Notes under the pieces: generated by a model
Databases searched by the model: none
What the model was told of the DNA's origin: nothing
The model's input: only the letters and a program-made list of their open reading frames with translations
NCBI RefSeq assembly: GCF_013376475.1
Contig: NZ_CP045508.1
Coordinates: forward strand, 2,764,001 to 2,828,000
DNA: 64,000 nt
Source: Desulfolutivibrio sulfoxidireducens
Lineage (GTDB): Bacteria; Desulfobacterota; Desulfovibrionia; Desulfovibrionales; Desulfovibrionaceae
Reading direction: 5' to 3'
Translations under genes and position numbers: made by a program
Shown here: positions 1 to 64,000 of the stretch, one piece after another
Position numbering within the stretch: position 1 is the first letter of the stretch
How the letters are laid out: each line of letters opens with the position of its first letter

Positions 1-1850
1 TCCCCCTCGCCAATGTTTCTCGCTGCGGCATCACCCGGATGAATATACACCAAGGGATCAGGATACGTTTTGACAATGTTCACGAGGTTTTTAAATTTGG
101 TATGCACGAACTGGGAAGGCCGACGGCTTGTACCAAGCAGGGAAAAACCATTCTCCGCAAAAATGTCGAGCGACAATGACTCGCCAGCCGGATTCTCATA
201 CACCGGCATGGGCCGCACGCCAGCGCTTGCAAACCACTGGGAAAAAAACTCCACTTTCCCGGATGGCGTGTCGAATCCATTTTCAATATACTTCCGATAC
301 CGGACTTTCGGCGTGGCGTAGACGATCTGCTCCTCTTCCAGCCGCTGCAAGGTCACGCCGTTGGCCCTGACCATGTAGTCGACCCACCCCCTGTCGTCCT
401 GAAACGGATAATCCCGGTGCAGACCCATTTTTTTGGCCAGTGCGTATTCGACATCAAAAACCGTCCGCGCCTCGCCGACAGGGTCCACGATGGGACGCGC
501 CAAGGCGACAAAACCGCCCTCAACACTCGAATACGCCCGGTATCCATAGCTTTCAAAGGTGGAAGCCATGGGAAGGACCAGATCGGCGAGTTCCGTGGTG
601 GCTGTGGGGAAGATGTCGGTGACCAGCAGGAAATCCAGCTTTCCCAAGGCCATTCTGGTCCGTCTTTCGTTGGCCTGCACCAGGACGGGATTGCCGTGGT
701 GGACGATCATGGCTCTGGGCCGGCCGTGCTCCTCGCCAAGAAGGGCCTCTTTGATGGCCGGAAAGGGGACGTGGGGCAACAGGGGGAAACGTTCAAACCA
801 CACCCGTTGCCTGGTCGGCAAGGGCTTGGTGGGGAGGATCGAGGGCTGCGGGAACGGCATGAACACGTTCCCTCCCGGGACATCCAAATTCCCCGTAAGA
901 CAGATCAACATGGCGATGGTGCGCACCGCATCCACGCCGTTGACATACATGTCCAGTCCGTTGCCTTCGTAGAGCGCCGCCGGCTTGGCGGCAGCGTAGG
1001 TTCTGGCCAGGGATTCGATGGTTCCCGCCGGGATCCCCGTCAGCCCCTCGGCCCATTCCGGAGTACAGGCCCGCACATGCCCGGCCAGTTCCGCAAGGCC
1101 GGTGGAATATCCGGCCACAAACTCTTTTTCGTACAACTCCTCCTTCACGATGACATGGATCATGGCCAGCCCAAGCGCGGCATCCGTACCCGGGTTGATG
1201 CGTATCCACTCGTCGGCCTCCCGCACCGTCGCCGAGAAGAAGGGGTCGATGCAGACGATTCTCACGCCGCGCTTTTTGAGTCGGGGAAGGATCGTCTTCA
1301 GGCCGTCGTGAGCCGCATAGGAGGCGAACCGTTCCACGCCAACGGGGTTGCTGCCCCAGAATATGACCAGTTTGGTGCGGTCGTAGTCGGGTTCGGTCCG
1401 CACTCCCCCGGTGACCGCCTTGAAGGCCGTCATCCGGGGGGCCATGCAGATGTTCCCTATCCCGGTGAGATTCGGAGACCCGAATTCCCCCATGAATTGG
1501 AGAAAACCGTCCCGGGCATGATAGGAAACCGGGGCTCCCGTGCAGCGCGCCAGGCTCAACGGACCATGCGTGTCGCGTATCTCCGTCAGTTTTTCGGCCG
1601 CGATGTCCAGGGCCTCGTCCCAGGATATCCGCTGAAAGCCTGTGGACGTTTTCAGCAATGGATACCTGAGCCGGTCCCCGGCCCGGACGATCTCCGCATT
1701 GGCCGCCGCCTTTGGACAGCAGCGCCCCCTGTTGACGGGATGTTCGGGATCCCCTTGTATGAACAGACGTCCGGTGGCGCTTTTGCGGACCACGAGGCCA
1801 CAGTTGGTGTGGCAAAATTGACAAAGAGTACGGACTGCTTGATCACCCAT
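1..1850 (-). CDS. Molybdopterin (Mo/W-bisMGD) oxidoreductase, partial, C-terminus beyond left edge
   Basis: This gene has a start but runs off the left edge; about 616 codons are visible. It belongs to the DMSO-reductase superfamily, enzymes that bind a bis-pterin-guanine-dinucleotide Mo or W centre and a [4Fe-4S] cluster. The N-terminus carries the cluster motif C10-x2-C13-x3-C17-x26-C44, followed by a PKAAANA segment. A GNICMAPR segment puts Cys135 where NapA, PsrA and acetylene hydratase have the metal-ligating Cys. No twin-arginine signal is seen, so the enzyme is probably cytoplasmic. ATG 1850 is chosen; an in-frame ATG at 1892 would add 14 residues (through HLKCEETVV) and is a real alternative. 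It lies 169 bp downstream of an ABC importer on the same strand, which suggests linked function. The substrate cannot be told from sequence; thiosulfate/polysulfide reductase-like or hydratase-like roles are possible. Confidence 0.85.
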   Translation of the reverse strand, partial: MGDQAVRTLCQFCHTNCGLVVRKSATGRLFIQGDPEHPVNRGRCCPKAAANAEIVRAGDRLRYPLLKTSTGFQRISWDEALDIAAEKLTEIRDTHGPLSLARCTGAPVSYHARDGFLQFMGEFGSPNLTGIGNICMAPRMTAFKAVTGGVRTEPDYDRTKLVIFWGSNPVGVERFASYAAHDGLKTILPRLKKRGVRIVCIDPFFSATVREADEWIRINPGTDAALGLAMIHVIVKEELYEKEFVAGYSTGLAELAGHVRACTPEWAEGLTGIPAGTIESLARTYAAAKPAALYEGNGLDMYVNGVDAVRTIAMLICLTGNLDVPGGNVFMPFPQPSILPTKPLPTRQRVWFERFPLLPHVPFPAIKEALLGEEHGRPRAMIVHHGNPVLVQANERRTRMALGKLDFLLVTDIFPTATTELADLVLPMASTFESYGYRAYSSVEGGFVALARPIVDPVGEARTVFDVEYALAKKMGLHRDYPFQDDRGWVDYMVRANGVTLQRLEEEQIVYATPKVRYRKYIENGFDTPSGKVEFFSQWFASAGVRPMPVYENPAGESLSLDIFAENGFSLLGTSRRPSQFVHTKFKNLVNIVKTYPDPLVYIHPGDAAARNIGEG

Positions 1851-1957
1851 GGCAACGACCGTCTCCTCACACTTCAAGTGTCCATGCGTCATGCCCAGGG
1901 ATAAAGAACTCTCCAGGGCCACAAGATCACGCCCGCCGCGAGCGGGCGCGGGATCGA

Positions 1958-1999
1958 ACGGCCCTGGCCGGGCGCGTCGAGCGACCCGGCCAGGGCCGT
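1958..1999 (-). terminator. Strong hairpin between ABC importer and Mo-enzyme gene
   Basis: A 15-bp perfect inverted repeat (1958-1972 with 1985-1999) with a 12-nt loop lies 3' of the substrate-binding-protein gene. No T-tract follows on the minus strand. A second, smaller GC hairpin (1931-1947, GCCCGC arms) follows. It could be a factor-dependent terminator, or an mRNA-stabilising or attenuating element that sets different levels for importer and enzyme. Confidence 0.5.
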
Positions 2000-2019
2000 G
2001 ACGATCGGACAATGCGCCG

Positions 2020-3066
2020 TTACTGCTTTTTCAAAGCCTTCTCCAAAAACGACATGTCCACGACATTCTCCATGGCGACCGGCTTGTTGATCAGGCCAAC
2101 CCCCAGGGATTGCTTTTCGATGGCCTGGTGGCCCTCTTGGGTGATCAAGCCGGTGTGGCTGAAGGCCCGTCTGACATCTTCAATGACGTCCTGGCTCACG
2201 GAACCCAGGAAGTATTCCGCCACGTTCTCGGAAATTTCCAGGCTGGTATGCGTCTTTTCCCATTGCATGGCCCGAACCACCGCATTGACGAACTTCTGGG
2301 CGACTTCCGGATTGCTCTTCAGATAGTCGTCCGTCGCCAGGATGACCTTCAAGGGGAACGTGTCCACCCCCAGCACGGCCTTGTGCTGCGCGGGATCGTT
2401 CATATCCACGAGCACCGTCGCGCCCCGGCCCAGCATTTCCTCCTTCCGTATCCCGCTGCCCACGGTGGCGTCGATATCGCCATTGAGATAGGCCGGTAGG
2501 ATCGCGGTTTCCGGCAAATCGACAAAGACCACGTCCGCATTGGGATCGAGTCCGCCATAAATCAGGATACTGGTGGCGAAGGCGCGGGGACCGGATCCGG
2601 GCATCTTTGCGGAGAGGGTTTTCCCTTTCATATCCTTGACGGACTTGATTTCTGGTCGCGCCAGAAGACACCAGGGATGTTTTTCCGTGGTGGTGAGAAT
2701 AATTTTTAGTATTTTCCCTTTCTCAAACGTCTTCAAGGCTTGATCATAGCTTGTCAGACAGAACTGGATTTCGCCAGCCAGAAGGGACGCGACGGACAAC
2801 GGACTCGACTTGAAGTTCATGAACTTCACGGCGAGTCCCTCTTCCTTGAAATATCCGAGCTTGTCCGCGAGATAGAGTGGGATGCCATAGTCGTCATGCC
2901 CCGGCTGCCCCACTATGATGTTTTGCAACGACTTCCCGTCCGACGCCGCCACGGCCAAAGCGCCTTTGGCATCGGTCTCATTGCCCGCGCGCCCAGCGAC
3001 GGGAAAAAGCGCCGCCGCCACAAGCACCATCAAACTGAATGTCGTCAAAGCCTTCAGGCCACACAT
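2020..3066 (-). CDS. ABC transporter substrate-binding protein, NMT1/SsuA-like
   Basis: 348 residues. A Sec signal peptide (hydrophobic LMVLVAAALFPVAG, cleavage near residue 27) is followed by a periplasmic binding-protein fold of the nitrate/sulfonate/taurine/NMT1 type. Visible hallmarks are the VGQPGHDDYGIPLYLADKLG opening, in which such proteins bind ligand near the first loop, and the GYFKEEGL segment. It would capture the solute for the permease and ATPase encoded upstream. The start ATG at 3066 has a strong GGAGGGG ribosome-binding site. The gene is the third in an ATPase-permease-binding protein operon and precedes the Mo/W oxidoreductase gene. The ligand is unknown; family members bind alkanesulfonates, taurine, nitrate, or thiamine-pyrimidine precursors. 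Confidence 0.88.
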   Translation of the reverse strand: MCGLKALTTFSLMVLVAAALFPVAGRAGNETDAKGALAVAASDGKSLQNIIVGQPGHDDYGIPLYLADKLGYFKEEGLAVKFMNFKSSPLSVASLLAGEIQFCLTSYDQALKTFEKGKILKIILTTTEKHPWCLLARPEIKSVKDMKGKTLSAKMPGSGPRAFATSILIYGGLDPNADVVFVDLPETAILPAYLNGDIDATVGSGIRKEEMLGRGATVLVDMNDPAQHKAVLGVDTFPLKVILATDDYLKSNPEVAQKFVNAVVRAMQWEKTHTSLEISENVAEYFLGSVSQDVIEDVRRAFSHTGLITQEGHQAIEKQSLGVGLINKPVAMENVVDMSFLEKALKKQ

Positions 3067-3089
3067 CGACGTCCCCTCCTGTTCTCATA

Positions 3090-3872
3090 TTATTCAACCG
3101 CCGGTCGCCACTTGAGAAGCCTCCTCTCAAACACACCCAACGCGGAATTGAGAGCGGCCATGAGCAGCATAAGAACAATGATGCAGGTAAAAACACGCGC
3201 TATATCATACATGCCTCCGGCGTATTCCACCATCCATCCGAGTCCGGAATTAGCCCCAATGTATTCACCGACAACCGCTCCGAGCAAGGCAGCCCCCAAC
3301 CCCGCCTTGATTCCCGCCAGCATCCAGGGAATCGATGACGGCAAAACAACTTTCAGCATGATCTGTCTGTTCCTTGCCCCCATGAGTTTGACGGCATTGA
3401 CCAGACTCTGGTCCACATTCTTGAAACCGGCATAGGCGTTGAAGAGGACCAGAAAATAGACCATGAGCGCGGCCAGAAATATTTTCGATTCAATTCCCAG
3501 GCCGAACCACAGGATGAATATCGGACCAAGAGCCAATTTGGGGATTCCGTAGAAGGCCATGATGATGGGATCCAATATTCGTGCGGCAACATCCATCTTC
3601 TCAAGGAAAAGAGCCGAGAGTATTCCCGCGATCGTTCCGATCAGCAGCCCGGCGAGGGCTTCTTTCAAGGTCACAACGATGTGGGGAATGATCTCGCCGG
3701 ACCGGAACGCATCCACCATATCCAGAAGGATAGCCGTCGGCTGGCTCATAAAAAACGTATCGATGATTTTCCACCTGGCCAGCAGTTCCCACACAGCCAG
3801 GCCAGCAAGGATAAGCACCAATCGCAGGAGAAAAACACGGTGCCCCGACTGCGGCCCTGGCGAGCTATTCAT
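3090..3872 (-). CDS. ABC transporter permease, SsuC/TauC type
   Basis: 260 residues with about six hydrophobic segments, fitting the BPD_transp_1 inner-membrane permease family. The cytoplasmic EAA-like coupling loop is visible around VNAVKLMGARNRQIMLKVVLP (about residues 165-185), which contacts the ATPase. It should form the translocation channel for the solute captured by the neighbouring binding protein. Its first 8 bp overlap the end of the ATPase gene, and the binding-protein gene starts 23 bp downstream, so the three are almost certainly co-transcribed and translationally coupled. Confidence 0.9.
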   Translation of the reverse strand: MNSSPGPQSGHRVFLLRLVLILAGLAVWELLARWKIIDTFFMSQPTAILLDMVDAFRSGEIIPHIVVTLKEALAGLLIGTIAGILSALFLEKMDVAARILDPIIMAFYGIPKLALGPIFILWFGLGIESKIFLAALMVYFLVLFNAYAGFKNVDQSLVNAVKLMGARNRQIMLKVVLPSSIPWMLAGIKAGLGAALLGAVVGEYIGANSGLGWMVEYAGGMYDIARVFTCIIVLMLLMAALNSALGVFERRLLKWRPAVE

Positions 3873-4782
3873 GAAAACCCACCCTGGCCTTCATGACTTC
3901 CTCCCTCAAGTCGTTCCAGATGAGTTTCTGCAACTCGACGAACTCGGGCTGGAATCGGGTCTCAAGAGCCGACCTGGGACGGGGTATTGGAATAGCATAT
4001 TCATTCTTTACCGTTGACGGTCTCGCCGTCATCAAGAAGACTCGGTCCGAGAGGGTGATCGCCTCCGCAAGATCATGGGTGACAAACACGACCGTCTTTT
4101 TTGTTTCCTGCCATAGCTTCAGTATTTCATCCTGCAGCATCTCTTTGGTGAAGACATCAAGGGCACCGAACGGCTCATCCATGAACAGCACTTCCGAGTC
4201 CGCGGCCAGGATGCGAATGATCACCACCCGCTTTTTCATTCCCCCCGAGAGTTCATGGGGATAGCTCTTCTCAAACCCCCCCAGGCCGGCCTTATGGATC
4301 AGCAGCCTGGCTCTTTCAAGGCGCTCCTCCTTAGGCGTCCCTCTGATCTCCAATGCCAGTTCGACATTCCCGAGGGTGGTCCGCCAGGGCATCAGGGTAT
4401 CGGCCTGGGACATGTACCCGATGCGCTGGGTCACGCCGGAAAGCGGACTTCCGTTCAAAAAGACACGGCCTTGGCTCGGCTTGATCAGCCCGGACATGAT
4501 GTTGAGAAGCGTGCTTTTTCCGCAACCGCTCGGCCCGACAATGGCCACGAATTCCTGGTCGCGGACATCCAGATCGACGGCTTGCAGGGAGCTGGTGGAG
4601 GCACCCGAGGGAGAGGTGTAGGAATGGCTTACGCCTTGGGCGGAAAGCTTAATCTCGCACGGCAGCATCTTTCCTTGCGGGAACTTTGGACGGATCGGGC
4701 GCGGTTCCTCTTTTTCAATAGCCAGACCACCCACGGCATGCGGCGTGTGTTTTTCGCTCACACAGGGTTCTTTATGCATCAT
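3865..4782 (-). CDS. ABC transporter ATP-binding protein, SsuB/TauB type
   Basis: The cytoplasmic ATPase of the importer. It has all nucleotide-binding motifs in order: Walker A GPSGCGKST, Q-loop MSQADTLMPW, signature LSGGMKKR, Walker B LFMDEPFGALD and the switch His in VTHDLAEA. The start is uncertain. The open frame reaches a TTG at 4803, but a perfect TATAAT at 4824-4819 would place the transcript start next to it, so ATG 4782 (305 aa) or ATG 4668 (267 aa, closer to the usual family length and preceded by AAGGAA) is more likely. The residues before MLPCEIKL look unlike the family and may be untranslated. It is the first gene of the operon. Confidence 0.88.
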   Translation of the reverse strand: MMHKEPCVSEKHTPHAVGGLAIEKEEPRPIRPKFPQGKMLPCEIKLSAQGVSHSYTSPSGASTSSLQAVDLDVRDQEFVAIVGPSGCGKSTLLNIMSGLIKPSQGRVFLNGSPLSGVTQRIGYMSQADTLMPWRTTLGNVELALEIRGTPKEERLERARLLIHKAGLGGFEKSYPHELSGGMKKRVVIIRILAADSEVLFMDEPFGALDVFTKEMLQDEILKLWQETKKTVVFVTHDLAEAITLSDRVFLMTARPSTVKNEYAIPIPRPRSALETRFQPEFVELQKLIWNDLREEVMKARVGFHE

Positions 4783-4818
4783 GCCCGTTTGTCTTTGATT
4801 CAAGATGACACAATTATG

Positions 4819-4824
4819 ATTATA
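4819..4824 (-). promoter_or_regulatory. Probable -10 box of the ABC importer operon
   Basis: A perfect TATAAT on the minus strand sits in an AT-rich island (TAGATATATAATC) just upstream of the importer operon. No convincing -35 hexamer lies 16-18 bp upstream, which suggests activator dependence. Transcription from it would start near 4812. Confidence 0.4.
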
Positions 4825-4980
4825 TATCTATTGACCGTTAACAGCCTTCGCAAACAAAAATCCATCCGTTACACCAACATGGATCACTCTTGCGGCGTTT
4901 TAGAGACGCCGGGTTGCATGCGCCTCGAAGTGCCGGGACATCGTGGGAGCAGTGCTATCGGGTGGGTATATAGTATCCAT

Positions 4981-4995
4981 CTATTTGTCAAATAG
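4981..4995. promoter_or_regulatory. Operator-like palindrome upstream of importer operon
   Basis: CTATTTGTCAAATAG is a perfect 7+1+7 palindrome in an AT-rich patch within the 330-bp gap (4804-5135) between the importer operon and the por genes. It is a reasonable binding site for a dimeric regulator, but no regulator gene is adjacent. The rest of this gap holds the -10 box above and the por terminator; no further gene is seen. Confidence 0.35.
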
Positions 4996-5072
4996 ACTGT
5001 TTCTATAACTTTCCGGACTATCCATGGCATCAGTCTATGCTTGCTTTTCCCCTTGCCGGGCGCACCACCCAC

Positions 5073-5103
5073 AAAAAAGGCGGACCTTGCGGCCCGCCTT
5101 TTT
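5073..5103 (-). terminator. Rho-independent terminator of the por operon
   Basis: On the minus strand a GGCGG/CCGCC stem, extended by A/T pairs, is followed by TTTTTT. It lies 33 bp after the porB stop codon. Confidence 0.8.
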
Positions 5104-5135
5104 CAGTGTCTTTCGCTCACGCGCTGCTTTCGAGC

Positions 5136-6116
5136 CTACAACTCCTTGGGCGGCTCGTTGACCTCTTCAAGGGGCGCGGTGGCCTTCTCGAAGGCCTCAA
5201 GCCGCGCGTATTCCTCGTCCACGCGGCTTTGGATGTATTCCACCGAATCCGGCGTCAAATGCCGGAACCGGCGCTGCAACTTGAAATAGTCCGTCACCGG
5301 CTTGGGCTTTTTCACCTTCTGGGTGATGATGTACCGGCCGCCGACAACCTCGTAGAGCGGAAACACCTTGGTCTGCACCGCCAGGCGGCACAACTCCACG
5401 CTCTTGGCCGGATCGCTGCGCCAGCCCGTGGGACAGGTGGCGAAGATGTGCAGATACGCCGGGCCTTCCACAGCCAAGGCCTTGCGCACCTTGTTCATCA
5501 GATCCAGGTGGTAGGCCGGGCTGGCCGTGGCCACGTAGGGAACCTCGTGGGCCGCGGCGATCATGGCCATGTTCTTCTTCCAGGTATGCTGGCCGATGCT
5601 CTTTTTCCCCGGGGGCGAGGTGGTGGTCATGGCCCCGTACGGGGTCGAGCTGGAGCGCTGGATGCCGGTATTCATGTAGGCCTCGTTGTCCAGGCACACG
5701 TAGACGAAGTCGTGCCCGCGCTCCAGAGCCCCGGACAGGGCCTGCATCCCGATGTCCGCCGTGCCGCCGTCGCCGGCGAAGGCGATGACCTTGGGCCGCG
5801 TTTTGAGCTTGCCCTTGCGCAAAAGCGCCCGGTTGGCCGACTCCACCCCGGAGGCCACGGCCGCCGCGTTCTCGAAGGCCACGTGCAGCCAGGGCACGGA
5901 CCACGCCGACTGGGGGAAGGAGGAGGAGATGATCTCCATGCAGCCCGTGGCATTGCACACGATGGTCTCGGGACCGGCCGCCTTCATGACCATGCCCATG
6001 GCCAGCACCTCGGCGCAGCCCTGGCAGGCCCGGTGCCCGGAGGTGATCATCTTGTCCCAGGGAATGTTCTTGGCGGTGATTTTCTCATACCCGCTCAAAT
6101 CGACGTCACGAAGCAT
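5136..6116 (-). CDS. porB: Pyruvate/2-oxoacid:ferredoxin oxidoreductase, beta subunit
   Basis: 326 residues. This subunit binds thiamine diphosphate and a [4Fe-4S] cluster and works with the alpha subunit to oxidise a 2-oxoacid to acyl-CoA and CO2, passing electrons to ferredoxin. The TPP motif is GDGGTADIG (115-123) with NEAYMNTG (144-151). Likely cluster Cys are C31 and C34 (ACQGCAE), C59 (ATGC) and C228 (FATCPTGW), as in archaeal-type PorB. The gene overlaps the 3' end of porA by 11 bp and is followed by a clear terminator. The sequence alone does not separate pyruvate from 2-ketoisovalerate specificity, but the fit is best to PorB. Confidence 0.92.
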   Translation of the reverse strand: MLRDVDLSGYEKITAKNIPWDKMITSGHRACQGCAEVLAMGMVMKAAGPETIVCNATGCMEIISSSFPQSAWSVPWLHVAFENAAAVASGVESANRALLRKGKLKTRPKVIAFAGDGGTADIGMQALSGALERGHDFVYVCLDNEAYMNTGIQRSSSTPYGAMTTTSPPGKKSIGQHTWKKNMAMIAAAHEVPYVATASPAYHLDLMNKVRKALAVEGPAYLHIFATCPTGWRSDPAKSVELCRLAVQTKVFPLYEVVGGRYIITQKVKKPKPVTDYFKLQRRFRHLTPDSVEYIQSRVDEEYARLEAFEKATAPLEEVNEPPKEL

Positions 6117-7281
6117 GGCTTTCCACCCCCCACATCAAAGAGTTGCCGGAAAGCTTCCCGGAAACCGCCTGTTGGTGCATCTCCTTGAAGTCCAGCACGG
6201 TCACGTCGCGGCCGCCCAGGCCGGCAATCACGCTTAGGATCTCGGGCGCGTCCGCACGTCCGTAAAACAGGCTTTTGAGCTCCGAGGCCACCGGGGCGCA
6301 CACCGCGCCGGGGGCAAGGACCCGGTCGATGACCACCAGCCGCTCGGCCCCGGCGCAGGCCGCCACGAATTCCTCCATCGGGAACGGCCGCCACAGCCGG
6401 ATGCGCGTCTGGCCCACGTCCGCGCCCTCGGCCAGAAGCTCGTCCACGGCCGTCATGCACGTCTCGCCAAGCGAGCCCATGGTCACAAAAAGGGTCTTGG
6501 CCCCGGGTTTGCCGTTGTGCTCCACCAGCGTGTAGTGGCGGTCAAAGGCCGTGCCGAACCCGTCAAGCACCTCTTTCACCACGGGCTTTGCGCCGAGGAT
6601 CGCCTGCTCGATCTGCTTTCTGGCCTCGGTGTACATCTCGGGCACGCCCACCGGGCCAAAGGTCACGGGATTGGCCGTGTCCAGCTTGAGGGCCGGCTGA
6701 TACGGCGGCAAGAAGGCGTCCACCTCGGCATGGTCCGGGATGATCACCGGCTCGATGACGTGGCTTAAGGTAAAGCCGTCGATGTTCACGATCATGGGCA
6801 GAAGAACCCGCTTGTCCTCGGCGATCTTGAAGGCGCACAAGGTCAGATCCAGGGCCTCCTGGCCGTTCTCGGCGAAAATCTGCACCCAGCCGATGTCGCG
6901 CTCGGCCATGATGTCGCCATGGTCGTTCCAGATGCTGATCGGCGCGGACAGGGCCCGGTTGGCCACGGTCATGACCAGGGGCATGCGCATGCCGGAGACG
7001 ATGAAAAGGATCTCGTGCATGAGCGCCAGGCCCTGGGAGGCCGTGGCGGTATACACCCGGGCGCCGGCGGCGGCCGCGCCAAGAGCCGCGCTCATGGCCG
7101 AATGCTCGGATTCCACCGGGATGAACTCGGCGTCCAGATCGCCATTGGCAACGTAAATGGACAGTTCCTCGACGATATGCGTTTGCGGGGTGATGGGATA
7201 GGCGGAGACGACATCCACATTGGCGAGTTTCACCGCTTCCGCCACGGCCAGGGACACTTCAAGCCCTATGCGCTTGCCCAT
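6106..7281 (-). CDS. porA: Pyruvate/2-oxoacid:ferredoxin oxidoreductase, alpha subunit
   Basis: 391 residues. The pyrimidine-binding half of the multi-subunit ferredoxin oxidoreductase; the opening SAYPITPQTHIVEELS and the following ESEHSAMSAALGAAAAGARV stretch are hallmarks of the alpha subunit. The start ATG (MGKRIGLEV) shares its A with the porD stop codon (TAATG), a translational-coupling arrangement; the longer open frame upstream lies inside porD and is ignored. No gamma-subunit gene adjoins, although the classical four-subunit enzyme (GDAB) needs one. Confidence 0.92.
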   Translation of the reverse strand: MGKRIGLEVSLAVAEAVKLANVDVVSAYPITPQTHIVEELSIYVANGDLDAEFIPVESEHSAMSAALGAAAAGARVYTATASQGLALMHEILFIVSGMRMPLVMTVANRALSAPISIWNDHGDIMAERDIGWVQIFAENGQEALDLTLCAFKIAEDKRVLLPMIVNIDGFTLSHVIEPVIIPDHAEVDAFLPPYQPALKLDTANPVTFGPVGVPEMYTEARKQIEQAILGAKPVVKEVLDGFGTAFDRHYTLVEHNGKPGAKTLFVTMGSLGETCMTAVDELLAEGADVGQTRIRLWRPFPMEEFVAACAGAERLVVIDRVLAPGAVCAPVASELKSLFYGRADAPEILSVIAGLGGRDVTVLDFKEMHQQAVSGKLSGNSLMWGVESHAS

Positions 7282-7571
7282 TACTCGCCCCCCTTGACCA
7301 TCGTGATGGCGTCCTTGGGACATTCATTGGCGCATATCCCACATCCCTTGCAAAAATACAGGTCCGGACGATAGAACCCCTCGGCATCCACGCTGATGCA
7401 AAATTCCGGACAGTACATGGCGCACAGGGAGCACTTGATGCATTTTTCCTCGTCCAGTTGAGGCTGAAGGCTCCGCCAGTCGCCGGTCCGAAGCTCCTTG
7501 GCGTTCCCGGGCGAAAGAATCGCCGCGCCCAGCGCCAAGTCCTCCCAGGCCATGATCGCTTGCTTGGACAT
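7281..7571 (-). CDS. porD: 2-oxoacid:ferredoxin oxidoreductase, delta subunit (2x[4Fe-4S] ferredoxin)
   Basis: 96 residues with two CxxCxxCxxxC motifs (CIKCSLCAMYC near 44-54 and CKGCGICANEC near 74-84), which bind two [4Fe-4S] clusters and carry electrons out of the beta subunit. It has an excellent ribosome-binding site (AGGAGGAG, 5 nt before ATG) and is the first gene of porD-porA-porB. The 275-bp gap upstream (7572-7846) has no supported gene. Confidence 0.92.
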   Translation of the reverse strand: MSKQAIMAWEDLALGAAILSPGNAKELRTGDWRSLQPQLDEEKCIKCSLCAMYCPEFCISVDAEGFYRPDLYFCKGCGICANECPKDAITMVKGGE

Positions 7572-7632
7572 ACACTCCTCCTGTTCATTCGGGAAAAAAA
7601 TCCCCGGACCGCCTCCCCATAAACCGGAGGTG

Positions 7633-7644
7633 GTCCGCGGACCG
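7633..7644. promoter_or_regulatory. 12-bp palindrome in porDAB leader
   Basis: GGTCCGCGGACC is a perfect palindrome 62 bp upstream of porD. It is an operator candidate only; in GC-rich DNA such palindromes also occur by chance. Confidence 0.25.
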
Positions 7645-7846
7645 ATTCGCGTCGTTTCGTGTCGGTACGCTTCGAAGGCAAGACCGGGGCATACTTCCGC
7701 TGGAAAAACACCTGGCGTGGCCGCTTCATCCCATCCGGCGGGAGCCGTCCCCGGACGGCGCCAGGCAAAGAAGGCTGGTCTCCCTTCCTGATTTCAACAA
7801 AGAGACCCGGAAAAATCAAGAGGCCTGAGGCTTTTTCATAAAAAAC

Positions 7847-8530
7847 CTAGACCTCGAGCCCCTCCCGGTTCTCGGTCCTGTCCAAAAGCACCTCCACCGC
7901 CACCCCCGTCTCCCGGCTCGGACGCAACGCAAAAACCTTCGCCGCCTCGCCCATGAAATGATCCACCGGGTGATGGCTGATGTAGAGCACCTGAAAACCC
8001 AACCTGTCCGCAATCTTGCGGATCAACTTGGCGAACCGGGGCACCAGATCGGGCCGCAGCCAGCAGTCCTGCTCGTCCAGCACCAGAAAGGGCCGATGCC
8101 GCCCGACGTCCAACTGCGAAAGCGCGATCAGCCGCAACCCAACGGACAGGATGTTGCACACCGAACCACCCTGGCCGGTCATCACGTCCTCGCTCTGGCC
8201 CTGGTTCACCATCTCGAAATGGATCGACAACCGATTCCCCTTCACCTCCCGGCAGGCCCGGACCTCCCGGTCCTGGGCCAGTATCTCCCGCACCGCATGC
8301 GTCAGGTTCACCTCGATCTCATCAATCACCTCGCCGAAAAGCTCCCCCGTCAACACCTCGAGCCTCGACGAGGCCGCCGGCGCGGCCGCCAAGAATTCAT
8401 CCACCCGGGCAAGCGACTCCCGCGTCTCCACATACCCGCGCACCCGGGCCTCGGCCACGCCCGAAAGCCGGTCCAAACGGCGCTCCAATTCCCGCCGCGC
8501 GTCCAAAAGACCCGCCAGATCGTCCGACAT
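7847..8530 (-). CDS. Rad50/SbcC-like ATPase, stand-alone C-terminal half
   Basis: 227 residues. A short coiled coil (about 1-90) leads into the C-terminal lobe of an SMC/Rad50-type ABC ATPase: a degenerate signature around GQGGSVCNILSVGLRLIAL (119-137), Walker B FLVLDE (148-153), and a switch His in ISHHP (184-188). No Walker A is present; the matching N-terminal lobe is encoded at 12416-13756 in the same direction. Start ATG 8530 has a GAGG site 5 nt upstream. The open frame continues upstream through a repeat element, but that part is not protein-like. It probably pairs with the N-terminal half to rebuild an ATPase head. Family placement is secure; the split function is inferred. Confidence 0.75.
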   Translation of the reverse strand: MSDDLAGLLDARRELERRLDRLSGVAEARVRGYVETRESLARVDEFLAAAPAASSRLEVLTGELFGEVIDEIEVNLTHAVREILAQDREVRACREVKGNRLSIHFEMVNQGQSEDVMTGQGGSVCNILSVGLRLIALSQLDVGRHRPFLVLDEQDCWLRPDLVPRFAKLIRKIADRLGFQVLYISHHPVDHFMGEAAKVFALRPSRETGVAVEVLLDRTENREGLEV

Positions 8531-8557
8531 CGTTACCTCGCGGTTGGCCTCCGGCGG

Positions 8558-8853
8558 CCAGGGAGGGGGAACCCTTTTGAAAAAGGGTTCCCCCTCCCTG
8601 GACCCACCCCTTCCGAAAACTTCAACGGTTTCTCTCCGTACCCAGCCCGTATCACACTTTTGATTCCCGTTTCCATACCTCGCGGCAATCGAGAAAAAAA
8701 TCCCATGCCATACACCTTCCGCCATATCCCCCATACAGTCGTCGCCTGGCGACGACTGTCGGCCCCCGACGCGAAACCGCCGAGGGGGTCCGGGGGGAAT
8801 CATTCCCCCCGGGCGGGGGTGGGGCGCGGGGAGGGGGCGACGCCCCCTCCCCG
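8558..8853 (-). repeat. Two-hairpin intergenic repeat, copy 1
   Basis: Fills the 329-bp gap between the RNB gene and the Rad50 C-half gene; no gene is seen in it. Hairpin A (8558-8601) has 21-bp perfect arms around a GA loop. Hairpin B (8827-8853) has arms CGGGGAGGGGGCG around one A, and between them a 9-bp GGGGGGAAT palindrome (8792-8810). Hairpin B starts 6 nt after the upstream stop codon; hairpin A ends 28 nt before the next ATG. The same architecture recurs at 10965-11150. Confidence 0.75.
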
Positions 8854-8859
8854 CCTCTC

Positions 8860-10926
8860 TCATGCCTCGTCCGTTTCCGTGGCCTCCAGGACCCGCAGTT
8901 CGTTGGTCAGCGGGTCCACCTTGCCCAGGCGCAGGGCGAAGGGTTGTCCGGGACGAATCTTCTCCCCGAGTTGTTCCCGGTTCGCCCGGACGTACACCTG
9001 GATATCGGGCAGGGCCAGGGTCACGAACGGGCCTCCGGATTCGACCACGATGCCGGTCCAGGTTTTTGAGCGGCAGTTCTGCCTGATGTGCAAAAGCTTC
9101 CAGTAACGCGGCCGAAAGCGCTGGATGCGCCCGGCCGCCTCGGTGCGGGAATTGATTTCCGGAAGCCGCTGTTCGAGTTCGGCCCGGGTCCATTTGGGGC
9201 TGCCGGTTTCAAGGACCTGGCGCAACTGGGCCAGGTTGACCAGATCCACGTAGCGGCGAAGCGGCGAGGTGACTGTGGCGTAGGCCTTGACCCCGATGGC
9301 CGCATGCGGCCGGGGCGCGATCTCCAGGCTGGTGGGCGGCAGGTGCTTGACCACGTGGTGGATGTCCTCGGGCCGGGACCAGACCCCGGCCAACTCCTTG
9401 GACAAGACCGCGTCCTGGGTGCGAAAATACAGGGGAAAGCCACCGGCCACGGCGAAACCCGCGGCCGAGGCGTTGGCCAGGATCATCAGCTCGCTGACCA
9501 GAAGCTGGGCGCGGGGATATTGTCCGGACGGCGCGAGGTCCACAAGCGGTTCGTCGGCCGGTCCGGAAAGAACCACGTCCGGCTCGACCCGCTCGATGAT
9601 CGCGGCCCCGGCGGCCACGCGGCGGGCGCGCAACAGTTCGGCCAGGGCGAAGCCCGAGGCGAGGCTTTGTCCCGGCTCCGGCCCGGCCAGTTCCGCCTCC
9701 ACATCGGCATAGGTCCGGTTGGCGGCCACCGTCACCCACGCACAGCGCATCTCGAAACGTCGGGTCGCTCCCCCGGCGTCGATGTCCCACTCCATGATCA
9801 GGGCCGGACGGGGCTTCTTCTCCACCAGGGAAAAAACGTCCGCGGCGAACGCCTCGGGCATCATGTGGCTCGTGCCCTCGGGCAGATACACGCTGCTGGC
9901 CCGGCGCATGACCGCCCGGTCCAGCGGCGCGTCGAACCGCCAGGCCGAGGACGGGTCGGCCAGGGCCAGACGGACCAGGAATCCGCCGTCCGAAAGAGGC
10001 TGCACATGGCAGGCGTCGTCGATGTCCCGGGTCGTGGGCGAATCCACGCTCACGAACGGCGTCGCATCCGGCTCGCAAGCAAGCCCCGCGCTCGCCTCCC
10101 GAATCTCCCCGATCTCCCCGGCATGCCTCCCGGCCCAGCCATCCCCGGGCTCGTAGCCGGCCTGATCCAGCAGATAATTGTGGTGCGGCGGCACCACCCC
10201 CCACTGTTCGGCCAAGACCAGGGGCAAAAAAGGATGTTCGGGCAGGCCCTTGCGTAGCGTGCCCCACAGGACCGCCAACTCCGAATTCTCCGGATCGGCC
10301 ACCAAACCAAGAAGCAGTTCCCGAAGCTTCACCGCCGCCTCGGGATCGAGCCTGGCCGCCAGCCTGGCCGTGTCGCGTTTCTCCCCCGAGGCCCACGCCG
10401 TCCACAGCTCCTTGAAGAACCCCTGCCCGGCCGTGACCACCTTCTCCCGCTCCAGGGCCAGGGCCTGCTCCGTCAACCGCCGCTCCACCACCTCCGCCGG
10501 AAACACCTCGAATTTGGGCGGATGGAACTTGAAATGCGTCTTGCACGCCAAAAGCGCCCGCCCGAGCCCCGCAACCTGATCCGTGTCCGGCCTCTCCCAT
10601 AAAAGCCCGGCAAACCACGCCACGGACTCGTCGCGCACCTCGCCCTGGGCAAGTTCCCATATCTCCATGGCGTCTACTTCGGAAGACACCCTGGCCCGCC
10701 TGGCCTCGCACGTGCAAAGCCGCTCCAGCATCCCTTCCCGATCCCGCACCGTGTCGTCACACGGCCCGACCCAGGGCAAGATCCGCGCCGCCGGCAGCTT
10801 CATCTCCCGTTTGTTGATGGTGTACAGCCGAAGCTTCCCCCCCGACTCCTCCACAACCCAGGCAAGCTGCGGCTCGTTGCCCTGCAAAAACTCCACAATA
10901 CAACCCGGCCCGGGATACTGTCGCAT
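8860..10926 (-). CDS. RNB-domain (RNase II/R family) exoribonuclease
   Basis: 688 residues. The RNB catalytic motif is complete: D295, D301, D303 and D304 (VSVDSPTTRDIDDA) have exactly the spacing of E. coli RNase II D201/D207/D209/D210. The family degrades RNA 3'->5' with Mg2+. The C-terminus (about 600-688) looks like an S1/OB RNA-binding domain. The N-terminal 250 residues lack an obvious cold-shock domain and do not match RNase R. Start ATG 10926 has AAGGA 7 nt upstream; the longer open frame upstream is repeat-derived. It lies between the two halves of a split Rad50-like ATPase, an unusual place for an RNase gene. Confidence 0.85.
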   Translation of the reverse strand: MRQYPGPGCIVEFLQGNEPQLAWVVEESGGKLRLYTINKREMKLPAARILPWVGPCDDTVRDREGMLERLCTCEARRARVSSEVDAMEIWELAQGEVRDESVAWFAGLLWERPDTDQVAGLGRALLACKTHFKFHPPKFEVFPAEVVERRLTEQALALEREKVVTAGQGFFKELWTAWASGEKRDTARLAARLDPEAAVKLRELLLGLVADPENSELAVLWGTLRKGLPEHPFLPLVLAEQWGVVPPHHNYLLDQAGYEPGDGWAGRHAGEIGEIREASAGLACEPDATPFVSVDSPTTRDIDDACHVQPLSDGGFLVRLALADPSSAWRFDAPLDRAVMRRASSVYLPEGTSHMMPEAFAADVFSLVEKKPRPALIMEWDIDAGGATRRFEMRCAWVTVAANRTYADVEAELAGPEPGQSLASGFALAELLRARRVAAGAAIIERVEPDVVLSGPADEPLVDLAPSGQYPRAQLLVSELMILANASAAGFAVAGGFPLYFRTQDAVLSKELAGVWSRPEDIHHVVKHLPPTSLEIAPRPHAAIGVKAYATVTSPLRRYVDLVNLAQLRQVLETGSPKWTRAELEQRLPEINSRTEAAGRIQRFRPRYWKLLHIRQNCRSKTWTGIVVESGGPFVTLALPDIQVYVRANREQLGEKIRPGQPFALRLGKVDPLTNELRVLEATETDEA

Positions 10927-10964
10927 GAATCGTCCTTTTTGAGTGAGGCGGTTTGAAGAGAACC

Positions 10965-11150
10965 CGGGAGGGGGCACCCTTTTGAAAAAGGGTGCCCCCT
11001 CCCGAACCCTCCCCCTCCGAAAACTTTTGGCGGCTTCGCCCCGCCTGCGGGACACCGCGGGCTCTGACGCAAAGCCGTCGAGGGGGTCCGGGGGAAATCA
11101 TTCCCCCCGGTGGGGGTGGGGTCCGGGGAGGGGGCGTCGCCCCCTCCCCG
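10965..11150 (-). repeat. Two-hairpin intergenic repeat, copy 2
   Basis: Second copy of the element at 8558-8853, in the same orientation. Hairpin A is 10965-11004 (19-bp arms, GA loop). Hairpin B is 11124-11150, with arms identical to copy 1 (CGGGGAGGGGGCG) around a T. The shared flank TCCGAAAACTT follows hairpin A in both copies, with small differences. The spacer between A and B is shorter here (about 120 against 225 bp). Confidence 0.75.
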
Positions 11151-11154
11151 TCCG

Positions 11155-11466
11155 TCACTCGCCGAACTCCCGGTCGATGGCGTCCAGGTCCTGGCGGACG
11201 GTTCGGATATGCTCGCGGTAGTCGGCAACGAGGGCGGCGTTTTCCCGGCGTTTGGCGTCGAGGAGTCCGGCGAGTTCGTCGGGGTTGGCGGTACCGTATT
11301 CGGCCAGGGCCTTTTTCTCCAATTCATCGAGCTGGGCGGCCAGGTGGGCGAGGTCCTGCTCGGCGCGGACTTTTTCGTCCCGCAACCGGTCATATTCGGC
11401 CTTGAGACCGGCGAGTTCCTTTTCCAGACTGGCGTCCAGAGCGGGGTTATTCGGGGTTTTGGGCAT
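11155..11466 (-). CDS. Small coiled-coil protein of the split Rad50 locus
   Basis: 103 residues, almost entirely charged heptad-like coiled coil (LEKELAGLKAEYDRLRDEK; LAALV and ELEKK runs). It has no signal peptide, membrane segment or catalytic motif. Its ATG lies inside the last 20 bp of the Mre11-like gene, so it is translationally coupled to it. A DELAGLLDAKRREN segment (about 63-76) resembles the first residues of the separate Rad50 C-terminal half (DDLAGLLDARRELE). It may supply part of the missing return arm of the coiled coil. This is inferred from composition and position only. Confidence 0.7.
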   Translation of the reverse strand: MPKTPNNPALDASLEKELAGLKAEYDRLRDEKVRAEQDLAHLAAQLDELEKKALAEYGTANPDELAGLLDAKRRENAALVADYREHIRTVRQDLDAIDREFGE

Positions 11467-12400
11467 GGGTGACCTCGCGATAGAGTTCCCAGATGAGGTT
11501 CGTTTCGGGATTTTCGGGATTAAGGTTGGCCTGAAGAAATTCCTTAAGCCCGGCGCCTTCGGCCGTGCGGCGCATGGCCAGTCGTTCGAGTCCCTGGAGG
11601 AAGCGGGATTCGGTCTGGGGGATATCGTTTTGTTCCGGAGGGAAGTCGGTATCGGGGAAGACCTGGTTGAAGGGCAGATGCGGCAGGGGCCATTTTTCCA
11701 GTTCGGCGCAACCGGGTCGCCAGATGGAGACGGCGGGAACGCGTTCCATGGAACGGCGGGTAAAGGACAGCCGGGTGATGTTGCCGGGGTTGGCCCAGGT
11801 GGTGGTTTTGGCGGTGACGCTGGGTTGGGGCCGGTGGATGTGGCCGTTTATGACCCAATCGACCCCGGGGATGGCCCGGATATGCTGAAAGCGGTCCTTG
11901 AAGTCGGGAAAGCTGATGTTGTGGTGGGTCAGCCAGACGGTTTGCGTTCCCGGGGCGCGGTCGAAGGACAGGGGGATGGGCGTGGCGTCGGGGGACGCGC
12001 CGAGCACTGCCTGTCCGGTCGGGGTCTCGATGCGCAGGAAGGGACCGGGGGTATCCAGAAGCTCCACGACCCCGGCGGCGTGAAGCACGGCCAGGGAGGT
12101 GTCGGAGGTAAACCGGGCCTGGTATTTGTCGTGGTTGCCGACCAGGGTGTAGGGCTTGTGGGGCCTGAAGAGGTCGATCAGGCGCACCAGGAGGGTATTT
12201 GGGTTCTCGCGCGGCCAGTGAAAAAGGTCGCCGAGAATGACCGGCAGCAGGTCGTTTTCGGCGGCCATGTTCAGGGCCACGGACAGTTTGTCCAGGACCT
12301 GATCGGTATAGCCCTCGAGGCGATGGCCTGGAGGGGTGGCGGCCACGTGGGGATCGGGAATGATGAGCAGTCCGGAGGTGGTGCGGCGCGGCAGTTCCAT
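11447..12400 (-). CDS. Mre11/SbcD-like metallophosphoesterase
   Basis: 317 residues of the calcineurin-like phosphoesterase fold with the metal-binding motifs in order: D16-x-H18 (DPH), GD58 (ILGDLFHW), GNHD (88-91), H159/H160 (LTHHN) and GHIH (186-189). In Mre11/SbcD this fold is a Mn2+-dependent nuclease that works with a Rad50/SbcC ATPase. It starts 15 bp after the Rad50 N-terminal-half gene and overlaps the coiled-coil gene by 20 bp. It is shorter than typical SbcD (about 400 aa) and lacks a clear capping domain. DNA nuclease activity is likely from context but not proven. Confidence 0.82.
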   Translation of the reverse strand: MELPRRTTSGLLIIPDPHVAATPPGHRLEGYTDQVLDKLSVALNMAAENDLLPVILGDLFHWPRENPNTLLVRLIDLFRPHKPYTLVGNHDKYQARFTSDTSLAVLHAAGVVELLDTPGPFLRIETPTGQAVLGASPDATPIPLSFDRAPGTQTVWLTHHNISFPDFKDRFQHIRAIPGVDWVINGHIHRPQPSVTAKTTTWANPGNITRLSFTRRSMERVPAVSIWRPGCAELEKWPLPHLPFNQVFPDTDFPPEQNDIPQTESRFLQGLERLAMRRTAEGAGLKEFLQANLNPENPETNLIWELYREVTHAQNPE

Positions 12401-12415
12401 AGGCGGTCCTGGCGA

Positions 12416-13756
12416 TCAGGAGGCGCGGCCGGCGACGGCCAGAAAGGTTTCGGAACGCAGGTCGTTGCCGCACAGGGGGCAGACGCCGATCTGGTCCAGG
12501 CGTTTCTCGATGTCCGCATGCAGGCGGTCGAGCCGGGCGGTCCTGGCGCCCAGGGCGGATACGGCCTCGGCCAGGCGCGCGCGCAACCGGGACAGTTCGG
12601 ACACGAGGTCGAAAAGCGGCCCGGCATCGGACAGGGCCGGCGGCGGCGAAAGGCCTTCACCGGCGGCAAGTTTTTTTTCCAGGCCCGCCTTCCGGACAGC
12701 CAGGGTCTGACGCCTGGCCAGGTGATCGGCCAGGGCGGCGACATCGAAGGTCGCGGGGGGCATGGCGAGACTGGAAAGGCCATGGGCCTTGCGCCGGGCG
12801 CGGTCCAGGGCGGCGGACGTGCGCCGGAGGGTATCGGTCGTCCGGGCCAGGGACGCGGCGTCGGCCAGGACCTTGGGAGCGGACAGCGGGGCCAGGGCCG
12901 TGACCTTGCCGACGGCCATTTTTTGAGCCGCGCGTAGGGAAACGAGCCTGGCTCCGGCGCGTTCCAGTTCGGCCACCGGGGCCAGGACCGGGGCCGGGCG
13001 CAGACCGGCGAGAACGGCCTGACGGCCGCCAAGCGCGGCGGCGCGGCGGGAGACGGCCTCGCGCGCGGCAAGGGCCTGTTCCAGGGCCGGAATCTCCCGG
13101 GCCAGACCCGTGAGGACGCGTTCCATGCCCCGGCCGGTCTCCAGGGCGTATTCGAGGTCCGGCAGCCGGGCCAGGCGGTCCAGATCGCGTCTGGCGGCGG
13201 CGGTCTCCGCCTCCAGGCGGCGTTTTTCCTGCTTGGCCTTGCGCACCTTGTCGGTGAGCAGGTTCTGCATGGCGATAAGGTGGGCGCTTTCGGTGGAGGC
13301 GGCGAAAAACGAGGCCATGACCGAACCGGGCTTGCCCAAAAGAAAGACGGGTTCGCGCTGGTTGCCCAGGTGCACGTCGATGTCCTCGCCGCTTTCCACA
13401 TGGACGGCATTGAGCCTTAAGGCGGCCAGGACATCCTCGGGCGGGGTGCGGCCGAATTTGGCGTAGGTGACGGGTTCGGCCGCGCCCGGGGGGGTGAGCT
13501 CGTAGATGGCGGACTTGGACTTTCTGACCCAGGCGACGCGGGTCCCGTCGTCGAGCAAGACCTCGACCCGGGCCTCGCCGGCCCCGTGGCGGATGACGTG
13601 TTTGGGCGCGGGGTTTTCGGCCAGACAGCGCAGGGCCTCGACCACGGCGGATTTTCCGGAATTGTTGGGTCCGGTAAGGGCATTTAAGCCCGTGGCGAAC
13701 TCGAAGACGCTTTCGCCGTGGGCCATGAAGTTTACAAGGGTCAGTTTCACGATCAT
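12416..13756 (-). CDS. Rad50/SbcC-like ATPase, stand-alone N-terminal half ending at the zinc hook
   Basis: 446 residues. The typical Rad50 opening (MIVKLTLVNFMAHG) carries Walker A GPNNSGKS (29-36). An N-terminal lobe runs to about 150, then a long Ala/Leu/Arg-rich coiled coil to about 420, then a zinc-hook CPLC (426-429) only 17 residues before the stop. The returning coil, signature and Walker B are absent; the missing ATPase lobe is the separate gene at 7847-8530. The stop codon is followed after 15 bp by the Mre11-like gene. ATG 13756 fits the family; its ribosome-binding site is weak. No sequence remnant of a C-terminal half lies directly downstream, so this is not a simple recent frameshift. 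Confidence 0.8.
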   Translation of the reverse strand: MIVKLTLVNFMAHGESVFEFATGLNALTGPNNSGKSAVVEALRCLAENPAPKHVIRHGAGEARVEVLLDDGTRVAWVRKSKSAIYELTPPGAAEPVTYAKFGRTPPEDVLAALRLNAVHVESGEDIDVHLGNQREPVFLLGKPGSVMASFFAASTESAHLIAMQNLLTDKVRKAKQEKRRLEAETAAARRDLDRLARLPDLEYALETGRGMERVLTGLAREIPALEQALAAREAVSRRAAALGGRQAVLAGLRPAPVLAPVAELERAGARLVSLRAAQKMAVGKVTALAPLSAPKVLADAASLARTTDTLRRTSAALDRARRKAHGLSSLAMPPATFDVAALADHLARRQTLAVRKAGLEKKLAAGEGLSPPPALSDAGPLFDLVSELSRLRARLAEAVSALGARTARLDRLHADIEKRLDQIGVCPLCGNDLRSETFLAVAGRAS

Positions 13757-13919
13757 GGGAAGGCAGTCAAACCAGATGCCGGACAAACAATCAAGCGTGT
13801 TTTTTTGCCTCGCCGGGGCTTCCCGCGTCTGCGAGGACGGAAGGCCTCCCAACCCGAACCCGCCCTCTGGGAAAGGCCTTCGCGATGTTATGTTGCCCGA
13901 CGCAAAGAAACGGACGCGG

Positions 13920-15068
13920 CTATTTCGGCCCCTTGACAGGCAGGCGCACGAAAAAGGTTGTTCCCTGTTCCCGCGAGGTCTCGAAACCGACCTCGCCGCC
14001 CAGGTAGCGTTCGGTCAGAAGCTTGATGGAATAGGTCCCAAGGCCCCGTCCCGCGCCCTTGGTGGAAAAGGACCGGTCGAAAAGGTGAAGCTGGATGTTG
14101 CGGGGAATAAACCCGGCGTTGTGGACCTGAAAACACAGGACATCGTCGGCGGCTGTCGCGCCGAGGGTCACCAGGCCTTCCGGTTTCGTGGCCTCCAGGG
14201 CGTTTTTGACCATGTTGCCGAGCACCCTTTTGAGCAGGGTGTAGTCGCTACGAAACTCCAGCGAGACCGCGGAAAGGTCGACCTCCAGATTCTTGCCCTT
14301 GGCCTCCTCCGCATTGCGGAAGGTGCGCTGCAGAATCTCCAGGATCTCCGTGGAATTGAGCTCGATGACATTGATCTCCAGTTCGTTGCTCTCGGCGGCC
14401 AGGAGCTGCTTCTGGCTGATGATCTCCTCGGCCAGGGAACTCACTGCCCCATGAACCAGCTCGGCGTCCTCCCGAAGCGGCGCGGGGGCCTCCTGCGTGA
14501 AAAACTCCATAAGCCCCTTGATCCCGCCAAGGGTGTTTAAAATATCGTGAAAAAAGATGCGCTCCAGGATGCGGCGACGCTTCTCATGGCTGACGTCGGT
14601 GATGGAAAAGACCACGAACCGTTCACCCGCCACCTCGATCGGGGCCGAACATACCTGGAGGTCCATGGACTCCAGGCCGGCTGTCTCCCGGCGCCGGTTG
14701 ATGTTACATTCCATGACGTTCCATTCGCCCCGAATTCCTTTGAGGACCGAACCGACCGCGCCGCATTCCACGCAAAACTCCGTGGTGCCGCAGCCCCCCG
14801 GGGTCAGGTCCGAATGGATGCAGTCAAAGGCCTCGCCGGGTCTTTTCCCTATCATCTCCAGCACCTCGGAGGCCCCCACGACTTGCAGGAACATCCTGTT
14901 GCCAAAGACCACCTGGCGGTTGCCGTTCAGGACCATGACGATAATGGGGATGGCGTCGAGGAGCGCGGGAATCTGCTGGCTGACGATGATCCCGTGCTGG
15001 CGTCGAAGTTCCTCGGTGGTGCTTCTTTCAGCCGGGGCGAAACGGGTTTCGAGGGCGGTTTGCGTCAT
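13920..15068 (-). CDS. PAS-domain sensor histidine kinase with Cys cluster
   Basis: 382 residues, soluble (no membrane segment). A PAS domain (about 30-160) holds four Cys in a CIHSD...GCGTTEFCVEC pattern (C83, C93, C99, C102). A phosphoacceptor region with H174 (FFHDILNTL) follows, then a HATPase_c domain with N-box NMVKNALEA, G1 VHNAG and G2 GRGLGTYS. It autophosphorylates and would pass phosphate to a response regulator not encoded nearby. ATG 15068 is preceded by AAAGGGA. The Cys set could hold a metal or sense redox; that is inference. Confidence 0.85.
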   Translation of the reverse strand: MTQTALETRFAPAERSTTEELRRQHGIIVSQQIPALLDAIPIIVMVLNGNRQVVFGNRMFLQVVGASEVLEMIGKRPGEAFDCIHSDLTPGGCGTTEFCVECGAVGSVLKGIRGEWNVMECNINRRRETAGLESMDLQVCSAPIEVAGERFVVFSITDVSHEKRRRILERIFFHDILNTLGGIKGLMEFFTQEAPAPLREDAELVHGAVSSLAEEIISQKQLLAAESNELEINVIELNSTEILEILQRTFRNAEEAKGKNLEVDLSAVSLEFRSDYTLLKRVLGNMVKNALEATKPEGLVTLGATAADDVLCFQVHNAGFIPRNIQLHLFDRSFSTKGAGRGLGTYSIKLLTERYLGGEVGFETSREQGTTFFVRLPVKGPK

Positions 15069-15207
15069 GGCGATCCCTTTGAGACCGGTGCGGCGGCAAC
15101 GCGATGCGGCATGGTAAAAGATGGCGGACACGCGACTGTCGAGATACCCCTCTACCGCATTAACTCTACTCTTCTCCCTGGAAAAGTCCAGTCGCCGACG
15201 CCAGGCC

Positions 15208-15966
15208 TCACCTGGCCAGGACCACCACGTCCACCCGGGCCGCACCGGCGTCCAGGAGGGCCTGGGAGGCGGCGTCCATCGTGGCCCCGGTGGTCATGAC
15301 GTCGTCGGCCAGAAGCGCGACCCGGCCGGACACCCGGGCCGGATCGGCCAAAAACGCGCCCTGGATGTTCTCCCGCCGCTCCCGCCCGGACAGGGTGCTT
15401 TGGGGACGGGTGTCGCGAACCCGGACCAGTGCCCGGGCATCGATGGGCCGGCCGATGGTCCGGGACACGCCCCGGGCCAGTTCCAGGCTTTGGTTGAAGC
15501 CCCTCCAGGCGAGCCGCGCCGGATGGAGGGGGATGGGCACGATCACGTCCGCCGTGGCCGGGCCCCGCGCGGCCCGGGTGAGGGCCCCGGTGAGAAGTTC
15601 GCGCAGCACCCCGGCATGTTCCGGTTGCTTCCCGAATTTGAAGGACAGAATCATGTCCCGCAAGAGTCCCTGGTACGGGGCGTGAAAGGCCAGCGTCGCG
15701 AAAGGCCGAGGCCGGCTTTCGCAGGATGGGCACAGGGCGGGTTCGGCGTGAGGGTCCGGGCCGATGGCCCCGCAGCCTGGGCAGAAGCCGCCGCGCCTGG
15801 GGGCCAGGGCCTCGGCGCAGGCGGCGCACAGAAGGGCCAGGGGCCAGTCGGACGGGGAGGCGCCACGTCTTTTCGGGCAACGCGGGACCAGCCCGCCGCA
15901 GACGCGGCAACGCCTTTGAAAAAGATCACGCCCCGCGGCGGCAAAAAGGCCCGAAAAAAAAGCCAT
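15208..15966 (-). CDS. ComF family phosphoribosyltransferase-like protein
   Basis: 252 residues. N-terminal zinc-finger-like Cys pairs (CRVCGG; CAAC; CPGCG; CPSC) are followed by a type I phosphoribosyltransferase domain with the PRPP loop LLADDVMTTGATM (about 215-227). ComF is linked to DNA uptake in naturally competent bacteria, but most homologues are uncharacterised. It stands alone between a sensor kinase and a flavoprotein. Confidence 0.88.
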   Translation of the reverse strand: MAFFSGLFAAAGRDLFQRRCRVCGGLVPRCPKRRGASPSDWPLALLCAACAEALAPRRGGFCPGCGAIGPDPHAEPALCPSCESRPRPFATLAFHAPYQGLLRDMILSFKFGKQPEHAGVLRELLTGALTRAARGPATADVIVPIPLHPARLAWRGFNQSLELARGVSRTIGRPIDARALVRVRDTRPQSTLSGRERRENIQGAFLADPARVSGRVALLADDVMTTGATMDAASQALLDAGAARVDVVVLAR

Positions 15967-15981
15967 TCCCCGTCCCCCGGG

Positions 15982-16665
15982 TCAGCCGCCGGTCGCTCCG
16001 GGGGCCGAAATCGCCCGCCACAACTCCCCGCCCCGCCAGGCCAGCCTGGCCCCGAGCGCGGCGTCGGCGGCCAGGTCGCCCGGCTTGTCGTAGCCGCGCA
16101 AGAGGGTGGGCTCGGCCAGTTCAAGGCCCATGTACTCGAAAAAATATTTCAGGCTCAAAAGCGCGCCGTCAAAAAGCCTGGCCCCTTTTTTCCGGCCGGA
16201 CACCAACAGCGTATGCGCCTGAGGGCGCGGCGTCCGGGGCTCCTCCGGGTCCGCCTTTCTTCCCGATCCGCCCGCCACGGCGCGTCGCGCATGGAAGAAT
16301 CGCTGCCCACGGTCGATAAAGGCCTTGAACCCGGCCGGGACGTGATAAAAAAAGATTGGTGAGGCCACGACCACGGCCGAGGCCGACAGCATGGCCGAAA
16401 AAAGCGTCTCGGCGTCGTCTTTTTCCGCCAACACGCACCGATGCCCGGGGCCCTCGGCGCAGGCGTCGCACCCCAGGCAGGGCAACACGCAGTACTCGCG
16501 TAAAAAAATGGTCCGGCACTCCCCCCCGACGGCCATGACCCCCCGGGCCACGGCCTGTCCGGCCATGTCGCTGTTGCCCCCGGCCCGGGGGCTGCAACAC
16601 AGGACCACGACCGGGGCGGCCGCCCCGGCGTATCCGGCCCCTTCCCCGTGCGACGGCATATTCAT
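15982..16665 (-). CDS. Iron-sulfur flavoprotein-like NAD(P)H-dependent FMN reductase
   Basis: 227 residues of the flavodoxin-like NADPH-dependent FMN reductase family. The N-terminal CSPRAGGNSD loop binds FMN phosphate, and SPIFFYHVPAGFKAFIDR is the typical following segment. A CLGCDAC...C cluster (about 63-77) resembles the compact Cys motif of archaeal/deltaproteobacterial iron-sulfur flavoproteins, so a [4Fe-4S] cluster is possible. Its ATG overlaps the stop of the upstream hydrolase gene (ATGA), so the pair is co-translated. Substrate unknown. Confidence 0.8.
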   Translation of the reverse strand: MNMPSHGEGAGYAGAAAPVVVLCCSPRAGGNSDMAGQAVARGVMAVGGECRTIFLREYCVLPCLGCDACAEGPGHRCVLAEKDDAETLFSAMLSASAVVVASPIFFYHVPAGFKAFIDRGQRFFHARRAVAGGSGRKADPEEPRTPRPQAHTLLVSGRKKGARLFDGALLSLKYFFEYMGLELAEPTLLRGYDKPGDLAADAALGARLAWRGGELWRAISAPGATGG

Positions 16666-17285
16666 GCGAACTCCGAAAAAAACGGGTTGTGGCGTTTTTC
16701 CGCGCCCACCGTGGTGGCCGGCCCATGTCCCGGATAGACCACGGTGTCGTCGGGCAGGATAAATATCTTTTCCCGCACAGCGGACACCAGCGTCTCATGG
16801 TCGCCTCCCGGAAAATCGGTGCGACCCACGGACCGGGAAAAAAGCAGATCGCCCACAAAAACCACGCCGTCCTGTGGAAAAAAAACGGACAGGCCGCCCG
16901 GGCTGTGTCCCGGAGTGGCCAGGATGCGGCAGGGCCGGCCGGCCATGACGCTCTCGCCCGGGAGGGCGTCCGCGAACTCGAACATTTTGACCAGGGGCAG
17001 GCCCATAAAGCCGCCCCGGCCCAGTTCCTCGTCCATGAGATACCGGTCGGCCCCGCTGGCGAAAACCGGCGCGCCCGTGACCCGGGCCAGCTCGGCCACG
17101 CCGTAAAGATGGTCGCAGTGCAGGTGGGTGAGGAAAATGTGGGTCACGGCAAGGTCGTTGCGGCGCAAGAATTCCACCATGGGCGCCGGGTCCCCGCCGA
17201 CGTCGAACACGGCGGCCAGGGTCCCGTGATGGACCAGGTAGCTGTTGGTCAAAAGCGGCCCCAGGGCGAAGGTCTCGACCTTCAT
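16662..17285 (-). CDS. Metallo-beta-lactamase-fold hydrolase (glyoxalase II-like)
   Basis: 207 residues. The metal motif THLHCDHLYG (HxHxDH), H at ATPGHSPGG, the bridging D in FVGDLLF and a final H in YPGHGP give a complete binuclear site. Length and layout match small glyoxalase II-like thioester hydrolases. ATG 17285 follows an excellent AAGGAGG; the open frame continues 91 codons upstream but looks non-coding. The gene overlaps the flavoprotein by 4 bp, suggesting a two-gene redox/thioester unit. The substrate is not known. Confidence 0.87.
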   Translation of the reverse strand: MKVETFALGPLLTNSYLVHHGTLAAVFDVGGDPAPMVEFLRRNDLAVTHIFLTHLHCDHLYGVAELARVTGAPVFASGADRYLMDEELGRGGFMGLPLVKMFEFADALPGESVMAGRPCRILATPGHSPGGLSVFFPQDGVVFVGDLLFSRSVGRTDFPGGDHETLVSAVREKIFILPDDTVVYPGHGPATTVGAEKRHNPFFSEFA

Positions 17286-17469
17286 GCATCCCCTCCTTCC
17301 CGTGTCATGCCCGCGACACCGGTCATTTCCAATCCCGCGCACTCCTTCGCCGGGCACGGCCCCCGCGTCGTTTTGCGTATCGGGCGTGACAGTAGCCGAT
17401 GCCCGAGGTGCGGGCAAGGGTCCAAAAAACCTTTCCCGCTTGTTTTTCAGCGCCTTCGGCGCTAAAGCC

Positions 17470-19920
17470 ATGGGCATGCGACGGCAATGGGAACTCCTGG
17501 ACATGGGGCGGGTGAAGCTTACCCCGCAAGATCTGATCACCTTCGAACACTTCCTCAAGGACGCCCTGTCCGCCTTCCTGCCGTTTCGATCCTCCAGCCT
17601 CTATTTTCCCCAATCCCTGCCAGGCGACACGGCGAGGTCCATCGGTGCGGACTTCAACCAGGCCGTGCATCTGCCCGAGGAGGGACGGGTGCTGTTGCCC
17701 CTGGCCTTCGAGGGCGGGCTTCTCGGGGTGTTCGTGGCCAAGGGGGTGCGCATGGCCGCGCCGCGCACCCAGCTTGCCGCCCTCCCGGCGGCCGCGGCCC
17801 TATGCCTGGAACAGATTCGCCTCTATAAGGCCGCCGTGGCCGACCCGGTCACCGGCCTCTCCAACCTGCCCCGCCTGCTTGCGGCCATGGAGCGGGAGAT
17901 CGACCTGGTCCAGGACCGCATCCTGCCGGGGTCGGCCAGCTATTTCGACCCCAATCTGACCGGGGTGCGCGGCTGCTTCGGACTGATTCTGGTCGACATC
18001 GACTATTTCAACTGGGTCAACGAGCGCTACGGCTTCGTGTTCGCCGAATCGGCCCTCGACCGGGTCGGCGCGGCCATCTCCCTGGAGTGCCCACAGGAGA
18101 CCCTGGCGGCGCGCATCCACGACGACGTCTTCGCCCTGTTTTTGCCCGGGGCCACCCCGGCCGGAACCCGGGAGACGGCTGAGGCCGTGCGCATGGCCGT
18201 CAAGCGCCTCCGCCTGGAATACGGCGTCACCGGCGAGACCATCGCGCTGACGGCCAGCGCCGGGTTCGCCAACTATCCCCAGGACGTGCGCGGCGGACAA
18301 TTCGTGGCCCCGGTGGCCGAACAGGCCCGGATCATGCTCAAAAAGGCCCGCAAGGCCCTGGCCGCGGCCAAGGACCTGGGCCGGGACCAGACCATGCCAT
18401 TTGGCCGGGTTCTGGCCGAGGGCGGCCTGGTCCTCGAGACCCTGCCCCTTGACCGGGTGACCGTGAGCCTTGGCAAATCCGTGGATGCCGAGGGCGGCCA
18501 GCGCTTTCTGGTGTGGTCGCCGCGCTACGAAAAGACGGCGGAGATCAAGAAATCCGACGACCAGCGGCTTATTGGCCGCTATCCGACCATGATCAAGGGC
18601 GAGGTGGCGCTGATGGACGTGCGCGAGGACATGGCCTTCGCCGAGATCCTGCACGTCAGCGACCCCTCCTGGACCATCGATCCCGGCGACAGGCTGCTCC
18701 TGGCCCCGGAGACGTCCGCCCCGGACGAGCCCTGTCCTCCGGGAGGCGAGGCCGAACGGCCGCCGCGCAAGGAGGCCATCAGCGGCCTCTACGGCCACCG
18801 GGACTTCCCGCGTTTTTTGAGCGCCGCGCGGGAGAACGTCGCCCGCTTCTGCCTGGCCCTGGTGCTCTTGCCGGACGCCCCTGCGGAGGGGCCGTCGCGG
18901 CCGGGACGGCACGTGGAATCGGACATCCGCGAGGTGACGGCCATCGTCAAGGGGCTTTTCGGGCCCGGGGCCGAGGGCGGTCGGTTCAGCACCACCAAAC
19001 TCGCTTTCTACCTGCCCGACCGCGAGCCCGACCAGGTCATGGGTCCTCTTTCGAACGCGCTGCTCCAGGCCCGGGAGCGCCTGGGCATCGAGGCGGCCGC
19101 CGGGGTGGCCGGATACCCCTTTCTGGCCTTTTCCAAGGCCGACGCCATGGAAAACTGCCGCAAGGCCTTGCACCACGCCCTGCTTCTGCCCACGCCGCCG
19201 CGCATCGCCGTCTTCGACTCCATCTCCCTGACCATCAGCGCCGACCGGCTTTTCGCCCTGGGCGACATCTACGCGGCCATGGAGGAATACAAGCAGGCCC
19301 TTCTGGCCGACGAGACGAACGTCCTGGCCCGCAACTCCCTGGGGATATGTCTGGCCAAACTGGGCAGCCTGGCCCAGGCCAAGGCCGAATTCGAGAAGGT
19401 CATCGCCCGAGACCCGAAAAACGCCATGGCGCTTTACAACTACGGCTGCCTGTGCCGCCGTCTGGGGGAGAACGCCCTGGCCCGCAAGGCCTTCAAGCGC
19501 TGCCTGGGGCAAAATCCCAGCGACGTGTTCAGCCTTTTGCGCCTTGGCCGCATGGCCGAGGAGACCAGGCGCTACGCCGACGCCCTCACATATTACAAAC
19601 GGGCCGAGGCCGTCCAAAACGGCGTGAGCATGCGCCACATGGCCCGGCTGGCCATCAAGCGCAAGAGGCCGGAAGAGGCCCGGGAATACCTGCACCAGGC
19701 CCTGGTGCACGATCCCAAGGACGCCTTTTCCCTAAGCCTCATGGCCCGGCTCTATCTCGACGGCGGCGAGGATCCGGCCATCGCCGAGGTCATGGCCCGG
19801 CAAAGCGTGGCGCTTCGGCCGGAACGCAAGGAATTCTGGGCGATTTTGGCCCGGGCCCTGTCGGCCCTGGGCAAGGACGAGGAGGCCAAGGCGGCCCTGA
19901 CCAGGGCCGGGGGCGGATGA
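17470..19920 (+). CDS. Degenerate GGDEF (tandem)-TPR protein
   Basis: About 816 residues. An N-terminal GAF-like region (1-110) leads into a diguanylate-cyclase fold with the expected LILVDIDYFNWVNERYG block, but the active-site GGDEF is IHDDVF, so cyclase activity is unlikely. A middle part (about 330-560) resembles a second, even more diverged copy. The C-terminal 230 residues are TPR repeats (ALGDIYAAMEEYKQALLADE and following). It may sense c-di-GMP or scaffold signalling proteins. The start is uncertain: ATGs at 17470, 17476 and 17503 are all possible and none has a strong ribosome-binding site. It ends before a strong terminator. Confidence 0.78.
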   Translation: MGMRRQWELLDMGRVKLTPQDLITFEHFLKDALSAFLPFRSSSLYFPQSLPGDTARSIGADFNQAVHLPEEGRVLLPLAFEGGLLGVFVAKGVRMAAPRTQLAALPAAAALCLEQIRLYKAAVADPVTGLSNLPRLLAAMEREIDLVQDRILPGSASYFDPNLTGVRGCFGLILVDIDYFNWVNERYGFVFAESALDRVGAAISLECPQETLAARIHDDVFALFLPGATPAGTRETAEAVRMAVKRLRLEYGVTGETIALTASAGFANYPQDVRGGQFVAPVAEQARIMLKKARKALAAAKDLGRDQTMPFGRVLAEGGLVLETLPLDRVTVSLGKSVDAEGGQRFLVWSPRYEKTAEIKKSDDQRLIGRYPTMIKGEVALMDVREDMAFAEILHVSDPSWTIDPGDRLLLAPETSAPDEPCPPGGEAERPPRKEAISGLYGHRDFPRFLSAARENVARFCLALVLLPDAPAEGPSRPGRHVESDIREVTAIVKGLFGPGAEGGRFSTTKLAFYLPDREPDQVMGPLSNALLQARERLGIEAAAGVAGYPFLAFSKADAMENCRKALHHALLLPTPPRIAVFDSISLTISADRLFALGDIYAAMEEYKQALLADETNVLARNSLGICLAKLGSLAQAKAEFEKVIARDPKNAMALYNYGCLCRRLGENALARKAFKRCLGQNPSDVFSLLRLGRMAEETRRYADALTYYKRAEAVQNGVSMRHMARLAIKRKRPEEAREYLHQALVHDPKDAFSLSLMARLYLDGGEDPAIAEVMARQSVALRPERKEFWAILARALSALGKDEEAKAALTRAGGG

Positions 19921-19943
19921 CCCCGGCGCGTGTTTCCCACGGC

Positions 19944-19979
19944 AAAAAGGCGGTCCCTCGAGCGGGGGACCGCCTTTTT
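19944..19979 (+). terminator. Bidirectional rho-independent terminator
   Basis: AAAAAGGCGGTCCC pairs with GGGACCGCCTTTTT, giving a GC stem with T-runs on both strands. It lies between the convergent GGDEF/TPR gene and the repeat-protein gene at 20021. Confidence 0.9.
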
Positions 19980-20020
19980 GTATTCATGGTCCTGACGCCG
20001 ATGTTCCGGCCGTCACGTCG

Positions 20021-20773
20021 TCACATCGATCCCGGCGGCCGCTTTTGGGGCTGGTCTGGTCCGCCGCCACGGTTCGGCGGCGGCGCGTTCCCACCCTGGG
20101 GCTGGCCGGGGCCACCGCCACGGTTGGAGGGCGGGACCATGCCCTGGGACTGGCCGGGGCCACCGCCACGATTCGGCGGCGGGACCATGCCCTGGGACTG
20201 GCCGGGGCCACCGCCACGGTTCGGCGGGGGGGCCATGCCCTGGGGCTGGCCGGGGCCACCGCCACGGTTGGGGGGCGGGACCATGCCCTGGGGCTGGCCG
20301 GGGCCACCGCCACGATTCGGCGGCGGGACCATGCCCTGGGGCTGGCCGGGGCCACCGCCACGATTGGGGGGCGGGGCCATGCCCTGGGGCTGGCCGGGGC
20401 CACCGCCACGATGGGGGGGCGGGGCCATGCCCTGGGGCTGGCCGGGGCCACCGCCACGATTCGGCGGCGGCCCATATCCCGGCGAAGGACCATACCCCGC
20501 CCCGCCTGGAGGCGGCCCATATCCAGGAGGAGGAGGCGAACCATAGTACCCGCCTTGCGGCCCAAAGTACCCCGGGGGCGGCTGAGGCGGCGGGGGCGGT
20601 GGCGGACCGTAGACCGGCTGGATCATGGGCGGCTCGTCGCACGGCGGCCCACCTCCGATGACGATCGGGATATCCACCCATAATCCCGGGGTCGCGATCT
20701 GTATGGCCCGGGATTCCGACGCCGCAAGGCAAAAAACCATGCACAATCCGGCGAAAACACTGATGCGCTTCAT
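20021..20773 (-). CDS. Secreted Pro/Gly-rich repeat protein
   Basis: 250 residues. A Sec signal peptide (MKRISVFAGLCMVFCLAASESRA) is followed by AIQIATPGLWVDIPIVIGG, a segment nearly identical to its neighbour at 21081. A Pro/Gly/Tyr region comes next, then eight full and one decayed 16-residue repeats of the type NRGGGPGQPQGMxPPP. It is predicted to be unstructured and outside the cytoplasm. No enzymatic motif is visible. ATG 20773 has GGAGG 7 nt upstream. The repeats are almost identical at DNA level, so copy number may vary between strains. Function unknown. Confidence 0.72.
   Translation of the reverse strand: MKRISVFAGLCMVFCLAASESRAIQIATPGLWVDIPIVIGGGPPCDEPPMIQPVYGPPPPPPPQPPPGYFGPQGGYYGSPPPPGYGPPPGGAGYGPSPGYGPPPNRGGGPGQPQGMAPPPHRGGGPGQPQGMAPPPNRGGGPGQPQGMVPPPNRGGGPGQPQGMVPPPNRGGGPGQPQGMAPPPNRGGGPGQSQGMVPPPNRGGGPGQSQGMVPPSNRGGGPGQPQGGNAPPPNRGGGPDQPQKRPPGSM
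20045..20470. repeat. 48-bp in-frame tandem repeats
   Basis: About eight near-identical 48-bp units (core GGCTGGCCGGGGCCACCGCC on plus) encode the 16-residue repeat of the secreted protein. Unit length is a multiple of three, which keeps every frame open and produces spurious long frames on both strands. Confidence 0.9.
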
Positions 20774-21006
20774 GAAGAAACCTCCATTTCCTCCCTCTGC
20801 CACGGGAGGCCCATCCTGTCCTGCCTGATGCCATGCCAGGAGCGTGCCACTCGTTCCATCGCCCGATATGGCGTGTCCCGCTTCGATCGTCCGGCCCGAT
20901 GGCCAGGCTGATATCTCAATTTATGAATTTCTTACCGAATATCGCATCACAATGACGAAATATGAAGCCCCCCTTGGAATGCTCCTTCCGCGCGGCCCAG
21001 ACAGGG

Positions 21007-21047
21007 ACACGGGCGATCCCCCGCATGGAGCGACCGCCCGTGTTTTT
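21007..21047 (+). terminator. Plus-strand terminator without an assigned gene
   Basis: ACACGGGCG (21007-21015) pairs with CGCCCGTGT (21035-21043) and is followed by T5 on plus. It lies in the 307-bp gap between the two minus-strand paralogues, and no plus-strand gene ends here. The rest of that gap (20774-21006) contains an AT-rich patch at 20915-20970 and no supported gene. Confidence 0.5.
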
Positions 21048-21080
21048 CACATCCGTCTCGCAGGCTATGTCGGAAAACGC

Positions 21081-21479
21081 CTACCATGCCCGGTGGCGCG
21101 GGCCGGGGGCAGGGCCGAATCCGGCCCGGGGACCGGGGGGCGGGCCGAATCCAGGCCGAAAGCCCGGGGGCGGCGGGGGAGGACCGAATCCGGGCCGGAA
21201 GCCCGGGGGCGGCGGAGGCGGCCTGAAATAGCCCCGGCCTCCATAGGCCCCGTAGTATCCCCCACCCCGGTACGGTCCCTGGAATCCGGGGGGCGGCGGC
21301 AGACGCGGCGGGCCGCAGACCGGCTGGTATACAGGTTGGTACGCATACGGCGACGGGCCTCCGATCATGATCGGAACATCCACCCACAGCCCGGGGGCCA
21401 CGATCTGGATGGCCCGGGCCTCGGGGGCCGCGCCGGCCAGGATCACGAACAACGCGGCAAAAAAGGTGAAACGCTTCAT
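21081..21479 (-). CDS. Secreted Pro/Gly-rich protein, paralogue of 20021
   Basis: 132 residues. Signal peptide MKRFTFFAALFVILAGAAPEARA is followed by AIQIVAPGLWVDVPIMIGG, matching the neighbouring paralogue nearly residue for residue up to about position 42. The rest is Pro/Gly/Phe-rich (PPPPPGFRPGFG units). It lacks the 16-residue repeat array. A GGAGG site precedes ATG 21479. The shared block after the signal peptide is probably the functional family signature; what it binds is unknown. Confidence 0.72.
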   Translation of the reverse strand: MKRFTFFAALFVILAGAAPEARAIQIVAPGLWVDVPIMIGGPSPYAYQPVYQPVCGPPRLPPPPGFQGPYRGGGYYGAYGGRGYFRPPPPPPGFRPGFGPPPPPPGFRPGFGPPPGPRAGFGPAPGPRHRAW

Positions 21480-22011
21480 GGGGCGAACCTCCGTTTCCTC
21501 CCGCATTGCGCGGGAGGCTCGATGCTGTCCGCACCCATGATTGCCAGGAGCATGCCAGCCGCCAAGCCCCTCCCGTTGCCCTCCGATGCGCCGTCGCCGC
21601 CCCGGGATTTTCCGGCCCGCCGGGCCGCTCGCCGCCCCTTGGCGCACATTTCGTGCGCATTTCACCGCGATTCCCGAAGATTTCCCCCCTGCGCCAGTGC
21701 CGAGAACGAACGAAAAATTGCCCACGCGAGTACGAAACCGGCCACGCCCCGGGCATCGGACCATACCGCGTGAAACAGGCGGTCCCCACGCCAGCGCGCG
21801 AAGCCGCCGATCGCCCGTTCGGCCGGGAAACGGCCCCCGGGCGGCGTTCGCCACCGCATCGTGATGGTGATTTCCGCCGCATGGCGGACTCTGGATGCAA
21901 CCCGGCACGAGGACTCGCCCGGAATTCCAAAGGACGAAGCCCGTTGGCCTTCGGAGGCCTCGGCCGCCGCGTATGGGACAAGGACCGCTCCCGCGTCTTT
22001 TGCGGGCGGGA
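21480..22011. other. 532-bp region without a supported gene
   Basis: No reading frame here has family-like sequence or a good ribosome-binding site. It holds the promoter side of the 21081 gene and the 3' flank of the glycosidase gene, where a weak hairpin (CCCGC/GCGGG near 21990-22005) may end the glycosidase transcript. Confidence 0.6.
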
Positions 22012-24729
22012 CTACCCCTTTTTCACAAACACCACCCGGCCGTCGGATTCGAGCACCCGCGCCGCGTCCACATTGCCGTAAAGCTGGATCAGCTTGGCCA
22101 CAAGCCCGGTCCAGCCCGTCTGGTGGCTGGCCCCCAGCCCCCTGCCGTCGTCGCCGTGGAAAAATTCGTAAAAAAGGATGTTATCGCGCCAGTACGGATC
22201 TTCCTGGAACATCGCCGAGTCCCCGAAGACCGGGCGACGGCCGCTCTCATCGCGCAGGAATATCCTGGTCAGGCGGCTGGCGATCTCCCGACTGACCTCG
22301 AAAAGGTTCATCATCACCCCGGAGCCCGTGGGGCATTCGATCTGGAAGCCATCCCCGTAATACCGGTAGTATTGCAAAAGCGCCCGGATGATCAGCTGGT
22401 TGACGGGCATCCACACCGGCCCGCGCCAGTTGGAGTTGCCGCCGAACATGCCGCTGTCCGAATCGCCGGGAACATACCCCACGCGGTGCTCCTGGTCCTG
22501 AACCCGGACGACGTAGGGGTGCTCCAGATGATGGCGCGACAGGGCGCGGATGCCATAGGGGCTCAAGAACTCCTTTTCGTCGAGCATCCGGGCCAGTATC
22601 CGGCGCAGCCTCTCCCCGCTGACCAGGGCCAGCATGTCCCGTCCGGCCACGCCCCCATGATCCGGCCCGATGGGATGCATGCTGTCGCGAAGCTCCGGCA
22701 TGCGCCGCAACCGCCGACCGAGTATGTCCATGACGTGAAACGCCCGGTTCCTCTGACGTTTTTCAATGATGGTCACGGCGCACAGGGGCAAAAGGCCGAC
22801 CATGGAACGCACCTTAAGCCGCATGGACCGTCCGTCCGGCAGCCTGAGCAGGTCGTAGTAAAAGCCGTCCTCCTCGTCCCACATGCCCTCGTCGCCCGGA
22901 CGGTTCATGCCCGAGGCGATCCACAGGAAATGTTCGAGGAATTTGTACAGCAACTCGTCGTAGGAGGGATCGTGGCAGGCCAGTTCCATGCCCATCTCGA
23001 TCATGTTCTGGCAGAAAAGGGCCATCCAGGCCGTGCCATCGGCCTGCTCCAGATAGCCCCCCCGGGGCAGGCCCTTGCTGCGGTCGAAGACCCCGATGTT
23101 GTCCAGGCCGAGGAAACCGCCGTCAAAGACGTTCTTGCCGAAACGGTCCTTGCGGTTGACCCACCAGGTGAAGTTCAGCATGAGCTTGGCAAAGGAGCGC
23201 TTGAGGAAATCCAGGTCGCCCCGGCCGCTTACGGACTGCTCCGTACGATACAAAAAAAGCGTGGCCCAGGCATGCACCGGAGGGTTCACGTCGCTGAAAT
23301 TCCATTCGTAGGCCGGTATCTGGCCGCTGGGGTGCAGGTAGTCGGCCTGGAGCATGAGGGAGAGCTGCTCCTTGGCGAAGTCGATGTCCACCAGGGACAG
23401 GGCCAGGGCGTGAAAGGCCAGGTCCCAGGAGGCGTACCAGGGATATTCCCATTTGTCGGGCATGGAGATGATGTGGTCGTTATGCATGTGGAACCACTCC
23501 CGGTTGCGGCAGAAGCGCTCTTTGCCGCTTAGGGGGTGGGCGCCGTGGTCCCTGAGCCAGCCATCCACGTCGAACTGGTAGTACTGCTTGGTCCAGATCA
23601 TGCCGGCCAGGGCCTGGCGCATGACCAGGATCTCGTCGGGACTGACCGTCTCCGGAATGACCGTGGCGTAAAAGGCGTCCGCCTCCTGGATGCGTCTGGC
23701 GAACGTGGCCTCGAAGGACTTGCCGAAAACGTTTTTGTCCATCCGTCTTCCGAGGGCCGAAAGCCGCAGCCGGACCACCGCCTCCCCGCCCCCGGCCACC
23801 TCCAGGTCGTACAACGCGCCGGCCTTGGTCCCGGTCCGCTCCGGGTTCACGGCGCGGGCGTTGCCATGGACCACAAAGGCGTCGAAGCCGTCCTTGACGT
23901 AGGGCGAGACATTCGGCGTCCCGAAGAGGCGCTCGGTGTTGGTCTCGTTTTCCGTAAAAAGGAGCTCCGGCATCCCCTCGCACCGCAAGGCATAGTCCGG
24001 AAGGGCCGCCCCGGCCCCAGAGTCCCCCGGCCGGGCCAGGATCGCCCGACCGCCCTCCCCGGCCAAAGGCCGCGCCTCCGGCTTCGGCCCGCCGCCGGAC
24101 CAGGACCAGGTGTTGCGGAACCACAGGGTGGGCAAAAGCCGCAGCCGGGCCGCCTCCGGCCCCCGGTTGCACACGGTGATCCGGATCAGCACGTCGTCGG
24201 GCCCGGCCTTGGCGTATTCCACGAACACGTCGAAATACCGGTCCCCGGCAAACACGCCCGTGTCCAGAAGCTCGTATTCCGGCTTGTTGCGGGACCGGGC
24301 GGCATTGGTGCGCACCAGGTCGTCGTAGGGATAGGCCGCTTGGGGATACTTGTAGAGGTATTTCAGATAGGAATGGGCGGGGGTGGCATCGAGGTAGAAA
24401 TAATATTCCTTGACGTCCTCGCCGTGGTTGCCCTCCTCGTTGGCCAGGCCGAAAAGGCGTTCCTTGAGGATGGGGTCGCGGCCGTTCCACAGGGCCAGGG
24501 CGAAGCACAACGCCTGTCCCTCGTCGCTTATGCCGGCCAGCCCGTCCTCGCCGTGGCGGTAGGCCCGGGACCGGGCATGGTCGTGCGGGAAAAAATTCCA
24601 GGCGTCGCCGGATTCGCTGTAGTCCTCACGCACCACGCCCCATTGCCGCTCGCTGAGGTAGGGACCCCACAGCCGCCAGTCGGCCTTGCCCCGCCGCACC
24701 TCGACTAGCCGTTTTTGTTCCGCGTTCAC
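22012..24729 (-). CDS. GH63-like glucosidase / (alpha/alpha)6 glycoside hydrolase
   Basis: 905 residues, full length for the bacterial MGH1-like glucosidase family related to GH63. An N-terminal beta-sandwich region (about 1-370) precedes an (alpha/alpha)6 barrel with characteristic EYPWYASWDLAFHALAL, PAYEWNFSDVNPPVHAWA and NSNWRGPVWMPVNQL segments. No signal peptide is seen, so it should act in the cytoplasm, perhaps on storage glucan or compatible-solute glucosides. It starts with GTG 24729 after GGGAG. It follows the cyclase-family gene by 24 bp and may be the last gene of a hypCDE-containing transcript. The substrate is not known. Confidence 0.85.
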   Translation of the reverse strand: MNAEQKRLVEVRRGKADWRLWGPYLSERQWGVVREDYSESGDAWNFFPHDHARSRAYRHGEDGLAGISDEGQALCFALALWNGRDPILKERLFGLANEEGNHGEDVKEYYFYLDATPAHSYLKYLYKYPQAAYPYDDLVRTNAARSRNKPEYELLDTGVFAGDRYFDVFVEYAKAGPDDVLIRITVCNRGPEAARLRLLPTLWFRNTWSWSGGGPKPEARPLAGEGGRAILARPGDSGAGAALPDYALRCEGMPELLFTENETNTERLFGTPNVSPYVKDGFDAFVVHGNARAVNPERTGTKAGALYDLEVAGGGEAVVRLRLSALGRRMDKNVFGKSFEATFARRIQEADAFYATVIPETVSPDEILVMRQALAGMIWTKQYYQFDVDGWLRDHGAHPLSGKERFCRNREWFHMHNDHIISMPDKWEYPWYASWDLAFHALALSLVDIDFAKEQLSLMLQADYLHPSGQIPAYEWNFSDVNPPVHAWATLFLYRTEQSVSGRGDLDFLKRSFAKLMLNFTWWVNRKDRFGKNVFDGGFLGLDNIGVFDRSKGLPRGGYLEQADGTAWMALFCQNMIEMGMELACHDPSYDELLYKFLEHFLWIASGMNRPGDEGMWDEEDGFYYDLLRLPDGRSMRLKVRSMVGLLPLCAVTIIEKRQRNRAFHVMDILGRRLRRMPELRDSMHPIGPDHGGVAGRDMLALVSGERLRRILARMLDEKEFLSPYGIRALSRHHLEHPYVVRVQDQEHRVGYVPGDSDSGMFGGNSNWRGPVWMPVNQLIIRALLQYYRYYGDGFQIECPTGSGVMMNLFEVSREIASRLTRIFLRDESGRRPVFGDSAMFQEDPYWRDNILFYEFFHGDDGRGLGASHQTGWTGLVAKLIQLYGNVDAARVLESDGRVVFVKKG

Positions 24730-24753
24730 AGCACGTCTCCCTTCGTCAACGAC

Positions 24754-25434
24754 TCAGGATTCCGGACGATTTCCCCTTCCCCCTGCGGTTCCGCGACGCC
24801 CCATCGGCCGGACCACGGCCCGGGCCGGCGCGCCATCGGCCCCGGGAATCCGTAGCGGCAGGCAGACAAGGCGCACCGGACCAGGCGCGACCCTCGACAG
24901 ATCAAGTCCCTCCAGCAGCCATACCCCGGCACCGAGAAGCTCGCGGTGGACCTCTCCCCCGTCGCCCGCGAACGCGCCCACGGAAAGGGCGTCCACGCCG
25001 ACCAGCCGCACCTTGCGTCGGGCCAGAAAACGGGCCGCGTCGGCCGTTATGTGCACGAAGTCCTCGAAAAAAACGTCCGTGGTGGCCGGACGGGCCGAAT
25101 TGGCGGTCTTGAAAAGCAGGCGCTCGCCGCGCCGGATGGCGTGACGCGCCAGTTCCTCGGCGGTGATCGCTTTCGTGTCGGCAATGGCGATGATCCGGGC
25201 CGGACCGATGCCGACGTCAACGGGCATTTCATCGATGCCCCGGCCACCGGGAAGGTGATGGGCCGGGGCGTCCAGGTGGGTGCCGGCATGGGCGCACATC
25301 TCGATGGCCGTAAGCGTGCAGGAGTCGCCGGCGGCCAGGTCCTGGACCCGGCGCAGGCGCGTGGGCGGATCGCCCGGCCAGCACACCATGCCCGTGCGCA
25401 GGGGCTGGGAGATGTCGATCCAGGACTCCGGCAT
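24754..25434 (-). CDS. Cyclase-family metal-dependent hydrolase (kynurenine formamidase-like)
   Basis: 226 residues. The family motif HAGTHLDAPAH (HxGTHxDxPxH, about 49-59) provides the metal ligands. Homologues hydrolyse N-formylkynurenine, isatin or other amide/lactone bonds. ATG 25434 has GGAG 8 nt upstream. It lies 49 bp after hypE. No tryptophan-catabolic genes adjoin, so the name should be used as a family label only. Confidence 0.82.
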   Translation of the reverse strand: MPESWIDISQPLRTGMVCWPGDPPTRLRRVQDLAAGDSCTLTAIEMCAHAGTHLDAPAHHLPGGRGIDEMPVDVGIGPARIIAIADTKAITAEELARHAIRRGERLLFKTANSARPATTDVFFEDFVHITADAARFLARRKVRLVGVDALSVGAFAGDGGEVHRELLGAGVWLLEGLDLSRVAPGPVRLVCLPLRIPGADGAPARAVVRPMGRRGTAGGRGNRPES

Positions 25435-25483
25435 CGGGGAAACTCCATGATTGCGGACAGGTTCCGTACCCTTGAGCCGCCCT

Positions 25484-26488
25484 TCAGCAGATGCGCGGCA
25501 ACTGCTCCCCCTCGAGCATGCCTACAAGCCGCTGGCCGCCAAGGGGCGTCAGCATCACCACCTTGCCCGGGTGCTCGGCCCGCACCTCGCCGATGCGGCA
25601 GGCGCCCTTTCCCAGCGGATCGGCCCGCATCACGGCAAGGGCCGTCTCCGCATCCTCTTCCGGCACGATGCAGATGAATTTCCCCTCGTTGGCCAGATAC
25701 AGGGGATCGAGCCCGAGCACCGCGCAGCCCCCGGCCACGGCCGGATCGACCGGAATGAGCGACTCCTCGATGAAGCACCCCACCCCGGACTGCTCCGCGA
25801 TCTCGTTTAGGGTCGTGGCCAGCCCGCCCCGGGTGGGATCGCGCAGCACATGCACATCGGGCACGGCCTCGAGCACCTTGCCCACGATATGGCACAGCGA
25901 GGCGCAGTCGCTGACCACCGGCGACTCGAACGACAAGCCCTGCCGCGTGGACAAAATCGCCAATCCGTGATCGCCCATGGTGCCGCTTAAAAGGATCGCG
26001 TCCCCGGGCCTGGCCCGATGCCCGCTCGGCGCGGGATCGACCAGAACCGTGCCGATCCCCGTGGTGTTGATGAACACCTTGTCCACCGCCCCCCTGGGCA
26101 CCACCTTGGTGTCCCCGGCAACCACCAGCACCCCGGCCTCCCGCGCGGCCTGGCCCAGGGAGGCCACCACCCGTTCCAAATCCTTCAGATCCAGCCCCTC
26201 TTCCAGAATGAACCCGCAGGTCAGATATAACGGCCTGGCCCCGAGCATGGACACATCATTGACCGTGCCATGCACCGCCAACGCCCCGATATCCCCGCCC
26301 GGAAAAAAGATCGGGTCCACGGTGAACGAATCCGTGCTCATCGCGATCGGCCCGGAGATATGCAACAACGCCGCATCATCCAACCGTCCCAGAATCTCGT
26401 TTCCCAGATGCCGCATGAACATCTCGGCCACCAGACGTTGCGATGCCTTCCCGCCACTGCCATGATCCAGGAGAAGCCTACCCGACAT
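25484..26488 (-). CDS. hypE: Hydrogenase maturation protein HypE
   Basis: 334 residues, AIR-synthase-like fold. HypE receives a carbamoyl group from HypF on its C-terminal Cys and dehydrates it to a thiocyanate, which becomes a cyanide ligand of the NiFe active site. The protein ends in the conserved PRIC tail with the acceptor Cys as last residue, and has the GDTKVVPRG motif typical of the family. AAGGAG precedes ATG 26488. It is 15 bp downstream of hypD. hypA, hypB and hypF are not in the window. Confidence 0.95.
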   Translation of the reverse strand: MSGRLLLDHGSGGKASQRLVAEMFMRHLGNEILGRLDDAALLHISGPIAMSTDSFTVDPIFFPGGDIGALAVHGTVNDVSMLGARPLYLTCGFILEEGLDLKDLERVVASLGQAAREAGVLVVAGDTKVVPRGAVDKVFINTTGIGTVLVDPAPSGHRARPGDAILLSGTMGDHGLAILSTRQGLSFESPVVSDCASLCHIVGKVLEAVPDVHVLRDPTRGGLATTLNEIAEQSGVGCFIEESLIPVDPAVAGGCAVLGLDPLYLANEGKFICIVPEEDAETALAVMRADPLGKGACRIGEVRAEHPGKVVMLTPLGGQRLVGMLEGEQLPRIC

Positions 26489-26503
26489 GCTGACTCCTTA
26501 TTC

Positions 26504-27595
26504 TCACGCATCCACCCGATATTTGTAGTACGCCGCGCAGCCGCCCTCGGTGGAAACCATGCACGGGCCGACCGGGGTGGCCGGGGTGCAGGCCTTGGCG
26601 AAAAGCGGACACTGGTTGGGGGAAAGTTTGCCCTTGAGCACCTCGCCGCACCGGCAGCCGGGAAGCGGCGGATGGTCCTTGAGGGTGATCCCCAAAACCT
26701 TGAAGGCGTCGAATTCGGCGTAGGCCTCCGAGATGGCCAGCCCGCTTTGGGGCAGGACCCCGAGTCCCCGCCACAGGGCGTCCACCGGGGCGAACACCTC
26801 GGCCATGACCGCAAGGGCCTTGGGGTTGCCTCCCTGGGCCACCACGCGGGAATACTCGTTGATCACCCGGGGGGTGTTTTCACGACGCATTTCGGTGATA
26901 TAGAGCAGGGCCTGAAGGATATCCAGGGGTTCGAACCCGGTGATGACCGAGGGCACACGGTAGTCGTCGGCAAGAAAGGCGTAGGGGGCGGCCCCGATGA
27001 CCGCCGAGACGTGGCCCGGCAGCAGGAAGGCGTCGATCTTGGCCTCGGGGTCGGCCAGAAGCGCGCGCAGGGCCGGGGGCACGAGCTTGTGGAAGCTCAT
27101 GACCAGAAAATTCGTCAGCCCCTGTTCGCGGGCCAGGCGGATGGTGGCGGCCACGGTGGGCGCGGTGGTCTCGAAGCCGATGCCCAGGAAAACGACCGTG
27201 CGGTCGGGATGGGCCTTGGCCAGGGCCAGGGCGTCAAAGGGCGAATAGACGACCTCCACGGCCGCGCCCTCGGCCGAGGCGGTCTTGAGGTTTCTGCCCT
27301 TGGGGCCGGGCACGCGCATGAGGTCGCCGAAGGTGGCGATGATGACCTCGTCGCGGCCGGCCAGTTCGAGGTAGGCGGCCACCTCGGACTCGTGGGTGAC
27401 GCACACGGGACAGCCCGGGCCGGTCAGGTGGATGACGGTCTTTGGCAGAAGGGAGCGCAGGCCGCTTTGAAAGATGGCCACGGTGTGGGTGCCGCAGACC
27501 TCCATGAAGCGCATGGGGGTCGTGGCCTCGTCCGTGAGCCGGGCCAGCAGGCGGCGACACAGGGCCGGGTCCTTGAAGGCCTCAAAGGAGTTCAA
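26504..27595 (-). CDS. hypD: Hydrogenase maturation protein HypD
   Basis: 363 residues. HypD, with HypC, holds the Fe atom while CN and CO ligands are added, using a [4Fe-4S] cluster. The motifs MEVCGTHT (C34), TGPGCPVCVT and the C-terminal Cys-rich CRCGEVLKG...C...C region are all present. The start is a TTG at 27595 that lies inside hypC (14-bp overlap), giving the normal HypD N-terminus (xNSFEAFKDP); a longer frame upstream runs inside hypC and is rejected. Use of a TTG within an overlap suggests translation coupled to hypC. Confidence 0.93.
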   Translation of the reverse strand: MNSFEAFKDPALCRRLLARLTDEATTPMRFMEVCGTHTVAIFQSGLRSLLPKTVIHLTGPGCPVCVTHESEVAAYLELAGRDEVIIATFGDLMRVPGPKGRNLKTASAEGAAVEVVYSPFDALALAKAHPDRTVVFLGIGFETTAPTVAATIRLAREQGLTNFLVMSFHKLVPPALRALLADPEAKIDAFLLPGHVSAVIGAAPYAFLADDYRVPSVITGFEPLDILQALLYITEMRRENTPRVINEYSRVVAQGGNPKALAVMAEVFAPVDALWRGLGVLPQSGLAISEAYAEFDAFKVLGITLKDHPPLPGCRCGEVLKGKLSPNQCPLFAKACTPATPVGPCMVSTEGGCAAYYKYRVDA

Positions 27596-27809
27596 GGTTG
27601 AGCCCTTCCTGAAAGAGCTTGATGGTTTCCAGGGCGTCTTCGCGGTCCAGGCGGCGCAGGGCGAATCCGGCGTGGACAATGACGTAGTCCCCGATGGCCG
27701 GGGCCTCGTCGATGATGTCCAGGCGGACCTGGCGCTTGACGCCGCCGATTTCCACATCCGCGACGTTATCGGCGATGGAGACGATTTCCATGGGAACGGC
27801 AAGACACAC
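27582..27809 (-). CDS. hypC: Hydrogenase maturation chaperone HypC
   Basis: 75 residues. It starts with GTG 27809 followed directly by Cys2 (MCLAVPMEI), the conserved N-terminal Cys that coordinates iron in the HypC-HypD complex and contacts the hydrogenase large subunit. The core GGVKRQVRLDII and GDYVIVHAGFALRRL are typical. CCGGAGGAAAC precedes the GTG. It is the first gene of hypCDE. The 152-bp gap to motB (27810-27961) contains only short A/T-rich runs and no gene. Confidence 0.93.
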   Translation of the reverse strand: MCLAVPMEIVSIADNVADVEIGGVKRQVRLDIIDEAPAIGDYVIVHAGFALRRLDREDALETIKLFQEGLNLELL

Positions 27810-27961
27810 GGCGGTTTCCTCCGGATAGAACGTGGATGACGCAAGGCAGTGACGAGAGATAAACTCCGCAAGGCCGCGCGTAAAGGTCCTGGCCAGAAAA
27901 AAACCGATGGGAGGATGAAGCCCGCTTTTCGGGAAAAGAAGGAAAACGGGTGACGGCGGGG

Positions 27962-28741
27962 CTACCAGGCCGGGACGTCCTGGCCGTGGTAGTAGAATTC
28001 CACGCGGCGATTCTTGGCCCGGGCCTCGGGACTTGTGGGCGGGACCAGGGGCTGGCTGTCGCCGTAGCCCACGGCGCGCGCCCGCGTGGGCGGGATGCCG
28101 CCCTTCTCCACGATGTAGCGGACAATGGCCGCGGCCCGGGCCGAGGACAACTCCCATTTGGAGGGATACACGCCGCCGCCGGACTCGCCGTCGTCGGCGT
28201 GCCCCCGGACCACGAGGTCGAGCTTGTGGGCCTTGAGGACATCGACGATGCCCTGGAGGATCTTCTCCGCCCCGGGCTTGAGGGTGGCGGAATTGGGATC
28301 GAAGAGCACGGGGCTGTTGACGTTTAACAGCACGCCCGAGGCATCTGAACTGACCCCGGAATTCTGTCGCAGATTGGGGTCGTTGGTGATCATCTCCTTG
28401 ATCATCAGGGCGACCTCGTATTTGAGCTTGTTCTCCTGGGAGAGTTTGAAATCCGGACGGCCGACCCTGGCGTCCTTGGACATGAAGGAGGGAATCTTCT
28501 CCAGGTTGACCACCTTTTCCTTGGTGGGCGCGTTTTTGTCCTGAAAGACCAGGGAGAGTTCGTTTTTCTGCTCGGGCTTCAGCGTGGCCAGAAGCCACAG
28601 GAGCAGAAAAAAGGCCATCAGGGCCGTGACGAAGTCGGCGTAGGCCACCTTCCAACTGCCGCCATGATGGGCCTGATGGCCCCCGTCGGCCCTTTTGACG
28701 ATGATGATCGGACTTGGCTCGCCCGTCTTACTTTTTGCCAC
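27962..28741 (-). CDS. motB: Flagellar motor stator protein MotB
   Basis: 259 residues. A single N-terminal membrane segment (AYADFVTALMAFFLLLWLLA) contains the proton/sodium-binding Asp in ADFVTALM. The C-terminal OmpA-like peptidoglycan-binding domain (about 135-255) has the VVRGHADDGE and NRRVEF features. It anchors the MotAB stator to the cell wall. Its start overlaps the end of motA by 14 bp. Confidence 0.94.
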   Translation of the reverse strand: MAKSKTGEPSPIIIVKRADGGHQAHHGGSWKVAYADFVTALMAFFLLLWLLATLKPEQKNELSLVFQDKNAPTKEKVVNLEKIPSFMSKDARVGRPDFKLSQENKLKYEVALMIKEMITNDPNLRQNSGVSSDASGVLLNVNSPVLFDPNSATLKPGAEKILQGIVDVLKAHKLDLVVRGHADDGESGGGVYPSKWELSSARAAAIVRYIVEKGGIPPTRARAVGYGDSQPLVPPTSPEARAKNRRVEFYYHGQDVPAW

Positions 28742-29582
28742 GCAGCGCTCCTTCCAGATCCTCGAAGGAGGGGCGCACGTCCTCGGGCACGGCCCGACGC
28801 CCCATCTCCACCGAAAGCATGGGGGAGAAGCCGCTTTGCATGCCTAAAAGCGCCTCTTTGGCGCAGGCCAGAAAGGCCATCTTGGCGCTCACCTGGTGCT
28901 CGATGTTGGCCGCGACCGGGCCGACGAATCCGTAGCACAGAAGGATGCCCAGAAACGTGCCCACCAGGGCCGCGCCGATGCTGTGCCCGAGCACCTCGGG
29001 CGGCTCGTTGATCTTGCTCATGGTCAGGACCACGCCCAGGACCGCGGCCACGATGCCCAGGCCCGGCAACGAGTCGGCCACTTTGTTGATGGCCGCCGGG
29101 GAAACAAGCTCATGATGCTGGATGGTGCTGATGTCCAGGCTCATGAGGGAGTCGAAACGGTGGGTCTCGATGCTCTCGGAGATGAGCACCTTGACGTTGT
29201 CGCAGATGAAATCGCGCAGGACGTGATTCGCGCCCACGGATTTGAAGCGGCTGAAGATGGCGCTGCCCTCGGGCTTGTTGACGTGCGCCTCCAGGGCCAC
29301 GATGCCCTCCCGGCGGGCGATGTTCATCACCTCGTAGAGCAGGGTCAGAAGCTCCAGGAAATCCGAGTTGGAGGCCTCCTTGGCGGTGAAGATGGACAGA
29401 CCTCTCTTGATGGACCCGATGACCACGGATTTGGGAGCGGAGATCAGAAAGGAGCCCATGGCCGCGCCGCCGATGATCAAAAGCTCGATGGGCTGGAAAA
29501 GCACCTGAATCTGCCCGCCTTCGAGCATGTACCCGCCGAAGACGGCGCCAAGGACCACCACGATGCCGATTATTGCAAACAT
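28728..29582 (-). CDS. motA: Flagellar motor stator protein MotA
   Basis: 284 residues with four membrane segments (about 1-22, 34-50, 165-190, 200-222). The last two carry the conserved LPGLGIVAAVLGVVLTM and GAALVGTFLGILLCYGF sequences. It forms the ion channel of the stator with MotB and torques against FliG. GAGGAAAT lies directly upstream of ATG 29582. No FliA-type box is visible upstream, unlike at the DVU0524-like and flgM genes. Confidence 0.94.
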   Translation of the reverse strand: MFAIIGIVVVLGAVFGGYMLEGGQIQVLFQPIELLIIGGAAMGSFLISAPKSVVIGSIKRGLSIFTAKEASNSDFLELLTLLYEVMNIARREGIVALEAHVNKPEGSAIFSRFKSVGANHVLRDFICDNVKVLISESIETHRFDSLMSLDISTIQHHELVSPAAINKVADSLPGLGIVAAVLGVVLTMSKINEPPEVLGHSIGAALVGTFLGILLCYGFVGPVAANIEHQVSAKMAFLACAKEALLGMQSGFSPMLSVEMGRRAVPEDVRPSFEDLEGALRGKK

Positions 29583-30004
29583 ATTTCCTCAGCCATCCCG
29601 AAATCGCGTCGTTTCCCGGGCGACCCCCGCCAGTCGGCGACGTCGGCCAGGCGCATCGCCGCGGTCGTCATCCTGTCACCATCCCGGCCCGAGCCTCCCG
29701 GAACTCCCCCACACAACACGAAACATCCCGCCAAGGCCCCTTGGCGAAAGACGTCCATCCCGGAGGACCGCGAAACGAGGAGCACGAACAATGGCCGCAA
29801 TGAAGGGGAAGGCGAGACATAATCCCCGGATGGAGCCAACCGCCACGCGCCGGTCCACAACCTGTCATCCACATCGACCCGTTTGCCGTCGACGTTATGC
29901 CTCCGTGCCCATTTCCCGGTTTTTTTCGCCGGGAAGTACGGACTGCCGATCCTCTCCTTATACAAAATCGGCCCGGCATGGAACATAAAAAATATCCGCT
30001 TCGA
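29583..30004. other. 422-bp region without a supported gene
   Basis: Lies between the hybrid kinase 3' end and motA. A possible minus-strand -10 (TATAAG, near 29953-29958) lacks a good -35 box. Open frames here show no family-like sequence. Confidence 0.55.
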
Positions 30005-32878
30005 TCACCCCGCGCCAAGCCTCTCGATCCCCCCCGCGACCGTGCCCAGGACGCTGGACAACTCCGCCAGGCGCGTCCGGGCCTCCTCCACCCGTCCTGC
30101 GTCCAGGGCCTCCTCCACGGCCCAGGCCACGTCGCGCACCCCGGCCGCCGAGACGTTTCCGGCCGCCCCGGCCAGCTTGTGGGCCACATCCCTGGCCTCC
30201 CCATACCGTCCCTCGGCCATGGCCAGGCGCATCACGTCCAGATACTCCCGGGCGCTGGCCGAAAAACCGAAAAGGATGCGCCGGTAGATCCCGGCCTTGC
30301 CTCCCAGGCGGTAGAGCCCCTCCTGCACGTCGAGTCCGGGGAGTCGCCTGAGGAGTTCCTCGTCCGACGGCGGCGCGCCGGTTCCGGATGTCCCGCCCCC
30401 CTCCGGCGGAGCGGGCGTCCCCGGCCAGGGCGCCGCTTCCCCGGCCGCGACGTCCTTTTGACCCGGGGAACGGGTCCACCGGGAGATCACGGAAAAAAGC
30501 CTCTTCCGATCCAGGGGTTTGGCCAGATGGTCGTTCATCCCGGCCTCCAGGCAACGCGCCCGGTCGCCTTCCATGACATGGGCGGTCATGGCCACGAGAG
30601 GCACCCCACCCCCCCCGGGCAGGGCCCGGATGGCCCGCGCCGCCGTGAATCCGTCCATCCCGGGCATGGATACGTCCATGAAAATCAGGTCGAAGCGTTC
30701 GCTTTTGGCCATCTCCACGGCCTGGCGGCCGTCTTCGGCCATGCGGACGTCAAGGCCCGCGTCGCGCAAAATCTCAAAGGCCACCTGGCGGTTGGTGGGG
30801 TTGTCCTCGGCCACCAGGACCTTGACCCCGGGAAACATCGGCTCGATGTCCCCGGGCGAGGGAACGTCCCCGCCCGCCACCGGTTCCAGGGCCGGGGGGG
30901 CCAGCCCCAGTACCGCGGACAGGGCGGTCTCGAGGTTGACCAGGCCCACGGGTTTCTCGATGAAATGCCGGGCCCCGGGATAGGCGTCCAACAGGGATTG
31001 CCTGGAGCGGCCGGAGGGGGTCAGGACGACCACGGGCGTGGTCCGCAAAAAAAGCCCGGCCAGGGTGTCGGCCATGCCCGAGGGCGGGCCGCAAAAAAGC
31101 CCCCCGTCCACGATGATCGCGTCGAAGGTCCCTCCGGCCTCGGCCAACACGGCCTGGGCCTTTTCGCCGCTGGCGGCGGTCCGGGCCTGGCCTCCCAGCC
31201 GTCCCAGGGTCTTGGCCAGGGCCTGGGCCAGATGGCCGTTTCGCGAGGCCACCAGGAACCGGCGGCCAAAAAACCGGGAAAAGCGGTCCGTGGTCCCGGC
31301 CAGGGCCGCGGCATCCCTTTCCAGGATCACCGTGACGATAAATTCACTCCCCTGGCCAGGCACGCTTTGCGCCCGCACGTCCCCGCCCATGAGTCGGGCG
31401 ATATTGCGGGCGATGGCCAGCCCAAGCCCCGTTCCGCCGTGCTTGCGGCTTATGGAGCCGTCGGCCTGGGTGAAGGCCTCAAACACGCTTTCGAGTTTGT
31501 CAGCGGGGATGCCCGGCCCGGTGTCGCGCACCGAAAACACCAGTTCCACCCGCTCCCCCATATCCCGGGAGAGGCCGACCCGCAGGAGCACTTCGCCGCG
31601 TTCGGTGAACTTGAAGGCGTTGGAGACCAGATTGACCAGCACCTGCCGCAGGCGCAAGGGATCGCCCAACAGCGTCTCGGGCGCGTCGGGTTCCATTTCG
31701 AGGATCAGTTCGATGTCCTTGTCGGCCACGGCACCGCGATACAGGTCCGCCACCTCGTCCAGGACGTCCGACAGGCGAAAGGCGATGCGCTCCATGGCCA
31801 GCTTCCCGGCCTCGATCCGGGAGAAGTCCAGGATGTCGTTTATGACCCGCAGCAGGGAACGGCTGGAGGCCCGGATGACCGAAAGATACTGGCGTTGCCG
31901 GGGGGACAGGGGGGTCTTGAGGGCCAGTTCGGCCATGCCGATGACCGCGTTCATGGGGGTTCTGATCTCATGGCTCATGTTGGCCAAAAATTCGCCCTTG
32001 GCCTGGTTGGCGTTCTCGGCGGCCCGCTTGGCCCCGGCCAACTCCAGGGTGCGGCGGGTGACCAGTTCCTCCAGGCGTTCCCCGTGAAGCTTCAAGGCCC
32101 GCTCGTTTTCCTGGATGATCGCCAGCATCCCGTTGAACGCCTCGGCCAGGCGTCCCAGTTCGTCGCACCGGCCGATTTCAAAACGCAGGGAGTAGTTGCG
32201 GCGCTCGCTGATCGTCTTGGCCACTCGGCGCATGCGGTCCAGGGGATCGAGCACGGAACTTTTGACGAAAAAAAAGATGAGCGCCACCAGCACGACCTCC
32301 AGGGAGAGGGTGCGCAGGACGTTCCCGGTCATGGTCGTGAAAAGGGTCCGTTCCATGCCCACGGTATGGACGAAGACGCTTAAGGTCCCCAGGTTGCGGC
32401 CATCCATCTCCACCCGCCGGGAACGGCCGATCATGCCGTCTTTTTCCCAAAGCCGGTCCACGTCCCCCACAGGGCCGTCGTCGCGCCGCCGTCCGGCCAG
32501 CACTCGCCTGCCGTCCTCATCCAGGACCACGATGGCGAAGACGTTCTCGTTTTCCATCTCGGTCTCGATGATCCGGGAAATCTCCTTCTCGTCCACGATC
32601 CACATGGGGGACAACAGAACATGGGAGAGCCGTTCGGTGACCCTGTCGGCCAGATGCCGCAACTCGAGCAGGCGCAAGGACTTGATGGTCTGATACTCGT
32701 ACAGGCTGAACGCCGCCAAAACCAGGCTGGAGGCCAGCACGATCGCCAGGCTCAGCTTGACCGGAAGCCTGTCCCGAAAACGCACGGGTTCCGAGACCGG
32801 CCCCGGGGGACGGGGAGGGCCAAGGCCTGAAGAGGCCTCGTTTTCGGGGTGGGACGGGTCGGGGCCGGGGGCGTTCAC
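30005..32878 (-). CDS. Membrane hybrid sensor histidine kinase (HAMP-HisKA-HATPase-REC-Hpt)
   Basis: 957 residues. A first membrane segment (about 40-60), a periplasmic sensor region (60-180) and a second segment (about 188-208) precede a HAMP domain. HisKA has H303 ([11 protein letters not shown]), followed by HATPase_c ([24 protein letters not shown]). A degenerate receiver-like region ([10 protein letters not shown]...) comes before a canonical receiver ([22 protein letters not shown]) and a C-terminal Hpt domain ([13 protein letters not shown]). It is a full phosphorelay in one chain. The start is GTG 32878, overlapping the preceding small gene (GTGA). The sensed signal is unknown. Confidence 0.92.
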
Positions 32879-33231
32879 GCCAGCTCCTCCACGGAAACGG
32901 CCCGGAAGCAGGCGGGTGGGATCAGTTCACGATGCACCGTGAAGCGGGCCTTTTTGCGGGCCTGCTCCGCGTCCTCGGCCTCGACCCGCACCTGGCCGGA
33001 GACCTCGCGTTCGACCTTGGTCCGGTATTCGACCTCGAAGGTCTTGCCGTCCGCGCGGGCCACGATGGACAACGGCTCGAAATAAAACACGGGCTCGTCG
33101 CCCGGGGCCTCGGGATGCACGACGGCCTGGGCCGCGAACATGGCCCGGCCCTTGCTCTCGGCCGTGACCACCTCCACGCCCTGCCGGTCCTCGAGCATCC
33201 TCGTCTCGTAGCTCACACAAAAACGCTTCAT
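32875..33231 (-). CDS. Conserved small protein of unknown function
   Basis: 118 residues, soluble, acidic/basic mixed, no recognised motif. The sequence [22 protein letters not shown], with two tandem similar halves rich in Glu/Arg/Val ([13 protein letters not shown] and [12 protein letters not shown]), suggests two small alpha/beta repeats. GGAGG lies 7 nt before ATG 33231. It overlaps the hybrid kinase start by 4 bp, so the two are probably co-translated. Confidence 0.7.
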
Positions 33232-33346
33232 GTCCCGTCCTCCGGCGCGCCGCCGCCTTTGCTTTTTTTACGCCCGGCTGTTAAGGGAAAATCCACGCGG
33301 GACGCGACGCCGGACAGTCCGCCTCCCGCCAGGAAAACCGATCTCC

Positions 33347-33994
33347 ATGCCCGAAAAACCGCTCGCCGACGCCCTTGCGGCGTTTTCCCCGGAGACGCGC
33401 CCCGAGACCATGCCGGGCGCGGATGCTCCCAAGGTCTGCCGCGTGCCCACCACGGCCCAATGCCTGGCCCTGTGGGACGCCTTCGACATGCTGCCCAACA
33501 TCCGGGCCCACAGCCTGACTGTGGCCTGCATCGCCGAGGTTTTGGCCGAAAAGGCCCTGACCGCCGGGTTCGACGTGGACGTATGCGCCGTACGGGCCGC
33601 GGCGCTTTTGCACGACCTGGCCAAGACCTACACCATACGCCACGGCGGCAACCACAGCCAACTCGGCGGGGCCTGGGTCCAGGAACTGACCGGCAACCCG
33701 GTCCTGGCCCAGGGGGTCGTCCATCACGTCCACTGGCCCTTCACGGTGGACATCCGGGTCCATTTCCTGCCCCTGAGCATCATCTACAGCGACAAGCGGG
33801 TCAAACACAACCGGGTGGTCAGCCTGAACGAACGGTTCGAGGACCTCCTGACCCGGTATGGGGCCACGCCAGAGATTCGTCAACGGATCGGCCGCTCCTT
33901 CTCCCAGGCCCGGGAGATCGAGGAGGCGCTGATACAAAACCTGGGATTCCAACCTGATGCGGATATTGCTCATTGCCGGCGGCTGGTCGAGTGA
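33347..33994 (+). CDS. HD-domain (HDIG-type) phosphohydrolase
   Basis: 215 residues. The HD metal-binding motif is present: H in [11 protein letters not shown] in [10 protein letters not shown], and HH in VVHHVHWPF. Such domains hydrolyse nucleotides or phosphoesters. ATG 33347 is chosen; the frame is open from 33230 but the extra residues lie over the start of the divergent gene. It overlaps ddl by 38 bp, which suggests translational coupling to cell-wall precursor synthesis. Substrate unknown. Confidence 0.8.
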
Positions 33995-34874
33995 ACGCGA
34001 GGTGTCCTTGTCCGGAGCCGAAAAGATCCGGCAGGCCCTCATCACCCTTGGCCACGAGGTCCGGTTCCTGGACCCGGCCCTGGCCTTTGACGACATCCTG
34101 GGCCAGGCGGCCAAGGCCGATTTCGCCTTCCTGAACCTGCACGGCGCGCCGGGCGAGGACGGGCTCATCCAGGCCATGCTCGACACCGCCCGTGTGCCCT
34201 ATCAGGGGACAGGGCCGGCCGGTTCGTTTCTGGCCCTGAACAAGGCCGCGGCCAAACAGATATTCCACGCCCAGGGCATCCCCACCCCGGCCTGGGAGTT
34301 TCTGCCCACCCCACCCGGGCGTGACTTTCGCCCCCGTTTCCCCGCGCCCTATTTCGTCAAGCCCAACCTGGGCGGATCGAGCGTGCACGCCAGCCTGGTT
34401 CAGGACCCGGACGGCCTTTTCGCGGCCCTGGAAAAAATCTTCAAAAGCGGGGACGCGGCCCTGGTGGAGCCGGCCCTGTCCGGCGTGGAACTGACCTGCG
34501 CCGTACTCGGGGAAACCCCCCTGCCGCCCATCCTCATCCGGCCCAAGACCCAAAGCGGCTTTTTCGACTACGCCTCCAAATACACACCGGACGCGGCGGA
34601 CGAGGTCTGCCCGGCCCCCGTGGCCCCGGAGATCACCCACGCCCTGGAGCAGACCTCCCTGGCCGCCCACCGGGCCCTGGGGCTTTGCGGATACAGCCGT
34701 TCGGACTTCATCCTGACGGATTCGGGGCTCATGCTCCTTGAGACCAACACCCTGCCGGGCATGACCCCCACGAGCCTTTTGCCCCGCTCGGCCGCGGCGG
34801 CGGACATGACCTTCGAGGACCTCCTGGCCCGGCTCATCGAACTGGGCCTGGGCCGAGGCCTGCACGCCCATTGA
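33957..34874 (+). CDS. ddl: D-alanine--D-alanine ligase
   Basis: 305 residues, normal for Ddl (ATP-grasp). It joins two D-Ala for peptidoglycan synthesis. Visible are [14 protein letters not shown] (N-terminal substrate loop), [16 protein letters not shown] (ATP-binding), and [16 protein letters not shown] (Mg2+/substrate). The start ATG lies within the HD gene. No mur genes adjoin. Confidence 0.94.
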
Positions 34875-34956
34875 CGTGTGCCCGGCCCCGGCTTGCCTCC
34901 CGGCCGGGAATGCCTATCTCATGAGCGATCGCCGGTCCCGGACGGCGGCCCGCGTA

Positions 34957-34985
34957 CTGGACGAAACGCCCTTTCACGGTATAAT
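34957..34985 (+). promoter_or_regulatory. Probable sigma-70 promoter of carA
   Basis: A perfect TATAAT at 34980-34985 lies 50 bp upstream of the carA ATG. The -35 region 17 bp upstream (CTGGAC) is weak. Confidence 0.5.
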
Positions 34986-35034
34986 GCCCCACATTGACCG
35001 GCCATACGGCCGCATCCTGTTTTCGGAGAATCGC

Positions 35035-36162
35035 ATGAAAGCCATCCTTGCCCTGGAAGACGGCACGCTTTTTCACGGTGAATCCTTCACCGGCCAGGGC
35101 GTCGCCGGCGGAGAGGTCATCTTCAACACCGGCATGACCGGCTACCAGGAGGTGCTCACCGACCCCTCCTATCACGGCCAGATGGTGTGCATGACCTATC
35201 CGCACATCGGCAACTACGGGGTCAACCCGGCCGACGTGGAATCGGCCAAAATCCACGTGGCCGGCTTCATCGTCAAGGAATGCTGCAAGACGCCCTCCAA
35301 CTGGCGGGCCACGGCCTCGCTTCCGGACTATCTCACCCGCCAGGGGGTCATGGGCATCGAGGGCATCGACACCCGGGCCCTGACCCGGCACCTGCGCCTT
35401 CACGGGGCCATGCGCGGATATATCTCGACCGACGTGTCCGATCCGGAAAAGATCGTCGCCGCCGCCCGGTCCCTGCCCTCCATGGAGGGCCTGGGACTGG
35501 CCGACCGGGTCACCTGCGCCGGCCCCTACCGCTTCGACGGGGAAAAACCCGTGCCCGTGGACCTGATCGACGGGACCTACGCCTGGCCCGGCCCAGGTCC
35601 CCGGGTCGCGGCCTACGACATGGGCATCAAGTGGAACATCCTGCGTCTGTTGGCCGGACAGGGCTTCGACGTTCTGGCCGTGCCCTCCACGTTCACGGCG
35701 GATCAGGTCAAACGCCTGTCCCCGGACGCGATATTCCTCTCCAACGGACCCGGGGACCCGGCGGCCCTGCCCGGGTTGATCGCGGCCACGGCCGTTTTGG
35801 CCGACCGCTACCCCACGGCCGGCATCTGTCTCGGGCACCAGCTTTTGGGCCTGGCCCTGGGAGGCAGGACCTTCAAGCTCAAGTTCGGGCATCACGGCCT
35901 CAACCACCCGGTCAAGGATCTGGAGACCGGCCGCATCGAGATCTCCTCGCAGAACCACGGCTTTTGCGTGGACATCGACAGCTTAAAGGACGTCAGGCTG
36001 ACGCACATCAACTTGAACGATCAGACCCTGGAAGGCTTCGCCCACGCCAAAAAGCCGATCATCGCCATCCAGCACCATCCCGAGGCCGCGCCGGGGCCCC
36101 ACGACAGCCGGTTTTTCTTCCGGCGGTTTCGGGAGATGGTCCGGGAGCACACCGGCAAATAG
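35035..36162 (+). CDS. carA: Carbamoyl-phosphate synthase small (glutaminase) subunit
   Basis: 375 residues. It hydrolyses glutamine and channels ammonia to CarB for carbamoyl phosphate, feeding arginine and pyrimidine synthesis. The class I amidotransferase triad is visible: C265 ([10 protein letters not shown]), H348 and E350 ([14 protein letters not shown]). The N-terminal CarA domain ([19 protein letters not shown]) is intact. ATG 35035 has GGAG 6 nt upstream; the earlier in-frame start at 34876 is rejected. carB is not in the window. Confidence 0.95.
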
Positions 36163-36192
36163 GCCCGGGCGGCCTTCCCACAAGGCCAGGAC

Positions 36193-37008
36193 ATGTCTGC
36201 GGAACTGACCAAGGCGCGAGCCCAGATTACCGCCGTCGGCACCCACCTCAAACAGGGCAAGGTGTTCCCGGCGGTCACCGCGCTTTTCGAGGCCTTAAAC
36301 GGCATCCTGCGCTCCCAGCTCATGAAGTCCGAGCGCGACGAATTCGCCCGGATGCTCATGGATGCGGTCTACCATTTAAACAACGACAAGGGATTTCGGA
36401 GTTCCTATCCCCTGCTCATGCAGTACCAGCCGGGGCAGGAGAAGCAGTTGGCCGAGATGCTGCGCGACGTGCTCCAGGAGTTGCAGCACACGGCGGTGGT
36501 GGAGGCCAAGGGGATCATCCAGGAGCAAAGCCAGCGCCGCGAGGCCGGGCTGGAACGCGGCCGCGTGCTTCTGGCCGAGCACAAGCTCGACGAGGCCCGC
36601 GAGGTCCTGGAAAAGCTGGCCAGGGAACACCCGAGCGACTCGGATTTAAAGGCCCGCATCGCGGACCTGTTCATCAAGGGCGAGTTGTACGAGGATGCCT
36701 TCAGCTATCTGGACGAGGCCCTGGACCTTTCGCCGGACCAGATCCATCTCTATAACCGTATCGGCATCGTGCTCAGGCGCCTAAAAAAGTTCGACGTGGC
36801 CGAGAAGTATTTCATCCGCGCCGTGCCCTACGCCAAAAACGACGCCAACCTCTATTTCAACCTGGGCCGGGTGTACGTGGACTGGGGCCGCTTCGACAAG
36901 GCCGAGAAGGCGGCGCGCATCGCACTGCGCATCAACGCCGCCTTCGAGGAGGCCAAAAAGATGCTTAATTTCTCCCTTAAACGGCAAAACAAGCCCGTCG
37001 AGCCGTAG
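36193..37008 (+). CDS. TPR-repeat protein
   Basis: 271 residues. The N-terminal helical region (1-130) has no recognised domain; the C-terminal half has three or four TPR units (ARVLLAEHKLDEAREVLEKL, DAFSYLDEALDLSPDQIHLY, VAEKYFIRAVPYAKNDANLY). No signal peptide. It follows carA by 30 bp, so it may be co-transcribed, though no metabolic link is evident. Confidence 0.8.
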   Translation: MSAELTKARAQITAVGTHLKQGKVFPAVTALFEALNGILRSQLMKSERDEFARMLMDAVYHLNNDKGFRSSYPLLMQYQPGQEKQLAEMLRDVLQELQHTAVVEAKGIIQEQSQRREAGLERGRVLLAEHKLDEAREVLEKLAREHPSDSDLKARIADLFIKGELYEDAFSYLDEALDLSPDQIHLYNRIGIVLRRLKKFDVAEKYFIRAVPYAKNDANLYFNLGRVYVDWGRFDKAEKAARIALRINAAFEEAKKMLNFSLKRQNKPVEP

Positions 37009-37047
37009 GCCGCGCCCCTTCCCTCCCCGCCGGCCGCCCTATCCGTC

Positions 37048-37082
37048 CATGTCCGGCAATCCCCAGTCCGGCCCCAGACGCC
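37048..37082. repeat. 35-bp direct repeat, copy 1
   Basis: Perfect match to 38771-38805, which is the coding sequence for the C-terminus of the L,D-transpeptidase. Copy 1 keeps the same minus-strand frame (RLGPDWGLPDM) and ends in its own TAG at 37041-37039, so it is a gene-end fossil. It abuts the stop codon of the GGDEF gene with 4 bp between. Confidence 0.95.
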
Positions 37083-37086
37083 GCGG

Positions 37087-38103
37087 TCATGTCTTGCTAT
37101 TGTGCATCGTCCGGGAGGCCACGAACCCTAGTCCGTTCGCGGAGTCGTCGTCGAGGGCCAGAAAGGTGACCTGGTTTTTCCCGGCGTTCTTGGACCGATA
37201 GAGGGCCTGATCGGCCCGCTTCACCATCACTTCCATGATCCCGGCCGCGGACAGCCGCTCGCCCGCGAAGGTCTCGATGCCGCATGTCCCGAAACTGGCC
37301 GTGATCTTGAGTCGCCCGCCGTCCAGGCCGATCAGGCACCCCTCCACGTTTTTCCTGAGCTTCTCGGCCACCGCCACCGCCGCCTGGCAGCCGGTATCTG
37401 GCAGAAGCACGATGAACTCCTCACCCCCGTAGCGGGCCAACAGGTCCGTGCCGCGTAGGGAGTTCCCCAGGACCTGAGCGATTTCCCGCAGCGCCATGTC
37501 CCCCACGGCATGGCCGTGACGGTCGTTAATGGCCTTGAAGTCGTCGACGTCCAGCATGATCACCGCGAGGGGACGGCGATGGCGCAGGGCGCGCCGGAAT
37601 TCCCTTCCGGCGATGGTGAAGAAATAGCGCGGGTTGTACAGGCCCGTCAGGTTGTCGGTGATGGCCAACTTGCGGTATTTGCGTTCGCTTAGGCGCAGGG
37701 CGGCCAGAGAATCCTTCAGCCGTTCCACCATGGCGTTAAACGCCTGGGAGAAGTCCCCCATGAAATCCACCTGTTGGGTGAGGTCCCCTGCGGCGATGCG
37801 CGAGGTCTGCCAGGCCAGATGCCGCAGGTTGGCCTGGAGCATCTTGAGGGTCCCCGGGAAATATCCCCTGGCCGGGAGTTCCCCCGAAAGGTCCCCTGCG
37901 GCGAGCCGGTCCGCGAAGGATCGCATGTCCGCCAGGGTCAGGGCCAAATCCGCCAGCCCCTCGATCCCCTCCAGGCGGGAAGGCGGGGCCGACGGCGGCA
38001 GGGGATCGCCCACGATCCGGGCCAGATACCGGACCACTGCGGCCGCCCTCGCGTCCGGGGAGGATTCCCGCTCGTCCATGTCAGGTTGCGACGCCGCGCC
38101 CAT
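37087..38103 (-). CDS. Diguanylate cyclase (HAMP-like linker + GGDEF)
   Basis: 338 residues. A cytoplasmic N-terminal HAMP-like region (about 50-140: ADRLAAGDLSGEL, TSRIAAGDLTQQV) connects to a complete GGDEF domain (about 165-320) with the active motif GGEEF, DVDDFKAINDRHGH for metal and GTP binding, and the TASFGTC segment. It should make c-di-GMP. It starts 4 bp after the V4R gene stop, so it is translationally coupled to that putative sensor. Confidence 0.9.
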   Translation of the reverse strand: MGAASQPDMDERESSPDARAAAVVRYLARIVGDPLPPSAPPSRLEGIEGLADLALTLADMRSFADRLAAGDLSGELPARGYFPGTLKMLQANLRHLAWQTSRIAAGDLTQQVDFMGDFSQAFNAMVERLKDSLAALRLSERKYRKLAITDNLTGLYNPRYFFTIAGREFRRALRHRRPLAVIMLDVDDFKAINDRHGHAVGDMALREIAQVLGNSLRGTDLLARYGGEEFIVLLPDTGCQAAVAVAEKLRKNVEGCLIGLDGGRLKITASFGTCGIETFAGERLSAAGIMEVMVKRADQALYRSKNAGKNQVTFLALDDDSANGLGFVASRTMHNSKT

Positions 38104-38107
38104 GGCC

Positions 38108-38629
38108 CTACCCGCCCTGGACCTCGGCTGTAAACCGGCAGGTGCGGTCCCCGGTGCACCAGCAATCGATTTCCTTGACCACGAACCGTTCGCCGGTAAA
38201 GCTGTCCAGAAGGGCAGCCAAAAACCCCTCGTCGTACACGCACACCTCGTAGTCGAGTTCGGGCAGCCCGGAGCACTCCAGGTCCTCGGACACGGTGATG
38301 ACGAAGGATTTCTTCTCCATGTCGGCCTTCTCCACCCGCATGATCCCGACGCCCATATCCTTGAGGGTGGTCCGCACGCTGCTCAAAAAGTCTCCGAACT
38401 CCCGTAGCCCACTGAAAAATTTTTTGTACAGTTCCTGGCCGGCTAGATATCCGGCCTCGTAAAAGATGGTGTCGGTCTTGGCCGTGCCCGCATGCCGTTC
38501 GAGGATGTCCCGGAAAGTGTACTGCATGAGCCGGTAGACCTCCAGGCGGGTCGTGGGGCCAAGGTTGGGCCTGCCGATGTCCAGGTTTCCGATCAGGTCC
38601 CACGAGAAGGCATATTTGCGGTCTTGCAT
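38108..38629 (-). CDS. V4R (4-vinyl reductase-like) sensor domain protein
   Basis: 173 residues, a single V4R-type domain. It has the N-terminal helix pattern FRDILERHAGTAKTDTIFYEAGYLAGQELYKKF and the C-terminal Cys-rich EIDCWCTGDRTCRF characteristic of the family. V4R domains bind small hydrophobic ligands or metal and often sit upstream of signalling outputs. A strong GGGGAGGAG site precedes ATG 38629. It should act as the sensor partner of the adjacent diguanylate cyclase. Ligand unknown. Confidence 0.82.
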   Translation of the reverse strand: MQDRKYAFSWDLIGNLDIGRPNLGPTTRLEVYRLMQYTFRDILERHAGTAKTDTIFYEAGYLAGQELYKKFFSGLREFGDFLSSVRTTLKDMGVGIMRVEKADMEKKSFVITVSEDLECSGLPELDYEVCVYDEGFLAALLDSFTGERFVVKEIDCWCTGDRTCRFTAEVQGG

Positions 38630-38752
38630 GGCGGCTCCTCCCCTTTTTCCTGTGTATCCGATCCGCCGAAAAAAGAAATCCCTTCATGCGGATCCACCTC
38701 CCACAGGGCGCGCCGCCGATGCGGGCTCCGGGACGGGGGAAAGGCCGGGACG

Positions 38753-39604
38753 CTACGACCCGTCGACCGGCATGTCCGGCAATCCCCAGTCCGGCCCCAG
38801 ACGCCCGACCATGGCTCTGGGCAATTGCACCATGACCGGATTTTTTGCCGCATCGAGGACGCGCAACAGCTCCACCACCCGGCCGGGTTCCATGGCCGTG
38901 CACCCGGCCGTGGGAGAATCCGGTCCGCGCCAGGAATGGAGGAAGATGCACGACCCGGCCCCGGGGACCACGGGGGACGTGTTGTGGGCCACGAACACGC
39001 CGTTTTTATAGAGCCCGTCCGGGCGCAGCATGCGGTCGGGGCTCACCCAGTCCGGCGGCCCGGCCGTGGCCTCGTCCAGGATGGCGTTGTAGCGCCGCGA
39101 ATCCGGGGTCTCCACGCACACGGTGTCGGCGGTGACGTGGTGCATGGGCAGTTTCGGGGCGAACCCGAGGGATTTTGGAGCGTAGGAAAAGCCCATGGTC
39201 AGGGAGAAGGCCCCGGCCGGGGCCTTGCCGTCGCCCTCGCGCTTGGCCGGAACCTCCGGCAGGGACGGCCCCTGGCCATGCAGCCCCCGACCGAAGGCCA
39301 GTCCGGTCCGGCCCACAGTGACCGGGAAGGGGGCCAGGATCCGCCGCCAGGGCGCACCCGGGGCATCGCGCTCGAAAAGGGCCATCCGGCCGGTGATGGA
39401 CCCCCAATCCGGGGTGACCACCAGCACGAGTTGCCGCGACCCGGCCAGGGGATCAGCCCGGGCCAAAAGCGAAAGCGCGTCCGGTTCGGACGGGGCCCGC
39501 GGCGCGACCCCGGTGCGGACCGGGGCCGGTTTCCCGGCGCACGAAACCAGGCAGAAAAGGACCAAAACCACAACCGCCACAGCGGCCAGACCTTTGTGTC
39601 GCAT
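38753..39604 (-). CDS. L,D-transpeptidase (YkuD-type) lipoprotein
   Basis: 283 residues. A type II signal with lipobox LVSC (about residues 19-22) predicts a lipoprotein. The catalytic motif HSWRGPDSPTAGCTAM (H...S.GC) is that of L,D-transpeptidases, which crosslink peptidoglycan or attach proteins to it. ATG 39604 has GGGAGG 4 nt upstream; longer frames upstream are ignored. The last codons form copy 2 of the 35-bp repeat. Confidence 0.88.
   Translation of the reverse strand: MRHKGLAAVAVVVLVLFCLVSCAGKPAPVRTGVAPRAPSEPDALSLLARADPLAGSRQLVLVVTPDWGSITGRMALFERDAPGAPWRRILAPFPVTVGRTGLAFGRGLHGQGPSLPEVPAKREGDGKAPAGAFSLTMGFSYAPKSLGFAPKLPMHHVTADTVCVETPDSRRYNAILDEATAGPPDWVSPDRMLRPDGLYKNGVFVAHNTSPVVPGAGSCIFLHSWRGPDSPTAGCTAMEPGRVVELLRVLDAAKNPVMVQLPRAMVGRLGPDWGLPDMPVDGS
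38771..38805. repeat. 35-bp direct repeat, copy 2
   Basis: Within the 3' end of the L,D-transpeptidase gene. It is identical to copy 1 at 37048-37082; together they bracket the V4R-GGDEF pair, 1,723 bp apart. Confidence 0.95.
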
Positions 39605-39748
39605 CGTCCCTCCCAAAATATCGGCGACCGCCAGGGGCCCGCCGTGACGCGACCGCCAGGAGCGCGCCACAGCGCGTCCGCCCCGGTCGGTTCCCGTCGT
39701 TTTCCCGGGAAATCTTACCGCGTTTCGCCGTGACAGGCACGTCGTTTT

Positions 39749-40675
39749 ATGCGACATCCCCCAGCCCGGCACCCCGCAACCCGGACCCCCGCCATGTGGA
39801 TGACGCACGCCAAACTTCTCGCCTCGGTGGTCTTCTGGGGCGGCACCTGGATCTCCGGCCGACACCTGGCCCAGGCCATGGGACCGTTCTCGGCCGCTTT
39901 TTTGCGCTTCGCCGTGGCCTCGGCGTTTTTGCTGTTCCTGACCCGCCGCGTCCACGGAAAAATCCCCCTCCCGGCCCGACGCGACCTGCCGGGCCTTGCG
40001 TTTCTAGGCCTGACCGGGGTCTTCGGCTACAACGCCTTTTTCTTCGCCGGGCTTCAAACCGTGCCCGCCAGCCGGGCCGCGCTCATCGTGGCCGCCATCC
40101 CCACGGTGGTCTCCCTGTATTCGGGCCTGGCCCGGCGCGAACGCTTCGGTCCGGCCCGGCTTTGCGGCATCGCCCTGTCCTTTTGCGGGGCCGTGACGGT
40201 CCTGTCCAGGGGGGATCCCCTGGCCCTTCTCCAGGGAGGAATCAGCGCCGGGGACCTGTGCATCCTGGGCTGCGTGGCCTGCTGGGCGGCCTACACCCTG
40301 GCCGGACGGGCGGTCATGGTCCGGGTGACGCCGCTTGCGGCCGTGACCTGGTCGTGTCTTTTCGGCGGGGCGTTTCTTTTCCCCCCGGCCCTGCTCGGGG
40401 GACTTTGGGCCGACGTGGCCGAGGCCGGCGCGGCCGATTGGCTGCACCTGATTTTTTTGGGAATCATGGCCACCGGATACGGATTTTTCTGGTATTATGA
40501 GGGAATACAGCGCATCGGGGCCAGCCGGGCGGGCATCTACATCAACCTGGTGCCCGTGGTGGCCGTCCTTCTGGGGGTCTTCGCCCTGGACGAGACTGTG
40601 GGACCGCCGGTTCTCCTTGGCGGGGCCATGGTCCTGGCCGGGGTATGGCTGGCCCAACGCCCGAAAGCGGCCTGA
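39749..40675 (+). CDS. EamA/DMT-family transporter
   Basis: 308 residues with about ten membrane segments, in the two-repeat EamA layout (repeats near 20-145 and 160-300). Typical motifs are SVVFWGGTWISGRHL at the start and GIQRIGASRAGIYINLVPVVAVLLG in the second repeat. Family members export amino acids, nucleosides or other metabolites. Start could be ATG 39749 or ATG 39794 (MWMTHAK), the latter matching the family better. Substrate unknown. Confidence 0.88.
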   Translation: MRHPPARHPATRTPAMWMTHAKLLASVVFWGGTWISGRHLAQAMGPFSAAFLRFAVASAFLLFLTRRVHGKIPLPARRDLPGLAFLGLTGVFGYNAFFFAGLQTVPASRAALIVAAIPTVVSLYSGLARRERFGPARLCGIALSFCGAVTVLSRGDPLALLQGGISAGDLCILGCVACWAAYTLAGRAVMVRVTPLAAVTWSCLFGGAFLFPPALLGGLWADVAEAGAADWLHLIFLGIMATGYGFFWYYEGIQRIGASRAGIYINLVPVVAVLLGVFALDETVGPPVLLGGAMVLAGVWLAQRPKAA

Positions 40676-40812
40676 CCAGGCCGGTCCTGGCTACCACCCC
40701 CGCCCCGCCGTCCTTTGACGACGGCCTCCGGCGGCCTTGACTTGCCCACCCCGGGGAGTCACGACAATACTCACGGCATATCCCAACGCACCCAAAGCCC
40801 ACGGGAGGCCTC

Positions 40813-43014
40813 ATGACCCCGACACGCAAAAAACTCCTGGTCGTCCTTCTGGGCCTGGCGGCCCTGGCCGTAACCGGCCTGTTGGTCCTGCGCCTGCTGG
40901 TGGACCCGGCCGCCTTCACCCCGCTTCTCACCGGCTTCGTGAAGCAGACCACGGGCCTTTCGCTCACCATCGACGGCGGCCTGCGCCTGAGCCTTTTCCC
41001 CTCCCTGGGCATCACAATGAGGCGGGCGAGCCTTGGCGACCTGCCCGGATTTCCCGGGGAATCCTTCGCCGACATCGAGGAGGCGAGCATCCAGGTCCGA
41101 CCCATGGCCCTGCTTCGCGGGGACCTGGAGGTCCTGGGCCTGAGCGTACGGGGACTTCGGGTGCGCCTTGTCCGGGACAAGGATGGCCGGGAGAACTGGA
41201 AGGCCCTGCCCATCGCCAAGGTGGAGGTCAAAAAAGACGCGATGGTGGTCACCAAAAACGACGGCCAGACCACGTCCTTTCGGTATCTGGTCAAGACCGC
41301 CCGCCTGTCCGGGTCGGAGGTCGTCTTCGAAAACCGGGCCGACGGCACGGTCTTCTCCCTCACGGACATCGATTTTTCCGCCGATGGAATCGAACCCGGC
41401 CGGCCCTTTGCCGCCGAAATGTCCCTGTCCGCCGCGTCGGTCCGGCCGGAAATCCAGGCCCGGGTCGATCTGTCCGGGAAGACCCTGGTGGACCCCGCCG
41501 CCATGCGCTTTGCCGTTTCGGACGCCACAGTCGGCATCAAGGCCGCGGCCAAGGGGCTCCCCGTGGCCGCCTTCCAGGCCCAGGGCCATGGCGACCTGGA
41601 GCTTCTGGCCGAGGAGAACCGGATCACGGGACGCAAGATGACCCTGTCCGGATCGGCCTCCGGAGGGAGCCTCCCAGGGGACGGGCTGGCCGCCGGCCTG
41701 GAACTCTCCTTCGACTACGACTACGGCACGGGGCTTGCGTCCTGCCCGGCCCTGGTCCTGACCGTGCCCAAGGCGGGGCTGACCGCCAAGGGAACGTTCG
41801 AGGCCTCGGGTCTCGGGACCACGCCCCGGGCCACGCTCACCCTCGCGGCCGCCCCCTTTGACGCGAAAGCCCTTCTGGCCATGTCCGGCGTGCCCCTGCC
41901 GGCCATGCGGGAGAAAAACGCCCTGGGCAAGGTGGGATTCTCCCTGAACGCGGCCTACCTGGAAAACAAGGAAACCCGCCTCGAAACCGATCTGTCCCTG
42001 GACGGCGCGCCCATACGCGTCACGGCCCAGGCCGCCACCGGCGACCGGACCCGGATCGCGGCCGGGGTGGACATCCAGACCCTGGACCTGACCGGCTATC
42101 TCCCGGCCGCGAGCGCCTCCCCGCCCAAGGACGCCGCGCAAAGGAAAAAGGGCACCGCCGTGCCCGGCCAAAACCTGGTCCTGGATCTGCGCCTAAGCGC
42201 CAAGCGCCTGGACGTGGACAAGCTTTCCCTCACCGGGGTGGAACTGGTCGGAACCCTTGACAACGGCGTGGCCCAGCTCTCCCGGCTGCGGGCCGGGCTC
42301 TTCGGAGGCTCGATCACCGCCACGGGGCGGGCGGACCCGCGCCAGCCGGCCACGGCCGTGGCCGTGCGCGCCGAGGGCTCGGGCCTCCAGGCCGGCCCGC
42401 TGCTTCTGGCCCTGACCGGGAAGGAGCCCCTGACCGGCACGGCGGGGTTTCGGGCCGACCTTGCGGCCACGGGGAACGACCAGGCCGCCGTCATGCGCTC
42501 GCTGTCCGGCACGGCCTCCATGAGCCTCAAAAACGGCCGCATCGCCGGGCTGTCCCTGAGCCAGGACATCCTGTCCGCGCCCCAGCGCCTTCTCTCGCTC
42601 GGCCTTGGCGGAGACGACGCCACGAAACAGGGAAGCCCGGAGGGCACCGCGGTGACCTCGGCCGGGTTCTCGGCGGCCATCAAAAACGGCGTGGCCACGA
42701 CCAGGGACATCCTGGTCCAGGCCCCGCCCCACAAGGTCACGGGCCAGGGCTCGGTCACCCTGCCGACCCAGACCCTGGACCTGCGCCTGACGGCCCACGT
42801 GGCCGGCGTGGCCGACATTCCGGTGGTCGTCGCGGGCACCTTCAGCGAGCCCACCGTGACCCCGGACATGACCGCCATCCCGGCGGCGGCCATCGGCGGC
42901 GCGGCGGGCAAGGCCGTCAAGGTCCTGACCGATCCGGGCGGGGCGGCCAAGGACGTCCTCGATGCGGTCAACCCCCTGAATCTTTTGCCGTTTGGCCGCG
43001 ACACAAAAAAATAA
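40813..43014 (+). CDS. AsmA family inner-membrane protein
   Basis: 733 residues. A short cytoplasmic N-terminus and one membrane anchor (LLVVLLGLAALAVTGLLVLRLL) precede a long beta-rich periplasmic region with the AsmA opening (GLSLTIDGGLRLSLFPSLGITM) and C-terminal AsmA_2-like repeats (GSVTLPTQTLDLRLTAHV). AsmA-type proteins are implicated in lipid transport to, or homeostasis of, the outer membrane. GGGAGG lies 6 nt before ATG 40813. It stands alone, convergent with ridA. Confidence 0.88.
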   Translation: MTPTRKKLLVVLLGLAALAVTGLLVLRLLVDPAAFTPLLTGFVKQTTGLSLTIDGGLRLSLFPSLGITMRRASLGDLPGFPGESFADIEEASIQVRPMALLRGDLEVLGLSVRGLRVRLVRDKDGRENWKALPIAKVEVKKDAMVVTKNDGQTTSFRYLVKTARLSGSEVVFENRADGTVFSLTDIDFSADGIEPGRPFAAEMSLSAASVRPEIQARVDLSGKTLVDPAAMRFAVSDATVGIKAAAKGLPVAAFQAQGHGDLELLAEENRITGRKMTLSGSASGGSLPGDGLAAGLELSFDYDYGTGLASCPALVLTVPKAGLTAKGTFEASGLGTTPRATLTLAAAPFDAKALLAMSGVPLPAMREKNALGKVGFSLNAAYLENKETRLETDLSLDGAPIRVTAQAATGDRTRIAAGVDIQTLDLTGYLPAASASPPKDAAQRKKGTAVPGQNLVLDLRLSAKRLDVDKLSLTGVELVGTLDNGVAQLSRLRAGLFGGSITATGRADPRQPATAVAVRAEGSGLQAGPLLLALTGKEPLTGTAGFRADLAATGNDQAAVMRSLSGTASMSLKNGRIAGLSLSQDILSAPQRLLSLGLGGDDATKQGSPEGTAVTSAGFSAAIKNGVATTRDILVQAPPHKVTGQGSVTLPTQTLDLRLTAHVAGVADIPVVVAGTFSEPTVTPDMTAIPAAAIGGAAGKAVKVLTDPGGAAKDVLDAVNPLNLLPFGRDTKK

Positions 43015-43046
43015 GGGACGCCACGGGGCATTCCCCTCGGCGTCCC
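43004..43046 (-). terminator. Terminator of ridA, overlapping asmA-like 3' end
   Basis: An 8-bp GGGACGCC/GGCGTCCC stem with an inner GGGG/CCCC is followed on the minus strand by TTATTTTTTT. The T-run lies within the last codons of the convergent AsmA-family gene. Confidence 0.8.
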
Positions 43047-43080
43047 GAAATCACCGGGCGCAACCGCGATGCTGGCGGGA

Positions 43081-43467
43081 TCAGGGCCTTCGGGCCACCA
43101 CCTCCAGTTCCACGAGCACGTCCTTGGGCAGTCTGGCCACCTCTACGCAGGACCTGGCCGGGTACGGCGGGGTGAAATACGAGGCGTAGACTTGGTTTAT
43201 GCGCGAAAATTCGTTCATGTCCTTGATAAACAGGGTGGACTTGACCACGTCGGCAAGGTCCAGCCCGGCGGCCTGGAGCACCGCGCGCACGTTTTTTATG
43301 GCCTGATGGGCCTGGGCCGCCACGTCGCCGTCCACAATGGCCCCCGTGGCCGGGTCCGTGGGGGTCTGGCCGGAGACGAAAAGCAACTCCCCTGCCCACA
43401 CGCCAAGGGAATAGGGACCGATGGCCTTGGGGGCCGCATCCGAGGTCACGATCGTTTTTTCGGCCAT
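43081..43467 (-). CDS. ridA: RidA family enamine/imine deaminase
   Basis: 128 residues, the normal size. RidA hydrolyses reactive enamines (such as 2-aminoacrylate) from PLP enzymes to 2-oxoacids and ammonia. The conserved PARSCVEVARLPKDVLVELEVVA segment includes the catalytic Arg (in ARSCVEV). AAAGGAG lies 8 nt before ATG 43467; the long open frame upstream is not coding. Confidence 0.93.
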   Translation of the reverse strand: MAEKTIVTSDAAPKAIGPYSLGVWAGELLFVSGQTPTDPATGAIVDGDVAAQAHQAIKNVRAVLQAAGLDLADVVKSTLFIKDMNEFSRINQVYASYFTPPYPARSCVEVARLPKDVLVELEVVARRP

Positions 43468-43661
43468 GCGCGCATCTCCTTTGGGCCTGCCTGAATCAGA
43501 GGCAAGCGGTTGGTCAGGGTTGTGCGGTTGCCCGTGGCTGGCGACGCCGGAGAGCGGGGCGACCGGCGCGTCCCCGTCCGCCAGGACCGCGACCGGGGCC
43601 CCCGAAAGAATCCACCCGGCGACCAACGCCGCCCGGCATATCGCCGCCGCATATCCCCGGC

Positions 43662-44354
43662 TCACCGTGTCCCGGCCTGATCGCCGGGGGCATCCTTTGC
43701 CGGGGAACGGCCCGCCGGGGGGCGTTTGCGCTTGGGTTCCCATTTGGCGATCATCTCCCGTACGCTCTCCACCTGGGGCTGTTCGAGAAGGGCCTGGATC
43801 TGGTCGCGCAGGGTCTGGGCGTATTTTTTGTCCTCCTCGGGGAGGTTTGCGGCCCGGGAGGACAGTTCGGCCCAAAAAAACGCCTTCATCTCGTTTTTGG
43901 CCACGCCCTGGCCGGAGAAATACAGGGAGGCCAGAAGCGCCTGGGCCTGGGGCTTGCCCTGAAGGGCCGCCTCCTGGAGCCATTTGGCCGCCTCGTCGAA
44001 ATCCCGGGGCACGCCCTGGCCGTGAAAATACAATTTTCCGAGCAGATACTGGGCATCGACCGAGCCGCGCTCGGCGGCCCGGCGGAACCATTCGGCGGCC
44101 TTGGCCTGATCCGGGTCCGTTCCCTGGCCGGCGTAATACATGGCCGCCACCTGGTTTTGCACGGTGACGTCCCCGGCCTCGGCCAGGGGGAGAAACTCGC
44201 GCAGGGCCACGGCGTAGTCGCCCTCGCGGTAGGCCCTTTTCCCCTCTTCCAGGCCGGCATGGGCCAGGGCGGCCAGGGCCGGGAAAAGGCACACGAAAAG
44301 TATCGCGCCCAACATGGTCGCCGCGCGCGGCCGAAAGGTCGTCACAGGCATCAT
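43662..44354 (-). CDS. Exported Sel1-repeat protein
   Basis: About 230 residues. A signal peptide (MLGAILFVCLFPALAALAHA) precedes three or four Sel1-like repeats (AAMYYAGQGTDPDQAKAAEWFRRAAERG, LGKLYFHGQGVPRDFDEAAKWLQEAA, LASLYFSGQGVAKNEMKAFFWAELSS). Sel1 proteins scaffold protein complexes in the envelope. Start ATG 44354 (or 44351) begins 7 bp after the AI-2E transporter stop; a frame opening at 44396 overlaps that gene and is less likely. Confidence 0.82.
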   Translation of the reverse strand: MMPVTTFRPRAATMLGAILFVCLFPALAALAHAGLEEGKRAYREGDYAVALREFLPLAEAGDVTVQNQVAAMYYAGQGTDPDQAKAAEWFRRAAERGSVDAQYLLGKLYFHGQGVPRDFDEAAKWLQEAALQGKPQAQALLASLYFSGQGVAKNEMKAFFWAELSSRAANLPEEDKKYAQTLRDQIQALLEQPQVESVREMIAKWEPKRKRPPAGRSPAKDAPGDQAGTR

Positions 44355-44361
44355 GGCCGAA

Positions 44362-45444
44362 TCAACACTCCGCCTTTGCATCCGGGTCCTCGGCAACCTC
44401 CCCGGCCCCGGAACCCACGATCACATGACGATAGATGAAGACCGACACGGGCACGCCAAGGAGCATACCCCACAGGCCGAAAAAGACATGCCCGAGGTAG
44501 ACGATGATCAGGATGAGCAAGGGGCTGATCTTGAACACCACGGAGATGATCCGGGGGTTTAGGATGTAGGCCTCGAACAGATGCACCAAAACGACCATGC
44601 ACAGGCCCCAAAAAACGAGGGGCAGGCCATCGGTGTTGAAGGCCACCAGCAAGATGGGCACCGAGGAGATAAACACGCCAAGCACCGGAATAAGCCCACA
44701 GCAAAAGACCACGGAGCACAGAAGGACAATGGGATGGATGCCCAGCACCCACAGGCCCACGGCCGTCAGCAGGGTGTTGGCCAGGGCGATGAGCATCTGG
44801 GCCTGAAAGGCCGTGCCCACGGTCAGGGCGAACTGGGCCACGCTGTCGGCCATGACCGCGTGGAAGTCCCTGAGGCGGGAGTGCCGCAGGGCCTGGGTCT
44901 GGCGGCGCAGCTTGGGAAAATCAAGCAGGATGAGGAAGCTGAAAAGCGTACCCAAAAGGAAGTAGGACACGTAACTGGTGATCTGGTTGAACCAGGTCAT
45001 GACCACGTTGAAAAGGCCCTCCAGGTCCAGTCCCACGATGCTTTCCACGGACAGGTATTTCTTGATCCGGCTCACCGGGGCGGCCATGTCCGGGGACTGC
45101 ACGGCCGTCTTGTCCAGGAATTGGGAGACCTTGCCCATCATCTCCGGAAGCTTGCGCACGAAGGCGGTGGTCTCGAAGACCAGCTTGGGCAGGACGAAGG
45201 ACAGGATGGTCAGGATCACGGCCAAAAAGACCACATAGACCGTGATGGTCCACAGCACGCGGGGAATCCTGGTCCGGGAACACAGCCAGGCGATGACGTT
45301 GTTGAAGGTGAAGCACAGGATGAAGGTGATAAAGACCAGCCCGAAAAGGCCGTACATCCTGGCCAGATAGACCAGTGCGAAAAAAAGTCCCCAGATGAAA
45401 AGCACCTTGTTGGCGCGGATGAACTGGAGGATGTCGAAATTCAT
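44362..45444 (-). CDS. AI-2E family transporter
   Basis: 360 residues with seven or eight membrane segments and the family's C-terminal block (GLIPVLGVFISSVPILLVAF, GLCMVVLVHLFEAYILNPRI). Despite the family name, members include cation/proton antiporters and possible autoinducer exporters. The ribosome-binding site is weak. It is followed by the Sel1 gene in the same direction. Confidence 0.88.
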   Translation of the reverse strand: MNFDILQFIRANKVLFIWGLFFALVYLARMYGLFGLVFITFILCFTFNNVIAWLCSRTRIPRVLWTITVYVVFLAVILTILSFVLPKLVFETTAFVRKLPEMMGKVSQFLDKTAVQSPDMAAPVSRIKKYLSVESIVGLDLEGLFNVVMTWFNQITSYVSYFLLGTLFSFLILLDFPKLRRQTQALRHSRLRDFHAVMADSVAQFALTVGTAFQAQMLIALANTLLTAVGLWVLGIHPIVLLCSVVFCCGLIPVLGVFISSVPILLVAFNTDGLPLVFWGLCMVVLVHLFEAYILNPRIISVVFKISPLLILIIVYLGHVFFGLWGMLLGVPVSVFIYRHVIVGSGAGEVAEDPDAKAEC

Positions 45445-45532
45445 GCGCCGTGGCTACCACAAAGCCGCCGGGGAAACAATCGCGTTGTTCGATGCCGCCC
45501 CCTGGCCGTGCGGCGCGAGGCCACGCTCCGCC

Positions 45533-46321
45533 TCATCCCGGCCTGGACGGCTCCTTTCGCCCCTCGATGCCGGCAAAGGCGCTGTGGTTATGGATGGACT
45601 CGTGGCTTTCGACCTCCACCAGATACCAGGCCACCCGGGGATGCCCGGCCAGGGACTGGGCCACGCTTCTGGCCACGTCCTCGACAAAGACCGGATTGGC
45701 GAAGGCCGCCTCGGTGACGAATTTTTCGTCCTCGCGCTTGAGAAGGGCGTGGACCGGGGAGGAGCCCGCCCGCTCCGCGATCCCGATGAGCTCCTCCAGC
45801 CACACGAACCCCTCCCCCCGGCACCGGATGCGCACCACGGCCCGCTGGCTGTGCGCCCCCTGTTCGGAGATGGCCAGGGAACAGGGACACACGGTCATGA
45901 CCGGGACATCGACGCCAAGGGTCAGGGTGAAGGCCTCGCCCACAAGCTCGCCGGACACCAGGCACTCGTAGTCCATCCGGCCCATGGCCCCGCTTACGGG
46001 CGCGGCCTTGCGCACGAAATAGGGGAAACGGAAGGTCAGGTGGGCGTTCCTGGCCTCCAGGCGGCGCTTGAGATCCACGAGCAGGACCTTGAAGGCCCCG
46101 TAGTCCAGCACCCCGGCCCAGCTTTCCAGGGCCTCCACGAAGCGGCTCATGTGCGTACCCTTGAAATCCGCCGGCAGGTCCACGGAAAGCTCGACCTCGG
46201 CCACGGTGTGCTGTCGGCCGAGTTCCCGGTCGCGGACCAGAAGGGGCAGGGTGATCCCTTTTATTCCCACGCGGTCCAGGGGAATGGGCACCTCGGCCGG
46301 ACCGCGCTGCACGTCTTGCAT
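45533..46321 (-). CDS. folE2: GTP cyclohydrolase FolE2
   Basis: 262 residues of the type IB GTP cyclohydrolase family, which opens the folate/pterin pathway by converting GTP to dihydroneopterin triphosphate. Conserved features are [22 protein letters not shown] (C145 as metal ligand) and the C-terminal [16 protein letters not shown]. FolE2 can use metals other than Zn. ATG 46321 has GGGAG 5 nt upstream. Its neighbour nikR is a metal regulator, but no shared transcript is certain because a 32-bp palindrome lies between them. Confidence 0.93.
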
Positions 46322-46378
46322 GGATGCTCCCGGGTTGGTTGGAAAGGACGGCGCGCCAGGGACTCCCGGACCAAAGCG

Positions 46379-46410
46379 CCCCGGAAGGGACGGATCCGTC
46401 CCTTCCGGGG
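46379..46410. promoter_or_regulatory. Perfect 32-bp palindrome between nikR and folE2
   Basis: CCCCGGAAGGGACGGA is followed immediately by its exact reverse complement (16+16, no spacer). It lies 58 bp upstream of the folE2 ATG and 72 bp after the nikR stop. It could be an operator for folE2 or a stable RNA hairpin; no T-run follows. Confidence 0.45.
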
Positions 46411-46482
46411 AACGCGCGAACGGCGGCCAATGGCCCGGGCCGGAGGCTTTCCCCGCCTGGGCGGGCACCCCCGGGGCGGGTC

Positions 46483-46902
46483 CTACATGATGTCCTGGCC
46501 CGTGGTGGTCAGGGTCAGCTTGCCGTGCTTGACGCCCTTGGTGGAGATGAGCTTTTGCGACAGCTTCTGGATTTGCTCTCCGGGACCGCGCAGGATGAGC
46601 ACCTCCAGGCAGTTGTGGTGATCCAGGTGCACGTGCAGGGCCGAAAGAATGAGGTCGTGGGTCTCGTGCTGGATCTCCGTGAGCCGCTGGGCCAGGTCGC
46701 TTTGGTGGTGGTCGTAGACCATGGACAGCACCCCGGCGATCTCCCGGTCCGTCTGCTCCCATTCCTTTTGCACCAGGACGTTGCGGATAAGGTCCCGGAT
46801 GGCCTCGGAACGGGTCTGGTAGCTCTTTTCCTGACACAAAAGGTCGAACTTCTCCAAAAGCTCGGAGTTGAGCGACACGCCGAAACGGATGGTCTTGCCC
46901 AT
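46483..46902 (-). CDS. nikR: Nickel-responsive regulator NikR
   Basis: 139 residues. An N-terminal ribbon-helix-helix DNA-binding part (1-45, [20 protein letters not shown]) precedes an ACT-like nickel domain with H79, H90, H92 and C98. These correspond to E. coli H76/H87/H89/C95 with a constant offset of 3, so the square-planar Ni site is intact. It represses nickel uptake when Ni is plentiful. ATG 46902 follows AGGGGGAAAGGC. Fits the presence of hypCDE (NiFe hydrogenase) elsewhere in the window. Confidence 0.94.
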
Positions 46903-46928
46903 GCCTTTCCCCCTGGCGACCCCTTGGT

Positions 46929-46947
46929 CATGTTCAAAATACACATG
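46929..46947 (-). promoter_or_regulatory. Inverted repeat upstream of nikR
   Basis: CATGT-N9-ACATG lies 27-45 bp upstream of the nikR start over an AT-rich TGTATTTTG. It is a possible autoregulatory site but does not match the E. coli GTATGA-N16-TCATAC operator. Confidence 0.3.
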
Positions 46948-46999
46948 CCCGCCCGTTGACGAAAACACACCGCATCGCCGGATTGCCCGCGCCTTGCGT

Positions 47000-47743
47000 T
47001 TACGGCCCGTGCCCCGAGCCAGTCGGGCGGGTCACTTCCCACAGGTTGACGGTGGCGCGGTAATGCTGAAACGGCACCGACACCGCGGACAGCCGCACCA
47101 CGTCGAAGCCCGCCTCCACAAGTCCCTGCCACACCGGTTCGGACACCTTGCGCTCGGGCTCGGCCAGCCAGATGCGGCCGCCCGGGGCCAGAAGCGAGGT
47201 GAAAAGAGGGGTCAGCGGGGCATGAAAACGGGTCTCGTACAGGATGTCGCTGCCCCAGATGAAGGAAAACGCGCCGGTCCTGAAGGCCGGGGCGCGCCAG
47301 TCCATGCGCGCGAAAAAGGGAATGACCGGGATGTTGCGGGCGGCGTTGTCCCTGGCCCGGGTCACGGCCCGCCATTCGTAATCCATGGCCGCCACCCTGG
47401 CCCCGACAGCGGCCCCGGCCATGGCCGTAAGCCCCAGGCCGCATCCAAGCTCCAGGCACCACCGCCCCGCGATCGCGTCCCGCCGGGAAAAAAGCCACTG
47501 GCAAAGGATCAGGCTCGCCGGCCACAACTCGGCCCAGTACGGCATGCGCTCGTCCTCGCCGAAGTCCTCGTCGCCGACGCGCTCCCACAGGGCCTCCATG
47601 TCCGCCTCGCGCTCCACGCGCCACGCCCGACCGCCGAAACGCACCTCCAGACGGTTGCCGACCCACCTGGGCGGCGGGCCGTCGAACACCGGCGAGAAAT
47701 CGGCCGGGGAAGAGGGGGGGAAGGCGTCAAGCACGCTTTTCAT
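47000..47743 (-). CDS. SAM-dependent methyltransferase (lysine-methyltransferase-like)
   Basis: 247 residues. The class I SAM motif is [15 protein letters not shown] (about 133-147), preceded by [18 protein letters not shown], a signature shared with METTL/Methyltransf_16 proteins that methylate lysines on proteins. AMDYE follows as motif II. ATG 47743 has GGAG close upstream. The target protein is unknown. Confidence 0.8.
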
Positions 47744-48047
47744 GGCTCCATGTCCGGGTGTTCGCCCTTTTTTTTGCCCAATCCGACAAAAGAACGCGCA
47801 CGAATGGGACCGATGGCAAAAAAAGGTGTTACCCCCAAAACCATCGGCCTGCAAGGGCCGTTGGAAAACATGCGCGACAGCGCCCCGGGGCCGCCCCCCT
47901 ATGGCCCCGCAAGTCGATCCCGGGCCGGGACAAATCCGCCGTGGCGGCGGGTTGTGTTTTTCCGGCCGCTTGATACAAGTCACCCATGTCCGCGAACGGG
48001 AAGCCGCCAGGCGGCCCGGCCCGTTATGAAACAACCAGAGGAAAAGC
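47744..48047. other. 304-bp intergenic region
   Basis: Lies between divergent genes (methyltransferase, minus; small exported protein, plus). A weak -10-like TACAAG near 47973 with TTGTGT 16 bp upstream could serve the plus-strand gene. No gene is supported. Confidence 0.5.
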
Positions 48048-48479
48048 ATGAAACCGTCCGCCCGCGTCCGATCCCTCGGCTTAAGCGCCCTTGTTTCCGC
48101 CTTGCTCCTGGCCGCCGGCCTCCTGGCCGCCCCGGATACGAACGCCTTGGCCATGTCCAAGCGTCCAGTCAAAACGCCGGCCATGGAAAACGCCGCGCAG
48201 CTCATGCCCGAGGCCCTGGACAAGGATGTGGACCGCCTGGCCGCCGAATACCGCGAGATCAAGGGCCGCCTGGAAGAGGCGGACAACCGGGTCCTCGACG
48301 TGGAGCGGCGCATCGCGGCCGAAACCACAAAGGCCGGCAAGGATGCCCTGGAATCGCTGCACACGGATCTTTTGGCCGAACAGGCCCGGCTCATCGGGGA
48401 GGCCGAGGACAAGAAGGTCGAACTCGACTATCTGCGCGAGGTGCTCAAGGCCAAGCTCAAGGAATACCGGGGCAAATAA
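48048..48479 (+). CDS. Small exported coiled-coil protein
   Basis: 143 residues. A signal peptide (about 1-36, SALVSALLLAAGLLAAPDTNALA) precedes an alpha-helical Glu/Lys/Leu-rich region (55-140) with heptad-like pattern (LAAEYREIKGRLEEADNRVLD). No Cys or recognised motif. It has its own strong terminator, so it is a monocistronic unit. A periplasmic structural or chaperone role is possible, but no function can be assigned. Confidence 0.75.
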   Translation: MKPSARVRSLGLSALVSALLLAAGLLAAPDTNALAMSKRPVKTPAMENAAQLMPEALDKDVDRLAAEYREIKGRLEEADNRVLDVERRIAAETTKAGKDALESLHTDLLAEQARLIGEAEDKKVELDYLREVLKAKLKEYRGK

Positions 48480-48541
48480 CCGGCCCGTAGCGGGCCGCAC
48501 AGGCCGCTTTTCGGCGGCGGCTTCCCCCGCTTTCAACGACA

Positions 48542-48577
48542 GGCCCGGAACAGGCGATGCCGGTTCCGGGCCTTTTT
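48542..48577 (+). terminator. Rho-independent terminator
   Basis: GGCCCGGAAC (48542-48551) pairs with GTTCCGGGCC (48563-48572), followed by T5. It ends the small exported-protein transcript. Confidence 0.9.
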
Positions 48578-48603
48578 GCGGGCCAGACGCACGCCAGGCC
48601 GCC

Positions 48604-50373
48604 TTATTCGCAGGATATGGCCGCGTCGCAGAACTTGCCCACCCCGTATTCCCGGCGCCGGAAGAACTTTTCCGGCTCCGGACCGATGATCTGCAACTCC
48701 GGCTGCTTGGCCTGGATGGACAGGGCGATGTGCATCTCCTTGGTGCAGCCCGTGGAGAAGGTGGCGTCCTTGCCGGCCCAGGCCGGGGGCACGGGCTGGC
48801 CCATGAGCTCGAAACTCTTCTCGATGTCCGAATGGCTCTGGAACCGCCACACGTCGATCAGCCCGCTACGCTGGACCCGCTCCCACATGAACATGAGGTC
48901 GTCGGCGTCCATGCCCTGCTCGAAATGCTCGGCCGGGTTGATGATGAGGGTCCCGGTCAGACGGGTGCGCAAAAAGGCGATGAACGCGTTGACGATGGAG
49001 ATGGCCTTCTGGGTCTGGCCGGGGATGCTGCCGATGATGGCGCTGTAGAACATGACGTTTTTCCCGGACAGCTTGGCCGCGCGCAGGCTCTGGATGATCT
49101 CCTCGGCCTTGGCCTTGATGTCGGCCTCGGCGAACTTGCGGATGCCCGGGGTCTTGCGCTTGATCTCCAGGTGAAACACCCCCTCGCGGTCCCGGCGGAA
49201 GCTCAGGATGTCCCGGGTGAACTGATGGCTGGTGAGCAGCAGGCGGCGGTGGTTCAATTCACCTTTGGCGATGATCAGGTCCGCCTCCTTCCAGGCCCGG
49301 GAGAAGGTCACGCTCACCCGGTGCAGGTTCAGGCGCTCGCGGGTGCCGTCGGAGACGACCACCAGGGGATTTTCCCGAATCACCCGCAACAACTCGTTTT
49401 TCCCGGCCCTGTTGTCCTCCAGGAAAAAGGCCCCGGCCAGGACGCTGCCCAGGATGGGGTCCTCCTCGGCGTCCCAGAAGGTGGGGGAATCGAAGTAAAA
49501 CCCCTCCTTGAGGGCCACAATGACCCGGTGCCCGATGCGCATGAGGGTGCGCACGATAAGCAGGTCGAACAGAAAGCCGCCCGAGACGTCGGGCAGGTAC
49601 AGGATCTTCATGCCCGCCTGCCGGTGCGGGTCGAGCATCCTGCGCAGGGGCTCGAAATCCGCGTTTTGCCGCAGGATCACCCGGTCAAGATCGGCCTGCC
49701 CCGGGAGGGCTCCGTTCTCCTCCCATATCTCGGCCCAGCAGGACAGGAAAAAAAGCCGTTTGAGTTCCAGGCTGTCCAGTTCGAAACGCATGTCCGGGAT
49801 GGTGGAACAGGCCATGATCTCCTTCGGGCAGGCGTACAGCAGGTTCTTGAATTCCAGGCTCTGGGCGAAGGCGAAGGCCCGCCGGTTGAGCAGGCGCTTG
49901 CGCTCCCGGCTGGGATCGTCCTGGCCGCTCTGGGTCAGAAAGATGGTGTTTAAGCGTTTCATGAGCCTGGAGGGGATGAGCGTGGGGTGGGTCAGGGCCT
50001 GGCGATATTTGTGTTCGCACAGGGCCAGAACCCGCTTTTTGGTGTAGTCGTCGGCCCGGCACTCCTCGATCAGGCGCACAATGCGCTCCCAGCGCTCGTT
50101 GTACTGGCGAAGAAGCGGCGGTTCCAGCCGCTTGTCCAGAAGCGAGGTCAGCATCTCGTCGGTGCAGGGCACATAGATCTGGTCCTGATCCAGGCTGACC
50201 ATGAATCGCAACTGCTCGGGAGAGGCGTTCTTGGCCGGATCGATGGTGTATTCGATGTTGTTCTCGGTCATGAAATGCAAAATCCAGGCGTCCAGATACG
50301 GGTCCTGGCCGTACCGGATGTCCAGAGGCGAGGAGAACCGGGATTCATGGGGAGGGACAGGGGTGATGGTCAT
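48604..50373 (-). CDS. DUF89/ARMT1-like domain protein
   Basis: 589 residues. The region about 315-470 (LYLPDVSGGFLFDLLIVRTL, ALKEGFYFDSPTFWDA, VVVSDGTRERLNL, ADLIIAKGELNHR) resembles the DUF89/ARMT1 metal-dependent phosphatase fold, members of which remove damaged phospho-metabolites. The N-terminal 250 residues and the C-terminal 120 have no recognised domain. Its ATG overlaps the NAD kinase stop (ATGA), so expression is coupled to it. Cofactor repair is an attractive role, but the fold assignment itself is moderate. Confidence 0.62.
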   Translation of the reverse strand: MTITPVPPHESRFSSPLDIRYGQDPYLDAWILHFMTENNIEYTIDPAKNASPEQLRFMVSLDQDQIYVPCTDEMLTSLLDKRLEPPLLRQYNERWERIVRLIEECRADDYTKKRVLALCEHKYRQALTHPTLIPSRLMKRLNTIFLTQSGQDDPSRERKRLLNRRAFAFAQSLEFKNLLYACPKEIMACSTIPDMRFELDSLELKRLFFLSCWAEIWEENGALPGQADLDRVILRQNADFEPLRRMLDPHRQAGMKILYLPDVSGGFLFDLLIVRTLMRIGHRVIVALKEGFYFDSPTFWDAEEDPILGSVLAGAFFLEDNRAGKNELLRVIRENPLVVVSDGTRERLNLHRVSVTFSRAWKEADLIIAKGELNHRRLLLTSHQFTRDILSFRRDREGVFHLEIKRKTPGIRKFAEADIKAKAEEIIQSLRAAKLSGKNVMFYSAIIGSIPGQTQKAISIVNAFIAFLRTRLTGTLIINPAEHFEQGMDADDLMFMWERVQRSGLIDVWRFQSHSDIEKSFELMGQPVPPAWAGKDATFSTGCTKEMHIALSIQAKQPELQIIGPEPEKFFRRREYGVGKFCDAAISCE

Positions 50374-51239
50374 CGTTGCCCGACAAAGCCCTTGCGTCTG
50401 AGTTTCTCGAAATAGGTCTCGCCGCGAAGCGTCACCAGGGTGATGCCCCGGCTGGCCGGCGACACCAGGACCTGGTCCCTGGCCCGCAGGGGGAAGCCTT
50501 CCTGGCCGTCGGTGGTCAGGTGCATGTCCGCGCCCGGATCGAGGATGGTCACGGCCACGGGCGCCGAGGCCGGCAGGACCATGGGTTTGAAGTCGGTCTG
50601 GAACGGACAGACCGGGGTCACGCAGTAGACCCCGAGGTCCGGATGCACCAACGGGCCCCCGGCCGAGACGCAATAGGCCGTGGCCCCGGTGGGCGTGGCC
50701 ACGATGAGCCCGTCGGCGCGCAGGTCGCAGACGTATTCCCCCCCGTATTCCAGGCGCAGCTCCACGAGTCTGGCCATGGTCCCCCGGCCGACCACCGCGT
50801 CGTTTATGGCCCGGGTGAAAAAGACCCGCTCCCCGTCGCGGATGACGGCCACGTCCAGACACATGCGGGTCACGGTGGAAAAGCCGTTTTCCAGGACGTC
50901 GGACAGGGCCGGCCGCCAATTTTTCGGCCCAAGGGCCGTCAAGAAACCCACTCGGCCGAGATTGATGCCCAAAATGGGCATCTCCCCCACCCGGGTCCTG
51001 CGGGCCTCGCTCAGGATGGTCCCGTCGCCGCCCAGAATGATGGCCAGATCGGGGTCCCGGGCCGGATCGGCCCCCCGCCCCCTGGGCACGGGCCATTTTT
51101 CCGGATCGGTCTGGCTTTCGCGCAAAAGGGTCACCACGCCGACGTCGGACAGCCAGCCGGCGATCTCCAGGGCCAGGGCATGGGCCTTGGGGGCGTCGGT
51201 CTTGAACACCAAAAGGACGGTATGCACGGCGGTCGACAT
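50370..51239 (-). CDS. nadK: NAD kinase
   Basis: 289 residues. It phosphorylates NAD to NADP. The GGDGT motif (IILGGDGTILSEARR, about 68-82), NLGRVGFLTAL, and the nucleotide loop DGLIVATPTGATAYCVSAGGP are intact. ATG 51239 follows AAGGGG; the frame opens 28 codons earlier but that part does not look coding. It overlaps the DUF89-like gene by 4 bp. Confidence 0.93.
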   Translation of the reverse strand: MSTAVHTVLLVFKTDAPKAHALALEIAGWLSDVGVVTLLRESQTDPEKWPVPRGRGADPARDPDLAIILGGDGTILSEARRTRVGEMPILGINLGRVGFLTALGPKNWRPALSDVLENGFSTVTRMCLDVAVIRDGERVFFTRAINDAVVGRGTMARLVELRLEYGGEYVCDLRADGLIVATPTGATAYCVSAGGPLVHPDLGVYCVTPVCPFQTDFKPMVLPASAPVAVTILDPGADMHLTTDGQEGFPLRARDQVLVSPASRGITLVTLRGETYFEKLRRKGFVGQR

Positions 51240-51368
51240 AGGAATTTCCCCTTGGCGGCGAGTGTATGTCAAAAGCCCGCGGCCGGGAAGAGAGCGGTCC
51301 CCGGCTTTTTTCGCCTGGATCACGGGAAAGGCCCCGGGTGGGGCATGGATTTTTTGACGCCGGGGGGC

Positions 51369-51396
51369 TAAAGTCCGCCAGGGGTGTTGCCGATAA
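51369..51396 (+). promoter_or_regulatory. Sigma-28 (FliA) promoter of DVU0524-like gene
   Basis: TAAAGTCC-N12-GCCGATAA, against the known FliA consensus TAAAGTTT-N11-GCCGATAA. The -10 is a perfect match; the -35 matches 6 of 8. It lies 29 bp before the GTG at 51425. Confidence 0.8.
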
Positions 51397-51424
51397 GAGA
51401 TAGCGGGAGAGGGGGGAACAGGCC

Positions 51425-51844
51425 GTGTCCACGATGGCGTTCGATGTCCGCAACATGCTTCGCACCTACGGCAAGCAGGCCACCACAGCCAGGCGGCTGG
51501 CCCGCTATCGACGCATGCTGCGCGCCGCCGGGGCCGAGGACGAGGTGACCATCTCCCGGGAGGCCAAACGGCGCGAACTGGTGCAGCGGGTGGCGGCGGA
51601 GATCGTGGAGAATCTCATCGTCGCCGGGAGCGAGAATCCCGTGGTGGCCGACATCAAGGAACAACTGGAGGAGGAGTACGGCGGGAGCCTGATCTACGCC
51701 TATCCTCCAGAGGAACAGGATTTGCAGATATTCGCCGTTGACGAACAGGGCCGGCCTGTGGAAATCGTGGGTGAGCACAAGGCCGATTTCTTGCGACGAT
51801 TATGGGAGGTGGCCCTTGAGAAGGTCGATGAAACCATGCTCTAA
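51425..51844 (+). CDS. DVU0524-like FlgM-associated protein
   Basis: 139 residues, soluble, mixed alpha/beta, no known enzymatic motif. It fits the Desulfovibrio family found directly upstream of flgM (VTISREAKRRELVQRVAAEIVENL core). The start is GTG 51425 or ATG 51434; GAGGGGGG lies upstream of both. It is preceded by a FliA promoter, so it belongs to the late flagellar class. Its role is unknown; partnership with FlgM is inferred from position. Confidence 0.78.
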   Translation: MSTMAFDVRNMLRTYGKQATTARRLARYRRMLRAAGAEDEVTISREAKRRELVQRVAAEIVENLIVAGSENPVVADIKEQLEEEYGGSLIYAYPPEEQDLQIFAVDEQGRPVEIVGEHKADFLRRLWEVALEKVDETML

Positions 51845-51869
51845 TGTTTTGGGGCCGACCTGCCGATAA
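51842..51869 (+). promoter_or_regulatory. Sigma-28 (FliA) promoter of flgM
   Basis: TAATGTTT-N12-GCCGATAA. The -10 is a perfect match and the -35 matches 7 of 8. The -35 begins at the TAA stop of the upstream gene. Spacing is identical to the promoter at 51369. It lies 38 bp before the flgM ATG. Confidence 0.8.
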
Positions 51870-51907
51870 GATGGGCAACCGGGAGTTTCCTCCGGGAGGG
51901 GGCAACC

Positions 51908-52222
51908 ATGGACATCAACGATATCCTCGGAACTGGCAAGTCCTACGGGCAAAACAGGGTGGGTTCCGGGCAGACGGCCGAGATATCCTCGGGGTCCGGC
52001 AGCGGCAAGGCCAGGGGATCGGCGGGCTCCTCGGACACGGTGACCCTGTCCGGGGACGCCAAGCTCTTCGCCCAGGCCGTACGCGATGCGCAATCCGACT
52101 CGGGCGTGCGGACGGACCGGGTGGCCGAACTCAAGGCCCTGGTGGAATCCGGCGAATATCAGCCGGACTCGCGAAAAATCGCCGAGAAGCTCCTTCTGTC
52201 CGAGATCGATCTGCTCTCCTGA
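51908..52222 (+). CDS. flgM: Anti-sigma-28 factor FlgM
   Basis: 104 residues. The N-terminal half is disordered and Gly/Ser-rich; the C-terminal sigma-binding part (VRTDRVAELKALVESGEYQPDSRKIAEKLLLSE) is the conserved FlgM helix region. It holds FliA inactive until hook-basal body completion allows its export. GGGAGGGGG precedes ATG 51908. It is driven by a FliA promoter, giving the classic negative feedback, and is followed by a strong terminator. Confidence 0.92.
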   Translation: MDINDILGTGKSYGQNRVGSGQTAEISSGSGSGKARGSAGSSDTVTLSGDAKLFAQAVRDAQSDSGVRTDRVAELKALVESGEYQPDSRKIAEKLLLSEIDLLS

Positions 52223-52240
52223 TGTCTGGCTCCAATACGT

Positions 52241-52277
52241 GACGGCGCTTTTCCTCGCGAAAGGCGCCGTCTTTTTT
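52241..52277 (+). terminator. Rho-independent terminator of flgM
   Basis: GACGGCGC stem with GCGCCGTC, followed by T6. It lies between convergent flgM and fliW. Confidence 0.9.
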
Positions 52278-52314
52278 GGGGGGTCGAAAAAAACATGCCG
52301 GCCAGGTTCCGCGG

Positions 52315-52851
52315 TCAGCGGGGAATGCCGGACCGCGATCCGGGGCGGATTATTCCCCCCTCCCCTCGCCCCCCCCCGCCGGGGCCTTGGCCCGGGGCTC
52401 CCTGGGGATCGGCCGCGCCCGGCCTGAAGTGGCTTGGATATTTCGAGTCGGTCTGGGGAATCTGCAGGCCGAGCCGGGCCTGGGTGTTGATGACCAGGGG
52501 ACCGCTCAGGTTGAGCGTGGTCAGGTCGGGACGGCCGACCGGAATAGTCACCGTGACGAACACAGAGACCTCCTTGCGGTCCTCGATCCCGAGCAGGCGG
52601 CGATCGGCCTCGCCCACCACCACCTCGTATTCGGCCATGAACGTGTACGGATCGGCCACCAAAAGCCCAAGGGTCGCGCTCTCCATGCTTTGCAGCACAT
52701 GAAACGGCGAGTCCTCCCTCAGATGGATCAGGGTGAAGTCCTTGTGGTTTTCAAAGCCGATAAGTCCCCTCGGGAAACGGATCACCCGTTCAAGGGGCAC
52801 GGATATCTCTCCCACCCGGGACTGGATTACTCTTTCGTTTTCTTGTGCCAT
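52315..52851 (-). CDS. fliW: Flagellar assembly factor FliW with long tail
   Basis: 178 residues. FliW binds flagellin and CsrA; when flagellin is exported, FliW blocks CsrA and so releases flagellin translation. The core ([47 protein letters not shown]) is intact and ends near residue 140. The last 37 residues are Gly/Pro/Arg-rich and unlike the family, suggesting read-through into former non-coding DNA. ATG 52851 overlaps csrA by 25 bp, so the two are translated together. Confidence 0.88.
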
Positions 52852-53066
52852 ATATCCGCCGCGGCGAGAACGTCCTGATCGGAAGCCTGCATGGCCTGCC
52901 TGTTCTGCTCCAGGACCCGCAGGTACACCTCTTCCCGGTACACCTGCATATCGTTTGGGACATCCAGACCAATCTTGATCTGCTTGCCCTGTACGCCAAG
53001 CACGGTGATCTTGATATTGTCGCCCAGGTGCAGGCTTTCTCCCGGACGTCTGGTGAGTATGAGCAT
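52827..53066 (-). CDS. csrA: Carbon storage regulator CsrA
   Basis: 79 residues. The RNA-binding core [24 protein letters not shown] is canonical; the dimer blocks ribosome binding on target mRNAs such as flagellin. ATG 53066 is preferred over a TTG one codon earlier. It is coupled to fliW. The C-terminal tail (about 57-79) is longer than in E. coli (61 aa in total), as in many FliW-regulated CsrA proteins. Confidence 0.93.
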
Positions 53067-53128
53067 CAATGCCCCGCATGAAGGAAACAGGTTTCGCGGG
53101 GGCCATGGGCCGATCCGCGTGGGATCAT

Positions 53129-53157
53129 GTCTATTCGCCAGGCGGGAACCATGTCAA
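53129..53157 (-). promoter_or_regulatory. Possible sigma-70 promoter of csrA-fliW
   Basis: A perfect TTGACA (53157-53152) is followed 16-17 bp later by a weak AATAGA/ATAGAC -10. It lies in the 152-bp gap between flgL and csrA, so csrA-fliW may be expressed apart from the flg block. Confidence 0.3.
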
Positions 53158-53218
53158 CCGCCACGTCCGTGAAATCCTCCGGGGACGCGATCCGGGAGCG
53201 TGCAAGGTTCCCCCGCCG

Positions 53219-54763
53219 TCACAGGTAGTCCATCAAACTCAGGCCCATGATGGTGGACGAGGACTCGAGCACCGCCTGGTAGGCCAGTTCCTGCTGGGAT
53301 ATCTTGACCAGTAGCGCGGCCAGGTCCACGTCCTCGGTGTTGCTGATCTGTTCCTCGGTATTGGCCTGAAGGTTCTCCAGAAAGGTCTCCGCCGCGGTCA
53401 GCCGGTTTTCCCGGCCGCCCACGTCGGCCGCGTAATTGAGGATCGTCTGCTGGGAGTCGGTCAGGGCGTCCAGGCACTCCTGGCATCCCTCCTGGTTGTT
53501 GGTCTCCAGGTAGCCCACGAGCTTGCCCACGACCTCGAAGAGATTGGCGTCCAGGCTGCCGTCGATGGTCACGGCCTCAAGCGTCCCGCCGGAGTCGGGA
53601 TCGGCGTACAGCCCGCCGAAGATGTCCTTGCCCACGCCGTTCAGGGTGATGGTCTGGGCCGAGGAGATCTGGACCTCGATATAGGCGGTGCGCGGCCGGA
53701 TCACGTACTGATCCCCGGCCGCGATGGTCGTTGAGCTGTCCGCGGTGAGGGTCAGAAGGCCGCCGGGGACGGGCAGGATGGCGGCGCCCGAGGCGATGAC
53801 GCTCGAGGTGTTGCCCTCGACCCAGGTCAGGCCCCCGTCGGTGCTGTAGGAATAGGTGAAAGGGGCCCCGGAGACCGAAAGGTCCACGTCATCGTCCACC
53901 CGGACCACCACGTTGCCCTCGAAGGTGCCGTCGGAGGTGGCCAGAATCCCGGAACCGGACACGGGATCGACCTCCGAGGTGTCGGCGTCGTCGCCCTGGT
54001 AGATGGCCGTGGGCCGGATCCACAGCCAGGTGCCGTCGGAATCGTCGGTGTCCGCGCTGGCGGTCACGGTGGCCGTGGAGTCCATGTCGATATACAGGCC
54101 CTCGCCCAGTTCGAGCCGGGCCATGCCCGTGGGGGCGGTGGCGCTGTAGGTCCCGTCCGTCCAGGTCGTACCGCCGTCGGTGGAATACCGGAAGGCCGGC
54201 TGGGTGCTTAACTCCCCGGACTCGGAAAACTGGACGAGCACCGTGGAGTCGCTGTCGCCCGAGATGGAGAAGGACACGTCGGACAGGGCATCGTCGTTGG
54301 TGGTCAGCCACAGGCCCTCGGTAAAGGCCGCCGTATCGGTCTTCTGGCCCGCGAACAGGGAGTTGCCGCTGTAGGTGGTGTTGGCCAGGGAGATGAGCTG
54401 CTCGAAGAGTTCGCGCAACTCGTAGCTGATCTGCTCGCGGTTGTCGTCGGTCAGGGTGCCGGTGGCCGCCTGCTCGGCCAGTTCCTTGATGCTGGTGACC
54501 ACGGTGCTCACCGAGGTCATGGTCGAATCGGCCAGGGACAGCCAGCCCTCGGCCATGGTGATGTTCTCGCTGTACTGGGTCAGCGAGGACAGGGTGTCCC
54601 GGCCGTTTAAAACCCGGACCGTGCCGATGGGATCGTCGGACGGGGAATTGATCTTTTTCTGACTCGAGGACTGGTTGTTGGACTCCATGAGTTGGGCCAG
54701 AGTGGTATTCATCCGGCTTATCATATCGGAGTACATTCCCCGCTGGGTGACGCGCATGACCAT
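53219..54763 (-). CDS. flgL: Hook-filament junction protein FlgL
   Basis: 514 residues, longer than the enterobacterial form. The N-terminal D0/D1 helices (MRVTQRGMYSDMISRMNTTLAQLMESNNQSSSQ) and C-terminal helix are flagellin-like, and the middle (about 150-390) is an acidic, Thr/Ser-rich outer domain. It joins hook and filament with FlgK. The start ATG is 54763 or 54757. Gene order flgN-flgK-flgL is the usual one. Confidence 0.92.
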   Translation of the reverse strand: MVMRVTQRGMYSDMISRMNTTLAQLMESNNQSSSQKKINSPSDDPIGTVRVLNGRDTLSSLTQYSENITMAEGWLSLADSTMTSVSTVVTSIKELAEQAATGTLTDDNREQISYELRELFEQLISLANTTYSGNSLFAGQKTDTAAFTEGLWLTTNDDALSDVSFSISGDSDSTVLVQFSESGELSTQPAFRYSTDGGTTWTDGTYSATAPTGMARLELGEGLYIDMDSTATVTASADTDDSDGTWLWIRPTAIYQGDDADTSEVDPVSGSGILATSDGTFEGNVVVRVDDDVDLSVSGAPFTYSYSTDGGLTWVEGNTSSVIASGAAILPVPGGLLTLTADSSTTIAAGDQYVIRPRTAYIEVQISSAQTITLNGVGKDIFGGLYADPDSGGTLEAVTIDGSLDANLFEVVGKLVGYLETNNQEGCQECLDALTDSQQTILNYAADVGGRENRLTAAETFLENLQANTEEQISNTEDVDLAALLVKISQQELAYQAVLESSSTIMGLSLMDYL

Positions 54764-54778
54764 AAAGGGCCCCCTCTG

Positions 54779-56899
54779 CTACGACTTCATCGCAAGTATC
54801 GTCTGCATCATCTCGTCGGCCACGGTGATGAGCTTGGCCGCGGCCTGATAGGACTGCTGAAAGCGGATCAGGTTGGTCATCTCCTCGTCCAGGCTCACGG
54901 CCGAGACCGCGTCCTGCTGGGCGGCCAGCTCCTCGGCCAGGGCGGTCTGATACTCGTAGTTGTACTCGGTGTTCGCCGTGGCCGAGCCCACGATGCCGAC
55001 CAGGGAGTTATAGTATTGCGACAGGGTCTGGGTGGTCGTGCCCCCGGAGTAGGTGGTGATGGAGACGTCTGTGGAGGACAGTTCGGCCAGGGCCAGGGCC
55101 GTGGTGTTGTCGCCGGAGTTGATTTCCCCGGAGCCGTTGACATGGCCCGAGTTCAAATAGTCCGTATCGTTGGCCACCACGGCGTTGACGGCCACGTCCT
55201 GGCAGGTCTCCCCGGTGAAATAGGTGTTCACGCCGAGGGCGGCGTACAGACCGGCCGAATCCTCGCCAAAGGCGTAGGCGTAGCCGTCGTTGGCGGTGAT
55301 GGACAGGGCGCCGTTGATGACCCTGGCCGTGCAGTAGGTCCCGAAGGTGTTGTTGACGGCGTCGACCACGTCCTGGAGGCTGTGCACCGACGGGTCGAAC
55401 CCCTGCACGCCCGAGGCCGTGGTGTCGAAATCGAGATAGCCGAAGGAGTCGGTCGCGGCCAGTTCCCCCGTGTCCGCGTCGTAGAAATACATGCTCGAGA
55501 CGCCGGACTGGAGCCTGTCCCCGAAAAACAGGGTCGAGGAGTCGTCGCCAAGGGCCACATCCGGATCGTTGACGGAATAGGTTCCCTGGTTGTAGGTGAA
55601 GGTAACACCCGCGCCCTGGGAATGGATGCGGTTGACCTGCCACACCAGTTCCTCGGTAAAGGCCGCAAGCCGCTCGCGGTAGGCGGCCACATTGACGTCG
55701 CGCACGGTGAAATACCCGGCCAGGGCGCCGCCGGTGATGCGCGAGGAGTTGGCCTCGCCGTTGGCGTAGGTCTGGGGGGTGACATTGACCGTGGTTCCGG
55801 CGGCCGAGTACCAATAGACGGCCTTTTTTGGCACCAGGGTGAAGGTGTCCCCGGTGCTCAGATTGCCGTCTTCCGGATCCGCCGCGGAATCGCTGGTGCT
55901 GCCGAACCAGATATCCAGGTCCCCGACCGTGACCTTGCCGGACTCGGTGTCGGCCGCATACAGGATGTCGTTGCCTGAATCGTCCTTGAGCCAGGTCGTG
56001 CCGCCGTCCAGGGATACCCGGAAGGTGGCCCCGCCGCCGACCGTTCCGGCGTCCACCACCTGCAGGGTGTATTCGTATTCGTCGGAGCCCGTGTAGTAGG
56101 CCTGGCCGACGAAACTCGAATTTTCAGAGAGCTGCTGGGTGGTCTTGCCCTGCTCGAAGGCGAAGGTGAAGCTCGTGGTGCCGTCCACGATGGTCTGGCC
56201 GGCCTGGGTCAGGATGGTGATGTCGCCCTTGCCGTTGTCGATGTACTGAATGTCCACGAGGGCGGCCAGTTCGCGGACCTTGGTGTCGCGCAGGTCCAAA
56301 AGGGCGTTGGCCGTGGACCCGTCGGCGCTGACGTTGTTGATCTGGCCGTTTAAGTCGGCGATCTCCGTGGCCAGTTCATTGATGCTGTCCACGGCGTCGG
56401 AGATGGAGTCGTTCATCTGTTCCTGAATAGAGGCCAGATCGGAATCCACCTGGGAGATCAGCCCCAGAAGGGTCTGGGTGTCGTCGACGAGGACCTCCTT
56501 GACCGCGCTGTCGTCGGGACTGAGGCTTAATTCCTCCAGGTCCGAGAAAAACTGGGCCAGGGCGGAGTTGATGCCGCTGGTGCTCGATTCGTTGAACAGG
56601 GACTCCACGCTCTGCAGGGTCTCGTACATGGCCTCGTAGCTGGAGGCGGTGGACAGCTTGTCCAGGTATTGCAGCTCGATGAACTTGTCGAAGAGGCGGG
56701 TTATGGACGTGGCCAATACCCCGGTCCCCAACTGCCCGGCCGAGGTGGTGACGCTCGTGGCCTCTTCGAGATTGAGCACCTGCCGGCTGTAGCCCTCGGT
56801 ATCGACATTGGAGATGTTGTTCCCGGTGACCTGGATGGCCAGTTGCGAGGCCCGCAAGCCGGATTGGGCGATGCTCAGGATGGAGCTCAGGCCGGACAT
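54779..56899 (-). CDS. flgK: Hook-filament junction protein FlgK
   Basis: 706 residues. The N-terminal D0 region (MSGLSSILSIAQSGLRASQLAIQVTGNNISNVDTEGYSRQ) and the C-terminal helix (NLIRFQQSYQAAAKLITVADEMMQTIL) are classic. The central part is an enlarged surface domain. Its ATG overlaps the flgN stop by 1 nt. It forms the first junction zone on the hook. Confidence 0.95.
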   Translation of the reverse strand: MSGLSSILSIAQSGLRASQLAIQVTGNNISNVDTEGYSRQVLNLEEATSVTTSAGQLGTGVLATSITRLFDKFIELQYLDKLSTASSYEAMYETLQSVESLFNESSTSGINSALAQFFSDLEELSLSPDDSAVKEVLVDDTQTLLGLISQVDSDLASIQEQMNDSISDAVDSINELATEIADLNGQINNVSADGSTANALLDLRDTKVRELAALVDIQYIDNGKGDITILTQAGQTIVDGTTSFTFAFEQGKTTQQLSENSSFVGQAYYTGSDEYEYTLQVVDAGTVGGGATFRVSLDGGTTWLKDDSGNDILYAADTESGKVTVGDLDIWFGSTSDSAADPEDGNLSTGDTFTLVPKKAVYWYSAAGTTVNVTPQTYANGEANSSRITGGALAGYFTVRDVNVAAYRERLAAFTEELVWQVNRIHSQGAGVTFTYNQGTYSVNDPDVALGDDSSTLFFGDRLQSGVSSMYFYDADTGELAATDSFGYLDFDTTASGVQGFDPSVHSLQDVVDAVNNTFGTYCTARVINGALSITANDGYAYAFGEDSAGLYAALGVNTYFTGETCQDVAVNAVVANDTDYLNSGHVNGSGEINSGDNTTALALAELSSTDVSITTYSGGTTTQTLSQYYNSLVGIVGSATANTEYNYEYQTALAEELAAQQDAVSAVSLDEEMTNLIRFQQSYQAAAKLITVADEMMQTILAMKS

Positions 56900-57375
56900 C
56901 AGAGTCTCCCGTTTAAAAGGGCTGGTTCCATGGCGGCCTTGGCGAAACGCCCGGCGGCGGAATAGACCTGCTTTTTGGGGACGATCTGATTCTGGATGAA
57001 TTCGATGGAGGAGCGGCTCTGGTTATACAACCCCAGGGCCAATCGATAGTTCTTGTCCGCCTGGCGGGCGCAGGCCTGCTCCAGGCGGTCGATGGCCGCG
57101 ATCAGGGTGTCCGCGGCCTCCTGATCCCGGGGGGAAAACAGGTGCCGGACATCCCGCATCCGGGTGGCCTTGGGCACCAGGGCGGCGTAGATCCGGCGCA
57201 GTCCGGTACGCTCCCGGGCGATCTGGCGCATGAGTTCGTGGATGGAAAACTCGACCCCGGCCACCTGTGCCGGATCAAGCACCTTCAGGTGGGTAAATTC
57301 TTCCTTCTGAAGCTCGGCCAGAAGCGACAAGGCCTTCTCCTGTCTGGCCAGGCTTTCGATGATTCGCGAGGTCAT
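56899..57375 (-). CDS. flgN: FlgN-type export chaperone
   Basis: 158 residues, nearly all alpha-helical, fitting the FlgN family that chaperones FlgK and FlgL to the export gate. GGGAGGAGG lies just before ATG 57375. The first 101 bp of the gene lie inside the 3' end of flgJ. The C-terminal YSAAGRFAKAAMEPALLNGRL tail has no known motif. Directly upstream of flgK, its client. Confidence 0.82.
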   Translation of the reverse strand: MTSRIIESLARQEKALSLLAELQKEEFTHLKVLDPAQVAGVEFSIHELMRQIARERTGLRRIYAALVPKATRMRDVRHLFSPRDQEAADTLIAAIDRLEQACARQADKNYRLALGLYNQSRSSIEFIQNQIVPKKQVYSAAGRFAKAAMEPALLNGRL

Positions 57376-58483
57376 GGCCTCCTCCCTCGGTGTGGCCCGT
57401 TTCCCGGGCCGTTTGCCCCGGCGGCGCATTGTTCGCCGTCCAGATCCCCACGCTTAAGGGGTCCACGGAGGCATCGGCGTAGCGCAGTTCGAAATGCAGG
57501 TGAGGTCCCGTGGAGCGTCCCGTGCTTCCCACTTCTGCAATTTTCCGGCCTGCGGCGACGCTGTCGCCCGAGGACACGTCGATCTGGCTCAAGTGCCCGT
57601 AAACACTACGCCATCCGCCCTGGTGCTCCAGGATGACGGTGTTGCCGTACCCGGCCTTTTGCCCGGCAAAAACGACCTGCCCATCCCAGCAGGCGGCAAC
57701 CGGTTCCCCGGTGGACGCGGCGATGTCCAGGCCCGCGTGCCAGGCCGTCTTGCCGGTGAAGGGATCCCCGCGCCAGCCATAGGACGAGGTGATGGTCCCG
57801 GTCACCGGGGCCGTAAGTTCGCTGGCGGCCTGCTCCCGGCCGGTTTTCGGGGTCGAGCCGGACGCGTCCGGGCCGGAGGACAGAAACAGGGCATGGGAAG
57901 GGTGGGAATGGAACACGTCATGGGAGATGCGGGACGGGGCCGCGGCGGACACGGCCTTGCCGGGCAGACGGTCCAGGCCCAGGCCGCCCCCGAGGACCGG
58001 CCGGTTGGCCGGCAGGATCGAGCCCACCGCCGCCCCCGTCTCCACCTCGGGTTTCGCCGCCGCGTCGCGTCCGGCCCCGGCCGCCCCCTCGGCCTGGCCG
58101 GCCTGGGAGCCCTGGCCGGACCGGGAGGCCGCGTCCTTGGAGCCGCCGATCTTGTCCTTGAGCTGGGAATACATCATGTCCGCCAGGCCGATGCCGCCGG
58201 ATTCGGCCATCTTGTCGGCCATGGCCTGATCGAACATGGACAGGTACTGGTCCTCGTAGGGACCGTGCAGGATGCCGTCCTTGGGCACCGTGGCCCGCAT
58301 CTGGACCATGAGCTTTTGCAGAAAGGCGCTCTCGAATCCCCGGCAGGCCTGGCGCAGCTTTTTTTCCTCGGTGTCCCCGGCGTTGAGGCTTTTGCTGAGG
58401 GCCTCCACCCGAAGCTTGTTGTGCACGTCGAGGCTCGCCTGGGCCTGGGAGACGAGCAGCGACGGATCAAGCCCCACGGACAT
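57275..58483 (-). CDS. flgJ: FlgJ: rod-binding domain fused to M23 peptidase
   Basis: 402 residues. The N-terminal rod-binding domain (about 40-110: RQACRGFESAFLQKLMVQMR, GPYEDQYLSMFDQAMADKMA) is that of FlgJ. A low-complexity linker (110-220) follows, then an M23/LytM zinc endopeptidase domain with H249/D253 (WHAGLD), H297 (YGHLS) and H328/H330 (GPHLHFEL), all ligands present. Enterobacterial FlgJ has a glucosaminidase here instead. It should open peptidoglycan for the rod. The last 33 codons run 101 bp into flgN, an unusually long overlap. Confidence 0.88.
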   Translation of the reverse strand: MSVGLDPSLLVSQAQASLDVHNKLRVEALSKSLNAGDTEEKKLRQACRGFESAFLQKLMVQMRATVPKDGILHGPYEDQYLSMFDQAMADKMAESGGIGLADMMYSQLKDKIGGSKDAASRSGQGSQAGQAEGAAGAGRDAAAKPEVETGAAVGSILPANRPVLGGGLGLDRLPGKAVSAAAPSRISHDVFHSHPSHALFLSSGPDASGSTPKTGREQAASELTAPVTGTITSSYGWRGDPFTGKTAWHAGLDIAASTGEPVAACWDGQVVFAGQKAGYGNTVILEHQGGWRSVYGHLSQIDVSSGDSVAAGRKIAEVGSTGRSTGPHLHFELRYADASVDPLSVGIWTANNAPPGQTARETGHTEGGGHDLANHRKPGQTGEGLVASGRASEGRIYPPEGA

Positions 58484-58484
58484 G

Positions 58485-59636
58485 TCAGATGACCTCCAAC
58501 TCGGCGTGCAGGGAACCCGAGACCTGCAGGGTGCGCAGGACGCTTATCAGGTCGCGCGGGGTGGCCCCAAGGGCGTTTAAGCCCTGCACCAGTTCCTGGA
58601 GGCTGGCGCCCTCCACCAGCTTGAGCTTGCGGTTCTCCTCCTGCACGGCGATGTCCGTCTCCGGCACCACCACGGTCTGTCCGGCGGCGAACGGCAGGGG
58701 CTGGGACACCTCGGCCGACTCGCGGATCTCGATCTGCAGGTTGCCGTGGGTGACCGCGGCCGGGGCCAGCTTGACGTTTAGGCCCACCACCACGGTGCCG
58801 GTCTTTTCGTCCACCACCACCCGGGCCCGATTGTCCGGCCTGATCTCCAGGTTTTCCAGGTTGGCCAGAAGGGGCACCAGATTGCCCTTGTGCTGGTCCG
58901 GGACCGCCAGGTTCACGGTGCCGCCGTCCACGGCCGCGGCAAAGGCCCCGCCCATGGCGTCGTTGATTTTCTGGGCCACCTGCTGGGCCGTGGAAAAATC
59001 GGCGTTCTTGAGGGTTATGGCCAACCCATCCTGCTGGTTGAACTCGAAGGGGATGGACCGCTCCACGTTGGCCCCGCCGGGGATCATGCCCACGGTGGTG
59101 ATATTTTTGGAAACCGAGGCCCCGGCGCCCTCGGCCGAGACGCCGCCCACCAGAAGCGAACCCTGGGCGATGGCGTAGATGTTGCCGTCGATGCCTTTGA
59201 GCGGCGTGACCAGGAGCACCCCGCCAAGCAGGCTTGTGGAGTCGCCCAGGGAGGAGATGGTGACGTCCATGCGGGTGCCGGGCTTGGCCGTCACCGGCAT
59301 CTGGGCCGTGACCATGACCGCGGCCACGTTTTTGGGCTTGAGGGTGTCCCGGTCCACGCGCACGCCCATGCGGTCGAGCATGTTATAGATGGACTGCACC
59401 GTGAATTCCGACCCGCGCTTGTCGCCCGTGCCGGACAGCCCGACCACCAGGCCATAGCCCACCAGTTGGTTGGTGCGCGATCCGCTGAAGGAGGCGATGT
59501 CCTTAAGCCGCGTGCCGTGGGCCGCCTGCACGGCCAAAAGGGCCGCCACAAGCACGGCGGCTAAGACCACCGCCAGGCGCGGCCCGCGTTGCCCGCCGCG
59601 AACGCCTGTGCGTCTTTCGATCACCTGCTCGCCCAT
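58485..59636 (-). CDS. flgI: Flagellar P-ring protein FlgI
   Basis: 383 residues with a signal peptide ([20 protein letters not shown]) and the conserved start of mature FlgI ([30 protein letters not shown]). It forms the P-ring in the peptidoglycan layer around the rod. The C-terminal [22 protein letters not shown]-type block is intact. It begins 25 bp after flgH and is followed by flgJ after 1 bp. Confidence 0.95.
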
Positions 59637-59661
59637 AACGTCCTCTTTTCTTGTCGCCAGG

Positions 59662-60393
59662 CTAGAACGGCCACACGTTGTCCAGAAGTCGGGTCAGCCA
59701 GCCGGGCTTCTGCCGGTCGGCCAGGATGCCCTCGCCGTAGTATTCGATCTTGCAGTCGGCCAGGGCCGTGGAGGGCACGGTGTTGTCCGGATCGATGTCC
59801 GTGGGCCGCACCAGGCCCTTGACCACGATGATCTGGTTTTCGTCGTTGACCCGTGTCTCGCGGGCGCCCTCGATCTGCATCACCCCGCCGGGCAGGATGG
59901 ACACCACCCGGCAGCCGATGGTGGCGCTGACGTCGGACTCGCGCTTGGTCTCGCCCTTGGCCTTGAAGGTGTTTTCGCTCGAGGCCTTGACCAGGGAATT
60001 GCTGCCGATGGCCCCTTTCCAGCCGAAGTTGGCCCCGCCGAGCTGGCCGGTGATGGTCCCGTCGAAGTCGCGGTTGCCGAAATAGTTGGAGACCCCGATG
60101 TCCACGCTGGAATCCTTGTCGGACTTGGTCTCGGCCTTGTTCTTGCCCCGGGAGGTCTCCACGATGTTGACCATGACGATGTCCCCGATGCGCCGGGCCC
60201 GGTTGTCCTCGAACAAAAAGCCCGGCTGGGACTGGCTGAAGATGGAGCCGGGGTTCTCGGCCGGAGGGGGGGCCTGGAAGACCGGCTCGGACAGGGTCGG
60301 GGCCGGGGTGGGCTGCTTGGATGCCGAGGAGCAGCCCACGGCCGTTGCCGCCGCGAGACAGGCGAGGATGGCGAGACAGGTTTTCCGGGACAT
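59662..60393 (-). CDS. flgH: Flagellar L-ring lipoprotein FlgH
   Basis: 243 residues. A lipobox (ATAVGC, Cys21) marks an outer-membrane lipoprotein; FlgH forms the L-ring. Conserved segments are [13 protein letters not shown] and [22 protein letters not shown]. It follows flgA with 2 bp between. Confidence 0.95.
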
Positions 60394-60395
60394 GG

Positions 60396-61427
60396 CTACT
60401 CCCTCTTTGGTCCGTTGCCGGTGACCACCACGGTGTTTTTGTCGCGCACGCTGGCCACGACTTTCCGATCACTTTGCAAGTTGCGCACCGTCACCGGACC
60501 GCCCGGCGCGCCGTCGGATTCGGCCTGGGCGTCCACGGCCAGGCGTACCCGGCCGCCCTCGTACACCAGGGTCACCTTGTCGCCCTTTTGCACCAGGGGC
60601 ATGGGTTCCAGGTCCTCGGCCAGGATCACCTGTCCCTGGCCGACGCCGCGCACCAGGCGCACGGCGCCCGAGCCGTCCCAGGGACGGCCCTTCAGACCGG
60701 CCACGTTGCGTTCCTCGAAGGACACCAGCGCCGGGGTCAAAACCCCGTCGCGGGGATTGACGGGACGTCTGGCCACGGCCACCCGGGACATGAGGCTGAT
60801 CACGGCCCGGACCACGACCTTGCTTGCGGCCCGGCCGTCCGGACCGGTCACGGCCAGGCGCAGTTCCACGGGTCCCGGCCCCACAGCCGCGGCGGACCCG
60901 TTCCCGGCCTCGGCCAGTTCCACCTCGACCCGGTCGCTTGCGCCGAAAAAGAGATGCTCCGGGGTCTCCACCCTGGCCACGGCGGCCCGTCCCGGCAGAT
61001 CCGCAAGGCGCGGCGTCAAGAAATCGACGACCAGGGTCTCCATATCCTCCCGGTACAGAATCCGCCCTCCCCGACGCACCACAAGCTGCGTGGGCAGGTG
61101 GTATTCCACCGGGGCCTCCTTGAGATAGGAGCGCAGCGCCCCGGGCAGTTCGGCGGCGGACAGGATCGAGGATTGTCCGGGCGCGGGCGCGGCCCACAGG
61201 GCCGTGGCCCCGAGAATGGCCCAGGCGTCCTCGGGGAATCCCGATTCGGGAACCGCGATGTCCCTGAGGACCACCCGCTCGCCCGCCACGCAGGCCGCCG
61301 AAAGCACCTTGAGCCGCCAGGCGGCCTGGGCGGTGGCGCAGCAAAGCACCAGAACCGCGCCGCACAGAGCCAGGATGCGGACAATGTTCGCGGGGGTCGC
61401 GGACCATCGGGAAGTGCCTGCGTTCAT
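60396..61427 (-). CDS. flgA: Flagella basal-body P-ring formation protein FlgA
   Basis: 343 residues. A signal peptide (ILALCGAVLVLCCATAQAAWR) is followed by an N-terminal extension and the C-terminal SAF-like FlgA domain (about 215-340: VNPRDGVLTPALVSFEERNV, GQVILAEDLEPMPLVQKGDKVTLVYEGG). It is a periplasmic chaperone for FlgI assembly. Longer than E. coli FlgA (219 aa), like other Desulfovibrio forms. Confidence 0.9.
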   Translation of the reverse strand: MNAGTSRWSATPANIVRILALCGAVLVLCCATAQAAWRLKVLSAACVAGERVVLRDIAVPESGFPEDAWAILGATALWAAPAPGQSSILSAAELPGALRSYLKEAPVEYHLPTQLVVRRGGRILYREDMETLVVDFLTPRLADLPGRAAVARVETPEHLFFGASDRVEVELAEAGNGSAAAVGPGPVELRLAVTGPDGRAASKVVVRAVISLMSRVAVARRPVNPRDGVLTPALVSFEERNVAGLKGRPWDGSGAVRLVRGVGQGQVILAEDLEPMPLVQKGDKVTLVYEGGRVRLAVDAQAESDGAPGGPVTVRNLQSDRKVVASVRDKNTVVVTGNGPKRE

Positions 61428-61433
61428 GGCCTG

Positions 61434-62216
61434 TTACCGTTTCACGTTGACCGCCGTCTGGAGCATGCCGTCGGCGGTGGTGATGGCCTTGGAGTTGGCC
61501 TCGTAGGCCCGCTGGCCCACGATGAGCCCGACCATTTCATCCACGAGTTCCACATTGGACATTTCCAGGTAGCCCTGGACCAGGATGCCGGCGTTCTGGT
61601 CGCCGGGGGTGAGTTCCTCGGGATCGCCCGAGGCCTCGGTGGTGGAATAGAGGTTGCGGCCCTCGGAGCTTAAGCCCGCCGGGTTGATGAAGGTGTACAG
61701 GGGGATGTCCACCCCGGCCAGTTCCTCGCCCTCCGCGTCCAGGCAGGCCAGGTGTCCGCCCTCGGTGATGGTGATGTTCTTGGTTTCCTGGGGCACGGCG
61801 AATTCGGGCTGCAGGATATAGCCGTTGGCGGTGACGATGGTGCCGTCCTGATTGAGCTTGAACGACCCGGCCCGGGTGTAGAGTTCGCGGCCGTTGACGT
61901 CCAGGCGGAAGAACCCGTCGCCCTCGATGGCGATGTCCAACGAGTTGCCGGTGTTTTGCAGATCGCCCTGGGTGAAGAACTTGTGCACCGTGGTGGGACG
62001 CACCCCCAGGCCCACCTGAAGCCCGGTGGGCAGCCGGTTGCCGCCGGTGGTCTCGGTGCCGGCCACGGCCAGGGTCTGGTACATCAGGTCCTCGAACTCG
62101 GCCCGGCTTTTCTTGAATCCCACGGTGTTCACGTTGGCCAGGTTGTGGGACATGGTATCTATCTGCATCTGCATGGCCACCATGCCGGTGGTGGCCGTCC
62201 AAAGGGAACGCATCAT
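61434..62216 (-). CDS. flgG: Distal rod protein FlgG
   Basis: 260 residues, exactly the usual FlgG length. The N-terminal SLWTATTGMVAMQMQIDTMSHNLANVNTVGFK and C-terminal EMSNVELVDEMVGLIVGQRAYEANSKAI are diagnostic. It builds the distal rod. GGAGG precedes ATG 62216. The order flgF-flgG-flgA-flgH is conserved in many flagellar operons. Confidence 0.96.
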   Translation of the reverse strand: MMRSLWTATTGMVAMQMQIDTMSHNLANVNTVGFKKSRAEFEDLMYQTLAVAGTETTGGNRLPTGLQVGLGVRPTTVHKFFTQGDLQNTGNSLDIAIEGDGFFRLDVNGRELYTRAGSFKLNQDGTIVTANGYILQPEFAVPQETKNITITEGGHLACLDAEGEELAGVDIPLYTFINPAGLSSEGRNLYSTTEASGDPEELTPGDQNAGILVQGYLEMSNVELVDEMVGLIVGQRAYEANSKAITTADGMLQTAVNVKR

Positions 62217-62234
62217 ACGCGAAGACCTCCTGGG

Positions 62235-63017
62235 TTATTTCTCGGAACCGACCTTGGTCGCCCGGGAATCCAGATCGCTCGAACCGGTCATGATCTTCTG
62301 GTAGGCCTCGAAGGAACGCTGGGTCTCGATCATGGCCACCATCTCCTCCACCACCTCGACGTTTGGCTTCTCCAGATAGCCCTGCACGATCTGGGTGCGC
62401 TCCTCGTCCACGGCCGCCTCCTGGATGCGCGAGCCGTTGGCCCCCTGAAAAAGCGTGTCCCCGTATTTCTCAAGGGTGGCGGTGTCGGCCACATCGACCA
62501 CATCGATGGTGGCCACGGGCGCGCCGTCCACGAAGATCTGGCCGTCGCCGGCCACGGTGACGGTCTTGCCCGACGGGATATCGATGGTCCCGCCCTGGCC
62601 CAGCACCTGGAAGCCCTGGTTGGTCATCAGGCTGCCGTCGGGTCCGCGCAGAAAGGCCCCGTTGCGAGTCAAAAAATCGCCGTCAGGGGTGCGCACCCGA
62701 AAAAAGCCGGGCCCCTGGATGGCCAGATCGAAGGTATTCCCGGTGACCGCAAGGGCCCCCTGGGTGAAATCGACCTGCTGCATGGCCAGACGGGGCTTGG
62801 CGATGAGATCGGCCTTGGGCAAAAGCGGTTCCTCGCGGATGTTCTCCCGGGGGTCGGGATTGTAGTCGTGGGCGAAGCGTTGGAACGTGTCCTGGAAGGA
62901 GACCCGGTCGCGCTTGTAGCCGGTGGTATTGATGTTCGCCAAATTGTTGGCGCTGATGGTAAGCCGCATCTCGTTGCTCAAGGCCCCGAAAAGCGCGCTG
63001 TACATGCTCGTTTCCAT
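62235..63017 (-). CDS. flgF: Proximal rod protein FlgF
   Basis: 260 residues. The N-terminal SMYSALFGALSNEMRLTISANNLANINTTGYK motif and C-terminal PNVEVVEEMVAMIETQRSFEAYQKI match the rod/hook family; its position before flgG supports FlgF. ATG 63017 has GGAGGG upstream; a second ATG at 63005 is possible. First gene of the flg block, with a sigma-54-like site just upstream. Confidence 0.93.
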   Translation of the reverse strand: METSMYSALFGALSNEMRLTISANNLANINTTGYKRDRVSFQDTFQRFAHDYNPDPRENIREEPLLPKADLIAKPRLAMQQVDFTQGALAVTGNTFDLAIQGPGFFRVRTPDGDFLTRNGAFLRGPDGSLMTNQGFQVLGQGGTIDIPSGKTVTVAGDGQIFVDGAPVATIDVVDVADTATLEKYGDTLFQGANGSRIQEAAVDEERTQIVQGYLEKPNVEVVEEMVAMIETQRSFEAYQKIMTGSSDLDSRATKVGSEK

Positions 63018-63045
63018 GGGGACGGCCCTCCTCGGGCAGGAGGGA

Positions 63046-63061
63046 TGCAAGGGGCGGACCA
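63046..63061 (-). promoter_or_regulatory. Sigma-54-like -24/-12 site of the flg block
   Basis: TGGTCCGCCCCTTGCA on minus has the invariant GG and GC 10 bp apart and a good -12 TTGCA; the consensus is TGGCAC-N5-TTGC. It lies 29 bp before the flgF ATG, giving a very short leader. Confidence 0.5.
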
Positions 63062-63159
63062 ATGGCGGAAACCGTCAGGGGGACCGACGAGACGGCAGCC
63101 TGCGACGATCCGGTTCGGGCAGGGGCCGCGAGGGCGAAGGCGCGCCTGGACAAAAAACC

Positions 63160-63364
63160 GATGTCGCGCCCATCACCTCGCGGCAAAAGGGCTATCCCTT
63201 CGAGGTTTTCATTCCGCCGGGCGAGCGCGTGTCCGGGGTGGTCCTGGCCGATCAGGCCCGAAGCCTGGACTGGCGGGCGCGCCGCCTCAAGGTCAAGGGC
63301 CGGGCGTCAGGGGGGGGTGACGGACTTTCTGGCCGCCATCCTCGGGATCGAGACAGGTCCGTAG
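63160..63364 (+). pseudogene. MazF/PemK-like toxin fragment
   Basis: About 50 codons matching the second half of MazF-type endoribonucleases: DVAPITSRQKGYPFEV, IPPGERVSGVVLADQ, RSLDWRARR. The N-terminal half, with the RGDIVW-type opening, is missing. A run of eight G near 63310-63317 shifts the frame before a plausible C-terminus (VTDFLAAILGIETGP, stop at 63362-63364). No start codon with a ribosome-binding site and no antitoxin gene are seen. It is therefore truncated and frameshifted and should be inactive. Confidence 0.7.
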
Positions 63365-63365
63365 C

Positions 63366-63439
63366 ATCGGGTAGGAGGGGGCCTCACGGCCCCCGTCCTC
63401 CCACACCACCGGGCGTACGGTTCCGTACCACGGCGGTTC
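63366..63439 (-). ncRNA. Group II intron domains V and VI
   Basis: Domain V: GAACCGCCGTGGTACGG pairs with the following CCGTACGCCCGGTGGT, the catalytic hairpin. Domain VI: a GGGAGG-GGGGGCC hairpin with GTGA loop, ending in CCTACCCGAT. Domain V starts on the second base of the maturase stop codon. Confidence 0.75.
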
Positions 63440-64000
63440 ACGTCACATAGTGCAACCTGCGCAGTTGATCGAGCAGCGACACGAGTCCACAGGCATCAAA
63501 GAATTTCTTCGGGAAGGCCGCGTTCATATGCGAGGCCCCGGCGTTCCACCACGGGCCGCGCCCGTTGGTGGCCGAGCGCCAGGCCCGCTCCTCGGTCAAT
63601 CCCCGCCGCATCAGGTTCTTCGCCCGCGTGTAGGAGCGTTTCCACTGTCGCCAGAGCAGGCAGCGCAGCTTACGCCGCAGCCACTCGTCCAGTTCCTCGA
63701 AAACGCCTTTCACTTCCGCCAGCTTGAAGTAGTTCACCCAGCCCCGCAGCTTCGGCGTGAGGGTGGCTATCGTGGTCGACAGCGAACGGCCGCGCCCTCG
63801 ACGGAGTTCTTCGCGGATGGCTCCTTTGAACCGTTTCACTGTCTGCGGCGCGACTTTCAGTCGCGGACGCACGTGCCACGTCATCGAGTATCCGAGAAAC
63901 TTCCGTTTCCAGGGCCGGTCTACCGCGCTCTTGTCCACGTTGACCCGCAACTTCAACCGGTCTGCCAGAAACCGTGTGAGCGAGGCCATGACTCGTTCGC
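63438..64000 (-). CDS. ltrA: Group II intron reverse transcriptase/maturase, partial
   Basis: The last 187 or so codons are visible; the 5' part lies beyond the right edge. The segment covers the end of the RT thumb and the maturase domain X (KRFKGAIREELRRGRG, LRGWVNYFKLAEVKGVFEELDEWLRRKLR). No C-terminal H-N-H endonuclease follows, as expected for class C introns. It helps the intron splice and retrohome. Confidence 0.9.
   Translation of the reverse strand, partial: ERVMASLTRFLADRLKLRVNVDKSAVDRPWKRKFLGYSMTWHVRPRLKVAPQTVKRFKGAIREELRRGRGRSLSTTIATLTPKLRGWVNYFKLAEVKGVFEELDEWLRRKLRCLLWRQWKRSYTRAKNLMRRGLTEERAWRSATNGRGPWWNAGASHMNAAFPKKFFDACGLVSLLDQLRRLHYVT

Follow-up and report, generated by a model that had tools for sequence, protein, structure and literature searches.

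An Mre11-Rad50-like gene cassette with the ATPase split at the zinc hook in bacteria, phages and large plasmids

The locus and its proteins

The window (the whole 64,000-nucleotide stretch of Desulfolutivibrio sulfoxidireducens DNA that was analysed) carries a locus of five ORFs, all on the minus strand, as are the motifs located within them; the coordinates given in the preliminary description agree with the sequence. N, the Rad50-like N-terminal half (12416..13756; 446 aa), consists of head lobe 1 with Walker A (GPNNSGKS, 13649..13672, residues 29-36), an arm of 39-residue repeats and a C-terminal zinc hook (CPLC, 12470..12481, residues 426-429). It is followed by M, an Mre11-like metallophosphoesterase (11447..12400; 317 aa), by CC, a coiled-coil third protein with an EYGTxD break between two helices (11155..11466; 103 aa), and by a gene for an RNB exoribonuclease (8860..10926; 688 aa; DSPTTRDIDDA), which lies between CC and C and is judged a bystander. 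C, the Rad50-like C-terminal half (7847..8530; 227 aa), begins 3.9 kb from the N stop and has a helix at residues 2-83, then lobe 2. Its motifs are GQGGS at the place of the signature (8162..8176, residues 119-123), LVLDE with the Walker B DE (8072..8077, residues 152-153), and ISHH. The stop codon of N falls 17 residues past CPLC and C is a separate gene, so the ATPase is split at the zinc hook as the preliminary description had claimed; its layout of Walker A in N and signature, Walker B and H-loop in C likewise holds on the sequence.

N matches Pfam AAA_23 (E 2e-9), and Walker A positions G29, N31, N32, G34, K35 and S36 are invariant in 60/60 sequences, as are both Cys of the hook (alignment A4, which omits L104 and N proteins that are cut or shorter than 390 aa). 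The hook CxxC is present in 68 of the 69 named loci, with the N stop 15-42 residues beyond it; the exception is N of L104. The end of the N profile matches the Rad50 hook chains 6zff and 1l8d. In structure comparison, the model of N has a predicted Rad50/SMC lobe 1 fold, the 1F2T/1F2U group ranking best, and the predicted fold of the arm is uncertain (pTM 0.39).

C has no Pfam match reaching the cut-off, and its predicted model matches Rad50/SMC C-lobes (lobe 2), again with 1F2T/1F2U in the best-ranked group. In alignment A5 (window plus 56 of 79 loci references), G119, G121, G122 and S123 of the signature are invariant (57/57), Q120 is found in 54/57, and the DE of Walker B is invariant (57/57). 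Walker A, Walker B and H-loop are divided over the two halves and invariant in each (60/60 for N, 57/57 for C). The two lobes of 1F2U are separate chains that make up one head, as N and C would here. The Pyrococcus furiosus Rad50 head crystals 1F2T/1F2U, a laboratory construct, lack arm and hook, whereas the split in the cassette is a natural gene arrangement.

M matches Pfam Metallophos (E 4e-7), and its profile matches Mre11/SbcD, Mre11 chains reaching at best E 5e-7. It has the phosphoesterase fold with the metal ligands of Mre11, and these (D16, H18, D58, N89, H90, H159, H187 and H189) are invariant in 36/36 chromosomal sequences (alignment A6, window plus 35 of 71 loci references).

The length of the N arm is quantised, varying by 39-residue steps, while CC and C lengths are constant. 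The core of CC measures 74 residues in 38/38 sequences (alignment A7, window plus 37 of 71 loci references). Since this core is fixed and the arm is not, CC is unlikely to be a full-length return strand. A 39-residue repeat of two units in CC was also rejected, autocorrelation giving no peak at 39. Against solved chains, the CC profile gives weak coiled-coil matches only, plectin being the top one.

A recurring unit of four genes

The recurring unit consists of four genes, N, M, CC and C, not five, and the split cassette is widespread, not a local oddity. All four genes in the order N-M-CC-C are found in 16/19 relatives' loci and in 69/80 named genome loci, chiefly of Desulfobacterota and Planctomycetota, and the Mre11-like nuclease and coiled-coil protein noticed earlier beside the ATPase are conserved with it as a set. 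Eleven of the 80 named loci lack the full set: five are cut by contig ends (L054, L056, L057, L095, L111) and six have C only (L063, L099, L102, L103, L120, L124), N being elsewhere in three of these six genomes, present as a fragment in one and not found in two. Strong C homologs occur in 20/79 genomes, own genome counted, and strong N in 19/79, each of them also with C. A full-length single-gene SbcC is absent from the 19 relatives' loci. A frameshift or sequencing artefact was rejected: in the chromosomal order the two halves are separated by M and CC, and the same break is seen in 69/80 named genome loci and in 27/27 phage or prophage contigs.

The RNB product (Pfam RNB, E 4e-55) had been included in the preliminary description, which proposed that the five genes form a single machine processing DNA and RNA ends. 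In the window, and likewise in L024, another member of the genus, the gene does lie between CC and C, but this holds in just 1/16 relatives' loci; in a further genus member (G001), N-M-CC, RNB and C each stand at contig ends. RNB homologs occur in 75/79 relatives, with or without the cassette, and in 17/17 cassette genomes outside the genus the gene sits on a different contig or is 13 kb or more away. The RNase was rejected as a subunit on these grounds, and the five-gene machine is extremely improbable: the part of the proposed order formed by N, M, CC and C is conserved, and the placement of RNB is limited to the window and L024.

In Pseudodesulfovibrio-type loci the upstream neighbours are conserved and housekeeping-like; from their motifs, they are presumably similar to mutM, murJ and a methyltransferase. 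Clustering of uncurated flanking ORFs gave, among the largest clusters listed, no neighbour common across phyla.

Phage and prophage contigs carry the genes in the order N-CC-C-M (27/27), and each N ends at the hook. On proteobacterial megaplasmids C is fused ahead of N, forming a natural circular permutant that ends at the hook, and CC is separate; in 7/7 complete plasmid proteins Walker B precedes Walker A and the hook comes last. The permuted C-N protein had no match when searched in phages, nor had a phage N when searched in plasmids. Searches of viral contigs gave no match with A2 or with C of Tunturi_5 and C of Mvi-JY20, and one weak M-like match with A3. In phage Magritte, N is without CxxC and no M is found among three stretches of the phage examined. 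At four gammaproteobacterial plasmid loci the M-like neighbour lacks, by eye, the usual catalytic motifs; that of Aeromonas, one of the four, also has no match to the M profile.

These four loci, which retain CC and the permuted ATPase beside the M-like protein, together with the strict retention of hook and arm length among loci, are what could be expected if the cassette were a structural device that tethers DNA or forms loops, not a nuclease; in such a device hook and arms would matter and M would mainly be a clamp. This is unlikely in view of the metal ligands of M, which are kept in every chromosomal sequence aligned.

Relation to SbcCD and other known systems

The cassette resembles SbcCD/Mre11-Rad50 in its Mre11-type nuclease with a full set of metal ligands, its ABC head, in which Walker A, the Q-loop, Walker B and the H-loop are all present, and its arm with a CxxC zinc hook. 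In Rad50/SbcC both lobes are in one chain, which runs via the arm to the hook and back, and the signature is LSGGE. The cassette ATPase, in contrast, consists of separate N and C chains or of a permuted C-N chain, the chain ends at the hook, the arm is built of 39-residue units, an extra CC protein is present, and the window has GQGGS. The own genome has 0 matches to TIGR00618 (SbcC) at E 0.001, while controls match in 14/14 (1/14 above cut-off), and it has no match to TIGR00619 (SbcD) at E 0.001. In the tree, M is separate from SbcD, and weak SbcD-like proteins form a branch of their own.

Relatives that carry the cassette are without an SbcD-like nuclease: matches with E up to 1e-6 are found in 0/20 cassette genomes vs. 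51/59 others (genome counts that ignore kinship). Planctomycetota support this weakly, with matches at E 0.001 in 7/9 cassette genomes and 103/188 others, and at E 1e-6, a limit picked afterwards, in 0/9 and 93/188.

A bacterial Mre11-like nuclease is paired with a Rad50-like ATPase in the YhaO/YhaN-type pair as well. There the ATPase is one chain, whereas that of the cassette is split, and the weak SbcD-like proteins, possibly of the YhaO/YhaN kind, branch separately. Rearranged Mre11-Rad50 genes, with Mre11 fused to a Rad50-like part, have been described in viruses, plasmids and bacteria (Yoshida, 2011; PMC3175470); the available portion of that paper mentions neither a split at the hook nor a permutation. 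In jumbo phages, SbcC and SbcD homologs are near-universal recombination genes (PMC7824862), and the available portion of this source treats split polymerases and leaves a split SbcC unmentioned. The open-licence literature yielded no description of a hook-split Rad50 cassette, and one in a subscription paper may have been missed. The long ATPase arm, which in Mre11-Rad50-type DNA-end-processing machines is normally part of a single unbroken protein, stops at its tip in many bacteria and also in phages and on large plasmids.

A defence role, also raised in the preliminary description, would make the cassette a relative of Lamassu or Gabija that acts against phages or plasmids; its sensor would be Rad50-like, and M would be the effector nuclease. 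Models of LmuB and GajA are matched by N at E 4e-11 at best, and the alignment to one of those for LmuB covers residues 2-435. LmuB coils are weakly matched by CC, and mad3 by C (2.8e-7); Lamassu structures are among the lower-ranked matches of C (Z 7.5). However, 66 PADLOC families match N, mainly around Walker A, as expected of any SMC-like ATPase, and none matches M or RNB; a Lamassu system combines an LmuB-type SMC with LmuA/LmuC, neither of which is matched by any of the five proteins encoded at the window locus. Moreover, the same gene set is carried by phages, the chromosomal neighbours conserved in one subgroup look housekeeping, and SbcD-like genes are missing where the cassette is present. 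The PADLOC results, generic Rad50-like for N, led to rejection of this very unlikely role.

Proposed assembly and function

The cassette is probably (roughly 0.72) an Mre11-Rad50-type, ATP-gated DNA-end nuclease with the Rad50 chain broken at the hook, which replaces SbcCD. A single ABC head would be assembled in trans from N, which supplies lobe 1 with Walker A, and C, which supplies lobe 2 with the signature, Walker B and H-loop, while the 82-residue helix of C would pack onto the head-proximal helices of N. Two such heads may bind an M dimer, and the two N arms, lengthened by whole 39-residue units, would join through a Zn shared by their C-terminal hooks. CC is a candidate third subunit of fixed length, with a constant site on arm or hook. 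The complex would process DNA ends and hairpins in the manner of SbcCD and take its place in chromosomes that carry the cassette.

The fusion of C and N into a single chain on plasmids serves as a Rosetta stone for the partnership of N and C and speaks for the nuclease, as do the conserved gene set and order, the restriction of strong N to genomes with C, the end of N at the hook, the predicted folds of both halves, the metal ligands of M, and the lack of SbcD-like matches in cassette genomes. Points against it are GQGGS in place of LSGGE, the motif-poor M-like plasmid proteins, the N proteins of Magritte and L104, the M not found in the stretches of Magritte examined, the post hoc limit behind the exclusion in Planctomycetota, and the uncertain arm fold.

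More tentatively, and with somewhat less than even odds, the cassette may represent a separate, undescribed branch of Mre11-Rad50 whose chain ends at the hook, the ATPase being in three pieces (N, CC and C) in chromosomes and phages and a C-N permutant with free CC on megaplasmids. The standard SMC/Rad50 arm is an intramolecular antiparallel coiled coil. Because the descending strand is not covalent, the arm is stepped by 39 residues, and CC and C are fixed, the two N arms of such a branch would instead zip to each other in trans, or would fold one unit at a time; if so, arm length would be set digitally, in a way open to evolution.

A single chain running out to the tip and back is generally regarded as a requirement of Rad50 and SMC proteins. 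The chain broken at the tip and the reversed halves on megaplasmids suggest that the return strand is dispensable as a covalent link. The cassette offers a natural system of separable parts: the hook, the length of the arm, the assembly of the head and the nuclease can each be altered on its own, and the coupling of ATP at the head to arm and hook becomes directly testable. It also fills a gap in annotation: relatives seemingly without SbcD carry the split cassette instead, and the cassette proteins examined in phages and plasmids are annotated mostly as hypothetical or AAA ATPase.

The four-gene cassette and its neighbours

The conserved unit at the locus consists of four genes, not five: N (Rad50-like N-terminal half: lobe 1, arm and zinc hook), M (Mre11-like metallophosphoesterase), CC (coiled-coil protein) and C (Rad50-like C-terminal half: helix and lobe 2). 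This cassette is a real, widespread variant of the Mre11-Rad50 class, and homology lends strong support to its putative biochemical reading. ORF reading confirmed the five minus-strand genes of the preliminary description, positions included: N (13756-12416; 446 aa, Walker A; Pfam AAA_23), M (12400-11447; Pfam Metallophos), CC (11466-11155), the exoribonuclease gene RNB (10926-8860; Pfam RNB domain) and C (8530-7847), the last falling below every Pfam cut-off. C is present in one copy in this genome, a single contig of 4.16 Mb. Ferredoxin-like and 2-oxoacid:ferredoxin oxidoreductase genes (POR_N, PFOR_II; 5136-7571) adjoin C in the window, and such genes also adjoin it in both other members of the genus.

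Strong C homologs were found in 20 of 79 genomes, the window's own counted in and two with weak C matches only left out, and one region was taken from each of the 19 others. N, M, CC and C occur together in that order in 16 of the 19 regions, and C alone in three (L027, L034 and L025, which a contig end truncates). Strong N matches exist in 19 of the 79 genomes, each also carrying C; in the twentieth genome with C (G007), N is present only as a fragment, at a contig start. In a scan of named genomes, the best 80 of 125 confirmed loci were analysed. They belong to Desulfovibrionaceae, Desulfobacca, Syntrophobacteraceae, Desulfacinum, Desulfobacteraceae, Planctomycetota, two Bacillota and one Sumerlaeota, and 69 of the 80 have the order N-M-CC-C. 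Stop and start overlap in 62/69 N-M, 63/72 M-CC and 35/72 CC-C pairs of these best 80 loci. C can separate from the cassette, because in four genomes (G033, G079, G080 and G083) it lies away from an intact N-M-CC cluster. At L029, L038 and L042, about 0.85-1 kb of other DNA stands between CC and C; the gap likewise holds inserted DNA at L056 and L077. The insert of L029 carries an apparent membrane protein (6447-7427, minus strand), which we take to be possibly a CPBP protease.

RNB, proposed earlier as the fifth member of the machine, does not keep that place and is taken as a bystander. It lies between CC and C in one of the 16 four-gene relatives' loci (L024, same genus), and RNB homologs are found in 75 of 79 relatives. 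All 17 cassette genomes outside the genus have RNB on another contig or at least 13 kb from the cassette on the same one (G027, G017 and G039). In genome G001, RNB stops 44 bases short of a contig end, and CC and C are close to contig ends too. Palindromic repeats of one kind are found at the ends next to RNB and to CC, and N, M and CC are all absent from the 8.6 kb upstream of RNB. GC-rich palindromic repeats of two kinds, with copies about 75-77% alike, stand on both sides of RNB in the window (8558-8638, 8785-8866, 10963-11043 and 11082-11163); their cores have no other occurrence within it. L024 has similar palindromes in the same places, and in G001 they stand at contig ends.

In relatives' chromosomes the cassette most likely replaces SbcCD. 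At E <= 0.001, SbcD-like matches occur in 2/20 cassette genomes vs 51/59 others among the 79 relatives (p 8e-10, kinship ignored), and within the family in 2/20 vs 23/27 (p 2e-7, kinship ignored); at E <= 1e-6 the counts are 0/20 vs 51/59. Most of these matches fall below the SbcD cut-off, which is exceeded in six of the 79 genomes, none with the cassette. The window's own genome has no SbcC and no SbcD match at E <= 0.001. Among 197 Planctomycetota genomes, nine have C. Here SbcD-like matches do not differ at E 0.001 (7/9 with C, 103/188 without), are 0/9 vs 93/188 at 1e-6, a limit picked afterwards (p 0.004, kinship ignored), and 0/9 vs 29/188 over the SbcD cut-off (p 0.36).

The break at the zinc hook and the motifs

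The split of a Rad50-like protein at the zinc hook, also claimed in the preliminary description, holds well beyond the window, where N stops 17 residues past CPLC: N ends 15-42 residues past its last CxxC in 68 of the 69 named loci (from the best 80 of 125; exception L104). Positions 385-451, the last part of the N profile, match solved chains of the Rad50 hook (6zff, E 4.5e-6; 1l8d, E 7.5e-5), and the match to 1l8d breaks off at residue 61 of 112. In the predicted structure of N, lobe 1 is followed by helices 157-195 and 198-250, by three more with 27-28 residues each, by a final one at 379-423 and, beyond it, by the hook; since its pTM is 0.39 (pLDDT 82.5), the model does not fix the arm shape. 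C is predicted as a single helix (2-83) followed by lobe 2 (pLDDT 91, pTM 0.70). The models match Rad50 chains 1f2u_C (N: Z 12.6, rmsd 2.7 over 130 residues, with SMC and RecF heads tying) and 1f2u_D (C: Z 10.7, rmsd 3.6 over 141 residues). The two head lobes are separate chains in 1F2U and separate genes in the cassette. In PHROGs, N and C fall into two distinct phage families, phrog_16465 (E 8e-24) and phrog_15167 (5e-5), respectively.

Walker A and Q133 of N are invariant (60/60), as are Walker B DE and H-loop SHH of C (57/57). The Rad50 signature is LSGGE; it is absent from C, where GQGGSVxN stands instead (G119, G121, G122, S123, V124 and N126 in 57/57, Q120 in 54/57). The M profile matches Mre11/SbcD chains, and metal ligands are kept in 36/36 M proteins. 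In a 36-protein tree, where phage rows are long and unsure in position, a 99/95 branch splits all 28 M rows from four SbcD and four weak SbcD-like proteins. M of two Desulfobacteraceae (L107 and L117) groups inside Planctomycetota rows (100/98), which suggests cross-phylum transfer.

Arm length and CC

The arms of 59 N proteins are periodic: 73 of 139 PP-to-PP spacings are exactly 39 and 120 are 38-40, and the proline autocorrelation reaches 346 at lag 39, vs at most 70 at any lag after shuffling. The length from P199 to the hook equals 189 + 39k (189, 228, 267, 306, 345) in 48 of 60 N sequences; the other 12 have 192, 227 (two), 270, 275 (two), 299, 305, 314 (three) and 344. The CC core has 74 residues in 38/38 and the C core 112 in 48/57. 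CC alone is therefore excluded as a full-length antiparallel arm partner, its core being fixed while the arm varies by 39. Two N arms may instead pair in parallel, or the arm may fold unit by unit.

Permuted plasmid and split phage versions

M as query matched nine plasmid records. At the five loci read (Variovorax, Bosea, Acidiphilium, Methylorubrum and Rhizobium), M is preceded by a gene whose single product has C first, N second and the hook last. The Bosea protein as query found 21 plasmid records of nine genera, each match being one piece that reaches both lobes, and no phage record at 1e-5. The ATPase is likewise permuted at the four gammaproteobacterial loci read among them. In all seven annotated complete proteins, Walker B (residues 101-160) comes before Walker A (224-302), and CxxC is the last of the three, 7-58 residues before the C-terminus. 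Such a natural fusion links the two halves as parts of a single ATPase. At 9/9 loci read, CC has its own gene directly upstream (eight recognised by profile, the Alteromonas one by eye), and is therefore a protein in its own right. At four gammaproteobacterial megaplasmid loci (L165-L168), the M-like neighbour of the permuted ATPase, judged by eye, lacks the usual catalytic motifs and is a possible pseudo-nuclease. Open-licence literature yielded no description of a Rad50/SbcC that is broken at the hook or circularly permuted; the nearest described systems, as far as the accessible parts of these papers go, are Mre11/Rad50 fusions (PMC3175470) and jumbo-phage SbcCD (PMC7824862).

N- or C-like proteins were found by tblastn in five phages (six records), all with separate N and C. 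Microcystis phage Mvi-JY20 has the order N-M-CC-C, each gene annotated as hypothetical. In Tunturi_5, N ends in CGKC, the genes after it encode a coiled-coil protein and a protein annotated as SbcD, and C is found about 100 kb away. Phage N ends near CxxC in four of five, that of Magritte (351 aa) having none; CC of Tunturi_5 and Magritte was identified by eye only. C of Bacillus phage vB_BboS-125 as query found 27 viral contigs (30 matching stretches), all with the order N-CC-C-M and N ending near CxxC; these contigs are not all independent, near-identical N ends being common to many. The M gene of vB_BboS-125 (L044, 9112-10227) lies inside a gap in the deposited annotation.
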